The translations under genes and the position numbers were made by a program. Positions 1-53,600 of a DNA stretch of 53,600 nucleotides are shown here, piece after piece. This DNA comes from Chitinophagales bacterium (GTDB lineage Bacteria; Bacteroidota; Bacteroidia; Chitinophagales; CAIOSU01). Below the pieces are notes generated by a model. The model saw nothing but the letters and a program-made list of their open reading frames with translations. It was not told the DNA's origin and searched no databases. Each line of letters opens with the position of its first letter. Within the stretch, counting starts at the first letter, position 1. Where the stretch lies: the NCBI GenBank assembly GCA_040877935.1, contig JBBDNB010000053.1, positions 1 to 53,600 on the forward strand. The letters run 5' to 3'.

Positions 1-77
1 ATGCAGCGTTGCATTTGCTTGGTTTATCCCGATAGACCTTCTCAAATGCGCCTTGACTATTACATTTTAGTGAATTT

Positions 78-110
78 CTGAGCTCTTAAATAATTATCGA
101 ACTCAGTTAA
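78..110. repeat. AT-rich palindromic intergenic repeat, copy 1
   Basis: CTGAGCTC, then an AT-rich core (TTAAATAATTATCGA), then ACTCAG and TTAA, forming an imperfect palindrome. Related copies lie at 15133-15165, 16213-16270 and 45689-45710, all between genes. The first 77 bases of the window show no convincing gene. Confidence 0.6.
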
Positions 111-164
111 ATAAATTGCCAATTACAACATACCGAATTTCGAAGGCTGCAAACATATATTCTC

Positions 165-172
165 TACCTTTG
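165..172 (+). promoter_or_regulatory. Bacteroidota -7 promoter element
   Basis: TACCTTTG matches TAnnTTTG and lies 17 bases before the ATG at 190. No clear TTTG -33 element is visible at the expected distance. Confidence 0.5.
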
Positions 173-189
173 CAAAAAAGTATTTATTA

Positions 190-1200
190 ATGAAGTTGAT
201 TTCATACCTAAACAGCCGCGATGAAGATGAATTGGGGCTCTTGTGCAATGATGCCGTCTACAAACTCACTGATTTGGACAAGGCACTACCTACCAATATG
301 AGTGATTTACTTTTTGAAGGAAGTGAAGCCATTGAGCGCGCTCAATTGCTCAACAATAAAATTCAGGAAAATCCTGCTGACTACAAATCCAAATTAAAGC
401 TGCAAGATTTAAATTTACTTGCTCCTGTGCCTTTCCCAAGTAGTTTGAGAGATGCTTATGCTTTTCGACAGCATGTAGCTGCCGGCAGAAAAAACAGGGG
501 GCTGGATATGATTCCTGAATTTGATCAATTCCCGGTTTTTTACTTCAGCAACCATAATGCAGTATCAGGTCCAGGCGAACTGGAGTTTATGTCTGATCAT
601 TTCGATAAATTGGATTTTGAACTGGAAGTAGCCATAGTAATTGGAAAAGAAGGCCGCAACATCAAGGCAGAAGAAGCCGATGAATACATTGCAGGCTTTA
701 TGATCATGAATGATTTCAGTGCCCGCAGTCTACAAATGCAGGAAATGAAACTCAATTTAGGCCCCGCAAAAGGCAAAGATTTCTGCACCAGTATTGGCCC
801 TGTTTTGGTCACACCGGATGAACTGCAAGACAGGCTCGTTGAACCAAAAGAAGGACATACCGGAAATTGCTACGATCTGGAAATGAAGGCCTATGTTAAT
901 GGCAAAAAAGTATCTGAGGGCAACATGGCCGATATGCACTGGACCTTTGCAGAAATAATTGAGCGCTGCTCCTATGGGGTAGAATTGCTTCCGGGGGATG
1001 TAATTGGCTCTGGAACTGTAGGAACAGGATGCTTTCTCGAATTAAATGGTACCGGAAAAAGATTAGATGAAAATTATAAAGAACAATGGCTCAAAGCCGG
1101 AGACACAATTAGCCTTGAAATTGAGGGACTTGGCCGGCTTGACAATATCATTAAAGCAGAGCAAAGCAATTTTTCAATTATGAAAAAACTCAAAACATGA
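190..1200 (+). CDS. fumarylacetoacetate hydrolase family protein
   Basis: A 336-residue FAH-fold hydrolase, which in this family cleaves carbon-carbon bonds of 1,3-diketo acids in a metal-dependent way. Visible active-site residues are His95 in FRQHVAAGR, the metal ligands Glu144 and Glu146 in DFELEVAIV, Asp175 in NDFSARS, and Lys194/Lys196 in GPAKGKDF. The C-terminal half carries the usual GDVIGSGTVGTG motif. It is the first gene of an operon and overlaps the next gene by 4 bp (ATGA). The last step of tyrosine/homogentisate breakdown is plausible, but no homogentisate dioxygenase or HPPD is in the window, so the exact substrate is inferred. Confidence 0.85.
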   Translation: MKLISYLNSRDEDELGLLCNDAVYKLTDLDKALPTNMSDLLFEGSEAIERAQLLNNKIQENPADYKSKLKLQDLNLLAPVPFPSSLRDAYAFRQHVAAGRKNRGLDMIPEFDQFPVFYFSNHNAVSGPGELEFMSDHFDKLDFELEVAIVIGKEGRNIKAEEADEYIAGFMIMNDFSARSLQMQEMKLNLGPAKGKDFCTSIGPVLVTPDELQDRLVEPKEGHTGNCYDLEMKAYVNGKKVSEGNMADMHWTFAEIIERCSYGVELLPGDVIGSGTVGTGCFLELNGTGKRLDENYKEQWLKAGDTISLEIEGLGRLDNIIKAEQSNFSIMKKLKT

Positions 1201-2048
1201 ACTTAAAAAGTATTGATGCCAAGAGTATTGGCAACAGAGAATTATACGCATTATTAACCGGTACTGTAACGCCACGACCCATTGCCTGGGCCAGTACAAT
1301 AGATAAAGAAGGAGCAGTAAATCTTGCGCCTTTCAGCTATTTTAATGTGTTTGGCTCCAATCCGCCCACACTTATTTTTTCGCCCAATAGAAGAGGGCGC
1401 GACCGAACAACAAAAAACACTTTTGACAATTTAATGGAAGTGCCGGAAGTAGTGATCAATATGGTCAGCTATGATATTGTACGACAAATGTCAATTACCA
1501 GTGTGGAATATGGCTCAGACATCAATGAATTTGAAAAAGCAGGGCTAACAATGCTGGAATCACAATCTATAAAACCCTATAGAGTAGCAGAATCCCCGGT
1601 GCAGTTTGAGTGTAAAGTCAATCAAATTGTTCCGGTAAGCTTAAGAGGAGGAGCACCCAATTTAATTATCTGTGAAGTGCAGCATATCCATTTAGATGAG
1701 TCCCTGATTAAAGCTGATGGCAAAATTGATTCCTCAAAACTGGATATCTGTGGGAGATTGGGAGGCGGAGAATATGTTCGGGTAAATGGCGATTCAATTT
1801 TCAGCATAGATCAACCGCCTACTACTATCAGCATGGGTTTTGATCAATTGCCGGAAAATATTCGAAACAGTAAAATACTCAGTGGAAGTGATTTGGCGCA
1901 ATTGGCTTCTTTTGAGCAAATTCCTGCTAAAAAAGATTTAGAAAACATTAAAGTCAATGTTGAGGGGAATGCAGAGGAACAAGCTAAAACACTTATTGCC
2001 CAAAACAAATTGCTCGAAGCCTGGAAAGTTTTGCTCGACCCGGTATAA
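1197..2048 (+). CDS. flavin reductase-like domain protein (DIM6/NTAB family)
   Basis: A 283-residue protein with an FMN-binding split-barrel flavin reductase domain over about residues 15-200. The family-typical start of the domain (TVTPRPIAWASTID, then NLAPFSYFNVFGSNPP) is clear. The tail of about 80 residues is not recognised. It is translationally coupled to the FAH-family gene (ATGA overlap), which suggests a shared aromatic-compound pathway. It may be a flavin reductase partner of a monooxygenase or an FMN-binding protein without reductase activity; sequence alone does not decide. Confidence 0.8.
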   Translation: MNLKSIDAKSIGNRELYALLTGTVTPRPIAWASTIDKEGAVNLAPFSYFNVFGSNPPTLIFSPNRRGRDRTTKNTFDNLMEVPEVVINMVSYDIVRQMSITSVEYGSDINEFEKAGLTMLESQSIKPYRVAESPVQFECKVNQIVPVSLRGGAPNLIICEVQHIHLDESLIKADGKIDSSKLDICGRLGGGEYVRVNGDSIFSIDQPPTTISMGFDQLPENIRNSKILSGSDLAQLASFEQIPAKKDLENIKVNVEGNAEEQAKTLIAQNKLLEAWKVLLDPV

Positions 2049-2059
2049 AACCAAAAGCA

Positions 2060-2992
2060 GTGACAGAAAACCGCAATCTGACAACAGCAATAGAGCGCGT
2101 CCAAAAATTGGCCGAGGGTTCTAAATTGCAGAGATTGCTGCATAATCCGCTTAAGTATTTCAATGCCTTATTTTTTGGAAAATTGATTTACCCACTGAAT
2201 AAAAAAGGCAAACTCACAGCGTGCAAGAGTTTTTTTGACACTACAATAAATGTACTTTTACCCGCAGGAACTGATATTTATTTATTGGGCGCAAAAAGTC
2301 ATAGTTCAGAAATTAAGTTGGCAAAATTTATTTGCAAAAACCTTCAGCACAATGCTGTTTTTATAGACATTGGGGCGCATTTCGGCTATTATTCTTTACT
2401 GGCCTCTAAAATTGTTGGCAAGCAGGGAAAAGTGGTCAGCATAGAGGCTTCAAAATCTATTTTTGAAGTTCTAAAGGAAAATGCAAGCAACGCTGAAAAT
2501 CTATTGCTTTTCAATATGGCCTGTACGGATAAAAAGGAAGATGTTACTTTTTATGAATTTCCGGTCCTTTATTCAGAATACAACACACTTATGCCCGATC
2601 AATTTGAGTCTTCAGCCTGGACAAATAAAAACAAAGCACAAAAAATCAATGTGCAGGGAAATACCCTGGATGCATTTTTAAAACCTTTAAATTTAAAACC
2701 TGATTTTATAAAAATTGATGTGGAAGGTGCAGAAGACAAGGTGATTTCTGGTATGAAGTCAACACTGGAAAATAACCACCAGCTTATTATAGCCATGGAA
2801 TACCTAAAAGAAACAAGACATAATACCGCCCATATTCAGGCCACCAAACTATTGCTTGAAGCCGGGTTTATACCACACATTATCTTAAATGATGCTAAGA
2901 CTAAACCTGTAGCGGCTAATGAAATTCAATCCTATCTTGAAAGTAAGGATATGGAATCAGACAATATAATTTTTAAAAAACCAACACAATGA
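2060..2992 (+). CDS. FkbM family methyltransferase
   Basis: A 310-residue SAM-dependent methyltransferase. The SAM-binding motif I is FIDIGAHFGYYSLLA at about residues 95-109, followed by the acidic motif VVSIEAS. The C-terminal FkbM signature is PDFIKIDVEGAEDKVISGM. The start is GTG at 2060; the next in-frame Met falls after motif I, so GTG is required. It begins 11 bases after the flavin reductase stop and overlaps the VOC gene by 4 bp. FkbM enzymes methylate sugar or polyketide hydroxyls; the substrate here is unknown and does not obviously fit the FAH gene. Confidence 0.85.
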   Translation: MTENRNLTTAIERVQKLAEGSKLQRLLHNPLKYFNALFFGKLIYPLNKKGKLTACKSFFDTTINVLLPAGTDIYLLGAKSHSSEIKLAKFICKNLQHNAVFIDIGAHFGYYSLLASKIVGKQGKVVSIEASKSIFEVLKENASNAENLLLFNMACTDKKEDVTFYEFPVLYSEYNTLMPDQFESSAWTNKNKAQKINVQGNTLDAFLKPLNLKPDFIKIDVEGAEDKVISGMKSTLENNHQLIIAMEYLKETRHNTAHIQATKLLLEAGFIPHIILNDAKTKPVAANEIQSYLESKDMESDNIIFKKPTQ

Positions 2993-3402
2993 AAAGAGCA
3001 ACAGGAATTGGCGGGATTTTCTTTAAGTGCAAAGACCCCGATAAAATAAAAGCCTGGTATAAAAAGCATCTGGGCTTAAATACCGATCAGTATGGAACCA
3101 GTTTTGAATGGCGACAAGCCGATGCCCCTGAGAAAAAAGGATTTTTGCAATGGAGTCCATTTTCCAATGATACCAAATATTTTGAACCATCTGATAGCCC
3201 TGTAATGATCAATTATAGGGTAGAAAATCTGGAAGCATTGGTAGAGGTATTGAAAAAAGAAGGCGTTGAAATATTGGACAAAATAGAAAGTTTTGAATAT
3301 GGGAAATTTGTCCATATTTTGGATATTGAAGGCAATAAAATTGAGCTCTGGGAACCCAATGATATAGAATACGATAAAATTGTAGACGGGAGGACAAAAT
3401 AG
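2989..3402 (+). CDS. VOC (glyoxalase/bleomycin-resistance) family protein
   Basis: A 137-residue single vicinal-oxygen-chelate domain. It starts with ATGIGGIFFKCKDPDKIKAW (the beta-alpha-beta opening with W for the first helix) and ends with HILDIEGNKIELWEPND, the typical glyoxalase-like final strand with a metal-ligand Glu. Such proteins can be lyases, dioxygenases or binding proteins; no substrate can be named. It is the last gene of the four-gene operon (ATGA overlap with the methyltransferase). Confidence 0.8.
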   Translation: MKRATGIGGIFFKCKDPDKIKAWYKKHLGLNTDQYGTSFEWRQADAPEKKGFLQWSPFSNDTKYFEPSDSPVMINYRVENLEALVEVLKKEGVEILDKIESFEYGKFVHILDIEGNKIELWEPNDIEYDKIVDGRTK

Positions 3403-3533
3403 TCTTAAAGTGACCTATGCACTTCATGTTCACTCAAATTTTACCCCTAAGCTATTCTTTCTTAACTTTACTGCACTTTAAAAATTATTTTACTCATCTT
3501 ACTAATTTACTAGTATTTAAAATTTAGCTTAAA

Positions 3534-4142
3534 ATGAAATTCAATTACTTAGCCATTGTTTTGTCTTGTATTGTTGCTTTTTCTGCCTGCCAGGGAAATG
3601 ACAAATCAAACCAGGAGAACGAAGAACCAAAAAACGAAGCTCCTGCTGAAGGGCAACAAGAAAATGAAGATGAAACAGCAGGTGAACAAGTTTATGATGA
3701 AGATTCTGATGACGAGAAATACCAAATGCAACAGCAAGAAATCACTAAAGTGGATGACAAGGAACTGAAGCAATTCGTTGCTGCTTTAAATGAAATACAA
3801 GTAATCAATCAGACCATCCAACAAGAAATGATAAGCGCAGTTGAAGCAGGTGGTTTAGAAGTAGAGCGATTTAGCGAAATACAACAATCACAACAATCTC
3901 CAGATATGGAATCTGATGTTACAGAGGAAGAACTCAAGCAATTTCAGGATGCTATTGTTGAACTTGAAAAAATACAGGGCGATGCAGAAAAAAGAATGAA
4001 ACAAAAAATAGAAGACAACGGCCTTACTGAAAATAGGTACCGTGAAATCGGTGAGAGTTTGCAAAACAGTCCTGATTTACAAGCCAGGTTTCAGGAATTA
4101 ATGGGACAGCAGCAACCACAACAGCCTGCTCAACCTCAATAA
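3534..4142 (+). CDS. lipoprotein with two DUF4168-like repeats
   Basis: A 202-residue lipoprotein. A signal peptide ends in the lipobox FSAC with acylated Cys19. An acidic Glu/Asp/Gln-rich linker follows (about residues 21-70). Two related helical segments follow, one starting DDKELKQFVAALNEIQ and the other TEEELKQFQDAIVELEKIQ. Each continues with a basic or amphipathic helix and a GL-E-R(F/Y)-EI turn and ends with QxSPD or NSPD. This is the DUF4168 pattern, present twice. The tail is rich in Gln and Pro. It is probably exported and anchored; the function is unknown. Confidence 0.75.
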   Translation: MKFNYLAIVLSCIVAFSACQGNDKSNQENEEPKNEAPAEGQQENEDETAGEQVYDEDSDDEKYQMQQQEITKVDDKELKQFVAALNEIQVINQTIQQEMISAVEAGGLEVERFSEIQQSQQSPDMESDVTEEELKQFQDAIVELEKIQGDAEKRMKQKIEDNGLTENRYREIGESLQNSPDLQARFQELMGQQQPQQPAQPQ

Positions 4143-4275
4143 GCACCACAGTAAACAACCTCGGGGCAAGCCCACGAGGCATTTATTTGGAAAAAATATT
4201 TTTGATTACGAGGCAAGCCTCGGAGCACCCGCCTGCTTAGTCGGGCAGGTTCAAATCTCGATTATCGAGTAAAAA
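4143..4275. repeat. intergenic hairpin repeats with a tRNA T-loop-like motif
   Basis: Contains the stem-loop CGAGGC-AA-GCCTCG, then CCTGC..GCAGG followed directly by GGTTCAAATC, the most conserved tRNA T-loop string, then CTCGATTATCGAG. The motif GCAGGTTCAAATC also occurs at 24552-24564. No complete cloverleaf can be drawn, so this is a tRNA-derived or tRNA-like repeat rather than a tRNA gene. Confidence 0.5.
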
Positions 4276-4295
4276 TACAATTGCAGGTAAAATTA

Positions 4296-4334
4296 AGCTG
4301 TCTCAAAAACTTTTTTGAGGCAGCTTTTTTATTT
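4296..4334 (+). terminator. rho-independent terminator after the DUF4168 lipoprotein gene
   Basis: AGCTGTCTCAAAA pairs with TTTTGAGGCAGCT (one T-G pair) and is followed by a T-rich run. It ends transcription before cysS. Confidence 0.75.
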
Positions 4335-4401
4335 TATCGACAAAGCAAAAAACACGCACATTAATTTAAACATAGTACTCCAACATAAGAATGAAAAAAA
4401 T

Positions 4402-4409
4402 TATCTTTG
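4402..4409 (+). promoter_or_regulatory. -7 promoter element of cysS
   Basis: TATCTTTG matches TAnnTTTG and ends only 4 bases before the cysS ATG at 4414, so the transcript would be leaderless or nearly so. Confidence 0.5.
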
Positions 4410-4413
4410 AGCC

Positions 4414-5895
4414 ATGCCGAAGGAATTAGAGATTTACAACAGTTTATCCAGAAAGAAAGAAGTATTTAAAGCCATTGATCCACCATTTTTAGGACTGTAT
4501 GTGTGCGGCCCTACCGTGTATGGAGAACCCCACCTGGGACACGCCCGTTCTGCGGTTACTTTTGATATTGTATATCGATACCTTAAATATTTAGGCTACA
4601 AAGTGCGCTATGTACGCAATATCACCGATGTAGGCCACCTGGAAAACGACAGCGATGATGGTGAGGATAAAATTGCCAAAAAGGCGCGCCTGGAAAAAAT
4701 AGAGCCTATGGAAGTGGTGCAGTTTTATACCATAAAATACCACGAATCCATGGATGCTTTAAATATTGAAAGACCAAGCATCGAGCCCAGTGCCAGCGGA
4801 CACATTATGGAGCAAATTGAGCAGGTGCAAAAAATCCTGGACAATGGCTATGCCTATGAAGTAAATGGCTCTGTTTATTTTGATGTAAGCAAATATGCAC
4901 AGGACTATCCCTATGGAAAATTGTCCGGCAAAAAACTGGAAGACTTACAGGCAGGCTCTAGAACCCTGGACGCCCAGGATGAAAAGCAAGCCCCCGAAGA
5001 TTTTGCCCTTTGGAAAAAAGCCAACCCGGAACACATTATGAAGTGGAAATCGCCCTGGAGCCTCGGGTTTCCCGGCTGGCATATGGAATGCACAAGCATG
5101 AGCACCAAATATCTCGGGGAGACTTTTGACATTCACGGTGGTGGCATGGATTTACAATTCCCACATCACGAAGCGGAAATTGCCCAAAGCAATAGTGCTT
5201 GTGGCAAACCACCCTGCAACTATTGGATGCACAACAATATGCTCACCATCAATGGGAAAAAGATGGGCAAGTCACTAGGCAATTTTATCAATCTGGAAGA
5301 ATTGTTCAATGGCACACACAAATTATTAGAGCAAGCATACCACCCAATGACAGTGCGCTTTTTTATGCTTCAGGCACATTACCGAAGCACCTTGGATTTT
5401 TCCAATGAAGCCCTTCAAGCCGCAGAAAAAGGTTTAAAGAGATTGATGCAGGCCCATCAGCTACTGATGAAACTGGAAACCGGAAATGAAAAAGATGCAG
5501 GTACTGAGGATAAAAATGTGCTTGAATCGCTGGAGCAGGCTGAAGCGCACCTGGCCGATGATTTTAATACGGCCCAATGCATTGCCCGGCTTTTTGACAT
5601 TACACCGGTAATCAATAAGTTGAGTGAGCGTAAATTGCAATTGGCCAAATCAACAATTGAAACACTACAGAAAAAATTTGATGCCCTGGTTACTGATGTG
5701 CTTGGGCTGAAACCGATGGAGAGAGGAAATGAAGAAGTTGTTGATGGACTGATGAACCTGCTGATTGATATCAGAAAAGAAGCGCGTTTTAAAAAGGACT
5801 TTGCCACCTCCGATAAAATCAGGGACGATCTGGCCAAAGTGAATATTCAATTGAAAGATTCAAAAGAAGGAACAAGTTGGGAAATTACAGATTGA
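4414..5895 (+). CDS. cysS: cysteine--tRNA ligase
   Basis: A 493-residue class I aminoacyl-tRNA synthetase that charges tRNA-Cys. It has the zinc ligand Cys31 in VCGPTVYGEPHLGHAR with the HIGH motif at about 40-43, further zinc ligands in GWHMECTSM and FPHHEAEIAQS, and the KMSKS loop as KMGKS at 283-287. Length is normal for bacterial CysS. It follows a strong terminator and has its own promoter-like element; its 3' end overlaps the next reading frame by 19 bases. Confidence 0.97.
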   Translation: MPKELEIYNSLSRKKEVFKAIDPPFLGLYVCGPTVYGEPHLGHARSAVTFDIVYRYLKYLGYKVRYVRNITDVGHLENDSDDGEDKIAKKARLEKIEPMEVVQFYTIKYHESMDALNIERPSIEPSASGHIMEQIEQVQKILDNGYAYEVNGSVYFDVSKYAQDYPYGKLSGKKLEDLQAGSRTLDAQDEKQAPEDFALWKKANPEHIMKWKSPWSLGFPGWHMECTSMSTKYLGETFDIHGGGMDLQFPHHEAEIAQSNSACGKPPCNYWMHNNMLTINGKKMGKSLGNFINLEELFNGTHKLLEQAYHPMTVRFFMLQAHYRSTLDFSNEALQAAEKGLKRLMQAHQLLMKLETGNEKDAGTEDKNVLESLEQAEAHLADDFNTAQCIARLFDITPVINKLSERKLQLAKSTIETLQKKFDALVTDVLGLKPMERGNEEVVDGLMNLLIDIRKEARFKKDFATSDKIRDDLAKVNIQLKDSKEGTSWEITD

Positions 5896-6902
5896 ATATC
5901 CTTGCGGCTTGCCTAATATTGTTTTTTGCCTGTGCTTCAGACAAAGGAAACAATCAAAAATCATCTGCCCAAAAATCAGATAAAGCAGCACAACCAAAAG
6001 TTGATGTACCAAAATTTTCTGCCGACTCGGCTTATTATTTTGTAGACAAACAGGTGGGCTTTGGCCCGCGCGTTCCCAATACAGCAGAACATAAAGCCTG
6101 TGGTGATTGGTTGATCAGCAAGATGGAAAGCTGGGCAGACAATGTACATGTGCAAAAAGCTGAGCTTAAGGCCTTTAATGGTGAGATTTTAAAGGCGAGA
6201 AATATAATCGCTGAATTTAATCCACAGGCCAAAAAACGCATTATGCTGAGTGCGCATTGGGACACCCGTCCTTTTGCCGATCAGGATCCAAATGCTGCTG
6301 CCAGGGAAAAACCAATAGATGGCGCCAATGACGGTGCAAGCGGAGTAGGGGTATTGATGGAAATTGCACGGCAGCTCAGCCAACAAAAGCCAGAAATAGG
6401 AATAGATATTATATTCTGGGATGCCGAAGATTATGGACAGCCCGATGTGGATATGAAAAATCCACGCATGTCCGATTCCTATTGCCTGGGTTCGCAGTAT
6501 TGGGCTAAAAACAAACACCGATCAAATTATACGGCAAAGTATGGCATTTTGCTCGATATGGTCGGGGCTGAAGATGCCACTTTCAGGCTGGAGGGACATT
6601 CCATGCAATTTGCCCCAACATTGAACCGAAAAATATGGAACAAGAGCATTGAACTGGGCTTCGGGCGCTATTTTATTCTGGAGGAAACACGCCCCATCAT
6701 TGACGATCATTTTTACATTACACGGATAGCAAAAATCCCTACCATAGATATTATTGATCTGAAACCCCACAAAAGAATTCAGTTTGGGGATTTCTGGCAT
6801 ACCCATGATGATAATATGGAGATCATCAGCCCTGAAACGCTAAAGGCTGTGGGGCAAACTTTGCTTGAGGTTATTTATTTGGAGGACAAAGGTTTATTTT
6901 GA
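5877..6902 (+). CDS. M28-family glutaminyl-peptide cyclotransferase-like lipoprotein
   Basis: A 341-residue exported zinc enzyme. The signal peptide ends in the lipobox FFAC with Cys19. The M28/glutaminyl cyclase zinc site is visible as SAHWDTRPFAD, Asp in GANDGASGVGVLME, Glu in FWDAEDYG and His in IIDDHFYITRI. The DDHxxxxxxxxP arrangement and length favour glutaminyl cyclase over a plain aminopeptidase. The start is TTG at 5877, preceded by AAGAAGG; there is no nearby in-frame ATG, but TTG at 5892 (overlapping the cysS stop) is possible. In Bacteroidota such enzymes cyclise N-terminal Gln of exported proteins, which would suit the many T9SS cargo proteins here (inference). Confidence 0.8.
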   Translation: MGNYRLNILAACLILFFACASDKGNNQKSSAQKSDKAAQPKVDVPKFSADSAYYFVDKQVGFGPRVPNTAEHKACGDWLISKMESWADNVHVQKAELKAFNGEILKARNIIAEFNPQAKKRIMLSAHWDTRPFADQDPNAAAREKPIDGANDGASGVGVLMEIARQLSQQKPEIGIDIIFWDAEDYGQPDVDMKNPRMSDSYCLGSQYWAKNKHRSNYTAKYGILLDMVGAEDATFRLEGHSMQFAPTLNRKIWNKSIELGFGRYFILEETRPIIDDHFYITRIAKIPTIDIIDLKPHKRIQFGDFWHTHDDNMEIISPETLKAVGQTLLEVIYLEDKGLF

Positions 6903-6922
6903 TATAGTAGATTGCTTCTGCT

Positions 6923-6944
6923 CTTTTTAAACGCTTTAAAAAAG
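6923..6944. terminator. weak convergent hairpin
   Basis: CTTTTTAAA-CGC-TTTAAAAAAG lies between two convergent genes. It pairs with one bulge but has almost no GC, so it is only a possible bidirectional terminator. Confidence 0.3.
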
Positions 6945-6962
6945 TAGCGTCATCCAGGATTT

Positions 6963-7313
6963 TCAGGTTAATAATATTTCAGCAGGTATTCTCAGTTCCT
7001 TATAGAGTATTTTCACCATTCTCAAAGTCAGGTTTCTTTTTCTATTCAGAATCTCACTCACCCTACTTTGACTACCGAGATATTTTACCATATCTGCTTT
7101 AGACATCCCCATTTGTTCCATCCTGAATTTTATGGCATCAACAGGATCAGGAGGTGCGATGGGGTAATGTTTCATTTCATATGCTTCACCCAAAGTAATT
7201 AGCAAATCCAGTTCATCGCCCTCAGGTGTATCCGTTTTTGCTCCCCACAATTCTTCAATTCTTTTGATTGACTCATTGTAGTCTTGTTCTGTCTTAATTG
7301 GTTTAATATCCAT
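6963..7313 (-). CDS. HigA-like helix-turn-helix protein (orphan antitoxin type)
   Basis: A 116-residue protein with an N-terminal segment (IKTEQDYNESIKRIEELW and an acidic stretch), then an Xre-type helix-turn-helix with MGMSKADMVKYLG and SRVSEILNRKRNLTL. This layout matches HigA antitoxins of the COG5499 type. The start is the ATG at 7313; an upstream TTG two codons earlier is less likely. No HigB-type toxin is encoded on either side: the gap to the hydrolase gene is 60 bases. It is either an orphan regulator or what remains of a toxin-antitoxin pair. Confidence 0.8.
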   Translation of the reverse strand: MDIKPIKTEQDYNESIKRIEELWGAKTDTPEGDELDLLITLGEAYEMKHYPIAPPDPVDAIKFRMEQMGMSKADMVKYLGSQSRVSEILNRKRNLTLRMVKILYKELRIPAEILLT

Positions 7314-7373
7314 TGTCAAAAAGCATTAATAGTTTCCCGATTTGGGATATTTTTAAAAATTTAATTTCATTAA

Positions 7374-8618
7374 TCACAATGGCTCATTCTGACCTTCAGT
7401 GCTTTCAATTTCAGGGAAAGTCTCAACCTCAAATTCGCGTAGATAATCCAGAACTTCCCAGTAGCTGTTGGAGGATGGGCTGCGCACTCTGTTGTTTAAA
7501 ACGATAATTACAATTTCATTGTCCAAATCGCGAATAAAACAGGATTTATAGCCGCGCCACCATCCGAAATGATAAACCACACCGGGCATCGTTGTTTTTA
7601 TGCGCCAGCCGAAACCATAGCTGTCAGAGCGTCTGCGTTTGGTGCCGGGAAGAAAGGCTTCCTCTAAAGTTTCTGCCGACATCAATTTTTCAGAGTACAA
7701 TCCTCTATCAAATTTGTAAAGGTCTTCCACACTTGCAAAAACTCCTTTGTCACCCATTACCCCATTCAGGTAATCATCTGTCATTTTTATGGGGCGCTTT
7801 CTCCAGGAATGGTGTCCCATAGCCACGCTTTCCGGTTCTGCCACTTTCTCTACATTATACACAAATGCATTGTCCATTTTCAAGGGCTTAAAAATTTCTT
7901 CTTTCACAAATTCATCAAAAGGCTTTCCACTTGCTTCTGAAACAATATTTGCAAGCAAAGCGTAATTGGTGTTCAGGTAATTGAACATCCTATCCGGACT
8001 GAAATAAGTTGAGGGCTCATATTTTTTAAAAAGCTCCAACATTGCATCATTGGTCAGCGGCACATCAAAATCCCAGTTGCTGTGTGCCAGCGACATATAC
8101 CTCGACAAGCCCGAACGGTGGTTCAACAAATGCCTTACAGTGATTCCTTCATAGGGAAAATCCGGCAGATAATTCTGAAGGGTAGAATCGTAATCCAGCA
8201 CGCCACGTTCTTTCAGCATCATAATGGCAGTGGCTGTGAACATCTTGGAAACAGAAGCCAATTGAAAAGGAGTTTTAGTAGAAAGCGTATCCCTGCTATG
8301 CAAATTGCTGTAACCATAGGCACCTTTAAACAAAAGATTTCCACGCTCTGCCACCAATACACTGCCATTCAGCAAGCCCCTTTTATACAATCTCTCAAAA
8401 TGATGGCGCAGCCATTCCTCTTTTTCCTTGATACGTTGCGTCTCAATAAAAATTTGGATTCTTTCCAGGTGTCCGGGCTTTCGAGCCGTGTTGGCTTCCA
8501 CAATATCCTGGTGCTGCTGCCGGTTTTTTTCTGCATTCACAAACAAGGCATCCCAGGATGCAATCAAAATAATCCCTCCGCTAAGGAGTAAAATTGCTAT
8601 TAAACTTTTCTTCATCAT
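7374..8618 (-). CDS. beta-lactamase-fold serine hydrolase
   Basis: A 414-residue class C beta-lactamase/PBP4-like protein (COG1680). The N-terminal hydrophobic segment at about residues 5-22 is a signal peptide or anchor. The nucleophile motif SxxK is Ser122-Lys125 in LASVSKMF, the second motif YxN is Tyr214-Asn216, and the third-position motif is HFGWWRG near residue 350. Likely a periplasmic or surface esterase or peptidase; the substrate cannot be read. It begins 15 bases after the E1 gene stop, so the two are probably cotranscribed. Confidence 0.85.
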   Translation of the reverse strand: MMKKSLIAILLLSGGIILIASWDALFVNAEKNRQQHQDIVEANTARKPGHLERIQIFIETQRIKEKEEWLRHHFERLYKRGLLNGSVLVAERGNLLFKGAYGYSNLHSRDTLSTKTPFQLASVSKMFTATAIMMLKERGVLDYDSTLQNYLPDFPYEGITVRHLLNHRSGLSRYMSLAHSNWDFDVPLTNDAMLELFKKYEPSTYFSPDRMFNYLNTNYALLANIVSEASGKPFDEFVKEEIFKPLKMDNAFVYNVEKVAEPESVAMGHHSWRKRPIKMTDDYLNGVMGDKGVFASVEDLYKFDRGLYSEKLMSAETLEEAFLPGTKRRRSDSYGFGWRIKTTMPGVVYHFGWWRGYKSCFIRDLDNEIVIIVLNNRVRSPSSNSYWEVLDYLREFEVETFPEIESTEGQNEPL

Positions 8619-8633
8619 CGAGGGGCAAAAGAA

Positions 8634-10613
8634 CTAATAATTGATCAATTCTGCCAATACAGTTTTTATACGTGTTTTGGGTAAAAAGTTATTTTCAAGA
8701 TTTCCAGTGAAAGGAACAGGTGTATCCAAAGCCGCCACGCGCCTGGGCGGAGCATCCAAATATTCGAATAAATGTTCTGAAATATAGGCGCTGATATCCC
8801 CGCCAATGCCTCCTGTCAAAGTATCTTCATGCAAGATCAAAATTTTTCCGGTTTTTTTCACTGTTTCATTTATGGCCTCATAATCCAATGGTGCCAAACT
8901 GCGCAGGTCCAGAATCTCTATTGAATTTCCCTCAAACTCCCTGCTGATCTCTTCTGCCCAAACTACGGCAAGTCCATAGCAGATAATGCTGATCTCGTTT
9001 CCCTCCCGCACTTTTCTGGCCTTGCCAATTTCAGTATTGTAATAGCCCGAAGGTACTTCAGCACTTAAACTGCGATAAAGGAATTTGTGCTCAAAATACA
9101 AAACCGGATTCGGGTCTTCAACGGCAGCAATAAGCAGGCCTTTGGCATCTTCAGGAGTTGCTGGATAAACGATTTTCAAACCAGGCGTGTGAAAAAACCA
9201 TGCTTCATTCGACTGGGAATGAAAAGGCCCGGCAGTAACCCCGGCTCCTGTGGGCATGCGAATCACACAATCAACATTCTGCCCCCAGCGATAATGCAGC
9301 TTGGCCATATTGTTTACCACCTGATTGAATCCAGTAGCGATAAAATCGGCAAACTGCATTTCCACTATGGGTTTCATTCCTTCCAGGCTAAGTCCAACTG
9401 CCGCCCCCAAAATGGCCGATTCGCAAAGCGGAGTATTCCGCACGCGGTCTTTCCCGTATTTCTCTACAAATCCCTGTGTGATTTTAAAAACACCTCCGTA
9501 TTCCGCCACATCCTGGCCCATAATTACCAACTCATCATATTTTTTCATGACCTCATCAAGACCCTCAGAAATGGCATCGACAAAACGCATGTTTTTACTT
9601 TCAGAATCGGGAGCTGATTTTTTGAAAGTATAACTGCGATAGATATCATTCAGCTCTGTTTGTGTATTGGCTTCGGGAAAAGCTTTTTTTTCTGCCCGCT
9701 CCCAGGCTTTTTTAATTTCCCGGTCTATTCCTTCCCTGATTTCCTTTGCTTTTTCCTTACTCAAAAATGCTTCCTTAATCAGAAAGTTCTCATAATTCTC
9801 TACCGGGTCTTTTACTGCCCATTCTTCCATCAATTCCTCAGGCACATATTTCACACCCGATGCTTCCTCATGTCCGCGCATTCTGAAAGTCATACATTCT
9901 ATCAGTACAGGCTCGGATTTTGCTCTTATTTCCTTCCCGATTTTTTTAATTGTGTGATAAACTTCCAATATATTGTTGCCGTCAATTTGCAGGCCGCGCA
10001 TGCCATAACCAACAGCACGGTCTTTCAGGTGTTTGCAGTTGTATTGCTCATTTACCGGGGTTGACAAACCATAAGCATTGTTTTCAATGATAAATATGCA
10101 GGGCAATTGCCACACAGAGGCGATATTCAGTGCTTCGTGAAAATCGCCTTCTGAAGTGCCCCCGTCTCCCACAAATGCCACACTTAGCTTTTTTTCTTTT
10201 TTGAGCAAATGCGCCAGGGCAGTACCATTGGCAATGGTCATTTGTGGCCCCAAGTGCGAGATCATACCGGAAATGTGCAGTTCGGGTACACCAAAATGAA
10301 AAGAGCGGTCGCGGCTTTTGGTAAATCCGCTTTCCTTGCCCTGAAACTGGGAAAACAATCTTTGCAAATCTATTCCCCTGGAAGTAAACACTCCGAGATT
10401 GCGGTGCAGCGGCATGATCCATTCATCAGGTTTCAGGGCTTCTGCCACGCCCACCGCAATGGCTTCCTGTCCCATTCCGGCAAACCATTTGCTGACCTTC
10501 CCCTGTCGCAATAAAAGCAGCATTCTTTCTTCTATGCGCCTGGGCAATAGAATGGCTTTGTACAGCTCCAATAGCTCCTTCTTGCCTAAATTCCCGATAT
10601 CGTATTGCAGCAC
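8634..10613 (-). CDS. 2-oxo acid dehydrogenase E1, fused alpha and beta subunits
   Basis: A 659-residue thiamine-diphosphate enzyme. The E1 alpha domain covers about residues 1-320, with the ThDP/Mg motif GDGGTSEGD (149-157) ending in ENN (177-179). The E1 beta domain covers about 340-659 and opens with RFVDAISEGLDEVMKKY, with GQDVAEYGGVFKIT and the NTPLCESAILGAAVG motif. The fusion and best resemblance are to branched-chain 2-oxoisovalerate dehydrogenase E1 of Bacteroidota, which would feed iso-branched fatty acid synthesis; a pyruvate- or acetoin-type enzyme is possible. The start is GTG at 10613; no in-frame ATG lies nearby. E2 and E3 genes are not in the window. Confidence 0.88.
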   Translation of the reverse strand: MLQYDIGNLGKKELLELYKAILLPRRIEERMLLLLRQGKVSKWFAGMGQEAIAVGVAEALKPDEWIMPLHRNLGVFTSRGIDLQRLFSQFQGKESGFTKSRDRSFHFGVPELHISGMISHLGPQMTIANGTALAHLLKKEKKLSVAFVGDGGTSEGDFHEALNIASVWQLPCIFIIENNAYGLSTPVNEQYNCKHLKDRAVGYGMRGLQIDGNNILEVYHTIKKIGKEIRAKSEPVLIECMTFRMRGHEEASGVKYVPEELMEEWAVKDPVENYENFLIKEAFLSKEKAKEIREGIDREIKKAWERAEKKAFPEANTQTELNDIYRSYTFKKSAPDSESKNMRFVDAISEGLDEVMKKYDELVIMGQDVAEYGGVFKITQGFVEKYGKDRVRNTPLCESAILGAAVGLSLEGMKPIVEMQFADFIATGFNQVVNNMAKLHYRWGQNVDCVIRMPTGAGVTAGPFHSQSNEAWFFHTPGLKIVYPATPEDAKGLLIAAVEDPNPVLYFEHKFLYRSLSAEVPSGYYNTEIGKARKVREGNEISIICYGLAVVWAEEISREFEGNSIEILDLRSLAPLDYEAINETVKKTGKILILHEDTLTGGIGGDISAYISEHLFEYLDAPPRRVAALDTPVPFTGNLENNFLPKTRIKTVLAELINY

Positions 10614-10695
10614 AAAATGTGTTTTTCTTTGAAAGAAATTTCAGTTGTTGAAGATAGGAAATGTGGAATGAATTGGCTTATTGCAGGAAGAATTA

Positions 10696-12525
10696 TCACC
10701 GAATCAAAGCCACCACCCCTCTGCGTTCTTCCACCTGGCCGCCCAGGGTTTCAACACGCAGGTAATAGACATAACCGCCCATGGGTTGTTTTTCACCATT
10801 GTAAGAGCCATCCCAACCGGCAATTTGCCGTTCTGTTTGAAAGATGCGCTTGCCATAGCGATCGAAGATCATAAATTCATAAAAGGCCAGTTCCCTGAAA
10901 AGCAGTACCGGTTTGAAAGTGCTGTTTTCTCCCGAGGGCACAAATGCATTGGGGATATAAATTACTGGTGGCTGTTCTATACACAGCTGATTTGAACGGC
11001 TTTCTTTGATCTCTGAAATACTCAAGCCCGGAATATTCAATTGATAGCGCGCTTCAGCTACATAGCAATAACGGCCATCATCAGAAGGCTGAGTGCCTAC
11101 CTCATCTTTATAAAAAAGGTCTTCGGATGGTGAAAAGTCCTGAAGCGAAACCTCATTTCCCCTTGAGTTTATCCTGAACAATTTATAACTGAGCACAGTG
11201 GCGTTTTCCATTTCAAAGGCATTCCAGCGCAAATCATTTTCTACGGGAGAGGCATTGTCAATTTCTTCTAAAAGCATGGTTCTGCCGTAGGTAGATTCCT
11301 TTTCAAGATCACAATCATCAATACTACCTACAGTGTAGTAATAGCTAAAGCGTTGAGATATTGCTGTAGGGTCGGTATAATCATTTGAAAAAGCAACAGG
11401 ATTTCCGGCAGCTAAAGAATCAATAGCTGTGGTATTTTGATCTTTTCCTCTTTTGATCAAAAACTGAGAGATATCTGCAGAAGTATCGATCACCCAGTCC
11501 AGTTCTACGGCATCATTGGCATTTACGGTCAATCCTGTCAGGTAATTATAGGCTGTGGAACTCACCTGGTCTAAAAAGAGGCAAAGTTCATTGGACACAG
11601 ATACAGGCGATCCATCCTCATGAATTGCGTGGATATTGAAACAGATTTGATTGCCGGAGATATTATCAAGCGGAAAATCGTATTGTGCCCGCACATCATC
11701 AGCCGATCCTGAAGGAAACATAGATTCGGGATTTACGGAAATAGTTTCTGGTGTTGCACTATCTACAGAATATACAATTTGATATTCCAGCACTTCAGAC
11801 CAGTTGATGTATTTGTTCCATTCGAGGATCAATGCTCCGTCACAGGGATCTGCGGAAGTTGGTTGACTAAGATAGACAGTTTGGTGCTGGGGTTCATAAG
11901 CAGTTTCGTCTCCACAACCATTCACGCCCTGGATACTATAGGAGTATGATTGTGAATTAGGATCTGCGCCATTGTCTGTAAAAATTATTGTCGTGCGTCC
12001 ATTTACTGTATCAATGGCATTGTATTGCGGCAATGGAGGATTTCCGGCCAAACCTGTAAAGTAAGAAATAATATAACCCACAGTTTGTGAAGAGCTGCTT
12101 GCCTCCCAGTGGATTTCTACTTCTCCATCGCTATTTACAGTTACGTATTCCAGGGTAGGAGAATAAAAAACCTCTTCGGAATATTCTGCTGAAGTATCGA
12201 TTGTTGCACCCATGCAATCCTGTTCTGTAAACATAATATAGTACCAATCTACAACTGTTCCATTGGCTCCGGTATGTACAAAAGAAACAGTGCTTGGATC
12301 TGTAATAGTACCCACTACCTGGTAAGGACCACCAGGGTTTGTAGCACCCATAATAACATAGCGTTCGAATGGACCGCATGGATCCAATGCAGCAGGAGTC
12401 CAGCTAATGCTTACGTCCCCGTTGTTTTCATCTGTGGTTACACAATTGATTTGCGGAGGATCTATGACTTGCGCCATTGAGGATATACTTAAAAAAATTG
12501 CTATGATGAAAATCCAATGCTTCAT
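10696..12525 (-). CDS. secreted T9SS type B cargo protein (gliding-motility-type C-terminal domain)
   Basis: A 609-residue exported protein. The signal peptide is at residues 1-18 (ends SSMAQ). The body consists of fibronectin-III-like segments, for example INCVTTDENNGDVSISW and YVTVNSDGEVEIHWEASS. The last 85 residues form the gliding-motility C-terminal domain: IPNAFVPSGENSTFKP, MIFDRYGKRIF, GWDGSYNGEKQPMGGYVYY and the final VVALIR. Such tails direct export by the type IX system and attachment to the surface. The function is unknown; adhesion is a reasonable guess. Confidence 0.88.
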   Translation of the reverse strand: MKHWIFIIAIFLSISSMAQVIDPPQINCVTTDENNGDVSISWTPAALDPCGPFERYVIMGATNPGGPYQVVGTITDPSTVSFVHTGANGTVVDWYYIMFTEQDCMGATIDTSAEYSEEVFYSPTLEYVTVNSDGEVEIHWEASSSSQTVGYIISYFTGLAGNPPLPQYNAIDTVNGRTTIIFTDNGADPNSQSYSYSIQGVNGCGDETAYEPQHQTVYLSQPTSADPCDGALILEWNKYINWSEVLEYQIVYSVDSATPETISVNPESMFPSGSADDVRAQYDFPLDNISGNQICFNIHAIHEDGSPVSVSNELCLFLDQVSSTAYNYLTGLTVNANDAVELDWVIDTSADISQFLIKRGKDQNTTAIDSLAAGNPVAFSNDYTDPTAISQRFSYYYTVGSIDDCDLEKESTYGRTMLLEEIDNASPVENDLRWNAFEMENATVLSYKLFRINSRGNEVSLQDFSPSEDLFYKDEVGTQPSDDGRYCYVAEARYQLNIPGLSISEIKESRSNQLCIEQPPVIYIPNAFVPSGENSTFKPVLLFRELAFYEFMIFDRYGKRIFQTERQIAGWDGSYNGEKQPMGGYVYYLRVETLGGQVEERRGVVALIR

Positions 12526-12538
12526 TGTTCAAAGTGTC

Positions 12539-13816
12539 TTATTCAACTACCAGTTCTGTCATGTTTTCGATTTGCATATACTTAGATGCAATTTCCATAA
12601 CATCGTCTGTAGTCATTGATTGTATGGTATCTATTAAGTTGTAAATATAACCATAATTCAAGTCAAAAATAAGCAGTGCCTTGTAATAAGCGGCTTGTTT
12701 AAAAGCTCCGTCCAGTGCAGATAACAATCTGCCGGAAAGATAATTCTTTACCAGCATCATTTCCTCGGCAGAGGCAGCTTCACTGGACAAACGCTCCATT
12801 TCACTGTATATTTCTTTCAAGGCAGCATCAGTTACATCTTTGCCAACTTCTGTACTGATTTCCCAGGCATTGCCATTTAAGTAATTGTTGGAGTAAGAAT
12901 AAATTCCATAGGTATAACCTTTATCCTCCCTGATATTGTTCATCAACCTGGAACTGAAATGCGCTCCGAATAATGTATTGACAAATGAAAATTTCAAATA
13001 ATCGGGATGCTTTCTGTCTATACTGCGGGTACCTATTCTGATCGCGGCCTGTTGGGCTTCCTTAATTGAAAAACGTACTTTTTCAGGTTGAAAGAGTTTT
13101 GCTTCAGGTTTGCTGATTGTGTTGCTTTCTTTTTTATCAAATTGCCCGAAGGTTTTATTCAATTGCGCAATACTCTCTTCAGTAACGGCCCCTGCAATTA
13201 GTATTTTTGCATCACTCCAATTGTAAAATTTATTGTAGTGTTCTCGAATATCCCCAATCTGCACAGCAGTGTAATCTTCTATATCATAGATTCGTCCATA
13301 GGGATGTTTTTGCCCAAAAATAAGTTTATTGAAATGCCGGTCGGCTACAAAATCGTTTTTGTTGCGATCAACCATAAAGCCCTGTTTTTCATTACTGATC
13401 AATAAATTCAGGTCTTCTTCTCGAAACCCCGGTTCCAAAATCAATTCTTCGATTAATGGCAAAATTTTATCCGCATGTTTACTCAACATACTGATACTTA
13501 ATCCTGCAACATCCATTCCCGAATTGCTTTTGAATGTTGCTCCGTAAAAGTCTAAGGCTTCTGAAAATTCCGCGGCATTTTTATTTTTACTGCCTTCGCG
13601 CAGCATTCTGCTGGTTAAAAAAGCAACAAGCGGTTTTTTTTGATACCACTTTCCTGCATCGAGCAACACATTGATTTTTAATACCGGCTGAATATCACTG
13701 TGAAAAGCATAGACCGGAATGCCATTGTCCAGTTTATATATTTTAGGCTCAATCAAATCCAGTTTTTGAATATCCTGAATAAGTGGAGCGATGCTTCTAT
13801 CTGTCTGCTGTAGCAT
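12539..13816 (-). CDS. M16 peptidase-like subunit lacking the zinc motif
   Basis: A 425-residue M16-fold protein. Where active members have HxxEH, this one reads FLTSRMLREGS, so it cannot bind catalytic zinc in the usual way. It does carry the Arg-Tyr substrate-binding element FSSRLMNNIREDKGYTYG in its C-terminal half. This is the pattern of the non-catalytic partner in M16B heterodimers such as mitochondrial processing peptidase and bacterial two-gene pairs. It starts 2 bases after the stop of the zinc-bearing partner. Confidence 0.85.
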   Translation of the reverse strand: MLQQTDRSIAPLIQDIQKLDLIEPKIYKLDNGIPVYAFHSDIQPVLKINVLLDAGKWYQKKPLVAFLTSRMLREGSKNKNAAEFSEALDFYGATFKSNSGMDVAGLSISMLSKHADKILPLIEELILEPGFREEDLNLLISNEKQGFMVDRNKNDFVADRHFNKLIFGQKHPYGRIYDIEDYTAVQIGDIREHYNKFYNWSDAKILIAGAVTEESIAQLNKTFGQFDKKESNTISKPEAKLFQPEKVRFSIKEAQQAAIRIGTRSIDRKHPDYLKFSFVNTLFGAHFSSRLMNNIREDKGYTYGIYSYSNNYLNGNAWEISTEVGKDVTDAALKEIYSEMERLSSEAASAEEMMLVKNYLSGRLLSALDGAFKQAAYYKALLIFDLNYGYIYNLIDTIQSMTTDDVMEIASKYMQIENMTELVVE

Positions 13817-13818
13817 TT

Positions 13819-15057
13819 TTATTTTTTTGAGTAGTAATAAATTGTGGAGCAGTTTTCCGGGCTGAAAACTTGTTGTGCTTCTTTTTGCAGTTCTGCTGCA
13901 TCAATTTTTAAGTAAGCATTCATTTCGTGATTGATGAGGTCTGCATCGCCCAATAATTCTGAAAATGCCAGGTTGGTTGCCCGGTTCAGCAAATTGATTT
14001 CAGAGAAAGCATAATAGGCTTCTATCTTATTTTTCACCTTCTCGAGTTCCCGCGCTTCTACAATTTTTTCTCTTAGCAATTCTATTTGATCAGTCAGCAA
14101 TTCATCAGCCATTTTCATAGAAACACCGGGGGCCAATTTTCCTTCAACAATGACCAGGCCATTGTCGAAACTGCCGGATATATAAGCATCAGCACTTACA
14201 AATGCTTTGGATTCTTTCACCAGGGCGCTGTAAAATCGTGAAGAATCACCCTCTGAAAGTAAGTCGGTAATAAGATCCATCACGTAATAGTTCTGACTGT
14301 CTCTCGGCCCCATATGCCATGCTTTGTAAATGGCATTTAACGGCACATTGGCTTCGGCCTCAAGTAGTCGTGCTTCTGTTTGTATGGGTTCGGCAGGGAT
14401 GTTTTTCTTTTGCATTTTCCCGGCAGGAATATCTCCAAACCAGTGAAAAACCCGTGATTTGGCCATTTCTAAATCAATATCTCCCGCAAGTACCAGAATG
14501 GCATTGTCCGGGCGATAATGTGCTGCAAAAAATTGCTGTACATCATCCAATGTTGCATGTTCAATATGACTCAATTCTTTGCCAATTGTTGGCCATTTGT
14601 AAGGATGTACTTTATAGGCCAGTTTGCTCAATAAATGCCAGATATCTCCATAGGGCTGATTGAGGTAATTTTCTTTAAACTCTTCTATAACTACTTTGCG
14701 CTGAACTTCCAGACTCCTGGAATTGATATTCAGATGCATAAGTCGGTCGCTCTCCAGCCACAGTGCGCGGTCAAGATTATTTGCAGGTAATATATCGTAG
14801 TAATTGGTAACATCATTATTTGTAAAAGCATTGCTCACTCCACCCGCCATCTGGAGCGCCACATCAAAATCAGATACGTGTTTTGAGCCGGCAAACATCA
14901 GGTGTTCAAACAAATGCGCAAATCCAGTTTTGTCTTCCAGTTCATTGCGTGCACCGACATTGTAGAGCATATTCACCGCTGCCATTGGCGTGGTTTTGTC
15001 GGGGTGAACTATTACGCGGAGCCCATTGTCCAGCGTAAAACGTTCAAATTCTATCAT
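13819..15057 (-). CDS. M16 family zinc metallopeptidase (catalytic subunit)
   Basis: A 412-residue M16 peptidase with the inverted zinc motif HLFEH at His48-Glu51-His52 in GFAHLFEHLMFAGS and the distal Glu in VVIEEFKENY at about residues 125-129. The start chosen is ATG 15057, giving MIEFERFTLDNGL; the in-frame ATG at 15093 lies upstream of the -7 element TACCTTTG (15075-15082), so transcription would begin after it. It is encoded just upstream of the zinc-less partner, and the two probably form a heterodimer that degrades peptides in the cytoplasm or periplasm; no clear signal peptide is present. Confidence 0.9.
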   Translation of the reverse strand: MIEFERFTLDNGLRVIVHPDKTTPMAAVNMLYNVGARNELEDKTGFAHLFEHLMFAGSKHVSDFDVALQMAGGVSNAFTNNDVTNYYDILPANNLDRALWLESDRLMHLNINSRSLEVQRKVVIEEFKENYLNQPYGDIWHLLSKLAYKVHPYKWPTIGKELSHIEHATLDDVQQFFAAHYRPDNAILVLAGDIDLEMAKSRVFHWFGDIPAGKMQKKNIPAEPIQTEARLLEAEANVPLNAIYKAWHMGPRDSQNYYVMDLITDLLSEGDSSRFYSALVKESKAFVSADAYISGSFDNGLVIVEGKLAPGVSMKMADELLTDQIELLREKIVEARELEKVKNKIEAYYAFSEINLLNRATNLAFSELLGDADLINHEMNAYLKIDAAELQKEAQQVFSPENCSTIYYYSKK

Positions 15058-15074
15058 AGTACTCAATTTAGCTG

Positions 15075-15082
15075 CAAAGGTA
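15075..15082 (-). promoter_or_regulatory. -7 promoter element of the M16 operon
   Basis: On the minus strand this reads TACCTTTG. It is 17 bases from the ATG at 15057 and downstream of the ATG at 15093, which rules against the longer reading frame. Confidence 0.5.
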
Positions 15083-15132
15083 CAATTTATCATTGAGCTA
15101 AATCCCTGAACTTTAGGTTGTAAATTTGTTAT

Positions 15133-15165
15133 TAACCTGAGCTCAGAAATTATTTAAAAGCTCAG
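15133..15165. repeat. AT-rich palindromic intergenic repeat, copy 2
   Basis: TTAACCTGAGCTCAG, an AT core (AAATTATTTAAA) and AGCTCAG, in the orientation opposite to copy 1. It lies in the divergent gap between the M16 operon and the lipoprotein gene. Confidence 0.6.
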
Positions 15166-15200
15166 GACATTAAATTATATGCAAGCAAAAAAATCAATCT

Positions 15201-16103
15201 ATGCGGTTCAATAAAATTTATTTCAGCTTAATAATTCCACTGCTTTTTCTGGCTTGTGAAAATCAGCCCGTGAAAAAAGCAAAAACAACCACACTAACTG
15301 AAAATTTCAAAGGCTACTGGTTTCAGGGCAAAGCCGAGATCTCGAGTTACAAATTGGAGCAGGCGCGATATGGGGAAATCAGAAAAGGAGAGGAAATACT
15401 ACTTTTTGTAACTGAAGATCTTTCTGCCTCCAAACATCAAAAGTTGGATGATCCAAAAGCCAATCCTGGCGATGCTGTGAAAGTGCTGAAAATGAACCGC
15501 ACAAAAGCTTTTACTACCGGTATTTATCCTTACAATATGATGAATTCTGTATTCACACCAGTTGAACTGGGTAAAAAAGAAGGAACTTTGCGCAGCAGCA
15601 CTTCTTCACAGGAATGGTGCGGTCACAGCTTTACTTTGATCGATTTGTGGAAAGATGAATTTGAAGTGCAATTGCATTCCTATTTTATTGCTGAAGGCGA
15701 CACTCAATTTACGCTCGGGAAGACATATCTTGAAGATGCCATTTTCAATCGCATTCGCATCAATCCGGAAATGCTGCCGCAGGGGGAAATTGAAATGATT
15801 CCCGGAAGTTTTTTCCAGCGTTTTAAGCATACAGACATTAAAGCGGAAATTGCTGAAACAAAACTTACTGAAAAAGATAGTTTATCAGAATACCAGATCT
15901 TTTATCCTGAACTGGAAAGAACATTGCGCATTCTATTTGAAAGCAAGCATCCTTACCGAATAGAATTGATTTCTGAAGAATATCAGGATGGCGGGCAAAT
16001 GCTCAAAACCACTGCTACACGAAAAGCGACTATCCAAAGTGATTACTGGAATAAAAACAGTGAGAAGGATACGGTTTTGAGGAAGAAGTTGTTGTTGAAA
16101 TAA
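15201..16103 (+). CDS. conserved Bacteroidota lipoprotein of unknown function
   Basis: A 300-residue lipoprotein: signal peptide ending in the lipobox LLFLAC (Cys19). Recognisable stretches include GYWFQGKAEISSYKLEQARY, LLFVTED, YPYNMMNSVFTP and SSTSSQEWCGHSF. The pattern is familiar from lipoproteins in many Bacteroidota genomes that carry an unsupported septum-formation name; nothing here resembles the Maf nucleotide pyrophosphatase fold. The function is unknown. It stands alone, divergent from the M16 operon. Confidence 0.75.
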   Translation: MRFNKIYFSLIIPLLFLACENQPVKKAKTTTLTENFKGYWFQGKAEISSYKLEQARYGEIRKGEEILLFVTEDLSASKHQKLDDPKANPGDAVKVLKMNRTKAFTTGIYPYNMMNSVFTPVELGKKEGTLRSSTSSQEWCGHSFTLIDLWKDEFEVQLHSYFIAEGDTQFTLGKTYLEDAIFNRIRINPEMLPQGEIEMIPGSFFQRFKHTDIKAEIAETKLTEKDSLSEYQIFYPELERTLRILFESKHPYRIELISEEYQDGGQMLKTTATRKATIQSDYWNKNSEKDTVLRKKLLLK

Positions 16104-16212
16104 TAACCTGAGTTAGGAGAAAAGCACAAAGCTCGCAAAAGATGAATGATTCAATATCGCGGAAATGGTCATGTGACGAGAGCCTTGAAACTTGCAATAA
16201 TTTTTGTCGCTA

Positions 16213-16270
16213 TTAACTTGAGTTCGGAAATTATTTATTGCTCAGCTCTTAAATAATTATCGAGCTCAGG
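16213..16270. repeat. AT-rich palindromic intergenic repeat, copy 3 (double)
   Basis: Two inverted halves: TTAACTTGAGTTCGG with AAATTATTTA, then CTCAGCTCTTAAATAATTAT with CGAGCTCAGG. The second half matches copy 1 almost exactly. The upstream bases share GCCTTGA with the bases before copy 1, so the element may be longer than the palindrome. Confidence 0.6.
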
Positions 16271-16320
16271 TTTATACCCTGTTTGGATGGCTAAATGCTG
16301 GAGGTATTAATTGAATAAAT

Positions 16321-17337
16321 TTAAATGATATTCACCTCGGGAGTGATTTTAATGCCAAATTTATCATAGACGGATTTTCGGATCTCATCTGCCAGTGTTT
16401 TTATTTCCTTTCCGCTGGCATTGCCATAATTCACCAGTACTAATGCCTGTTTTTTGTGTGAACCTGTATTGCCCACTACTTTCCCTTTCCAACCACATTG
16501 CTCTATCAACCATCCCGCAGGAACTTTAAACTGATCATTGCCCAGGTCATAGCTCGGTATTTCAGGATAATCTGCTTTTAGGCGTTCCAATTGCTGTTTT
16601 TCAATCACCGGGTTTTTGAAAAAACTACCGGCATTTCCCAGCTCTTTGGGATTGGGCAATTTGCTTTGTCTGATAGCTATTACAGCATCACTTACAGCTT
16701 TGGCATCTGGTTTTGTAATGCCTTTTTTATTTAAAACATCCCGAATAGCTCCGTATGTTATGTTTACCTGATCCTGCGATTTACTAAGCTTAAAAACTAC
16801 GGAAACAATGATAAACTTGTCCTTGTAAATATTTTTAAATACACTTTCGCGATAGCCAAATGCACAATCGTCTTTGTGAAATTTTTTGATTTCCGCACTT
16901 GAAATTTCAATGGCTTCCAGGTGATCAAAAACCGATTCAAGTTCCACACCATATGCCCCAATATTTTGCATGGGTGCAGCACCTACCTGTCCTGGAATCA
17001 GCGATAAATTTTCCAATCCGCCCAGACCATTTTTAAGACTGTACTGCACTACATCATGCCAAACTTCACCGGCCATTGCTTTCAGCCAAACAAAATCGGC
17101 AGCCTCCTTTTCAATGCTTATTCCACGAATAGATAATTTTAGCACCAGCCCGGGAAAATCTTTAGTAAGCAATACATTGCTGCCTCCTCCAAGAATAAGC
17201 CGTGCATTGTATTTAAACAGATCACTTTCTAATAATACTTTTAATTGTGCCACTTTAGTGATCTCTACAAAATAGCGGGCGGATACATCAATACCGAAAC
17301 TGTTGTATGCTTTGAGTGAGTGGTTTTCTTTGATCAT
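16321..17337 (-). CDS. murB: UDP-N-acetylmuramate dehydrogenase
   Basis: A 338-residue FAD enzyme that reduces UDP-GlcNAc-enolpyruvate to UDP-MurNAc in cytoplasmic peptidoglycan synthesis. FAD-binding motifs are LILGGGSNVLL (about 47-57) and SLIPGQVGAAPMQNIGAYG. The catalytic Ser is Ser238 in AGSFFKNP and the C-terminal catalytic Glu is in TPEVNII. The length and the YRESVF motif place it in the E. coli-like type I group. It has its own well-formed promoter directly upstream. Confidence 0.96.
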   Translation of the reverse strand: MIKENHSLKAYNSFGIDVSARYFVEITKVAQLKVLLESDLFKYNARLILGGGSNVLLTKDFPGLVLKLSIRGISIEKEAADFVWLKAMAGEVWHDVVQYSLKNGLGGLENLSLIPGQVGAAPMQNIGAYGVELESVFDHLEAIEISSAEIKKFHKDDCAFGYRESVFKNIYKDKFIIVSVVFKLSKSQDQVNITYGAIRDVLNKKGITKPDAKAVSDAVIAIRQSKLPNPKELGNAGSFFKNPVIEKQQLERLKADYPEIPSYDLGNDQFKVPAGWLIEQCGWKGKVVGNTGSHKKQALVLVNYGNASGKEIKTLADEIRKSVYDKFGIKITPEVNII

Positions 17338-17341
17338 AGGT

Positions 17342-17371
17342 CAAAATTAATCCGTCTTGGCTTAAATCAAA
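17342..17371 (-). promoter_or_regulatory. murB promoter with both Bacteroidota elements
   Basis: On the minus strand TTTG (17371-17368), 18 bases, then TAATTTTG (17349-17342), ending 4 bases before the murB ATG at 17337. This is the best complete -33/-7 match noted in the window and implies a leaderless or very short-leader mRNA. Confidence 0.6.
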
Positions 17372-17404
17372 ATTTGACACGCAGGCCGGGTAAAATTTAT
17401 TGCA

Positions 17405-18871
17405 TTATTCCCTGTTGACTTGTTTCAATTGGCGCAATGCATTTTTTGCTTTATGATCCAAGCTGAGTTTATAGGCGTGATCTTCATATTCAAATACTTT
17501 TTCAAAGTAAATTTTAGCCCGATCATAATCTTTTTTTTCTAAAAAAATTTTACCTGTAAGATAGGCACTGTTGGCCGGCAGATAAGAACCCTCTTTTTTT
17601 GAAGCAGCAATTACTTTTTCATAATAAAAAAGGGCAGTTTCCGTATGCTCTAATGCATGATAAATACGCCCCAGGCGATATTGCTTTTCTGTAGAGATAT
17701 TTTTGTTTTCCGGTTTTAAGATAGCCAATGCCTGCTGATAATAGCCTCCGTCAAAAAGCAAACGTGCTTTGAGCAATTCTACATCGGGATTAACAGCTTC
17801 TAAAGCGGCCTTTTGTGCTGCCCGGTCTGTTTCATTTGACTCAGCACCTCTGTTTAAAACAGCTTGCTGATAGCTTCCAAAGCCTTTTAAATTATTGTGA
17901 ATTAATGCATTCCAGGATAAATAATGCAAAGCAGATTTCACGAAGTTTTCACCCTTGTTGTAATCTAGAAAATACCTGAGCCACAACTCGGCAGCCGAAT
18001 CCAGTTTTTGCAAATACAATTTTCCCCGCAACAAAAACAGCATTGGAAATCGCTGGTATTCTTCAAAAGAAATATTTTTCAGCAATGCAAGGGCTGTATC
18101 GTTTTGCCCAGCATAATTGGCACTATTGGCCAATAGATAAGTGTAAAAAAGGGGTGGTTGGCTATTCTGCTCATCCTTCAACAATGCATAAGCTTTTTCA
18201 GCATTACCCCCCAGATGCAATTCCAGCGCTGCACTTAACAAGGTGCATTCCTGCCTGAAATAAAACATCGGATTCTGTGAAAGTCGATAAAGTTTATCTT
18301 CTGCCTTTGACAAATCCGCATCTATGCTCAGTAGCTTTAATATCCATTGATATTGCTCAGGTACAGCACTAAAAATCGCCTCACAGATAGCCAGCGTTTT
18401 TTCCGCAGGATGGGCAATGATCGCACGATCCACCACCTCTTTGCTGAAAAGATAAGCACTGCGCAATTGAAAAAATCCACTTAGGTAATTCTGCTCATTG
18501 AGTTGTATTAAAGCCTCCTGTAATTGTGTTTCAGCATTAAAATAATCTCTCCAATAGCCGTTGGCAGTGTTGTTTTGCTGTATTAGTGATTTGTTTTTCT
18601 CAAGCCGGGCAGAAAGCGTTTCAAATTTGATTGAACCGGACTGTACGTAATATTTCACAAAAAGCCCGTAATGCCTGAGGTATGGGACAAACAAATTTTC
18701 AGGATTTTGTTTGATTTCATTTGCGAGTTGCAATTCCAATTCTTCAAAATCGAGATCAAGCAAAGCCTGGTATGCTAATTTGCAATGGACTGAAAAATGA
18801 GTATCCTGAGCCTGTGTGTGCAATACACAGCATAAATAGATCAATAAAGAAAGAATCAGAAATTTGGGCAT
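17405..18871 (-). CDS. exported TPR-repeat protein
   Basis: An approximately 488-residue protein with a signal peptide (MPKFLILSLLIYLCCVLHTQAQ at residues 1-22, written here only as a position). The ATG at 18871 is chosen because it places this peptide at the N-terminus; the frame is open to 18919. The body is all-helical with tetratricopeptide-like units, clearest near the C-terminus: YRLGRIYHALEHTETALFYY and AYLTGKIFLEKKDYDRAKIY. Probably a periplasmic or outer-membrane scaffold; the function is unknown. Confidence 0.75.
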   Translation of the reverse strand: MPKFLILSLLIYLCCVLHTQAQDTHFSVHCKLAYQALLDLDFEELELQLANEIKQNPENLFVPYLRHYGLFVKYYVQSGSIKFETLSARLEKNKSLIQQNNTANGYWRDYFNAETQLQEALIQLNEQNYLSGFFQLRSAYLFSKEVVDRAIIAHPAEKTLAICEAIFSAVPEQYQWILKLLSIDADLSKAEDKLYRLSQNPMFYFRQECTLLSAALELHLGGNAEKAYALLKDEQNSQPPLFYTYLLANSANYAGQNDTALALLKNISFEEYQRFPMLFLLRGKLYLQKLDSAAELWLRYFLDYNKGENFVKSALHYLSWNALIHNNLKGFGSYQQAVLNRGAESNETDRAAQKAALEAVNPDVELLKARLLFDGGYYQQALAILKPENKNISTEKQYRLGRIYHALEHTETALFYYEKVIAASKKEGSYLPANSAYLTGKIFLEKKDYDRAKIYFEKVFEYEDHAYKLSLDHKAKNALRQLKQVNRE

Positions 18872-19058
18872 ATTGCGTAAAAATAGGATAGAACCACCTT
18901 TTTTCCAGTCTAACAACAAAAACTAAAAAATCTAAATCTGGTGAATTACTGATCAAATTTGCATAAAACAAGGCAGTAAACGCACCGAATTTACAAAAAA
19001 CACCTTTATACCATTTACAGGTGAGTTTCTGTAATTTAGCTTTCTGACAATAGAATCG

Positions 19059-19066
19059 TAAATTTG
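19059..19066 (+). promoter_or_regulatory. -7 promoter element upstream of the small protein and mutL
   Basis: TAAATTTG matches TAnnTTTG and ends 4 bases before the ATG at 19071. Confidence 0.45.
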
Positions 19067-19070
19067 CAGT

Positions 19071-19382
19071 ATGCCGCTATTTAATATCAAAACCGCTTTT
19101 TTCAAGGCTCCAAAATACCAGCGCTTTAACTTCATTCCGCGCTATTACGACCCCGACAGGGAGGAGTTTGAAAAACGCGTGCGTGCGGCTGAAATGGAAA
19201 GCAAACTGGAAAACACCGAGGAACAACTCCGAGAGCTAAAGATCAAAAACAGTTTTAAAAGAGCGCGGGAAAAATCGATGAATTTAAATGCCAAACATGA
19301 AATTAAAAAATCGAGAATCCGTTTTGCTGTTATTCTTGCAATACTCGTAGCTACTGCGGCCTGGATTATCTTTAGCGTATAA
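19071..19382 (+). CDS. small conserved membrane protein preceding mutL
   Basis: A 103-residue protein. The N-terminus is basic and aromatic (FNFIPRYYDPDREEFEKRVR), the middle is a charged, probably coiled-coil helix at about residues 28-78, and the last 20 residues form one hydrophobic segment (FAVILAILVATAAWIIF). It therefore looks tail-anchored with its bulk in the cytoplasm. Similar proteins sit before mutL in other Bacteroidota. No function is known to me. The gap to mutL is 20 bases, so the two are probably cotranscribed. Confidence 0.75.
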   Translation: MPLFNIKTAFFKAPKYQRFNFIPRYYDPDREEFEKRVRAAEMESKLENTEEQLRELKIKNSFKRAREKSMNLNAKHEIKKSRIRFAVILAILVATAAWIIFSV

Positions 19383-19402
19383 TTATCTTTAAGTAAAATT
19401 TC

Positions 19403-21268
19403 ATGTCAGACCTGATCAATTTATTGCCAGATGCCATTGCCAACCAAATAGCTGCAGGAGAGGTTGTGCAAAGACCTGCATCTGTGGTAAAAGAAATGAT
19501 GGAAAATTCTGTGGATGCCGGTGCGCGGAATATCCAATTGATCATAAAAGATGCGGGAAAACAATTGATACAGGTAACGGATGATGGCACGGGAATGTCG
19601 GAAACCGATGCGCGGATGTCATTTGAACGCCACGCCACTTCCAAGATCAGAACGGTGGATGACCTTTTTGCCATACGTACGATGGGTTTTCGGGGCGAAG
19701 CAATGGCCTCTATAGCTGCCGTAGCAAAAGTTGAACTGAAATCGCGACAGCACGATAAAGAATTGGGCACCAAAATCATTATTGAAGGCTCGGAACTGAT
19801 CACACAAGAGCCCTGCCAATGCCCGGCAGGAACAAGCATTAGTGTGAAAAACCTGTTTTACAATGTGCCGGCACGCAGAAATTTCCTGAAATCAAACCCG
19901 GTGGAAACCCGCCACATGATTGATGAGTTTACCCGACTTGCCCTTGCTCATCCCGACATTCATTTTACCATGCAGCACAATGGGCTGGAGCTTTTTCATC
20001 TCAATTCTGCCAATTTACGACAGCGTATTGTTTCTATATTTGGCAATGCTGCCAACGGACGCATTGTGCCCATAGAAGAAGAAACAGATATAGTAAAGCT
20101 CTATGGATTTATTGGCAAACCGGAATTTGCAAAAAAAACCAGGGGAGACCAGTTTCTTTTTATCAATGACCGCTTTGTGAAAAACAATTATCTCAACCAT
20201 GCGGTTTTTAGCAATTACAACGATCTGATTCCCAAAGGGAATTACCCCTTCTTTGTGCTTTTTCTGGAAATTAATCCGCAAAAAGTGGATATCAATGTGC
20301 ATCCCACCAAGCAGGAAGTGAAGTTTGAAGATGAACGGGCTATCTACAATATTGTGCGCGCCAGTACTAAACACGCACTGGCCAAATACAGTGTAACACC
20401 AACTTTGGACTTTGAACAGGAGCAGAGTTTCAACCGCATTCAGGGCAATCCGGGACTTTCTTCTTCGGACAATTTTAATCCCGAAAAATTTGCAGGAAAA
20501 AGTGGACAGGGACTGAATACCGCCCACCAGATCAATGCCTGGAAAACGCAGGATTCTCAGCGTGAAAATAACAATCTGAGAAATTGGGAGAAATTATTTG
20601 ATGGCGTAAAAACAGAAAGTCATCAGGAGGAACAATCCATGACATTAAAGAGCTCATGGGATGATGCCGGAGCTCAAAGAATGCCACATTCAGAAAGCAT
20701 AGAGCGCAAACAGCCCTATCAATTGCACGGAAAATACATTCTCTCGCCCATCAAGTCTGGCTGTATTTTGATCGATCAGCACCTGGCACATGAGCGCATT
20801 CTTTACGAAAAACTGATGCAATCTTTTGAGCAGAAAAAAGTAGCCACACAAAAACAATTGTTCCCACAGACGGTTACTTTTTCAGCACAAGACAGCTCGC
20901 TGGTATTGGAATTGCTGAACGATATTAATGCGCTGGGTTTTGACATTCAGGAGTTTGGAAAAAATACTTTTGTGGTTCACGGAGTGCCGGCAGATATTGG
21001 AACCAATGAAGAACAAGTTGTGCTGGAAGAATTGATAGAAAATTACAAACAAAATCTGCAAGAATTGAAACTGGACAAGAGAGAAAGCCTGGCGCGTTCA
21101 CTTGCGCATGAATCGGCCATAAAGAAGGGCAAACTCATGGAAGCTGAAGAGATGAAACAATTGGTTGATGAGCTTTTTGCATGCGAACAACCCTACCTGG
21201 CACCCAATGGTAAAAAGACTTTTATTACTTTAGATTTTCAGGAACTCGAAAAAAGATTTGAATCATAA
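19403..21268 (+). CDS. mutL: DNA mismatch repair protein MutL
   Basis: A 621-residue MutL. The N-terminal GHKL ATPase shows IAAGEVVQRPASVVKEMMEN, DDGTGM and TMGFRGEAMASIA; the transducer domain carries NVHPTKQEVKF. A variable linker covers about 330-430. The C-terminal dimerisation/endonuclease domain has the metal motif as DQHLAHERILYE, where the usual DQHA has Leu for Ala but both Glu residues remain. The usual C-terminal CPHGRP is replaced by APNGKKTF, so endonuclease status is uncertain. Confidence 0.96.
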   Translation: MSDLINLLPDAIANQIAAGEVVQRPASVVKEMMENSVDAGARNIQLIIKDAGKQLIQVTDDGTGMSETDARMSFERHATSKIRTVDDLFAIRTMGFRGEAMASIAAVAKVELKSRQHDKELGTKIIIEGSELITQEPCQCPAGTSISVKNLFYNVPARRNFLKSNPVETRHMIDEFTRLALAHPDIHFTMQHNGLELFHLNSANLRQRIVSIFGNAANGRIVPIEEETDIVKLYGFIGKPEFAKKTRGDQFLFINDRFVKNNYLNHAVFSNYNDLIPKGNYPFFVLFLEINPQKVDINVHPTKQEVKFEDERAIYNIVRASTKHALAKYSVTPTLDFEQEQSFNRIQGNPGLSSSDNFNPEKFAGKSGQGLNTAHQINAWKTQDSQRENNNLRNWEKLFDGVKTESHQEEQSMTLKSSWDDAGAQRMPHSESIERKQPYQLHGKYILSPIKSGCILIDQHLAHERILYEKLMQSFEQKKVATQKQLFPQTVTFSAQDSSLVLELLNDINALGFDIQEFGKNTFVVHGVPADIGTNEEQVVLEELIENYKQNLQELKLDKRESLARSLAHESAIKKGKLMEAEEMKQLVDELFACEQPYLAPNGKKTFITLDFQELEKRFES

Positions 21269-21298
21269 ACACAACAGGCACAGCCTAAAGCATAAACT

Positions 21299-21955
21299 AT
21301 GTATAATTCCATACCTCCCGTAGTCAAAAACCTATTAATTATAAACGGGTTATTATTCCTGGGCACTGTTGTAGCAGAAGGTTTTGATATCAGCCTAATT
21401 AGAATTTTGGGTTTGCATTCCTTGCAGTCTGAATTTTTCAAGCCTTATCAATTTATCACTCATATGTTTATGCACGGGGGCTTTCTGCATATTTTTTCCA
21501 ATATGTTTGCCCTGTGGATGTTTGGTTCACGCCTGGAAATGACCTGGGGCTCGAGCCGTTTTTTATTTTATTATTTTTTCACCGGACTTGGTGCTGCTGC
21601 TTTGCATTCTGGAGTTACATACTGGGACATAGAACAGCAAAAAGCCGCTGGGTTGGCCGGCCAGGAATTGTACCGTCTAATCAATATTCCTACGGTAGGA
21701 GCATCCGGAGCGGTATTTGGTGTGTTGATCGGTTTTGGGCTTTTGTTTCCCAATACACAGCTGATGTTGCTTTTCCCACCTATTCCAATTAAAGCTAAAA
21801 TATTTGTGTTTTTATACGGTGCGTTCGAACTCTATGCGGGTTTCAGCTCTTTTAGCGGAGGTAGTAATATTGCGCACTTTGCGCATGTTGGAGGCATGGT
21901 ATTTGGCTTTATTTTAATTAAATATTGGCAAAAGAAAGGCAATAGTTTTTATTAG
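21299..21955 (+). CDS. rhomboid family intramembrane serine protease
   Basis: A 218-residue protein with about six membrane segments. Rhomboid catalytic features are complete: Asn in GGFLHIFSNMFALW, nucleophile Ser136 in GASGAVFG, and His196 in AHFAHVGGMVFG. It lies 30 bases after mutL and 38 bases before a second rhomboid gene, so an operon is likely. The substrate is unknown. Confidence 0.92.
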   Translation: MYNSIPPVVKNLLIINGLLFLGTVVAEGFDISLIRILGLHSLQSEFFKPYQFITHMFMHGGFLHIFSNMFALWMFGSRLEMTWGSSRFLFYYFFTGLGAAALHSGVTYWDIEQQKAAGLAGQELYRLINIPTVGASGAVFGVLIGFGLLFPNTQLMLLFPPIPIKAKIFVFLYGAFELYAGFSSFSGGSNIAHFAHVGGMVFGFILIKYWQKKGNSFY

Positions 21956-21993
21956 CAAAAAGCTGATAAGCCAAACAATTCAATTGCAAATAA

Positions 21994-22929
21994 ATGTACG
22001 GAAAGAGCACAGGTTTATGGGAAGATTTTAAAATGGAGCTGAACAGCGGCAATATTATCAGCCGACTGATTCTCATTAATGTAATTGTATTTTTACTGGC
22101 GAATATTATCAATGTTTTTGCCTTTTTGCTGAGCGAGGAAAAAAGTGCTGCCGGCCTTTTTCTCAGCAATATACTCAAGTGGGTAATGCTTCCTGCCGAC
22201 CTCATGCAATTGCTTTATCGCCCCTGGACACTGATTACTCACATGTTCACCCATTTCGGGTTTTTTCACCTGCTGTTTAATATGCTATGGCTGTATTGGT
22301 TTGGTCGGATTTTAAGTGAATTTGTAGGACAAAAGAAAATACTTCCGCTCTATATTATGGGCGGACTGGCCGGGGCGATTTTACTCATTGCTTCTTATAA
22401 TATTTTTCCGGGTTTACAGTCTTCTGTGCCTTATGTGCAGGCGCTGGGCGCTTCTGCCGGTGTGCTTGCCATAGTTGTAGGAGCGGCCACCCTGGTTCCT
22501 GATTATTCGGTGCACCTGCTTTTTTTGGGCAGTGTGCGCATCAAATACATTGCCCTGGTACTTGTTTTAATTGATTTGATTAGTATTCCGCAGGCCAATA
22601 CCGGTGGCCATATTGCCCACCTGGGCGGTGCGGTTTTCGGCTATCTCTTTGTGCGGCAAATGCAAACGGGCAATGACTGGTCCATTCCTTTCAATAATTT
22701 GATGGATAAAATAAGTGGGGTTTTTAGCTCACTAAGCAGACTACGCAAACCCAGAGTAGTCTATAAAAACCCAAAAAGCAGTACTGTTAAAAGCAGCTCT
22801 GCAAAGAAAGACTCAAAAAACAGGCAGGAGCGTGTTGATGAAATTCTGGACAAAATTTCCAGTTCGGGCTATGATAGTCTCACTGCTGAAGAGAAAGCAT
22901 TTTTATTCCAGGTCAGTAAAGAAGAATAA
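21994..22929 (+). CDS. rhomboid family protease with a C-terminal DUF6576-like tail
   Basis: A 311-residue protein whose membrane part carries Asn in GFFHLLFNMLWLYW, Ser154 in LGASAGVLA and His209 in HIAHLGGAVFG, so the Ser-His dyad is intact. A cytoplasmic tail of about 80 residues follows: a basic Ser/Lys linker, then ERVDEILDKISSSGYDSLTA and EEKAFLFQVSK, which is the DUF6576 pattern. Its stop overlaps the next start (TAATG). Confidence 0.9.
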   Translation: MYGKSTGLWEDFKMELNSGNIISRLILINVIVFLLANIINVFAFLLSEEKSAAGLFLSNILKWVMLPADLMQLLYRPWTLITHMFTHFGFFHLLFNMLWLYWFGRILSEFVGQKKILPLYIMGGLAGAILLIASYNIFPGLQSSVPYVQALGASAGVLAIVVGAATLVPDYSVHLLFLGSVRIKYIALVLVLIDLISIPQANTGGHIAHLGGAVFGYLFVRQMQTGNDWSIPFNNLMDKISGVFSSLSRLRKPRVVYKNPKSSTVKSSSAKKDSKNRQERVDEILDKISSSGYDSLTAEEKAFLFQVSKEE

Positions 22930-24035
22930 TGTTACAGCGCTTTCTGACATATGTTTTGCTTTTTATTGTCCTGAGCTGGAGCTTATTGCTTGCAATTTCT
23001 ATTGTTGCGGTACATTCATCTTATGAATTTGTTTGGTGGACAGGTTTATTGGCACTTGCTTTTCCGGTATTGTTGTTTGGTGAATTTGTTCTGCTGGTTT
23101 TTTGCCTTTTTGTAAAATGGCCTTTTGCATTAATTCCGCTCTTGTTTATTCTTGGCTCCTGGCAAAATATCAAACATTATGTAGCTTTTTCGCCCAATAA
23201 AACAGCATTGCAAAACAAAGGGGAAACACTTAAAATCATCTCCTATAATGTCAATGTTTTTGATCTCTACAATTGGACCAATAACAGGGCAACCAAAGAT
23301 TCTATGTTGGGACTCATTAAAAGAGAAGACCCCGATATACTTTGCCTTCAGGAGTTTTACACTGAAAATGCTTTCAGTAATTTCAACACTTACAAAGTGC
23401 TTCAGGAGCATTACAAATACAATTATTTTCACAAAGGAATAGAACTTCCAGGGGGCAAACATTGGGGGCTGGCTACTTTCTCCAAATATCCAATTTTAAA
23501 CAATCGCACAATCGGTACAACAGACAATAGATTAAACCTTTGCCTGGTTAGTGATATAGATGTAAATGGAAAAAGCATCAGTATTTATAATACGCATTTA
23601 CACTCTTATCACGTAAAAGAAGCAGACCTTACGAGGCTCAACAGAAATAATGAAATCGACCAAAACCTGGGCGCAATACAAAACCTGCTCTATAAAGCAA
23701 AACTTGCCTATACCAAAAGATTGCAACAAGTAAAAGCCATTAAAAATGACTTGAATCAAAACAAATTGCAGAGCATTATTTGTGGTGATTTCAATGATAC
23801 GCCCAATTCATTTCCTTATCGCCATATAAAATCGGGTATGAAAGATCCATTTCTGGAAAAAGGCTTTGGTCTGGGCGGCACCTATCGGGGCGGTACTATC
23901 ACAGGGCGACTTCCCAAAGTACGCATAGATTTTATTCTTTGCGACACTTCATTTGAAGTCAAAAGTATTGATGTGCTTCGCTATCCATACTCTGACCATT
24001 ATCCACTAATAAGTACACTGGTATTGCCGGAGTAG
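22929..24035 (+). CDS. endonuclease/exonuclease/phosphatase (EEP) family protein, membrane-anchored
   Basis: A 368-residue protein. Two or three hydrophobic segments occupy residues 1-80. The EEP fold follows with ISYNVNVFDLYNW, metal Glu in PDILCLQEFY, GDFNDTPNSF, DFILCD and the C-terminal SDHYPLIS. All hallmark residues are present. Family members cut DNA or hydrolyse phosphodiesters or lipids; with this N-terminal anchor a periplasm-facing domain is likely. It is coupled to the rhomboid gene by TAATG. Confidence 0.88.
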   Translation: MLQRFLTYVLLFIVLSWSLLLAISIVAVHSSYEFVWWTGLLALAFPVLLFGEFVLLVFCLFVKWPFALIPLLFILGSWQNIKHYVAFSPNKTALQNKGETLKIISYNVNVFDLYNWTNNRATKDSMLGLIKREDPDILCLQEFYTENAFSNFNTYKVLQEHYKYNYFHKGIELPGGKHWGLATFSKYPILNNRTIGTTDNRLNLCLVSDIDVNGKSISIYNTHLHSYHVKEADLTRLNRNNEIDQNLGAIQNLLYKAKLAYTKRLQQVKAIKNDLNQNKLQSIICGDFNDTPNSFPYRHIKSGMKDPFLEKGFGLGGTYRGGTITGRLPKVRIDFILCDTSFEVKSIDVLRYPYSDHYPLISTLVLPE

Positions 24036-24043
24036 GTTTTTGT

Positions 24044-24087
24044 GCCCAGAACAAACTCTGACAGTGTCTTGCCTATAATGGCAAGCA
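24044..24087 (+). repeat. direct repeat, left copy
   Basis: A 44-nt unit from GCCCAGAAC to GGCAAGCA, identical at 39 of 44 positions without gaps to 24511-24554. The inner stem CTTGCC..GGCAAG keeps its pairing. It lacks the T-arm-like continuation seen in the right copy. Confidence 0.75.
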
Positions 24088-24090
24088 CAT

Positions 24091-24258
24091 TTATTTTATC
24101 TGATGTTGAGGGGAGTTTTTCCACTTAGCACACATTTTTTCAAGGTATTTCTTTTCCTCTTCTAATGTCATGTCCTGAATCTCTTTGTTGAATTTGTCTC
24201 TTATTGCTCTCAGTTTTTTTACCAAACCTTTTTGCGTTTTGATCTTTTGGTTAATCAT
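24091..24258 (-). CDS. small partner/antitoxin-like protein next to a PIN remnant
   Basis: A 55-residue ORF: MINQKIKTQKGLVKKLRAIR, then a charged helix with RDKFNKEIQDMTLEEEKKYLEKM. It resembles the short proteins (core pattern RxIRDKxxxEIxxMTxEE) encoded directly after PIN-domain toxins in many bacteria. Its ATG overlaps the end of the PIN remnant in the sequence ATGATTAA, the usual coupling in intact pairs. Its stop lies 3 bases from the left direct repeat. It is probably the surviving half of a toxin-antitoxin pair; expression is unknown. Confidence 0.6.
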   Translation of the reverse strand: MINQKIKTQKGLVKKLRAIRDKFNKEIQDMTLEEEKKYLEKMCAKWKNSPQHQIK

Positions 24259-24431
24259 ATCTCTCTATTTCTTTAGGTGTACGTATTTCAATTGGAGTAT
24301 ATCCCTCTTGAAGGTTAATTTTGAATATGTTCGTCAAGTATCCGTTCAAAAAACGGAATCGTTTTGCTTGAAAATTCCTCGTCAAAATACCCTCCAAAAA
24401 CCGATGTGTCCAGATATGCTGATTTGATCAT
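24251..24431 (-). pseudogene. internally deleted PIN-domain (VapC-like) toxin gene
   Basis: From ATG 24431 the frame encodes 38 residues beginning MIKSAYLDTSVFGGYFDEEF, the PIN-domain opening with the first catalytic Asp in YLDTS, and stops at 24315. In another frame, 24313-24251 encodes LQEGYTPIEIRTPKEIERYD and a stop, the usual C-terminal end of such proteins. The roughly 100 central residues with the other acidic catalytic residues are missing, so the toxin is dead. Confidence 0.65.
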
Positions 24432-24510
24432 ACTTAAAGGTACAACAAATCACTATCTTTTGATACTGGCTCACTTTCATAAAAGCATGTGAGTATAAGT
24501 CAAATCTTGC

Positions 24511-24554
24511 GCCCAGAACTAACTCTAACAGGGTCTTGCCTAAAACGGCAAGCA
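24511..24554 (+). repeat. direct repeat, right copy
   Basis: Matches 24044-24087 at 39 of 44 positions and, together with it, brackets the PIN/partner cassette. It forms the 5' part of the tRNA-like hairpin 24520-24576. Confidence 0.75.
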
Positions 24555-24576
24555 GGTTCAAATCCTGTCAGAGTTA
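24520..24576 (+). repeat. tRNA-like hairpin (no D arm)
   Basis: TAACTCTAACAGG pairs with CCTGTCAGAGTTA (one mismatch). Inside are CTTGCC-TAAAAC-GGCAAG and a T-arm-like CAGG-TTCAAAT-CCTG with a canonical seven-base T loop. At 57 nt, with no D arm and no CCA, it is not a working tRNA. It may act as a hairpin or be tRNA-derived. Confidence 0.55.
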
Positions 24577-24647
24577 GATTTCAAATAATCCAATAAATAT
24601 TTTAAATTCATTGAATGGTAAATCATGGGTTTTCGACAAGCAATGCA

Positions 24648-26378
24648 ATGAAATTTATTTGGATAGTAATCTTTAGCTTATTGTTCCTCTCATTTTCTTA
24701 TGCCCAGAAATATGATAGAAATTGGGTTTTTGGTTATAACTGTGGCATAGATTTCAATGACTTGAATAATCCAAGGGTTTTTGAGACTAATATTGATCAA
24801 TGTTATGCAACAGCAGCATCAATATCTGACAGTTCAGGAAATTTGATATTGTATTTAGGAAAACACTCAACAGATTTTAGTATTGAAATGTTTGATAGTG
24901 AAGGCACACGAATAGACAATTCAGATATTATACTTAGCAATTCTTATTTAAATGGTGCCTTTTTTCTTCCTCATCAAACTAACAGAGAGCAGTACTATTT
25001 GATTTATACAGGATCTAGGTATAATAATCCTAATTGTGACCCTATGGTTTCACTTTGTGCTAATCTTTATTACAGTTTAATAGATGTATCCTTAGATAGT
25101 AGTAGGATTATACAAAAAGACATTCCATTGGGCACTCAAGACATTTTTGAAGGTATAAATGCAGTTAAGCATTCCAATGGAAGAGATTGGTGGATAATTG
25201 CCAGAGAGCTACCAAAAGTTGGAACGTGTACAAACACATACATTACTTTTTTATTAACTACTGATGGCTTTAAAGGGCCATTTAGTCAAGATATTGGCCC
25301 TTTTTACTGTGATAAACCTTCCGATCCAGATGGAAGTATCACAATATCAAAATACGGAAACAAATTATCTTTTTACGGCACGTATTATCAAGTTTTGGAG
25401 CTTTTTGATTTTGATAGATGTGAAGGTGAACTATTTAACTATAAAAATTTAGATAGTAATAAGTTAAGTTGGATTTACGATTGTGAGTTTTCACCAAACT
25501 CAGATTTTTTATACGTAAATACTATAATATCCAATAGCAGTCCTTACTCTTCAAAACTTATGCAGTTTGACCTAAATAACAATGACAAAATCACTATTTG
25601 GTCAGATTCAAGTATAGGTCTAAATGATTTTACATTAACCCAATTAAAATTAGCGCCTGACAATAAAATTTATGTTTCTTACAGCCAAAGAGATTTTCGT
25701 TTAACGAAATTTAATCAGTATAATAATCATTTAAGCTTTATCAATTTTCCGAATAGAAAAGGAACGAGCTGTGATTTTAATCCATTTGAATTTGAATTAG
25801 CAGACAGTTCCTATGCTTTTCTTGCGTTACCTCACATGCCCAATTACAACCTCGGTCCCACGGGTATTTACAAGGCAGATGCAGGAAATGATACTTTGCT
25901 CTGCAAAAGTTATATGAATGGTGTGAAATTGGGTACACCGGCTATTGCAGGGTTGAGCTATTCATGGTCGCCTACTAAGGGGCTCGACAATTCCAGTATA
26001 GCACAACCTACTGCCAATCCAGACAGTAATATGAAATACACGCTTACTATTACAGATGACAATACAACTTCCAGTTGTAATCAAAGAAAGGATAGTGTAT
26101 TTGTAAAAGTAGAAACCTGTACGTCAATAAATGACATAAGCTCAAATGGAAAAGGGATTGTTGTCTATCCCAACCCCACCCAAAACATCCTCCATATTGA
26201 AACGACATCCGAAAATCATCAAATTCAAAATATCCAAATCATCGATATTGGTGGTAAAAACATAATTCACAGCAAACAAAGCCCTATCAACACCAGCGAA
26301 CTTTCACCCGGCATTTATTTCTACCAGGTGGAAATAAGTGGTGGGGAATTAGTGCGGGATAAGTTTGTAAAAAATTAA
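24648..26378 (+). CDS. secreted T9SS type A cargo protein
   Basis: A 576-residue protein. ATG 24648 is preferred because it puts the signal peptide (FIWIVIFSLLFLSFSYAQ) at the N-terminus; the frame is open to 24615. The N-terminal part (RNWVFGYNCGIDFNDLNNP, SISDSSGNLILY) is a propeller-like domain shared with the protein starting at 41338. A PKD-like segment follows (GLSYSWSPTKGLDNSS), then the type A sorting domain: VVYPNPTQNILHIET, IIDIGGKNI, ELSPGIYFYQV and the final DKFVKN. Export by the type IX system is expected; the function is unknown. Confidence 0.85.
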   Translation: MKFIWIVIFSLLFLSFSYAQKYDRNWVFGYNCGIDFNDLNNPRVFETNIDQCYATAASISDSSGNLILYLGKHSTDFSIEMFDSEGTRIDNSDIILSNSYLNGAFFLPHQTNREQYYLIYTGSRYNNPNCDPMVSLCANLYYSLIDVSLDSSRIIQKDIPLGTQDIFEGINAVKHSNGRDWWIIARELPKVGTCTNTYITFLLTTDGFKGPFSQDIGPFYCDKPSDPDGSITISKYGNKLSFYGTYYQVLELFDFDRCEGELFNYKNLDSNKLSWIYDCEFSPNSDFLYVNTIISNSSPYSSKLMQFDLNNNDKITIWSDSSIGLNDFTLTQLKLAPDNKIYVSYSQRDFRLTKFNQYNNHLSFINFPNRKGTSCDFNPFEFELADSSYAFLALPHMPNYNLGPTGIYKADAGNDTLLCKSYMNGVKLGTPAIAGLSYSWSPTKGLDNSSIAQPTANPDSNMKYTLTITDDNTTSSCNQRKDSVFVKVETCTSINDISSNGKGIVVYPNPTQNILHIETTSENHQIQNIQIIDIGGKNIIHSKQSPINTSELSPGIYFYQVEISGGELVRDKFVKN

Positions 26379-26433
26379 GGGTTGGAACGCTGGTGGACTG
26401 ATCTTTATGATACTCACAGATAGCTTTTTGAGC

Positions 26434-27690
26434 CTACCTGCTTTGTCTCGCATTTCTACGCTTTCCCCAGTTCGGCTTTTTTGACCTTCCTTGGTTAGAG
26501 GTTTTTGATTTTCCTTTGGAAGGACACACTTTAGTGCGGTCGTATTCATCAGGATTGCTTACCGGATAAGACTGGTTTTTCAACTCTGGTATTTGATGCC
26601 CCACTAATTTTTCAATATTGATCCAATCTTCCATTTCATCGGCAGAGCAAATGGAAATCGCCTTGCCATTTAATCCCGCCCTGCCTGTTCTGCCGATTCG
26701 GTGCACATAGGTTTCGGAAATATTGGGGATTTCAAAATTGATAACATGTGACAACCCGTCCACATCAATACCGCGAGCGGCAATATCTGTTGCTACCAGT
26801 ACGCGGGTTTTGCCATCCTTGAAATTGCTGAGTGCACGTTGACGTGCATTTTGCGATTTGTTACCGTGAATGGCTTCAGCTTTGATATTGTTTTTCAGCA
26901 AAATTTTCACCAGTTTGTCGGCTCCATACTTGGTGCGTGTAAAAACCAGCACCGAACCGATTTCTTCCTTTTCCAGCAAATACAATAAATGCGCCTTTTT
27001 GTCTTTTTGATCGACAAAATATACGTATTGTTTTACTGTATCAGCTGTAGAAACAGCAGGAGTTATATCCACTCTTTCGGGATTGATTAAAAGGCTTTGC
27101 GCGAGTTTCACAATATCATTCGGCATGGTGGCCGAAAAAAGCAGTGTTTGTCTTTTCTGCGGCAATAATTTGATGATTTTTTTCACATCGTGGATAAAAC
27201 CCATGTCGAGCATTCTATCTGCTTCATCGAGTACAAATATTTCCAAGTTGCGAAGGTTTATAAATCCCTGTTGCTGCAAATCGAGTAGTCTGCCCGGAGT
27301 GGCAATAAGGATATCTACGCCCTTTCTGAGCTTTTGGGTTTGCTGTCCCTGTTTTACTCCGCCAAATACTACTGTGTTTCTCAGCCCGGTGTATTTGCCA
27401 TAAGCTGTAAAACTTTCATCTATTTGGATTGCCAGTTCACGGGTAGGCGTAACAATCAATGCGCGGATATTTTTAGAACCCGCTTTGCTTTCATTTTTAG
27501 CCAGTAAATGTAAAATAGGCACAGCAAATGCAGCTGTTTTTCCGGTACCTGTTTGGGCGCAACCCAACAGGTCTTTGCCTTTCATTACAATAGGAATGGA
27601 TTGCTCCTGTATAGGAGTTGGTGTTTTGTAAGCTTCATCTGCCAGTGCTTTTAGCAATGCATGATTAAGCTTGAAGTCTTCAAAATTCAT
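26434..27690 (-). CDS. DEAD-box ATP-dependent RNA helicase
   Basis: A 418-residue helicase. Q motif PTPIQEQSIP, Walker A CAQTGTGKT, PTRELAIQ, motif II VLDEADRMLD, SAT in FSATMPNDI, and the RecA2 motifs VLVATDIAARGIDVDG and YVHRIGRTGRAG are all present. The last 45 residues are basic and probably bind RNA. It resembles RhlE-type helicases used in ribosome assembly and cold adaptation. A terminator-like hairpin sits in its leader. Confidence 0.94.
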   Translation of the reverse strand: MNFEDFKLNHALLKALADEAYKTPTPIQEQSIPIVMKGKDLLGCAQTGTGKTAAFAVPILHLLAKNESKAGSKNIRALIVTPTRELAIQIDESFTAYGKYTGLRNTVVFGGVKQGQQTQKLRKGVDILIATPGRLLDLQQQGFINLRNLEIFVLDEADRMLDMGFIHDVKKIIKLLPQKRQTLLFSATMPNDIVKLAQSLLINPERVDITPAVSTADTVKQYVYFVDQKDKKAHLLYLLEKEEIGSVLVFTRTKYGADKLVKILLKNNIKAEAIHGNKSQNARQRALSNFKDGKTRVLVATDIAARGIDVDGLSHVINFEIPNISETYVHRIGRTGRAGLNGKAISICSADEMEDWINIEKLVGHQIPELKNQSYPVSNPDEYDRTKVCPSKGKSKTSNQGRSKKPNWGKRRNARQSR

Positions 27691-27707
27691 TAAGTGTTTT
27701 TAAAATT

Positions 27708-27728
27708 AAAAAAAGGCGAATGCCTTTT
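27708..27728 (-). promoter_or_regulatory. terminator-like hairpin in the helicase leader
   Basis: On the minus strand AAAAGGC-ATTC-GCC is followed by seven T, with the ATG 17 bases further on. This is an intrinsic terminator shape inside the 5' leader, suggesting attenuation of the helicase gene. Confidence 0.45.
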
Positions 27729-27923
27729 GTGGTGGAAAGAATTATGCTGCAAGATACGACTTTTTTTGTCCATGTGCTTAACTTGTTGATTGATTTAATT
27801 CTGCATTAAACGCTTAGTGGTATATGTAAGCATTTGTAGATAGCAAGATTTTCTAAGCAAAATTAATAGACATACTCGATCAACAAACTATTGTAAGCAG
27901 TTAGTTATTAATGAACTAAATAG

Positions 27924-28062
27924 TGTCTGTCCATAATGTCCGATTTCTTCGTTACGCTTGCCCTGAAAACAGTCATTTACATAAGTAAACTCTTGATTTT
28001 CAGGACTACGCAAGCCTCGAACTCGAACATTCTGAAGCAGACTCTGACTTAATAGACAAACA
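27924..28062. mobile_element. MITE-like 139-bp palindromic element
   Basis: The ends are inverted: left TGTCTGTCCATAATGTC, right (reverse complement) TGTTTGTCTATTAAGTC. CTAAATAG stands directly on both sides (27916-27923 and 28063-28070), a candidate 8-bp target duplication. The interior is also nearly palindromic: CGCTTGC/GCAAGCCT arms, CCTGAAAA/TTTTCAGG, and a central TTTAC-ATAA-GTAAA. There is no transposase in it; a 67-codon minus-strand frame inside is a by-product. Confidence 0.65.
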
Positions 28063-28175
28063 CTAAATAGATGACGATTGTCTTTATACACTCGTTACCT
28101 GCAATTAATAAAGTGTTTGTAATTGAACTATAAATCTAGTAAATACTTGTCTTGTCTGTATAATCATTTTCATGC

Positions 28176-28670
28176 ATGAATTTACATCCTGAAAACAATC
28201 TGGTATTTAGTTATGGGACTTTAAAGCGAGGCTTTCCGAATCATTCTATTATGGTGAAAGCAAAAGCTTGCTACATTGCAGATGCAAGAACAAAATTCAA
28301 ATATCCATTATTACAGGCCGGTAAATGGAACGCTCCATTTATGATTCATAGTAAGAATTATCCCAATAGTTATAAGATAAAAGGTGAATTATTTGAAATT
28401 GACAAAAAGGGAATATTAGCACTTGATGAATTTGAAGGCGTTGACAAATGCTATTATAAAAGATTGAAAACTGAAATATACTACAAAACTGAAAAAGGGC
28501 ATACAATCTCGAAAATTGCATGGTGCTATTACTGTTATGAAAACTCAGCAAATTTACTAGCTAACTCATCCAGGTTTATTCCTTTTTTTGGGAAAGAAGA
28601 ATTGCATAAATATACTCCAGTGCACCTTAGACCTTCGGGCTGGAAAGACAACATATATAAATTAACGTGA
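28176..28670 (+). CDS. gamma-glutamylcyclotransferase (AIG2-like) family protein
   Basis: A 164-residue protein with the family substrate-loop motif VFSYGTLKRGFPNH near the N-terminus and the catalytic-Glu region LDEFEGVDKCYYKR at about residues 85-100. The GELFEID strand is also typical. Likely a small cytoplasmic cyclotransferase acting on gamma-glutamyl amines or peptides; the substrate is unknown. It stands alone after the MITE-like element. Confidence 0.85.
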   Translation: MNLHPENNLVFSYGTLKRGFPNHSIMVKAKACYIADARTKFKYPLLQAGKWNAPFMIHSKNYPNSYKIKGELFEIDKKGILALDEFEGVDKCYYKRLKTEIYYKTEKGHTISKIAWCYYCYENSANLLANSSRFIPFFGKEELHKYTPVHLRPSGWKDNIYKLT

Positions 28671-28721
28671 ATAATGCAGGTGACAAGTGATCATGATGGC
28701 ATATTATCAGAGAACCGTTAC

Positions 28722-29426
28722 CTAATGACAAGACCTCTCTACCTCCACCCCATCTCCCAGCACAGGACTGATGTAGGGAATGCCGAGGTTGAGTCCCCTG
28801 AGGATCAGTAAAACGGCAAAAAAGCCAATGGCAAAAGGCATGGCCTTGCGCAGTATTTTGTGGAATTTCATTTGCACCATGCCGCCTGCAAGGGAGAGCA
28901 CAAGCATCATGGGGAAGGTGCCGAGGCCAAAAACAAACATATACAACCCGCTTTCAAACACCCCTCCTGCTGCCAGTCCGGCCAGCAGGGCAATATAGAC
29001 CACCCCGCAGGGTAAAAAGCCATTTAAAATACCAATGGAATAGTAGGAAAAGGCATTGGGGTTTTTCAACAAACCGCCCAGCTTTTTAGTGATAAAAGTG
29101 TAAAATCCCCGCATCCAGTATGCTTTCTGGGTAATGCTTTCCGGGTTAATGGAAAACACGGCAATCAGCAACAGTACGATACCAATGGCAATGGAAAGGC
29201 TTTGCTGATAACCGGCAATTGAAATGCCCTTGCCCAAAAGCCCGATCAACAAGCCGGCAAGGGTATAAGTAGTCAGGCGGCCTGAATTGTAGAGTATCCT
29301 GCCCAGGAAAAACCGGGCTCTTGAAGCGGATTTCTTTCCCGGCAAAGCCAAGGCAATAGGGCCACACATTCCGGCACAGTGTACGCTGCTGAGCAAACCA
29401 AAAACAAAAGCTGTCCAGACAAACAT
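28722..29426 (-). CDS. SafE/TauE-like membrane protein of the cbb3 cluster
   Basis: A 234-residue polytopic protein with about six membrane segments, starting FVWTAFVFGLLSSVHCAGMCGPIALAL. The HCAGMCGP motif is typical of the sulfite exporter TauE/SafE-like (UreH-like) proteins encoded next to ccoGH in Bacteroidota. Copper or assembly-related transport for the oxidase is a reasonable inference. It starts 3 bases after ccoH. Confidence 0.85.
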   Translation of the reverse strand: MFVWTAFVFGLLSSVHCAGMCGPIALALPGKKSASRARFFLGRILYNSGRLTTYTLAGLLIGLLGKGISIAGYQQSLSIAIGIVLLLIAVFSINPESITQKAYWMRGFYTFITKKLGGLLKNPNAFSYYSIGILNGFLPCGVVYIALLAGLAAGGVFESGLYMFVFGLGTFPMMLVLSLAGGMVQMKFHKILRKAMPFAIGFFAVLLILRGLNLGIPYISPVLGDGVEVERSCH

Positions 29427-29429
29427 GAT

Positions 29430-29873
29430 CTATTGTTTTACGAAAACATTTTCGTCATAATAATCAATTCCATTTGCAGACCAATGTACCTTGGCACGCC
29501 ACAAACCTTCTGCCTGCTTTGAAAAATCTATGAATTGAACTCCGGCCTCATTTTTTTCAATAGGTATTTTTAGATCGTATGCTGCTTTATCGGGTTTGTA
29601 CAAATGTATTTCGCCATTTACATCATCCATATCTTCGGGAAATGTGAATGTCAGTTGGGCTTTGTCCCTATCAAATATAATCTTCAAGGGTTGTTGTAGG
29701 TTTTTAGAGTTTTGGGACCTGTCGATCTGTTGCTGATAAGAAAGGTCTTTGTCGTAATAATTTTCGGTGACCAAATCAAAATCCTGATTGACTGCTTTCG
29801 CTACCAAAACAAGCATAAACACAACAAAACTCAAGTAAAAAACGGCTGCTTTATAGCCCCAGTGAAAATTCAT
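29430..29873 (-). CDS. ccoH: FixH/CcoH family cbb3 oxidase assembly protein
   Basis: A 147-residue protein: one membrane helix (about residues 9-27, AAVFYLSFVVFMLVLVAKAV), then NQDFDLVTENYYDKDLSYQQ, the FixH signature, and a periplasmic beta domain (FTFPEDMDDVNGEIHLYKP, LWRAKVHWSANG). FixH/CcoH stabilises or assembles cbb3 oxidase. It follows ccoG after a strong hairpin (29903-29948). Confidence 0.9.
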   Translation of the reverse strand: MNFHWGYKAAVFYLSFVVFMLVLVAKAVNQDFDLVTENYYDKDLSYQQQIDRSQNSKNLQQPLKIIFDRDKAQLTFTFPEDMDDVNGEIHLYKPDKAAYDLKIPIEKNEAGVQFIDFSKQAEGLWRAKVHWSANGIDYYDENVFVKQ

Positions 29874-29902
29874 TATATCTTATTTTTAAATCAAATCCGT
29901 CT

Positions 29903-29948
29903 AAAATAAAAGTAGGGGCGCACGGCCATTCGCCCCTACTTTTATTTT
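29903..29948. repeat. 18-bp perfect inverted repeat with GTAG/CTAC, at the ccoG 3' end
   Basis: AAAATAAAAGTAGGGGCG and CGCCCCTACTTTTATTTT form a perfect 18-bp stem around the 10-base loop CACGGCCATT. It overlaps the ccoG stop codon. The A/T flanks make it a bidirectional terminator, while the GTAGGGGCG..CGCCCCTAC core looks like a REP sequence. Confidence 0.75.
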
Positions 29949-31338
29949 AAGGTGCTAAAAATTGCGTTTTCACAATATCGATGCTTTTCCCGTCTCTATA
30001 TACACCCACTTGTATTTTATTTTTCCTGCTTTCTAATTTTTCTTTCGGGATTTCTATCACCACTGCTCCATCGTACATAGATTGCGCTTCGACCAAAGGA
30101 GTTCCACCTGCAACAGTAACCTTTCCATCAATACCTTCAAGTTTCAATTCCACTTCAAAAGTTTGTGAAGTTTTATTCACCATTTGCAGCGTATATATAT
30201 TGCTGATATTTCCTTCCGAAGATTCTCTAAACAAAGTTCCCGGTGCACGCAGCAAGGTAGTTTCCACACTTGTACGTGTCAAAAGTGCCCCTGTAAGTAC
30301 AAAGAGCAAAACAATTAAAACACCGGTATATCCGAGCATTCGGGGCGACCATGCAAAAGGTTTTTTCTCTGCAATATTATTGTATGAGGCATAGCGAATC
30401 AAACCTCGAGGCTTGTCGATTTTGTCCATTACATGGTCACAGGCATCAATACATGCCGTGCAATTGATGCATTCCAGTTGTGTTCCATTTCTGATATCGA
30501 TTCCTGTAGGGCAAACCTGTACACATAAATTACAATCGATACAATCTCCCAGGTTTGGATCGGGTTCGTTCTTTTTAAGTTTGCCACGGGGTTCTCCGCG
30601 CAGCCAGTCGTAGGCAATTACTATGGAATCGCGGTCGAGCAGCACCCCTTGTAGCCGTCCGTATGGGCAAATAGTAGTGCAAACCTGTTCTCTCAAAAAT
30701 GCAAAAACACCATAAAATGCCATGGAGAAAACAATTACACCAAAGAACCCGGCTAAATGCTCTATGGGTGAACTTGTAACGATTTGCAACCATTTTTCCC
30801 GCCCTACCAGGTATGCCATAAAAGTATTGCCGATGGCAAAAGCGGAGACCAAAAAAATAATGTGTTTGCCTCCCTTTTTTATGATTTTATCCCTGTTCCA
30901 TTCCTGCTTGTCTAATTTTCGCTGTTGATTGGCATCTCCCTCTATCCAATATTCAATTCTTCTAAAAAACATTTCCATAAAGATGGTTTGCGGACAAACC
31001 CAGCCACAAAACAAACGACCATAAACTACAGTGAACAGTACTATAAATACAATGAGTGTAATCATTGCCAGGACAAATACGAAAAAATCCTGCGGCCAAA
31101 AGGGAAAGGTAAAAATGACAAATTTTCTTTCGAAAATATTGAGCATCAAAAGGGGCTGCCCGTTGATGTGAATGAAAGGAGCGGTGAAGAAAAAGATCAA
31201 CAGAAAATAGCTCAGCCATGCACGTGCATTAAAATATCTGCCAAAAGGTTTTTTGGGGAATACCCAGATTCTTTTTCCCGATTTATCTACAGTAGAAATA
31301 CTGTCTCTGAAATCTTCCTTCTCAGTATTTTCAGCCAT
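29947..31338 (-). CDS. ccoG: cytochrome c oxidase accessory protein CcoG (FixG)
   Basis: A 463-residue membrane iron-sulfur protein. About five membrane helices are present; CGWVCPQTIFMEMFFRRIEY precedes two 4Fe-4S motifs, CIDCNLCVQVCP and CINCTACIDACD. The C-terminal periplasmic Ig-like domain covers about residues 355-463. CcoG is linked to copper reduction or delivery for cbb3 oxidase. It starts 29 bases after ccoP. Confidence 0.95.
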   Translation of the reverse strand: MAENTEKEDFRDSISTVDKSGKRIWVFPKKPFGRYFNARAWLSYFLLIFFFTAPFIHINGQPLLMLNIFERKFVIFTFPFWPQDFFVFVLAMITLIVFIVLFTVVYGRLFCGWVCPQTIFMEMFFRRIEYWIEGDANQQRKLDKQEWNRDKIIKKGGKHIIFLVSAFAIGNTFMAYLVGREKWLQIVTSSPIEHLAGFFGVIVFSMAFYGVFAFLREQVCTTICPYGRLQGVLLDRDSIVIAYDWLRGEPRGKLKKNEPDPNLGDCIDCNLCVQVCPTGIDIRNGTQLECINCTACIDACDHVMDKIDKPRGLIRYASYNNIAEKKPFAWSPRMLGYTGVLIVLLFVLTGALLTRTSVETTLLRAPGTLFRESSEGNISNIYTLQMVNKTSQTFEVELKLEGIDGKVTVAGGTPLVEAQSMYDGAVVIEIPKEKLESRKNKIQVGVYRDGKSIDIVKTQFLAP

Positions 31339-31367
31339 AATGCTATTTCAATTCAGAACAGTTTTAT

Positions 31368-32342
31368 TTAAATTTCGTTCTCATTTTCTATTTTGTTTTT
31401 TTCCACCTCAGGCTCTGCAATTTCCCCTTCTGCTGCATCAGCTTCCTGTTCTTCAGGCACTTCTGCTTCCTCTTCCTCCCACAATTCGCCCTCTGGCTCT
31501 TTTGCAATAGATGGATCTGCAGGATCCATACTCAATATATAACTGGCGACCTGTTGCATCTCCAAAGGTTTTAGCTGTGCCTGCCAGGAAATCATACCAT
31601 TCTGGGGTCTTCCGTACTTTATCACTTCAAATACGTTTTTTACGCCTCCACCATTCAACCAATAATCATCCGTGAGATTGGGGCCAATTCCACCTTCGCC
31701 TTCAGCACCGTGACAAGCCGCACAATTGATCATATAAACTTGTTTCCCCTTGCCCAGGTCTGCTGTCGAATTCAGAACAGTCACATTTGTTTCATCCACC
31801 CCTTGTGCAGCTTTTTTCAGATATTCATCACGAGCTACCTCAGCTTGTGCAATTTCCTTTTCGTATTCATCCAGCATTAAATCACCACTGCCAGAAACAT
31901 GGTAATGAAACAAATAGACGCCCGACCAAATGATTGAAACATAAAAAAGCCATTTCCACCAGGGTGGCAGGTTGTTGTCCAGTTCCCTGATGCCATCATA
32001 ATCATGATCCATTTCTATTTCATGCTCTTGCTCAACGGGAACAATGTCGGTGAGTTTCTCTTCTACATTTTGCCAGAATTTATCCACGACAGGCACTTCA
32101 TCTTCTTTCCACAGGCCGCGCTCTTTAAGTATCTTTTCTCTCATGTCACTTATTTCACCCATCAACTGGGAGAACATGACAATTACCGTGAAAAAAACAA
32201 TTAAAAGCGCCAACAATATAGCGCCTAATATGATTTGCTCCTCATATTTTTCAGAAAAGGGAATGGGGCTATCTGCCTGTGCAAAAGCTTGATTCAAGGC
32301 TGAAAATATCAGCAAGCAAGTAAAGAGGGTTTTATTTTTCAT
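31368..32342 (-). CDS. ccoP: cbb3-type cytochrome c oxidase subunit III (CcoP), one haem
   Basis: An approximately 324-residue protein. The start is ATG 32342, giving a cleavable signal peptide (KNKTLFTCLLIFSALNQAFA) and only 11 bases of overlap with ccoQ; the frame is open to 32390. A membrane helix follows, then the CcoP signature LDNNLPPWWKWLFYVSIIWS and one cytochrome c motif CAACH at about residue 207. Proteobacterial CcoP has two haems; here there is one. The C-terminal tail is very acidic. Confidence 0.93.
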   Translation of the reverse strand: MKNKTLFTCLLIFSALNQAFAQADSPIPFSEKYEEQIILGAILLALLIVFFTVIVMFSQLMGEISDMREKILKERGLWKEDEVPVVDKFWQNVEEKLTDIVPVEQEHEIEMDHDYDGIRELDNNLPPWWKWLFYVSIIWSGVYLFHYHVSGSGDLMLDEYEKEIAQAEVARDEYLKKAAQGVDETNVTVLNSTADLGKGKQVYMINCAACHGAEGEGGIGPNLTDDYWLNGGGVKNVFEVIKYGRPQNGMISWQAQLKPLEMQQVASYILSMDPADPSIAKEPEGELWEEEEAEVPEEQEADAAEGEIAEPEVEKNKIENENEI

Positions 32343-32538
32343 TGGACGTTTCATGATTTTGCTTTTCTTTTTTTGATTGACCTTCATCAAAAGGGAGGTT
32401 TTCCATTTTTTTGATCTTATCTTTTTTATACATCATTACCCACAGGATCATGATTATGAAGAAAAGAAAGAACAAAACAAATGATATGACCGGAAAAAGT
32501 CCTATATCTTGAATTGATCTTAATACATCTTTATACAT
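32332..32538 (-). CDS. ccoQ: small cbb3 oxidase subunit CcoQ (FixQ)
   Basis: A 68-residue protein with one membrane helix (about 15-37, FPVISFVLFFLFFIIMILWV) and a basic cytoplasmic tail (YKKDKIKKMENLPFDEG). Size, topology and position between ccoNO and ccoP identify it. It starts 2 bases after the ccoNO stop. Confidence 0.85.
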   Translation of the reverse strand: MYKDVLRSIQDIGLFPVISFVLFFLFFIIMILWVMMYKKDKIKKMENLPFDEGQSKKEKQNHETSNEK

Positions 32539-32540
32539 AA

Positions 32541-34673
32541 CTATTCATTTGTACTTTCTTCTTTAGCATTAATATCTGTCCCTAATCTTTGTAAATAGGC
32601 GATTAATGCAATGATTTCTTTATCATAAGCAATGTCTATTTCATTTAGCGCAAAGTTGTCGGCAATCTTTTTGGCCTGTTTGTCCATTTCATCAGCAGCA
32701 ATTTCATCATAGCCTTCGGGGTAGGGGACTCCCAGCGTCTGCATCACCCTGATTTTTGAGGCAATACTTGATTTATCGTATTCATCGTCAAACATCCAGG
32801 GATAAGCCGGCATAATGGATCCGGGAGAAATACTTTGCGGGTCGAGCATATGATAAAAATGCCAGGAATCGGGGTATTTCCCTCCAACTCTGTGTAGATC
32901 AGGTCCGGTGCGTTTTGAGCCCCACAGGAAGGGAAAATCATAAACAAATTCACCGGATTTAGAATATTCACCATAGCGTTCTGTTTCTGAGCGGAATGGC
33001 CGAATCATCTGAGAGTGGCAAGTATTACAGCCTTCCCGAACATAAATATCCCGGCCTGTCAACTCCAGTGGTGTGTAGGGCTTTACCGATTCAATGGTCG
33101 GCACATTGGATTTGATCATAAATGTGGGCACCATTTCAATTATCCCACCAATAAGAATTAAAATTGTGCTGAACAGCAACATTTGCATTGGGCGTCTTTC
33201 AATCCATCTGTGCCAGTGGTCGCCTTTCGATACATTGTGTTCTTTTTCAAGTGGTGGTGCTTCGGCTGCTTCATTCGCTACAAAAGTGCCTTGCCTTGCT
33301 GTTTTGATCAGGTTATAGAGCATAATAAGTGCTCCTGTCAAATATATAGCACCACCAATAGCGCGCATTTTATACATGGGCAATATCTGTGTAACCGTCT
33401 CCAGGAAATTGGGATATCTCAGGAAACCTTCTTCTGTAAATTCTTTCCACATCAGGCTTTGTGTAAGCCCGGCCCAATAGAGCGGAACCGTGTAAACCAC
33501 AATACCCAGCGTACCGATCCAAAAATGCAGATTGGCCAGTTTGGTAGAAAAGAGTTTTGTTCTGAACATGGTCGGTATCAGCCAGTACAGCACCCCAAAT
33601 GTGAGGAAACCGTTCCAGCCCAGGGCTCCCACATGCACGTGGGCAATGGTCCAGTCGGTATAGTGACTGATGGCATTGACGCTTTTCAGCGAGAGCATCG
33701 GCCCTTCAAAAGTCGCCATGCCATAAGCGGTGAGTGCAACAACCAAAAATTTGAGCTCGGGCATGCTTCGTACCTTATCCCATGCACCGCGAAGTGTCAA
33801 CAGACCATTGAGCATACCCCCCCATGAAGGGGCAATCAGCATTATTGAGAATACCGTACCCAGCGACTGCGCCCAATCCGGCAATGAAGTATAAAGCAGG
33901 TGGTGTGGCCCCGCCCAGATATAGATAAAAATAAGTGCCCAAAAGTGAATGATCGAGAGCCGATAGGAATATACCGGCCTATTTGCAATTTTTGGCACAA
34001 AATAATACATCAATCCAAGGTAGGGTGTGGTAAGGAAAAATGCTACGGCATTATGCCCGTACCACCACTGTACCAGTGCATCCTGGACTCCGGCAAACAC
34101 AGAATAACTTTTAAACAATTCGGCTGGTATGGCCAGTGAATTGACAACATGCAGTACGGTAACTGTACACCAGGTGGCAATATAAAACCAGATGGCTACA
34201 TACAAATGGCGCTCCCTTCTTTTTAAAATAGTGCCAAACATATTGAGTCCAAACACGATCCAGATAAGTGCAATGGCAATGTCAATTGGCCATTCCAATT
34301 CTGCATATTCTTTAGAAGAAGTAAGTCCCAAAGGAAGTGTAATAGCAGCCGAAACTATAATAGCCTGCCAGCCCCAGAAGTGGATATAGCTCAGTGCATC
34401 ACTAAACATCCGAGCTTTCAACAGTCGCTGAAGTGAATAATACACCCCCATGAATATGCCATTGCCCACAAATGCAAAAATCACAGCATTGGTATGCAGT
34501 GGTCGTATTCTTCCGAAAGTGATCTCGGCTGTATTAAAGTTATAAGCCGGATTGATAAGCTGTATGGCAGCTATCAAGCCTACCAACATTCCTACAACAC
34601 CCCACAAACTAGTGGCTATGGCAAAGTATTTGACAACCCTATTGTCATAATGGAATTTTTCAACTGCGTTCAT
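32541..34673 (-). CDS. ccoNO: cbb3-type cytochrome c oxidase, fused subunits I and II (CcoN-CcoO)
   Basis: A 710-residue fusion. The CcoN part (about 1-480) has the haem-copper oxidase core: RPLHTNAVIFAFVGNGIF, WWYGHNAVAFFLTTPYLG, WAGPHHLLYTSLPDW and the two haem-ligand His in TIAHVHVGALGWNG. The CcoO part (about 500-710) has a membrane anchor and cytochrome c motif CNTCH at 549-553, then SQMIRPF, typical of CcoO. It reduces oxygen to water in the inner membrane with high affinity. Its ATG overlaps ccoS. Confidence 0.97.
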   Translation of the reverse strand: MNAVEKFHYDNRVVKYFAIATSLWGVVGMLVGLIAAIQLINPAYNFNTAEITFGRIRPLHTNAVIFAFVGNGIFMGVYYSLQRLLKARMFSDALSYIHFWGWQAIIVSAAITLPLGLTSSKEYAELEWPIDIAIALIWIVFGLNMFGTILKRRERHLYVAIWFYIATWCTVTVLHVVNSLAIPAELFKSYSVFAGVQDALVQWWYGHNAVAFFLTTPYLGLMYYFVPKIANRPVYSYRLSIIHFWALIFIYIWAGPHHLLYTSLPDWAQSLGTVFSIMLIAPSWGGMLNGLLTLRGAWDKVRSMPELKFLVVALTAYGMATFEGPMLSLKSVNAISHYTDWTIAHVHVGALGWNGFLTFGVLYWLIPTMFRTKLFSTKLANLHFWIGTLGIVVYTVPLYWAGLTQSLMWKEFTEEGFLRYPNFLETVTQILPMYKMRAIGGAIYLTGALIMLYNLIKTARQGTFVANEAAEAPPLEKEHNVSKGDHWHRWIERRPMQMLLFSTILILIGGIIEMVPTFMIKSNVPTIESVKPYTPLELTGRDIYVREGCNTCHSQMIRPFRSETERYGEYSKSGEFVYDFPFLWGSKRTGPDLHRVGGKYPDSWHFYHMLDPQSISPGSIMPAYPWMFDDEYDKSSIASKIRVMQTLGVPYPEGYDEIAADEMDKQAKKIADNFALNEIDIAYDKEIIALIAYLQRLGTDINAKEESTNE

Positions 34674-34870
34674 TGCTTCTTTTTTGTATTAGCGTTTAAG
34701 TTTTTATCTTTTTCTTTTGATTTGGAGGGCTTATTGTCATCCCAAAGCATTCTTATAGAAGGAGTGTATTCATCGTCATACTGACCATCTTTTACTGCCC
34801 AGAAAAAGGCAATTAAAAAGCCCAGTGCGACAGTTATACTTATAAGAATTAAAACAATTATTGCACTCAT
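34670..34870 (-). CDS. ccoS: cbb3 oxidase maturation protein CcoS
   Basis: A 66-residue protein: one membrane helix (about 4-26, IVLILISITVALGFLIAFFWA), then KDGQYDDEYTPSIRMLWDD, the CcoS signature. CcoS is required for cofactor insertion into the oxidase. It overlaps the ccoNO start by 4 bp and starts 11 bases after the ccoI stop. Confidence 0.92.
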   Translation of the reverse strand: MSAIIVLILISITVALGFLIAFFWAVKDGQYDDEYTPSIRMLWDDNKPSKSKEKDKNLNANTKKKQ

Positions 34871-34881
34871 TTATATTGTAT

Positions 34882-37374
34882 TCAAACTTGTTGAATTAAT
34901 TTCTGCTCAATATTTCTATTGCTTTCCGTGTTATATTTCTTGTTTATATTCACTTTGTCTATCGGGTTTTGCAATCTGTGTTTTTTAGCCAAAAGCCAGG
35001 TTGATGAAGTTCCAAATGCCACAATGCTAATGGAGCTAAGCGGCATTAATATTGCTGCCAAAAGAGGAGACAGCATTCCCGCAACTGCAAATCCAATCCC
35101 TATTGTATTGTAGAGCAAAGAAATTATGAAAGCCACTTTCACCAATGCAATACTCTTTTTCGAATAATTCAAAAATTTATCCAATTTATTTAGCTCTGTT
35201 CCATCCATTATGACATCACAGGCCGGAGAAAAATTATTGATGCTGTCCGCTACCGCAATGCCTACATCACTTTTCATCAATGCACCGGCATCATTGAGGC
35301 CATCACCTACCATAATGACTTTATTTCCTTTTTCCTTAAGCCTTTCAATGTACCTGAATTTGTCATGCGGGCTTTGCCTGAAATACAAAGGCACTTCTTC
35401 GCCAAACCATTTTCTTAAAAGAGTGCTATCCGTATCGTGATCACCCGAAAGCAATGAGAGTTTGTACCTGTCTTTTAATTTTCGGATTAATCCTGAAAGT
35501 CCTTTTCGATATTGATATGCCAGGGTGAAGTAACCAATCGTTGCTCCATTGACAGAAACATAACTTTTGGCATTTAATGCTTTACGGTCATCAAGCCCTA
35601 CAAATGCAGCTTTCCCCACTTTAACTCTATCTCCGTTTAACAATGCTTCCAGGCCTTTTCCGGGAATTTCCCGAAAGTGAGAGAGACTTGCTGCACCATT
35701 TTGTACACCCAGATAATCGACAATCAGGCGGCTTACAGGATGTGCTGATTGTGCACAGAGTTCAGCAATTTTTGCTTTCAATTCTAAGCTTAGTTCATTG
35801 CCAATAAATTCAACTTTTGCATTTTCACTGAGTGAAAGCGTGCCTGTTTTGTCAAACACAATATGGGTCGCTTCTGCCATGCGTTCTATTACCCAGGGAT
35901 TTTTAAGATAAAACCGACTTCTGCCCAACATGCGCATAGCATTGCCCAGTGTAAATGGTGAAGACAAAGCAAGCGCACAGGGACAAGCGACAATCAATAC
36001 AGATGTAAAAGCCAAAACGGCCTTTCCCCAGTCTTCCATTCCCCAGTAAATAGCTGTGAGAACAGCAATAAAAAGCACTGCAGGAGTAAAATACCGGCTC
36101 AGTTTATCGGCAAGGGAGCGTTCGTTCTTGTTTGTCTGTTGAATTGATTCCTGATTCCACAGAGAAGTGAGATAGCTCTGACTGACTTTGTTTTTTACAC
36201 GAATTTTTATAGAAGGACTTTTTAGGCGACCACCAGCAAAAATACTTTGCCCGTTTTTAATCATTACCGGATCGGATTCTCCGCTTACAAAACTGTAATC
36301 TATTGCTGCTTTATCATCGAGTAAATAAGCATCGGCAGGGATTAATTCTTCGTGATAAATCTTCAATATATCTCCTACTTCTGCCTTCTCTATCGCAATG
36401 TTTTCTTTTTTGCCATTATTCAACCTGGTGACTGCAATTGGAAAATAACTTTTGTAATCGCGCTCAAAGGACAACTGCTCATAAGTTCTACTTTGAAACC
36501 ATTTGCCAATCAACATAAAAAAGAGCAGTCCCGCGAGTGAATCCATATAGCCGGAGCCCGTAGCGGATAAAATTTCATAAGCACTTCTTCCGAACAATGC
36601 TATAATTCCAAGTGTAATGGGCAGATCGAGATTGAGTTCTTTTTGGCGAAGGCCTGTCCAGGCAGAACGATAGTAATCTATTGCACAGTAGAAAAAAACC
36701 GGAAGTGCAAGCAGCAAATTCAGATAACCAAACAATTCGCGAAAAGCAATGCCTCCAATATGGTTCAAACCAAGATATTCGGGAAAACTTAGCAACATGA
36801 TATTGCCAAAGCAAAAACCTGCTATACCAATTTTATAAAACAGACTTCGGTCTCTGTTGATATGTGCTGCTTGCTTGTCTTTGTTTTCAATATTGATTTC
36901 AGGTTCATAGCCTATGCTGTCCACCAATTCTACCAGCTGCCGCAAGCTGATTACTTTTTCATCAAAGCGGATGCTTATCTCTTTCCGCATAAAATTCACG
37001 GTAGAAGACTGAACACCTTCTGAAAGTTTGTATAAATTTTCAAGCAACCAGATGCAAGAAGAGCAATGAATGGAAGGAATTCTAAAGACCACAGTAGACA
37101 ATGTGCCATTGTTGAACCGGATCAATTCATCCCGAATATCAGCTTCATCAAGCCATGCATATTTTCCTGTTCTTTTTTCCTTACTTTTTTTTATGCCTGG
37201 AGCAGACGCTATCTGATAATAATCGGATAATTCATGTTCTTTTAAAAGGGTGTAAACAGTACTACACCCCCTGCAACAAAATGCTTTTTCGTCTTTATAC
37301 AAAACGTCATCATTGCATTCATCACCGCAATGATAACAGCAAATGGCAGTTTCTATTATAGCATCTTCTTGCAT
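34882..37374 (-). CDS. ccoI: copper-transporting P-type ATPase CcoI (FixI)
   Basis: An 830-residue P1B ATPase. The N-terminus has a zinc-finger-like CYHCGDEC..CCRGC segment and an HMA domain with IHCSSCIWLLEN. The ion-path motif is CPCALALSSP, phosphorylation DKTGTLS, the HP motif SAHPVSRL and the hinge GDGLNDAGAL. It supplies copper to the cbb3 oxidase. The start is ATG 37374; the GTG at 37383 coincides with the last base of the -7 element TAGCTTTG, so a transcript could hardly include it. It is the first gene of the cluster. Confidence 0.93.
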   Translation of the reverse strand: MQEDAIIETAICCYHCGDECNDDVLYKDEKAFCCRGCSTVYTLLKEHELSDYYQIASAPGIKKSKEKRTGKYAWLDEADIRDELIRFNNGTLSTVVFRIPSIHCSSCIWLLENLYKLSEGVQSSTVNFMRKEISIRFDEKVISLRQLVELVDSIGYEPEINIENKDKQAAHINRDRSLFYKIGIAGFCFGNIMLLSFPEYLGLNHIGGIAFRELFGYLNLLLALPVFFYCAIDYYRSAWTGLRQKELNLDLPITLGIIALFGRSAYEILSATGSGYMDSLAGLLFFMLIGKWFQSRTYEQLSFERDYKSYFPIAVTRLNNGKKENIAIEKAEVGDILKIYHEELIPADAYLLDDKAAIDYSFVSGESDPVMIKNGQSIFAGGRLKSPSIKIRVKNKVSQSYLTSLWNQESIQQTNKNERSLADKLSRYFTPAVLFIAVLTAIYWGMEDWGKAVLAFTSVLIVACPCALALSSPFTLGNAMRMLGRSRFYLKNPWVIERMAEATHIVFDKTGTLSLSENAKVEFIGNELSLELKAKIAELCAQSAHPVSRLIVDYLGVQNGAASLSHFREIPGKGLEALLNGDRVKVGKAAFVGLDDRKALNAKSYVSVNGATIGYFTLAYQYRKGLSGLIRKLKDRYKLSLLSGDHDTDSTLLRKWFGEEVPLYFRQSPHDKFRYIERLKEKGNKVIMVGDGLNDAGALMKSDVGIAVADSINNFSPACDVIMDGTELNKLDKFLNYSKKSIALVKVAFIISLLYNTIGIGFAVAGMLSPLLAAILMPLSSISIVAFGTSSTWLLAKKHRLQNPIDKVNINKKYNTESNRNIEQKLIQQV

Positions 37375-37382
37375 TACAGACA

Positions 37383-37390
37383 CAAAGCTA
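37383..37390 (-). promoter_or_regulatory. -7 promoter element of the cbb3 cluster
   Basis: On the minus strand TAGCTTTG, ending 8 bases before the ATG at 37374. No exact TTTG -33 element is present. Confidence 0.45.
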
Positions 37391-37712
37391 CTTCTTCGTT
37401 TTAGCTAAAGCAATGAATGAACAATGCATTAATATACTCGTAAATTTATCACATACAATACGTTTTAGTTTTTTAACTATATATTTTTAACAATAACTTT
37501 CTAATATTTGACAATCAAAGTTTAACAAAATATTAAATTGATTATAATGACTGATTTAGACTAATTCTAATTTAGCTTGATTTTTAAGTTTAGCTACATA
37601 TAGGTAGTTTAAAACCAAACAGAAAAAGTTCGCTGAACTAAAAATCGGAGATAGCTTGATTGGAAAGTTGTTCAGGAACTGCAGTGAGGTTCCCGCTGCC
37701 AAAAAAAAGCCC

Positions 37713-37720
37713 TATTTTTG
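37713..37720 (+). promoter_or_regulatory. -7 promoter element of the HAD-kdsD-kdsA operon
   Basis: TATTTTTG matches TAnnTTTG and ends 8 bases before the ATG at 37729. It lies inside the longer open frame from 37660, which argues for the shorter protein. Confidence 0.45.
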
Positions 37721-37728
37721 GGCTCATT

Positions 37729-38040
37729 ATGGACATATTTGTAGATATTGACAATACGGTGATGCATACAGAAGGTACGGACTATGAAAAATCCACGCCC
37801 ATGCAGGAAAATATTGAAAGGGTGAACAAGTTGTACGATGAAGGACATTACATCGTTTACTGGACTGCGCGCGGAATGAAATCCGGGCTGGACTGGACGG
37901 AACTTACAGAGAAACAGCTAAAAGCTGCCGGTGCCAAATATCATGAATTGCGTCTGACCAAACCACCTTACGATGTTTTTATTGATGATAAAGTAGTGAA
38001 TTCACGAGATTGGGAAAAAGGAAAATGGCTTCCAGAATAA
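37729..38040 (+). CDS. small HAD-superfamily phosphatase-like protein in a KDO operon
   Basis: A 103-residue protein with all HAD motifs: nucleophile and acid Asp6/Asp8 with Thr10 in FVDIDNTVMHTEG, motif II Thr in YWTARGMKSG, motif III Lys in LRLTKPPYD and motif IV VFIDDKVV. ATG 37729 puts the nucleophile at residue 6, as usual; the frame is open to 37660. It lacks a cap insert. Similar small HAD proteins occur in surface-polysaccharide loci. Its overlap with an arabinose-5-phosphate isomerase gene followed by kdsA suggests it may supply KDO-8-phosphate phosphatase, though it does not look like KdsC. Confidence 0.8.
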   Translation: MDIFVDIDNTVMHTEGTDYEKSTPMQENIERVNKLYDEGHYIVYWTARGMKSGLDWTELTEKQLKAAGAKYHELRLTKPPYDVFIDDKVVNSRDWEKGKWLPE

Positions 38041-38621
38041 ACAGGGCAAAAGAAATTCTGCTTCAGGAAAGCGAAGCGATCAAAAACATTCCACTTGACG
38101 ATCATTTGGAAACGGCACTGCAATGGCTGGGCAATTGCAAGGGGAAAGTAGTGGCAAGCGGCATGGGCAAAGCGGGAATTATCGCACGAAAAGTAGCGAG
38201 CACCTTTGCCTCAACAGGTACGCCCGCTATTTTTCTGCATCCGGGCGAGGCGCAACATGGTGATTTGGGAATTTTGGGCAGAAAGGATCTGCTTTTGGTT
38301 TTTTCAAATTCTGGAAAAACCCGGGAAATTCTGGAATTGATTTTTCTCGCAAAACAATTGCACCCAGAGATAAAAGTGATTGGAATTACCTCAAATCCCA
38401 AAGCCGAAATCAAGCAAGAAGTAGATTTAATCCTCAATATTGGAAATATGAAAGAAGCCTGTCCCCTGGAAATGGCGCCCACTACCTCTACTACTGCAAT
38501 GCTGGCACTGGGTGATGTGCTTTGTATGCTGGTGATGGAAGAAAAAGGGATTACAAAAGCAGATTTCGAAAAACGACACCACGGGGGGTATCTTGGTGAG
38601 CAAATCAGAAGAAAAAAATGA
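38025..38621 (+). CDS. kdsD: arabinose-5-phosphate isomerase, SIS domain only
   Basis: A 198-residue SIS-domain protein: VVASGMGKAGIIARKVASTF, STGTPAIFLHPGEAQHGDLG, LVFSNSGKTREILELI and MAPTTSTTAMLALGD are typical of KdsD/KpsF/GutQ. Canonical enzymes are about 320 residues with two CBS domains; here they are absent. A SIS-only form is known in Bacteroides. ATG 38025 follows AAAAAGGAAA; an upstream TTG at 38010 is less likely. It overlaps the HAD gene by 16 bases and kdsA by 4. Confidence 0.88.
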   Translation: MASRINRAKEILLQESEAIKNIPLDDHLETALQWLGNCKGKVVASGMGKAGIIARKVASTFASTGTPAIFLHPGEAQHGDLGILGRKDLLLVFSNSGKTREILELIFLAKQLHPEIKVIGITSNPKAEIKQEVDLILNIGNMKEACPLEMAPTTSTTAMLALGDVLCMLVMEEKGITKADFEKRHHGGYLGEQIRRKK

Positions 38622-39403
38622 AAAAATTTATACTCATATCAGGGCCATGTGTGGTTGAAAATGAAGCTGTAGTGATGCAGGTAGCGGAGCATGTAAAAGC
38701 ACTTGCAGAAAAACTGGGCTGGGAATATGTGTTTAAAAGCTCCTACAAAAAGGCCAACCGCAGCCGCCTGGAAAATTTCACCGGCATATACAGGGATGAA
38801 GCCTTCAGGATTTTAGAAAAAGTAAAAACAGAACTGGAACTTCCCATTCTTACGGATATTCATGAAGCACATGAAGCAGCAGAAGCAGCAGAAGTTGCCG
38901 ATTATTTGCAAATCCCCGCTTTTCTTTGCCGACAAACGGATTTATTGCAAGCAGCAGGAAAAACTGGTAAATGGGTGAATATTAAAAAAGGGCAATTTGC
39001 TGCACCCGATGCAATGGGTTTTGCACTGGAAAAAGTACGGGCAAGCGGTAATGAAAAAGTAATGCTAACGGAGCGCGGCACTACATTTGGCTATCAGGAT
39101 TTGGTGGTGGATTTCCGCTCTATTCCTGAAATGCAGAAATTCAATTGCCCGGTAATTATGGACGCCACTCACTCCTTGCAACAACCCAATCAACAGAGCG
39201 GTGTTTCGGGTGGTCGGCCAGAATTGATCGAAACCATTTGCCGAGCTGGAATTGCCGTTGGCTGCGATGGACTTTTCATTGAAACACATCCCAATCCCGC
39301 AGAAGCACTGAGCGATGGAAAAAATATGCTGCACCTGGACAAAATGGAAGCTTTACTTAAAAAGTGTGAGGTTTTGAGAGAGGCTGTAGAGAAAATAGGA
39401 TAA
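38618..39403 (+). CDS. kdsA: 3-deoxy-8-phosphooctulonate synthase (KDO-8-P synthase)
   Basis: A 261-residue aldolase that condenses arabinose-5-phosphate and phosphoenolpyruvate to KDO-8-phosphate for lipopolysaccharide. Motifs include ISGPCVVEN, YVFKSSYKKANRS, VNIKKGQF, LTERGTTFGY, MDATHSLQQPNQQSGVSGG and FIETHPNPAEALSDG. Cys11 in SGPC, in place of the Asn of the E. coli enzyme, marks the metal-dependent class II type. The start overlaps kdsD (ATGA). Confidence 0.96.
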   Translation: MKKFILISGPCVVENEAVVMQVAEHVKALAEKLGWEYVFKSSYKKANRSRLENFTGIYRDEAFRILEKVKTELELPILTDIHEAHEAAEAAEVADYLQIPAFLCRQTDLLQAAGKTGKWVNIKKGQFAAPDAMGFALEKVRASGNEKVMLTERGTTFGYQDLVVDFRSIPEMQKFNCPVIMDATHSLQQPNQQSGVSGGRPELIETICRAGIAVGCDGLFIETHPNPAEALSDGKNMLHLDKMEALLKKCEVLREAVEKIG

Positions 39404-39430
39404 AACACGGTTAAGTTTTCTGTTCCAAAA

Positions 39431-40048
39431 TCAATCATAAAACTTGTCGTCTTTCCAATTAGCGGGATTGTTTTCGATGTATATACTGATCTTATGAAAT
39501 TCCGCTTCATCCCTTATAATGTGATCGTGAAACTTGGATTGCCAGGCAAAACCAAATTCAAGACGATTGCAATGTTTGGTTACTGCAGATTTATATCCGC
39601 CTACAATAGATGAAATGGTATTCTTTCCCTGGTTTTGAAATCTTTGCTGTCCAATGGATTTTTTTGTTAGGTCTTGGTTCTGTTGGTTTGGTAGATCCCG
39701 TAGAGACAAGGCATGCCTTGTCTCTACGGGATCTACAGGGTCAATATCTTTTGGGCCAGAATTACCCAACATATCATTACCTTTCAATATCAATATGCCA
39801 TGCACATGATTTGGCATAATTACATATTTGCCAAGCTCTATGTTTTTCGCATGATTCTTGATCTCATTCCAACATATATCTGCAATTACCCCTACATGTG
39901 ACAATTGCATTTTCCCATTTGATATCTCACCGAAAAAATGTTCCCGTTCTTTGGTGCAAATGGTAATGAAATAAGAAGCTGCCCAGCTATAATCCCACCA
40001 CTGGGCTCTTGCTGAAGAGGGTCTATATTTGTTTTTGTAGTTGCCCAT
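39431..40048 (-). CDS. REP-associated tyrosine transposase (RAYT, Y1/IS200-like)
   Basis: A 205-residue HUH single-strand transposase. The HUH motif is His81-Val-His83 in IMPNHVHGIL, and the catalytic Tyr is Tyr142 in GGYKSAVTKH. WQSKFHDHIIRDEAEF and IENNPANWKDDKF are family-typical. Residues 105-120 (VDPVETRHALSLRDLP) are encoded by a perfect 46-bp palindrome, so a REP sequence appears to sit in frame inside the gene. It does not destroy any catalytic motif. RAYTs process or spread REP palindromes, and such palindromes lie just upstream. Confidence 0.9.
   Translation of the reverse strand: MGNYKNKYRPSSARAQWWDYSWAASYFITICTKEREHFFGEISNGKMQLSHVGVIADICWNEIKNHAKNIELGKYVIMPNHVHGILILKGNDMLGNSGPKDIDPVDPVETRHALSLRDLPNQQNQDLTKKSIGQQRFQNQGKNTISSIVGGYKSAVTKHCNRLEFGFAWQSKFHDHIIRDEAEFHKISIYIENNPANWKDDKFYD
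39691..39736. repeat. 46-bp perfect palindrome inside the RAYT gene
   Basis: The half-site is GTAGATCCCGTAGAGACAAG followed by GCA, then its exact reverse complement, centred on GCATGC between 39713 and 39714. It shares ACAAGGCATGCCTTGT with the palindrome at 40177-40212. It carries GTAG at the left foot and CTAC at the right. Confidence 0.9.
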
Positions 40049-40176
40049 TTTATAAAAAACACTATTGATTAGTGAGAAATAAATGTAATGATAATTTTAT
40101 AAATATTGTATTTTGGTGTATTTGTTGAATTGCGATATTCATTTAGAAAGCAAAGAAAGAGACTCTCTTTCAAAGA

Positions 40177-40212
40177 CTTGGTAGCCACAAGGCATGCCTT
40201 GTGGCTACCAAG
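40177..40212. repeat. 36-bp perfect palindrome (REP) upstream of the RAYT gene
   Basis: CTTGGTAGCCACAAGGCA and its exact reverse complement, centred on CATG at 40193-40196. The middle 16 bases equal those of the palindrome at 39691-39736 and the arms again contain GTAG/CTAC. Confidence 0.9.
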
Positions 40213-40213
40213 C

Positions 40214-40242
40214 TACTCTGACAGGCATGCCTTGATGCTACA
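40214..40242. repeat. degenerate REP copy
   Basis: CTACTCTGACAGGCATGCCT then TGATGCTAC: the same GGCATGCCT core with imperfect arms, two bases after the perfect palindrome. Confidence 0.65.
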
Positions 40243-40266
40243 TTTGACAGACTACCTATGAATCCT

Positions 40267-41262
40267 TTAATTCAACCCATCCTTCAAATCCGGAAACACC
40301 TTGCCTACTTTTTGCAATAGATATTCCCCATAAGTACCACCAAAGGCATGCACATCTTCTTTGTCCCAACGCTGTTGGTAATCATCTTGTGTGGGATTGT
40401 GGGTGACAATTTTTTTGATTTCAGCATCAAATGAAGGGTCAAAGAAAAATGGAAATGAGAGGCGACCCTTGCCAGAAGTGTTCCGCACCCGATGTGGTGT
40501 GGATTTGTACAATCCCCCTGTCATTTTATCCAGCATATCGCCAATATTGCAGATAAAGGTATTCTCTATGGGAGGCGCATCTATCCATTGACCTTTACTT
40601 TTCACCTGCAATCCCCCAGATGTATCTTGTTTTAAAATAGTGAGCAAACCATAGTCGGTATGTTCACCAACACCCCAATTTTCAGATGCTTCTTCCTGAG
40701 CAGGATAGTGAAAAATACGAAACAACAAAGTGGGATCGTATGTAAATTTCCTGTGAAAAAAATCTTCCTCAAGTCCAACACTAAGCGAAATGCCTTTCAT
40801 CAAAGCGTGACCAATTTGCTCGAGCTTGGACATATATTCCAAAACAAACGCTTTCATCTCTGAAGGATATTCAGGAAAAAGGTTTGAGCCATGTAGTGGA
40901 ATTCCAGCTTTTACTTTTGGGTGTGTGCTATCCAGCTCGCTACCAAAATACAAACCTTCTTTCTGGTCGGGCTTGCCGGATGTCAATTCATCGCCAATTG
41001 GAAAATATCCACGCCAGGCCTTTCCACCTTTTTGCATGGAAATTTTCATTTTCTCCTCAAGCGGAAGTTCAAAAAATACTTTGCTAAGTGCTTCTAGCTT
41101 GTTTTGAAGATCTCCAGAAATGGAATGGCCAGAAATATAGAAAAAGCCATTTTTCCTACAAGCTTGGGCTATTTCCTTGATAGTTTTATTGTAAGATCCA
41201 GAATCACTATTAGAGGCAAATAATGGCTCAATGTCAATAATTGGGATTTTGTGTGGTATCAA
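40267..41262 (-). CDS. 2OG-Fe(II) oxygenase, isopenicillin N synthase-like family
   Basis: A 331-residue dioxygenase. Iron ligands are the His and Asp of GEHTDYGLLTIL and the second His in TPHRVRN; RLSFPFFFDPSF holds the co-substrate Arg/Ser motif. The N-terminal DIOX_N part shows IPIIDIEPLF and ACRKNGFFYISGHSI. The start is TTG at 41262; no ATG lies between the upstream stop and the conserved IPIIDI. The substrate is unknown. Confidence 0.88.
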   Translation of the reverse strand: MIPHKIPIIDIEPLFASNSDSGSYNKTIKEIAQACRKNGFFYISGHSISGDLQNKLEALSKVFFELPLEEKMKISMQKGGKAWRGYFPIGDELTSGKPDQKEGLYFGSELDSTHPKVKAGIPLHGSNLFPEYPSEMKAFVLEYMSKLEQIGHALMKGISLSVGLEEDFFHRKFTYDPTLLFRIFHYPAQEEASENWGVGEHTDYGLLTILKQDTSGGLQVKSKGQWIDAPPIENTFICNIGDMLDKMTGGLYKSTPHRVRNTSGKGRLSFPFFFDPSFDAEIKKIVTHNPTQDDYQQRWDKEDVHAFGGTYGEYLLQKVGKVFPDLKDGLN

Positions 41263-41337
41263 ATCTTCAATATTTGCTGCTTAATGTTGTAAATTTATGA
41301 AATTCAAAGGGTGATCAGGTATAATAAATATTCAGAC

Positions 41338-44300
41338 ATGAGATTTATCATAGTTGTTTTCTTGATTTTAGTTTCAGAATGCACCTTTGCTCAAGGGGAA
41401 GCAAATATCTGGTATTTTGGAAGCAATGCTGGAGTTGATTTTAACGGTGGAGCACCAGTAGCCTTAACCAATGGTGCACTAAACACAATTGAGGGTTGTG
41501 CCTCGATATCTGACAAAAATGGCAACCTGATTTTTTATACAGATGGTATTTTTGTATACAACCGCAACCATCAACAAATGCCCAATGGCTTTGGATTGTT
41601 TGGAAATCCCACGGCTGCACAATCAGGTTTAATTGTGCCTCAGCCAGGAAATCCAAATTTATTTATTGTATTTACAGTAGATGGCGCAGGTGGCCCTAAC
41701 GGCTTTAGGTATTCTGAAGTAGATATGACTTTAGATAATGGAAATGGTGATGTAATTGCAGCGAATAAGAACACGTTACTTTTTGCTCCTTCTGTTGAAA
41801 AATTAACAGCAGTTAAACACGATAATGGCTTAGATGTATGGGTATTGTCTCATGGACTGAACAACAACAGGTATTATGCCTATCTGGTAGATTGTGATGG
41901 AGTAAATTCCCCTGTAATTTCAGATATAGGCTCAGTAGAAGGGGCTCCAGGCTGGGGTTATTTAACCGCTTCGCCAAATGGAGTAAAACTAGCTTCAGCA
42001 ATGCGCACTGTAGGTTTTGAATTATATGATTTTGATAGATCTACCGGGATAGTATCGAATCCGATAAATTTAGGTCAGGGTGGATCTTGCTACGGTGTTG
42101 CTTTTTCCCCAAATAATAATTTACTCTATGGATTGTCCATCCAAGGGGGGGCATTGGTTCAATGGAATTTACAGGCAGGAACCCCAGCTGATATTATAAA
42201 TTCAGCACAAAATTTAGGGGCTGTCCCAGGAACCGGAACTCCATACCGAGGCGGAGCCATTCAACAGGGTCCTGATGAGAAACTTTATCTTCCAGATTAT
42301 GGCAGACCATTTCTAACAGCCATCAATAACCCCAATGTAGTTGGTCCTGGTTGTAATGTACAGCCTAATGCTGTTAACCTCCAAGGCAGAAATGCAATTT
42401 TAGGACTGCCTCCATTCATACAAAGTTTTTTTGATACTACATTGGCCATTAACTATTCAGGTACTTGTATTGGTCAGCCTACGGATTTTACCATTAGCGG
42501 AAATACCACATTTTTTGATTCTGTACGCTGGCATTTTGACGATCCTATATCTGGCCCTCAGAACACTTCTACACAACTTAACCCCTCTCATAATTACACT
42601 ATTCCCGGCTCTTATAATGTAGCATTGATCAAATATTTGGCCTGTATTGTAGATACTAGTTTGCAGGAAATAGTCATTCCCAATAGGCCGCTTTCCAATC
42701 AAAATGTTTCAATTTGTGCCAATGACAGTTTTTCGCTTCCAAGTGGTACTGTAGTATATTCCGCTGGTATTTACAATGACACCATTAGTGATTTAAATGG
42801 TTGCGACAGCATTGTTGTCACAGATTTAAGTATTGATCCTGTTTATTCAACAGAATTATTCGATACCATTTGCCAGGGAGAAACTTTTATGCTCCCAAAT
42901 GGAAATCCAGTCAATGCTACAGGCACTTATAATAGTGACTTTAGTTCCATAAATGGCTGTGATAGTACAGTGATAACCAACCTTATCGTAAATCCTATTT
43001 CCGCAAGTATTGTCAACCCTGAAATATGCGAAAATGAAACCTATACCTTGCCTTCGGGAGGAATTGTAGATTCATCGGATACCTATTTAGATACACTTCA
43101 AAATCAATTTGGCTGTGACAGCGTCATTACAATTAATCTGACTGTTCATCCCATATTTACCGATAGTTTAGACATTATGATTTGTGAGAATGAATCGCAT
43201 ATTTTACCTGATGGAAATGCTGTTGACAGCGCAGGTGTCTATAATACCATGCTTAGTTCTGTTCAGGATTGTGATAGCTTAATTGTAACTACGCTAGTAT
43301 TAATGCCTGTCTTTCAAACTGATGTATTTGATACCATTTGTTTAGGCGAGAACTATATATTGCCAGACGGCCGCAGTGTAGATTCTGAAGGCGAATACCT
43401 TAATGAATTGAGTTCCCAATCTGCATGTGATAGTTTGGTGAATATTATTTTGACAGTACTTAATCCAAGTGCTGAAACACAGTCTGAAGATATTACATGC
43501 TTTGGCGCAAATGATGGTTCAGCAAGAGTTAGTGGCGGTGGTAGCATATCGCCTTATAATTATGAGTGGGAGACTGGGAATGCCACAAATGCCATTGATG
43601 GTTTATCTCCAGGAGCATACTCTATTACTGTACAAGATGCTTTTGGGTGTGCAGATACCGTATCTGTAGTCATCAATGAGCCCGATTCACTGACATTTAC
43701 CATTTCAACACAAAATGTTTCTTGCTTTGAAAACAATGATGGTACAATAAGTATCAATCCTTCAGGTGGCACTGCTCCTTATCAACTTTTGGTAAATGGA
43801 AATGCGCAAACATCAACAACCGCAAATAATCTTCCGGCAGGAAGCTATTCCCTTGAAGTTTTGGATGAAAACAACTGTAGCTCAAGTACATCCGTAGAAT
43901 TGACTCGGCCAGATAGTATTGCTTATTCTTATGAACCTGAAAATCCAGAAATGGAACTGGGCGAGACTTTGGAAATGTTTTTCAGTTCAAATTACGACCC
44001 AATGGCCAATTATATCTGGGAATCCACAGAAATTAGCTGTAATAATTGCAATGATCCCGGTATTAACTTTACTGCTTCCGATTCGCTAAGGGGAGCTATA
44101 GAAGTGATGTCAGATAATCAAACAGGTATTATTTGCTCTAGGGATATTTCTGTTTTTATAGAAGTGGACGATAGCAGAAATTTATTTTTCCCAAATGCTT
44201 TCAGCCCCAATGGCGATGGTGAAAATGATTTGTACAGGATTTATGGAAATTTCAATTCTGTTCGGACTTTTAGCTTTAGAATATTTGATCGCTGGGGCGA

Positions 44301-44463
44301 ATTGGTCTTCGAATCAGATGATCCAGAATTCTCCTGGGATGGCAATTTATCAAACGGAACAGAATCCTATATTGGCGTATATACCTATAGCGCAGTGTAC
44401 TCCTTTCTTGGTTCTAACCAAGAAGTTAAGAACATAAAAGGCAGTATTACGCTAATAAGATAG
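41338..44463 (+). CDS. large secreted T9SS type B protein with tandem 52-residue repeats
   Basis: An approximately 1041-residue exported protein. ATG 41338 gives the signal peptide RFIIVVFLILVSECTFAQ; a GTG 9 codons upstream is unlikely. In order: a propeller-like domain (NIWYFGSNAGVDFNG, CASISDKNGNLIFYTDG); a PKD-like domain with VRWHFDDPISGPQN; five 52-residue units, each with a Cys near the start and CDS near the middle (42712-43480); two SprB-like repeats (ITCFGANDGSARVSGGGS, VSCFENNDGTISINPSGG); and the gliding-motility C-terminal domain (FFPNAFSPNGDGENDLYRIY, RIFDRWGELVF, final ITLIR). Probably a surface adhesin or gliding-related protein. Confidence 0.9.
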   Translation: MRFIIVVFLILVSECTFAQGEANIWYFGSNAGVDFNGGAPVALTNGALNTIEGCASISDKNGNLIFYTDGIFVYNRNHQQMPNGFGLFGNPTAAQSGLIVPQPGNPNLFIVFTVDGAGGPNGFRYSEVDMTLDNGNGDVIAANKNTLLFAPSVEKLTAVKHDNGLDVWVLSHGLNNNRYYAYLVDCDGVNSPVISDIGSVEGAPGWGYLTASPNGVKLASAMRTVGFELYDFDRSTGIVSNPINLGQGGSCYGVAFSPNNNLLYGLSIQGGALVQWNLQAGTPADIINSAQNLGAVPGTGTPYRGGAIQQGPDEKLYLPDYGRPFLTAINNPNVVGPGCNVQPNAVNLQGRNAILGLPPFIQSFFDTTLAINYSGTCIGQPTDFTISGNTTFFDSVRWHFDDPISGPQNTSTQLNPSHNYTIPGSYNVALIKYLACIVDTSLQEIVIPNRPLSNQNVSICANDSFSLPSGTVVYSAGIYNDTISDLNGCDSIVVTDLSIDPVYSTELFDTICQGETFMLPNGNPVNATGTYNSDFSSINGCDSTVITNLIVNPISASIVNPEICENETYTLPSGGIVDSSDTYLDTLQNQFGCDSVITINLTVHPIFTDSLDIMICENESHILPDGNAVDSAGVYNTMLSSVQDCDSLIVTTLVLMPVFQTDVFDTICLGENYILPDGRSVDSEGEYLNELSSQSACDSLVNIILTVLNPSAETQSEDITCFGANDGSARVSGGGSISPYNYEWETGNATNAIDGLSPGAYSITVQDAFGCADTVSVVINEPDSLTFTISTQNVSCFENNDGTISINPSGGTAPYQLLVNGNAQTSTTANNLPAGSYSLEVLDENNCSSSTSVELTRPDSIAYSYEPENPEMELGETLEMFFSSNYDPMANYIWESTEISCNNCNDPGINFTASDSLRGAIEVMSDNQTGIICSRDISVFIEVDDSRNLFFPNAFSPNGDGENDLYRIYGNFNSVRTFSFRIFDRWGELVFESDDPEFSWDGNLSNGTESYIGVYTYSAVYSFLGSNQEVKNIKGSITLIR
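42712..43480 (+). repeat. five tandem 156-nt (52-codon) coding repeats
   Basis: Units begin at 42712, 42868, 43024, 43180 and 43336, each exactly 156 bases apart, with Ile-Cys at the start, LP(S/N/D)G a few residues later, and CDS about 30 residues in. The DNA has diverged although the length has not. Confidence 0.85.
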
Positions 44464-44492
44464 TGTTAATAATACCTTTGATTTTAATAAAT

Positions 44493-44783
44493 TTAACAAA
44501 GATGAATATCGACAATTGCTGAAACGGGAATTGTAGTGCCGCCCTTTAATATCACGTTGTTTTCAGTAGTTGCCCAAATTGTTGTTTCAACCATTTTGCG
44601 CCCGTCCATACTTTCAAAGATTATCTTTACTTTATGCCGATAGCTATTGCCCAGCAACATACCCATGTACAATAAATTGTGGATTTTTTTTCTCTCAATC
44701 TTGTTGCGCTGTGTGTTTTCTTTGAAAAATTCAAGTTCTTTTACTTGCTCTTTTTCAATTTTGTTGATCATTAAATTTTCCAT
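44493..44783 (-). CDS. small conserved-looking protein of unknown function
   Basis: A 96-residue protein if started at ATG 44783 (frame open to 44822). The N-terminal half is a charged helix (KIEKEQVKELEFFKENTQRN); the C-terminal half is a run of predicted strands (KVKIIFESMDGRK, VETTIWATTENNVILKGG, TTIPVSAIVDIHL). A near -7 element (AATCTTTG) precedes the ATG. The strand pattern suggests a small beta-barrel. I do not recognise a named family. Confidence 0.6.
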   Translation of the reverse strand: MENLMINKIEKEQVKELEFFKENTQRNKIERKKIHNLLYMGMLLGNSYRHKVKIIFESMDGRKMVETTIWATTENNVILKGGTTIPVSAIVDIHLC

Positions 44784-44892
44784 AGGCACAAAGATTTTAT
44801 TTATTATACCGAAAAGTGGCATAATAAGTTACAAATAATTCCAAATAAATCATTGTGTCTTTAGAAAAAAATATTTTTTCTATGGCATTATT

Positions 44893-45183
44893 CTATACAA
44901 AAGTAATCTCATCAATATTCACAAGGTCTATAAAATTATCATTTGGAGTGATTAGAAAATTTTCTAAAACCATGAAATCAACAATTATCATTTCCCTGGA
45001 AGCAAAATTTGCTTTTAATTTCACTTTAAGTGATTTGTTAAATAATTTACAGATCAAAGAAGCGTGTTGTAGTTGTTCTTTTTTATGAGCTGTTTTTGGC
45101 TTTCTTCGATTTCTTCTTTTAAGCGCAAGTTGAACATTCAATCTATCCAATAAGCGGTTCATTCGTTCAGTTCGATTTTCCAT
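44893..45183 (-). CDS. small basic protein of unknown function
   Basis: A 96-residue protein starting MENRTERMNRLLDRL, with a strongly basic stretch (LKRRNRRKPKTAHKKEQ) and a C-terminal strand-rich part (LKVKLKANFASREMIIVDFM, IDLVNIDEITFV). It lies upstream of and in the same direction as the 44493-44783 gene, with a broadly similar helix-then-strands layout. It may be real and nucleic-acid binding, but there is no motif to prove it. Confidence 0.45.
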   Translation of the reverse strand: MENRTERMNRLLDRLNVQLALKRRNRRKPKTAHKKEQLQHASLICKLFNKSLKVKLKANFASREMIIVDFMVLENFLITPNDNFIDLVNIDEITFV

Positions 45184-45294
45184 TATGCCTGGTTTGGTTT
45201 GTTGTTTCCTTTTACCCTATCTTTTGGAAATTGTTTCAATTTTCTTAAGCTTTTTTGCGTATTTTCTTGTTAGGTATTGGAAAGATCAAAAATT

Positions 45295-45657
45295 ATGGGT
45301 AAGAAAACTTTAGTATTAGGTGCATCTGAAAATGAACATCGCTATTCAAACAAAGCGATTAAAAAACTTCGCAACTATAATCATCCGGTACTAGCGCTGG
45401 GGAAAAGAGAAGGGAAAGTAGCTGATGTCTTTATTGAAAACACAGTGAAAGAATGGCAGGATATAGATACTTTGACAATATATTTGAACCCTGCAAATCA
45501 AAAGCAGTATTACGATCAAATTTTAAAATGGCAGCCCAAAAGAATCATCTTCAATCCCGGAGCAGAAAACCCTACGCTTGAAAAACTGGCTAATGAAAAT
45601 GGCATTACTACGGAAAATGCCTGTACTTTGGTAATGCTCTCAAATAATATTTACTAA
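45295..45657 (+). CDS. CoA-binding domain protein
   Basis: A 120-residue single Rossmann-type CoA_binding domain: KTLVLGASENEHRYSNKAI, the strand DTLTIYLNPANQ, RIIFNPGAENPTLEKLA and NACTLVMLSNN, matching the YccU-like stand-alone family. ATG 45295 is used instead of an upstream TTG at 45277. The role is unknown; it may bind CoA or a related nucleotide in the cytoplasm. Confidence 0.85.
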   Translation: MGKKTLVLGASENEHRYSNKAIKKLRNYNHPVLALGKREGKVADVFIENTVKEWQDIDTLTIYLNPANQKQYYDQILKWQPKRIIFNPGAENPTLEKLANENGITTENACTLVMLSNNIY

Positions 45658-45658
45658 A

Positions 45659-45690
45659 AAGAGGGATGCCTTTATGACATCCCTCTTATT
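45659..45690 (+). terminator. hairpin after the CoA-binding gene
   Basis: AAGAGGGATG and CATCCCTCTT form a perfect 10-bp stem around a 9-base loop, followed by a short ATT tail. It probably also serves the convergent TonB receptor gene. Confidence 0.6.
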
Positions 45691-45710
45691 AACCTGAGCT
45701 CGATAATTAT
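45689..45710. repeat. AT-rich palindromic intergenic repeat, copy 4
   Basis: TTAACCTGAGCTCGATAATT and AT, matching one arm and the core of copies 1-3. Confidence 0.5.
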
Positions 45711-45722
45711 ATGTGTTCCAGC

Positions 45723-48548
45723 TTATCGTTTGAAATTCATATCAAACAAAACTGAAGCATAAACTCTAGTACCGATAAGAGGTGTACCATATGAAGTTCT
45801 GTATTTTTGGTTGGTAAGGTTTGATCCACCAACACTAAAAGTGAGATAATAGTCTGGCAATTGATAGTTCAACTGTGCATCCAATATATTGAAGCTTTCT
45901 ACCTGTCCATCACCAAAAGAACTTTCCCAGAAATAATCATCAACCCATTTCCAATTTACGTTAAAGCCCAAGCCTTTCCAGATCATTTTGCCCTGTACGC
46001 CCAGGTTCATTTTGTGTTTTGGGGTGTTAAACCCTGGAATAATTGGGTCAGTCAGGTCGTCAGTATTGATATCTGCATAAGTATAATTTGCAGATGCACT
46101 GTAGCCTTTTCCAAAATAATAAGACAAGCCCAGCAAAAATCCCCATGAACGAACAGTTTCTTTTGCATTTACCTTTATCTGGTAAAGTTCGTATTCTTCA
46201 GTAATAATGGCATCTTCTCCGCTTTGCTCACCGGCTTTTCCATCCCCTAATGGACGAACTACACGAATATCCCCGATAAAATTTTTGTACCAGTTATAAT
46301 ATACTGTTGCATCGACATAGAATTTCTTAAAAAATACACCCCTGTATCCCAATTCAATAGTTCTTACTTGTTCTGGTTGAACAGGCTGCAAAGTTATTGA
46401 GTCGAGCAAGGAAGGATCTATTTCTCCAACATATTCTTCAACCCCTGCAGAATTTGGTTTAGTTGAATCTTTCATGGCGTTAAAATCCTGTACAGATTCC
46501 CATGTGTACAAATTTTCAAATCCATTAATATTTCCAAGCAATTTAATTGGTCCTAAATCGAGCTGAATATATTGATCTTGAAGTGTTGGTGCCCGGAAAG
46601 CAGACTGTCCTGATAAACGAAAATTGTGTTGGTTCCAGTTGAAAAGTATAGATCCTTTGGGCGACCATTGCCCATTGAAATTTTGGTGTTTATCGTAGCG
46701 AATTGAACCGATCAATTTCAAGTGATCGTCAAAAAACTCACGCGATATCTGGGTAAACATACCAAACTCATAGGTGTTAAGATTAACAAATTCAGCATCA
46801 GTGTCGGGGTTTCCGTTTTCCAGTGTATCCGCAGGATTTACCAGGGTATCTCTGAAAATAGTACCAAATGATCTAGGTTGATACATTCTGAAAGACCCCC
46901 CCATTAAAATATCAATTTCTTTTGTCCACAATTCCCCTTTCCATGCCAAAGGATTAAATTGAAGGTCAATATGCTGTAGAGAAGATTCATCAACAAATTT
47001 TGATCCTTCTTGCAAATCTGGATTGTTGATTGTTGCTTGATAAATTGAATCAAACTCATGTGTACCGGGTTGAAACCAAGCCCCATCGGCAGCAACTCTT
47101 GCAACAGAGTCTGCGTATTCTACATCTTCAATATCCGTTTCGTCAGGATCGAAATCTGTAAGGGTGTCCAATTGTTCAAAATAAGTACTGAGGTATTCAC
47201 CTATCCACTCAGGGACACCTTGTCTGGAAAGATTATTAGCAGTAAACACCATATCGTAGGAATCCCCGGCATTTTCTTTTGTGGTATAACCGCGAATTGT
47301 AAAATACTTTCCACTCAATTCAAGTTGATGTTGCTGAAAAGTGATATTGTTGATGCTATAGCGGTTTGACCCCTGATAAATACCTGTACCTCTACCAAAT
47401 TTATAGTTATAGGATGCTTCAAGGTTATCATTTATTTTATAATGGGCTGCTGCAGCAATTTTCAAACTTTTTGTACGATAATCAGCTATTTCAACTTCAT
47501 CGTATCCGGGTGCGTGAATTTCTTTTTTCCCGGGAGCAGCCTCAGGTGCAAAGTCCAGATACCCAGTAGTTAATTTAATATAGGTTTCGCGGTCTTCGGG
47601 GTCAATGGTTTCATCTTCAGCAAGTTCATATAAAATCTTTGTAAGATCCTGAGTTGTTTCAATATCCCCATAACGATTGGCTACTGAATCATTAGCTTCC
47701 CAGTCATCAATTTCCATGTAACCGGCAGTTAATTTTACAGCAAATTTTTCCTTTTCTCCAAATGCCTGTGCATAGCGCGCCTGAATATCATAATACCCTC
47801 TATTCCCTCCTTTGACCTGGGCACTGACTCCTTGGTAATCAAATGGATTCTTTGTTTTCATACTTATTGCACCCTGGAATGCATTAGGGCCATAAAGTGC
47901 AGACGCGGGTCCGGAAATTATCTCAACACTCTCCAAATCAATATCAGGTGCGCCTACCAAATTACCTACAGGAAAATTAAGTCCCGGTGCCTGATTGTCC
48001 ACTCCATCAACGAACTGCACAATACGGACTGGTGCAGTAGTATTAAAACCTCTAGTATTAAATACCTTAAACCCTTCACTGGCCATTATCATATCCACTC
48101 CTTTAAGGCTGCCCATACTTTCATAGAAATCACCTGAAGCAGAAGTTTTAATGTCTGAAGTGTTCATTTTTTGAATTTCCAAGGGAGCTTCCATAAGTGA
48201 TTCGCTTACTCGAGAAGCTGTTACTACAACTTCCTGCCCTGGAATAATAGCCGGTCTCAGGTTAATAGTTACATTTTCATTAAATGGCACAGTGAATGTA
48301 ATTTTTTTCTGTTCATAACCCACGTAAGAAATAAGTATATCAACGCGGTCTACATCTCCAATATTGAGCTCGAAATTACCTTCAAGATCAGTAACTGTTC
48401 CTTTATTACTGCCTTCGATAAGAACATTCACAGCTACAAGTGCTTCTTTAGTTTGCTCGTCCTGTACTTTTCCTCTTAGGGTATTTTGGGCAATAGATTG
48501 ACTTAAACATAGCGACAGTAGCGCTATAATACAAACAAATTTCTCCAT
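45723..48548 (-). CDS. TonB-dependent outer-membrane receptor
   Basis: An approximately 941-residue receptor. ATG 48548 gives the signal peptide (EKFVCIIALLSLCLSQSIAQ); the frame is open to 48626. A carboxypeptidase-regulatory-like domain covers about 23-105 (LRGKVQDEQTKEALVAVNVL). The plug follows (VVVTASRVSESLMEAPLEIQ, FNTRGFNTTAPVRIVQFVDG, SGPASALYGPNAFQG) and then a 22-strand-type barrel ending with RVYASVLFDMNFKR. No SusD gene is nearby, so it is not a SusC/D pair. It lies 99 bases after a secreted hydrolase gene that probably shares its transcript. Confidence 0.93.
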   Translation of the reverse strand: MEKFVCIIALLSLCLSQSIAQNTLRGKVQDEQTKEALVAVNVLIEGSNKGTVTDLEGNFELNIGDVDRVDILISYVGYEQKKITFTVPFNENVTINLRPAIIPGQEVVVTASRVSESLMEAPLEIQKMNTSDIKTSASGDFYESMGSLKGVDMIMASEGFKVFNTRGFNTTAPVRIVQFVDGVDNQAPGLNFPVGNLVGAPDIDLESVEIISGPASALYGPNAFQGAISMKTKNPFDYQGVSAQVKGGNRGYYDIQARYAQAFGEKEKFAVKLTAGYMEIDDWEANDSVANRYGDIETTQDLTKILYELAEDETIDPEDRETYIKLTTGYLDFAPEAAPGKKEIHAPGYDEVEIADYRTKSLKIAAAAHYKINDNLEASYNYKFGRGTGIYQGSNRYSINNITFQQHQLELSGKYFTIRGYTTKENAGDSYDMVFTANNLSRQGVPEWIGEYLSTYFEQLDTLTDFDPDETDIEDVEYADSVARVAADGAWFQPGTHEFDSIYQATINNPDLQEGSKFVDESSLQHIDLQFNPLAWKGELWTKEIDILMGGSFRMYQPRSFGTIFRDTLVNPADTLENGNPDTDAEFVNLNTYEFGMFTQISREFFDDHLKLIGSIRYDKHQNFNGQWSPKGSILFNWNQHNFRLSGQSAFRAPTLQDQYIQLDLGPIKLLGNINGFENLYTWESVQDFNAMKDSTKPNSAGVEEYVGEIDPSLLDSITLQPVQPEQVRTIELGYRGVFFKKFYVDATVYYNWYKNFIGDIRVVRPLGDGKAGEQSGEDAIITEEYELYQIKVNAKETVRSWGFLLGLSYYFGKGYSASANYTYADINTDDLTDPIIPGFNTPKHKMNLGVQGKMIWKGLGFNVNWKWVDDYFWESSFGDGQVESFNILDAQLNYQLPDYYLTFSVGGSNLTNQKYRTSYGTPLIGTRVYASVLFDMNFKR

Positions 48549-48647
48549 GATGAACGGTTCATTTTTTCGGGGAATCCCCTTTTTCCAAAAAAAAATATTT
48601 ATTGATAAATTGAGCATAGACGACAAGTGTGCTTTGCGAAAAATTAT

Positions 48648-51617
48648 TTATTGAACAATAATTTTACGCATCACCCTTTGCTCAGGATTTCTAGTATCGC
48701 GAATATCTACCAGATACATGCCTTTGTCAAAATTGCTGACATCAAGGTTCGTATTGTCACTGAACCTGCTTTCATACACAACTTTCCCCATCAGGTCATT
48801 GATGATGAGGGTGTATTCCTCAGAGGCGTTCATGTAAATATTAACCATATTTGAACTTGGATTTGGATAAATCATTGCATCAAGTTCAAAATCAGAATTA
48901 TACACATTATCTACAATATTTGTGTAATTCTTATTATAAACAGGTAAAGTAATTTTAGTAGGATACTCAGGGGAATGTGCAATGCGCTGTACTGCAATTC
49001 TGGGCTCCATCTCCTCGCCTTGGTAAACATATGTTTTACCATCATTGGGTTGTCGTCTGAAAAATTCGCCTTCTTCTATAGGAAGGTTGGGATTAACTTG
49101 ATAGCGATTGTGGTTGCTACTGCTGATCAGCACTTTTATTTTATGTCCTTTTCCCCAGGTATAAGCAATAGGCATTAGTCCAAATCGGTATTCATAAATT
49201 TGCCCAATCTCGATATTGGTAAAAGGGATATTAGGGTCTTCTGGTCCCTCGAGCAATTGCCTTGCATAATCTCTACCTCTTGCATTTACACAGCCTTCAA
49301 CTACAAAGTACTCCCGGCCATCGGGATAAACATCTAAAATTCTCACAAAGAAATCGGTATCAGTAGGGCCTGATACTTTTCCTCCGGGATTTGTTTTAGC
49401 ATAAACAGTGGCATTTGGAAATCCTATAATACACATAGAATCCTGAGTTACTTCATAACTGTACTGAACTACACCAGGATGGTTTAAAGTATATGGTGAA
49501 TAGCGTGGGTCGGCAAGATTCATCTGCCCCTGACTATCTCTGTCCCCATCAGGAGTACTTACGATCATATTTCCGCCACCATGCGTTTTTACAGGGCTAT
49601 CAGGGTCGTGTATATAAATACTATATCCTTCATTTTCTGTAGGAGAAGTGGTGTTCAGATCACCATTTTTATGTAAATACATATCCCTCCATTCAATATT
49701 ATTAACTATTGGGAAAGTATCTGTATGAAACCAATAATTACCAAGTGCTTCGTTATCAGCATTACCATCGTTATTGGGGCCCACAACGTAAAATCTAACA
49801 TCAGCAATACTTTCATAATCGACAGAATCAATAGCAGATGTGATTTCTGAACCTGTAAATTCAGGCAAAAGTGGTTCGTCAAATGCAGGAACATCATAAC
49901 TTATATTCTGAATATTGCCTTTAATATTTAATTCAATTGGAACTCCAGGCAATTCTCCCTCTCCAATTAATAAGTTGATTAAACCATTAAATGGCAATTT
50001 ATAATCTTCAGCTGGAATTCTGATATATATACTATCTCCAATTTCTTGCCAATCATTACTTTCGGGAATCAAAGCTGTTGGTAAACCAATATTTGCATAG
50101 TTATTATAATTAAGATTGTATCTAAACCAGGAGATAAGTTCGGATTGAAGTACTTTATCAACTTCAATCTTGTCTATATCGATATCACTAAGATCAAACC
50201 CCATGATATCAGCAACATTGTCTTTATATACCATGTCTCCAGTTTCTGTACCACCAATAGTTTGATGTGCCCAGGGACCAATTACAAGTTTTTGCAGACC
50301 TTTATTTTTTCCTTGAATATTTTCTCTCATTTTACGCCAGGTATCTATCTGTCCATCAGTAAAAATATCCCACCAACCTGACAAGTGATAGGCAGGAACA
50401 TCCATATTGGTATATCTTGAATAATTAAGATTGGGAAGGGGTTCTTGAATGCCTTCGTATCCATTTGGATTAAGTGCACCCACAACAGATTCTCCTTGGG
50501 CATTTACAGGAGCAAAACTTGCATCCATTTCAGTACGACCGGGTGAATTGGGGTAATAACCAGCAGGGCCGAGACCATTACCATCACCAGATTCATACCG
50601 AACACTTATAAAGTGATCAATTGCCAGGTTAGCTGCATCAAATTTATTGGGAAGCCCGTAGTCAAATGGAGTATGTAAATCATTAAACTCGTCATTGTCA
50701 AATTGAATAGAATCATCTTCTACATCAAAAATTTGACCTCTTATCCATCCTGTAACAATTCTTTCCCTTAAAACACCATTTTGAAAGCCTGTATATTTGT
50801 AATGTTCATTTGTGGCTACAATTGGCAATAAACATTTTAAGCCAGCAGTATCTGGATTAATAGGATGCGCTGCAGCTGCTTGGTATTGGGTATTCCCAAG
50901 GGCTGATGCCCCAAACATCCCAACACTTCCATTGCAAAATTTAAATGTATCCATAACACCATCCCTGTCCACATCGTAAAACCTCTCCAGATCATTCAAA
51001 ATGTATTGAATACTCCAGTATCCGTCTTCATGTTTGTTGCCATTTCTTTTGTCGGCTAAGTCTGTACGGTCCAAAACATGCCCATAATTGTTGTGATAGG
51101 CATTTTTATTCCACCCGTCAGAAAGCATAGGCATATAAACTCCCTCTGAAGAATAGCGCCCGCGCATATCCTGTAAAGCATAGGCATAACCCATAATGGA
51201 AATAATCCTGCCTGTAATATCTCCTTTTTTGTTATAAGGTGTTCTTGTGAAGATAAAAGGCAACTGGTAAGCATTTCTATCTTCAACCGAATCTACTGGT
51301 TGCCCATTGAAATCCTCATAAATAAACAATTGTGTACCGCGCTTGATTACTTCAAATGTAACAACAGGGTCTAAATCAGGAATTGGCAATGGAAATTCTG
51401 AAGCTTCAAAGCTTACAGTAAGGCAATCCTGCAATACAGGCACAAAGACATCAGTCTTTAAAACAGTGCCATCCGGCATCACAACATCCTTGGTAATAAT
51501 TGTAGAAAATTCCTCGATATTATCGAGTTGTCCGTTAAGGTTGACTTGGGCTGTAGAGTTGTTAAGACATAATAAAACACAGCAAATCCAAATCAACAGG
51601 TTTTTTGTTTGGTTCAT
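48648..51617 (-). CDS. secreted CocE/NonD family hydrolase with T9SS sorting domain
   Basis: An approximately 989-residue protein. ATG 51617 gives the signal peptide NLLIWICCVLLCLNNSTAQ. The alpha/beta-hydrolase (X-Pro dipeptidyl peptidase S15/CocE) domain has the nucleophile Ser238 in GMFGASALGNTQ, Asp in GWWDIFTDGQID and His451 in VIGPWAHQT. The jelly-roll domain follows. The last 75 residues are a type A T9SS domain (MIYPNPSSNMVNIYM, IINDLMGKVVY, FDKGMYLVDI, KIIVQ). Family members hydrolyse alpha-amino esters, acylated peptides or cocaine-like esters; the substrate is unknown. Confidence 0.88.
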   Translation of the reverse strand: MNQTKNLLIWICCVLLCLNNSTAQVNLNGQLDNIEEFSTIITKDVVMPDGTVLKTDVFVPVLQDCLTVSFEASEFPLPIPDLDPVVTFEVIKRGTQLFIYEDFNGQPVDSVEDRNAYQLPFIFTRTPYNKKGDITGRIISIMGYAYALQDMRGRYSSEGVYMPMLSDGWNKNAYHNNYGHVLDRTDLADKRNGNKHEDGYWSIQYILNDLERFYDVDRDGVMDTFKFCNGSVGMFGASALGNTQYQAAAAHPINPDTAGLKCLLPIVATNEHYKYTGFQNGVLRERIVTGWIRGQIFDVEDDSIQFDNDEFNDLHTPFDYGLPNKFDAANLAIDHFISVRYESGDGNGLGPAGYYPNSPGRTEMDASFAPVNAQGESVVGALNPNGYEGIQEPLPNLNYSRYTNMDVPAYHLSGWWDIFTDGQIDTWRKMRENIQGKNKGLQKLVIGPWAHQTIGGTETGDMVYKDNVADIMGFDLSDIDIDKIEVDKVLQSELISWFRYNLNYNNYANIGLPTALIPESNDWQEIGDSIYIRIPAEDYKLPFNGLINLLIGEGELPGVPIELNIKGNIQNISYDVPAFDEPLLPEFTGSEITSAIDSVDYESIADVRFYVVGPNNDGNADNEALGNYWFHTDTFPIVNNIEWRDMYLHKNGDLNTTSPTENEGYSIYIHDPDSPVKTHGGGNMIVSTPDGDRDSQGQMNLADPRYSPYTLNHPGVVQYSYEVTQDSMCIIGFPNATVYAKTNPGGKVSGPTDTDFFVRILDVYPDGREYFVVEGCVNARGRDYARQLLEGPEDPNIPFTNIEIGQIYEYRFGLMPIAYTWGKGHKIKVLISSSNHNRYQVNPNLPIEEGEFFRRQPNDGKTYVYQGEEMEPRIAVQRIAHSPEYPTKITLPVYNKNYTNIVDNVYNSDFELDAMIYPNPSSNMVNIYMNASEEYTLIINDLMGKVVYESRFSDNTNLDVSNFDKGMYLVDIRDTRNPEQRVMRKIIVQ

Positions 51618-51651
51618 TTCACCTTTGGTTTGAGTTATTAGTAAATAAAGT

Positions 51652-51671
51652 AAAAAGGGCAAACCCTTTTT
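51652..51671. promoter_or_regulatory. hairpin in the leader of the CocE-type gene
   Basis: AAAAAGGG-CAAA-CCCTTTTT, an 8-bp stem, 35 bases upstream of the ATG at 51617 on the minus strand. It could be an attenuator on the minus strand or a simple stem in the divergent gap. Confidence 0.35.
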
Positions 51672-51772
51672 TTTAGAAAAATGAAGTTAACAGTTTTTTA
51701 ACTAAAATTTAACTAAATAAAAATCATGCTAAAGATCAATGGGCTTTTTTATTAGTTTTAGCAAAAAAAATC

Positions 51773-52606
51773 ATGCAATCATTTTTCCTTCTTGGCTGTG
51801 AAGATGACAGAGCAGTTGCTAACAATAATGGACGAATTGGGGCAGCAAAAGGACCGGAAATATTTCAACATTTTTTTAAAAAGACAAAAAGCAGAGGGAA
51901 ATGGCCCGAAGTATTGGCTGAATTAAATTTAATAAGCCCTGAAAAAGATATTGCTTCAACCCATATAAAAGTAGCGACTGAGCTTAGTAGAGGACATCAA
52001 AAATCTCCATACAGTATTTTTATCGGGGGTGGTCACGATTATGCATACCCACATTTATCAGGAGTTAAAAATTCTATCAGTGGCGAACTGGGCTGTATCA
52101 ATATCGATCCGCATTTTGATCTTCGAAAACCCAGCCCTGAAATTTTAAGCGGTTCTCCTTTTTATATGGCAATAGAAAAGGGAGTAATTAAAGGTGAAAA
52201 CTTAGTGGAGTTTGGTATTGGAGAACACTGTAATGGGCAGGAGCTTTGGGATTATGCAGAGGCTAAAAATATAGAAGTGCATACATTTCCTGAGTTAAGA
52301 CAAGCCAATAAAGTTTTACAGTTTAATAAAGTCTTAAAAGCACTTTCTAAAAGGGTGGATAAAATTGTGCTCAGTATTGATCTAGATGCTATACAGGCAG
52401 CATACGCTCCTGGCGTATCAGCCCCTGCAGCAGAAGGTTTTACCCCTTCAGAAGTTTTGCAAATGACAGCCATTGCAGCTTCTGAAGAAAAAGTGCTTTC
52501 TTTGGGGATATACGAACTCAATCCCAAATACGATATTGACGACCGAACAGCAAGACTTGCAGCTTTGCTCGCTTTTGAGTTTATAAAAACAAAAGATAGA
52601 TACTGA
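51773..52606 (+). CDS. arginase/formimidoylglutamase family hydrolase
   Basis: A 277-residue ureohydrolase. The binuclear manganese ligands are visible: His88 in IGGGHDYAYPH, Asp112/His114/Asp116 in INIDPHFDLRKP and Asp203/Asp205 in LSIDLDAIQ. The specificity loop reads APGVSAPAAEGFTPSE. Overall form (length, LGCEDDRAV opening) favours a formimidoylglutamase (HutG)-like enzyme over true arginase, but no other histidine-degradation gene is in the window. It lies divergent from the CocE gene and 24 bases before the SDR gene. Confidence 0.85.
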   Translation: MQSFFLLGCEDDRAVANNNGRIGAAKGPEIFQHFFKKTKSRGKWPEVLAELNLISPEKDIASTHIKVATELSRGHQKSPYSIFIGGGHDYAYPHLSGVKNSISGELGCINIDPHFDLRKPSPEILSGSPFYMAIEKGVIKGENLVEFGIGEHCNGQELWDYAEAKNIEVHTFPELRQANKVLQFNKVLKALSKRVDKIVLSIDLDAIQAAYAPGVSAPAAEGFTPSEVLQMTAIAASEEKVLSLGIYELNPKYDIDDRTARLAALLAFEFIKTKDRY

Positions 52607-52630
52607 ATTAACACTAAAAAATGTAAAACA

Positions 52631-53506
52631 ATGAACACTTATCAGCAACCCATGATGCGAGATGATGCTCTAAAAGGCAAAACAATTTTAATTACAGGTG
52701 GAGGCAGCGGCCTCGGAAAATCTATGGGGACTTACTTTTTAAAACTGGGTGCAAACTTGGTTATTACCAGCAGAAAGCTTGACCGTTTGAAAGAAACTGC
52801 CAAAGAAATGGAAAAAGAAACCGGTGGTAAAGTTTTGCCTCTGCAATCGGATGTGCGCAACTATGAAGAGGTAGAAAAAGTAAGAGATGCTGCCATTGCT
52901 GAATTTGGAAAAGTAGATGTGCTTGTGAACAATGCTGCCGGAAATTTTATCAGCCCTACAGAAAGATTGTCGCATCGCGCTTTTGAATCTATTATTGGAA
53001 TCGTTTTGCAGGGTTCAATTAATTATACCCTTGCATTTGGCAAACACTGGATAAAAGAAAAACAAGCCGGAACGGTACTCAATACATTAACAACCTATGC
53101 CTTTACAGGAAGTGCCTATGTAGTACCCTCTGCATGTGCCAAAGCAGGAGTGCTTGCAATGACGCGCTCCCTGGCTGCCGAATGGGGAAAATACAAAATC
53201 CGGTTGAATGCTGTTGCGCCAGGTCCTTTTCCTACCAAAGGTGCTTGGGACAGATTGATGCCCGAAAATTTGCAGAAAAAATTCGATCCTGCACAAAAGG
53301 TTCCTGTGGGAAGAAATGGAGAACATCAGGAACTGGCCAATCTTTGTGCTTATCTGGTTTCCGATTTTTCAGCTTATGTAAATGGCGAAATCATAACCAT
53401 AGATGGCGGAGAGTGGATCAAAGGTGCCGGACAATTTAATGGGTTGGAGATGGTTCCTGAAGAAATGTGGGATCAGATTGAGCAAATGACAAGGTCAGCC
53501 AAGTAA
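52631..53506 (+). CDS. SDR oxidoreductase, probable 2,4-dienoyl-CoA reductase
   Basis: A 291-residue short-chain dehydrogenase. The cofactor motif is ILITGGGSGLGKSMG at about 20-34, and NNAAGNF follows. The usual YxxxK is replaced by Ser167-x-x-x-Lys171 in VVPSACAKAG, with Tyr156 eleven residues before the Ser. This Tyr/Ser/Lys spacing and neighbouring MTRSLAAEWGKYKIRLNAV and APGPFPTKGAW closely match animal DECR1-type NADPH reductases. It would act on polyunsaturated acyl-CoA in beta-oxidation. Confidence 0.82.
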   Translation: MNTYQQPMMRDDALKGKTILITGGGSGLGKSMGTYFLKLGANLVITSRKLDRLKETAKEMEKETGGKVLPLQSDVRNYEEVEKVRDAAIAEFGKVDVLVNNAAGNFISPTERLSHRAFESIIGIVLQGSINYTLAFGKHWIKEKQAGTVLNTLTTYAFTGSAYVVPSACAKAGVLAMTRSLAAEWGKYKIRLNAVAPGPFPTKGAWDRLMPENLQKKFDPAQKVPVGRNGEHQELANLCAYLVSDFSAYVNGEIITIDGGEWIKGAGQFNGLEMVPEEMWDQIEQMTRSAK

Positions 53507-53510
53507 CCTA

Positions 53511-53600
53511 TCATATAACTAAACTGCTTTCTTCCTGATAATCAGATAAAACCCAGTTGTCAAAATAGATAATAGGAGCATCGCTCATAGGTGAACTGAG
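53511..53600 (-). CDS. possible 3' end of a gene cut by the window edge
   Basis: On the minus strand the frame is open from the edge to a TGA at 53511, encoding 29 residues ending DAPIIYFDNWVLSDYQEESS and LVI. The composition looks protein-like, but the piece is too short to identify. Confidence 0.3.
   Translation of the reverse strand, partial: LSSPMSDAPIIYFDNWVLSDYQEESSLVI

Follow-up and report, generated by a model that had tools for sequence, protein, structure and literature searches.

A double-foot REP hairpin carried in frame by a RAYT gene of a Chitinophagales bacterium and apparently maintained as DNA

Introduction

How does a perfect palindrome of 46 bp come to lie in frame within a REP-associated transposase (RAYT, TnpAREP) gene, and is it kept there for the sake of the DNA, the RNA or the encoded peptide? 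The question is raised by a stretch of 53,600 nucleotides from a Chitinophagales bacterium (assembly GCA_040877935.1, contig JBBDNB010000053.1), which is referred to as the window throughout. TnpAREP has been described as an enzyme of single-stranded DNA, and the recognition of single-stranded REPs by TnpAREP groups 2 and 3 depends on the GTAG motif as well as on the palindrome (PMC8266576). REPs of the form GT[AG]G ... C[TC]AC are known as "double foot" REPs (PMC6006769), and according to a rule from a 2010 paper, RAYT genes are flanked by two inverted REPs (PMC2817692). In subclass 2.4, REPs are also found inside the tnpAREP genes, generally between HuH and Y and without disruption of the frame, a feature described as unique to this subclass; Quentin et al. 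suggested in 2018 that the in-gene REP may have little impact because it falls in a peripheral loop (PMC6006769). In-frame REPs have been reported in other genes as well (PMC3733652), the excerpted text of PMC8049555 holds nothing on in-gene copies, and in a literature search with the letters of the repeat the papers listed matched solely by a 10-base string. An in-gene recognition hairpin, if true, would make the origin of REPs and the matching of a RAYT to its hairpin directly testable.

Results

The palindrome and its host gene

The palindrome consists of 23 bases (39691-39713) followed without spacer by their exact reverse complement (39714-39736), with a complementarity of 100%, and the coordinates given in the first-pass annotation proved correct. 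The number of perfect palindromes with 23-bp arms expected by chance in the window is 53600/4^23 = 7.6e-10, and among the 13 inverted repeats of the window (arms ≥14, spacing ≤40) there is no second one that is both equally long and perfect. The open reading frame on the minus strand (39431-40048, 205 aa) confirms that the palindrome is in frame between the HUH motif and Tyr190, where it encodes residues 105-120 (VDPVETRHALSLRDLP), supplying only the first base of the codon for residue 120. It reads identically on both strands and leaves two of the three frames open, the third running into the TAG of the foot. The whole folds into a single hairpin of 21 bp with a 4-nt loop, at -39.9 kcal/mol (z -9.9) as RNA and -24.1 (z -10.3) as DNA.

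Table 1. Coordinates of the RAYT gene, its motifs and the associated repeats in the window
Feature	Position	Strand	Basis or remark
RAYT / TnpAREP gene, 205 aa, subclass 2.4-like	39431..40048	-	motifs, NF047646, fold match
HUH codons H81-V82-H83	39800..39808	-	H81 and H83 invariant in 38-row alignment
W169-Q170 codons	39539..39544	-	invariant in 38-row alignment
Tyr190 codon (YIENNP), presumed catalytic Tyr	39479..39481	-	invariant in 38-row alignment
Loop, residues 93-140, predicted disordered, contains palindrome	39629..39772	-	AlphaFold2 pLDDT; hypervariable in 38-row alignment
46-bp perfect palindrome	39691..39736	.	codes for residues 105-120 of RAYT
28-bp double-foot REP core GTAGAGAC-AAGGCATGCCTT-GTCTCTAC	39700..39727	.	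segment recurring in homologous genes
Upstream REP CTTGGTAGCCACAAGGCATGCCTTGTGGCTACCAAG	40177..40212	.	about 130 bp upstream of RAYT start; perfect 36-bp palindrome
Degenerate REP remnant AGGCATGCCTTGATGCTAC	40223..40241	.	inverted repeat adjoining upstream REP

The encoded protein shows the motifs of a RAYT, namely PNHVH (H81, H83) as the HUH motif, W169-Q170, and Y190 within YIENNP. In an alignment with 37 relatives (38 rows), the invariant single residues are H81, H83, W169, Q170, Y190, I191 and N194. The profile NF047646 (REP_Tyr_transpos) matches at 1.3e-15 with 57.6 bits in two stretches, below its curated cut-off of 80, and Pfam PF01797 (Y1_Tnp) reaches 15.2 bits, below its gathering score of 23. 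An AlphaFold2 model obtained with the same alignment has a confident core and a pLDDT below 50 at residues 93-131 and 133-140 (residue 132 excepted); the palindrome-encoded residues fall within this hypervariable loop of low pLDDT. The best Foldseek match of the model is 4er8_A, the E. coli TnpAREP with bound REP hairpin (E 1.9e-6, rmsd 2.3), followed by the TnpA proteins of ISDra2 and IS608, in keeping with an HUH-Y1 fold, while a sequence search of solved structures with the RAYT gave weak, unrelated matches only. The gene has NH[IFV]H, YIxNNP with WQ, a variable insertion after HuH and an in-frame double-foot REP; since these match the motifs given for subclass 2.4, it fits a RAYT of that TnpAREP subclass. 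Its neighbours are a DAHP-synthase-I-family gene (PF00793; 38618-39403, plus strand) and a 2OG-Fe(II) oxygenase gene (PF03171/PF14226; 40267-41262, minus strand).

REP copies in the genome

The genome (4.03 Mb, 63 contigs) was scanned for copies of the repeat. With up to 3 mismatches allowed, the 28-mer GTAGAGACAAGGCATGCCTTGTCTCTAC has a single occurrence; the exact 16-mer ACAAGGCATGCCTTGT is present nine times and the 14-mer core ten times, the ten being the RAYT copy, the upstream copy and eight dispersed ones. This 16-mer, the middle of the palindrome, had been said to recur about 440 bp upstream, and it was indeed found at 40187-40202, inside the perfect 36-bp palindrome at 40177-40212. 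Related REPs are dispersed in the genome, but their foot-proximal bases are unlike those of the RAYT copy: all nine core copies outside the gene read GTAGCC[A/T]C..., and the RAYT copy alone reads GTAGAGAC.... The upstream REP is identical in its 28-mer to seven of the eight dispersed copies (GTAGCCAC...), and the RAYT copy differs from the others by 2 bp per arm, or by 3 bp from the copy with GTAGCCTC. The reading frames at the nine outside copies span at most 102 codons, L004 among them lying near a contig end.

Because the RAYT copy differs from the other nine, a recent insertion of a resident REP into the gene was rejected for this genome. The proposal that the enzyme's own substrate had been inserted into its gene holds in part, as a REP of the substrate type is embedded, recognizable by its double foot GTAG...CTAC and published as such for subclass 2.4 in 2018 (PMC6006769), whereas its recent arrival from the resident copies does not stand. 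A palindrome found nowhere else in the genome had been named as counter-evidence; this applies to the exact 28-mer but not to the core, which recurs. A REP flanks the gene upstream only and not on both sides, with no inverted repeat between the end of the neighbouring gene at 39403 and the RAYT stop at 39431.

Each of the eight dispersed copies (L002-L005, L008-L010, L012) is set within a longer perfect palindrome with arms of 18-24 bp, the outer parts of which are different in most copies. A second REP family, GTAGGGGCGCACGGCCGTGCGCCCCTAC, makes up 11 of the 21 matches in the genome REP search (6 exact), and a copy of it with one altered arm is located in the window at 29902-29949 (REP 29912-29939).

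Recurrence in homologous genes

Two sets of homologues were assembled. The first contains the best 80 of 565 homologous loci retrieved with the whole protein as query. For the second, residues 1-90 were used, which avoids the palindrome-encoded peptide, and 118 of 395 genomes of the class matched, the window's own included; it is composed of 30 loci (one being the window), two own-family loci and 60 regions taken by E-value among the matches listed, two contig-edge matches (G075:C14 and G366:C1294) being skipped in that order. Own-family sampling gave matches in two of seven genomes, again counting the window's. From 172 loci, 178 ORFs were obtained, of which L106 (HUH motif not locatable) and 16 others (W motif not locatable) were left out, leaving 161 linkers; the 73 and 87 genes counted below are these minus the window copy, and include rows with identical proteins (L030/L101, L154/L155, L157/L158 and L178/L179).

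A palindrome with a score of at least 10 is present in the linker between HUH and W in 60 of the 73 near homologues and 55 of the 87 genes of the second set. The corresponding controls are 3 and 6 for the N-terminal half, 1 and 4 for the C-terminal part, and 0.1 and 0.0 for codon-shuffled linkers. Across lineages the core varies (AAGGCATGCCTT, AACGCATGCGTT, GTTGCATGCAAC, GCGATTAATCGC, GCAATGCATTGC, AATTCATGAATT and others), mostly framed by a foot like GTAGRGRC ... GYCYCTAC, and some palindromes reach 46-52 bp, well past the 28-mer. Rather than the same residues in non-palindromic codons, the pattern that would have spoken against the first-pass reading, the homologues carry palindromes whose bases have changed and still pair.

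A near copy of the palindrome centre lies elsewhere in the fetched locus for 51 of the 116 palindrome-bearing genes, often directly upstream or downstream of the RAYT gene and in some cases as a second copy inside it. In the tree set, which omits two fragments (L126 and one of L137), the palindrome is absent from 35 of 159 genes and weak in nine more; its label needs 27 changes on the tree, 13 of them forced by well-supported branches, against a mean of 38.5 for shuffled labels.

Some loci show peculiar repeat arrangements. The RAYT of the sole matching family relative (L125) has a palindrome with another core, GAGGCGCAAAATTTTGCGCCTC. Downstream of the RAYT stop in L015 there is an array of about nine REP copies, most of them spaced at 33 bp. 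In L020, L029, L077 and L146 repeats inside the gene lengthen the loop, either left arms in tandem or additional hairpins (for L029, VGTTHNVGTTHNVGTTHAVGTTHAVGTTHALSL is an example of the in-gene repeat), the tandem left-arm copies of L020 and L029 being partial.

Conservation of DNA versus peptide

Left arms picked by the foot alone were usable in 109 of the 161 linkers. With the right arm of its own gene, a left arm so chosen pairs at 12.1 of 14 positions, compared with 8.98 when arms are swapped between genes (200 swaps, maximum 9.39). Among the 109, 62 are perfect and 22 pair at 10 of 14 positions or fewer, several of the latter being the first of tandem copies. At each of the arm positions 10-12, four different Watson-Crick pairs occur (40 distinct palindromes). 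One core can also be read in two frames, as in VETRHALSL and RRDKACLVST, and likewise in ETRLIASL and RRDAINRVST, and in odd-length palindromes (e.g., VETRQCLVST) the second half is frame-shifted. As the arms co-vary and a single palindrome is used in two frames, what is conserved seems to be the DNA of the hairpin and not the encoded residues; conservation of the peptide was rejected on account of the two reading frames and the varied peptides.

Codon usage was compared in 50 disjoint pairs of palindrome-bearing genes that agree in reading phase, show 45-80% core identity and have no fewer than half of the palindrome-encoded residues in common. Where both genes of a pair have the same residue, they use the same codon for it in 304 of 344 cases within the palindrome, against 2568 of 4639 in the core (Fisher 8e-38), an excess that follows in part from the palindrome requirement, and the comparison was repeated without the palindrome filter. 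In the resulting 57 unfiltered disjoint pairs with 60-90% core identity, the palindrome is found in both genes 36 times, in one 16 times and in none 5 times; identity over the central 28 nt is 0.895 (n=35), compared with 0.724 in random pairs and with 0.592 for the same-residue codons of the core. At 45-60% core identity (75 pairs), both genes have the palindrome in 49 cases, one in 15 and none in 11, and the 28-mers are 0.703 alike (n=34), barely higher than the 0.655 of random pairs. This near-random likeness suggests that a hairpin persists even as its bases are exchanged.

Mismatches within the arms were also inspected for the signature of an RNA stem. The 82 mismatched cells in 125 genes comprise 18 G.U, 23 A.C (22 in distinct rows) and 41 others. 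Since G.U is not above A.C, an RNA signature was not seen, and selection on an RNA hairpin was rejected as a candidate; the self-recognition of the mRNA raised in the first-pass annotation is not favoured by these counts.

Single-copy genomes, loss and decay

In a search of 48 genomes with the core pattern, two gave no match, and other cores fall outside the pattern, as in the genome of L022, the REPs of which have a different core. The core occurs once in 17 of the 48 genomes, each time as the in-gene copy. All 14 pairs are intact in 12 of the 17 single-copy cases, in 11 of 12 with two or three copies and in 13 of 15 with more, and the mean numbers of broken pairs are 0.41, 0.08 and 0.33, respectively, the genes L023 and L045 having no core-pattern match in this count. 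Across these copy-number classes, there is no clear trend for the palindrome to decay where the genome has no further copy.

In eight disjoint pairs of single-copy genes, shared residues are encoded by the same codon in 56 of 62 cases, against 446 of 799 in the core, and in 22 of 25 outside the 14-mer by which the genomes were chosen, detection by palindrome score and the choice of the 48 genomes by core motif being partly biased toward conserved codons. HALSL is encoded by 15 of the 17 single-copy genes, with HALPL in L096 and HALSQ in L031, although the choice of genomes by core motif forces part of this peptide. Three single-copy genes (L024, L028 and L031) have a GTAC foot, a decay that suggests loss of use. 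In the Pedobacter gene L050, the palindrome has been cleanly lost in frame in comparison with its close relative L024; the reading frame can therefore stay open without it.

Other RAYT-like genes

Searching this genome with NF047646 returned 12 matches, one of them above the cut-off. The RAYT-like gene L191 contains an in-frame hairpin, AAACCTTCAAGGTTTCAAAAACCTTGAAGGTTT, and a near-identical one directly after its stop (1470-1502 and 1861-1895). In L193, GTTTCCAGTGATACTATGAC...GTCATAGTATCACTGGAAAC sits in frame in another loop than in L191, and upstream there is a hairpin that has its centre in common (1408-1452 and 1808-1850); at up to 3 mismatches this family has three copies in the genome, two of them at the L193 gene. 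No in-gene hairpin was found in two other RAYT-like loci of this genome, L188 and L187.

Relatives of L191 and L193 were collected with the N-terminal parts as query; 11 of 60 loci yielded no motif-passing ORF, and counting repeats once left 37 distinct genes. An in-gene hairpin with a score of at least 12 occurs in 14 of the 37, L191 and L193 included, against 0.0 in codon shuffles, and in 8 of the 37 the in-gene and a flanking hairpin have an 11-mer in common. The motifs of this kind are mostly NHFH and YIHxNP. Judged by sequence, these genes are not of subclass 2.4, the candidate subclasses being 2.6 or 2.1. A similar arrangement in another kind of RAYT argues against a quirk of subclass 2.4, and the published uniqueness of in-gene REPs to that subclass would then need widening.

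Discussion

The palindrome is a double-foot REP hairpin, carried in frame in a loop of the RAYT that is predicted to be disordered, and is probably retained for its working as DNA. Retention through a DNA function is suggested, with somewhat better than even confidence, by the recurrence of the hairpin, the covariation of its arms, the use of two frames and the single-copy genomes. Single-stranded DNA appears the most likely form in which it is retained, because this is the type of recognition known for the family, the palindrome gives the same sequence whichever strand is read, and only one of the three frames is closed. Whenever the RAYT gene becomes single-stranded, on the lagging strand or as incoming transferred DNA, either strand could form this hairpin, and the enzyme might bind its own gene there, a possible self-recognition of a single-stranded DNA hairpin. 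The gene would then bring along its own recognition site, with no need of dispersed REPs, and this site may serve as a seed for REP copies in a new genome. A broader and more tentative proposal, which we regard as somewhat doubtful, is that in two or more kinds of RAYT, whose hairpins are unrelated, the gene has acquired and retained a copy of its own recognition hairpin within the reading frame as a cis-acting single-stranded DNA tag. The gene would be its own substrate and the seed of a REP family, and enzyme and hairpin would travel and co-evolve as a unit even without dispersed REPs.

The alternatives are not mutually exclusive with this reading or with each other. The hairpin could be a neutral passenger, a REP that landed in the tolerant loop of its own nearby RAYT gene and was passively inherited. 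The predicted disorder and hypervariability of the loop, the tolerated loss in L050 compared with L024, the patchy gain and loss on the tree and the suggestion of Quentin et al. of little effect on activity (PMC6006769) are all compatible with such an origin, and as REPs are often clustered at RAYT genes, local insertion could explain the gains. Passive inheritance is nevertheless unlikely, as in sister genes the arms stay paired and alike while synonymous sites elsewhere have diverged, and pairing is held also where no other core copy is available for re-insertion. Quasi-palindromes can be corrected by template switching at the replication fork, so mutation could match the arms without any selection. 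This would account for arms that change together, for palindromes of 46-52 bp that extend far beyond the 28-mer, and for the partial left-arm tandem copies in L020 and L029; it leaves unexplained why the same foot recurs in genes with different cores and why sister genes have the 28-mer in common, and we consider it distinctly unlikely as the cause of the pairing. Neither template switching nor local insertion by itself explains why foot and core persist where the genome has a single copy.

Explanations at the level of RNA or protein are less probable still. A 21-bp stem in the RAYT mRNA might govern how the message is translated or degraded, perhaps with the enzyme bound, and the predicted RNA fold is very stable (-39.9 kcal/mol, z -9.9). 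Against it stand the mismatches in 125 genes, where G.U (18) is no more frequent than A.C (23, or 22 when only distinct rows are counted), and the description of TnpAREP as acting on single-stranded DNA (PMC8266576), which make an RNA role very unlikely. That the palindrome is a by-product of selection for VETRHALSL-like residues might be argued from the frequency of HALSL in 15 of 17 single-copy genes, partly forced by the genome-choosing motif. The idea is exceedingly improbable, given that the same palindrome encodes unrelated peptides in two frames, that other cores yield other peptides and that the loop is predicted to be disordered. Synonymous changes that break the arms would tell the roles of DNA, RNA and protein apart.

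The new elements of this work are the apparent maintenance at the DNA level and the apparent persistence without other core copies, together with the mismatch to the other copies of the genome and, by sequence comparison, the presence in a second kind of RAYT. The single-copy genomes may represent a state that precedes the spread of REPs.

Comparison with known systems

The in-frame REP of the window is exactly the arrangement published for TnpAREP subclass 2.4 (Bertels group 4), with which it has in common NH[IFV]H, WQ, YIxNNP, the variable insertion between HuH and core, and the in-frame double-foot GTAG...CTAC REP between HuH and Y (PMC6006769). The hosts reported there include Cyanobacteria, Bacteroidetes and various other phyla, with which the genome of the window agrees; arm covariation, reading frame and genomes free of other copies are tests added here to that description (PMC6006769). 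The E. coli TnpAREP (4er8) resembles the RAYT of the window in its fold and recognizes a GTAG foot plus hairpin of the kind presumed here, but is only 15% identical to it, and the excerpted text on E. coli does not mention an in-gene hairpin. The stem of E. coli REPs is also bulged (PMC8266576), whereas the palindrome of the window is perfect. In-frame palindromes within genes are also known as Rickettsia palindromic elements (RPE) and as other intragenic REPs; these are found in varied, unrelated genes (PMC3733652), unlike the in-gene copy of the window, which lies in a transposase gene. Finally, the IS200/IS605 TnpA enzymes (IS608, ISDra2) have the HUH-Y1 fold and, presumably, hairpin substrates in common with the RAYT, while their hairpins are subterminal, at the ends of the element, and their tyrosine motif is Y[IV]ENQ rather than YIxNNP (PMC6006769).
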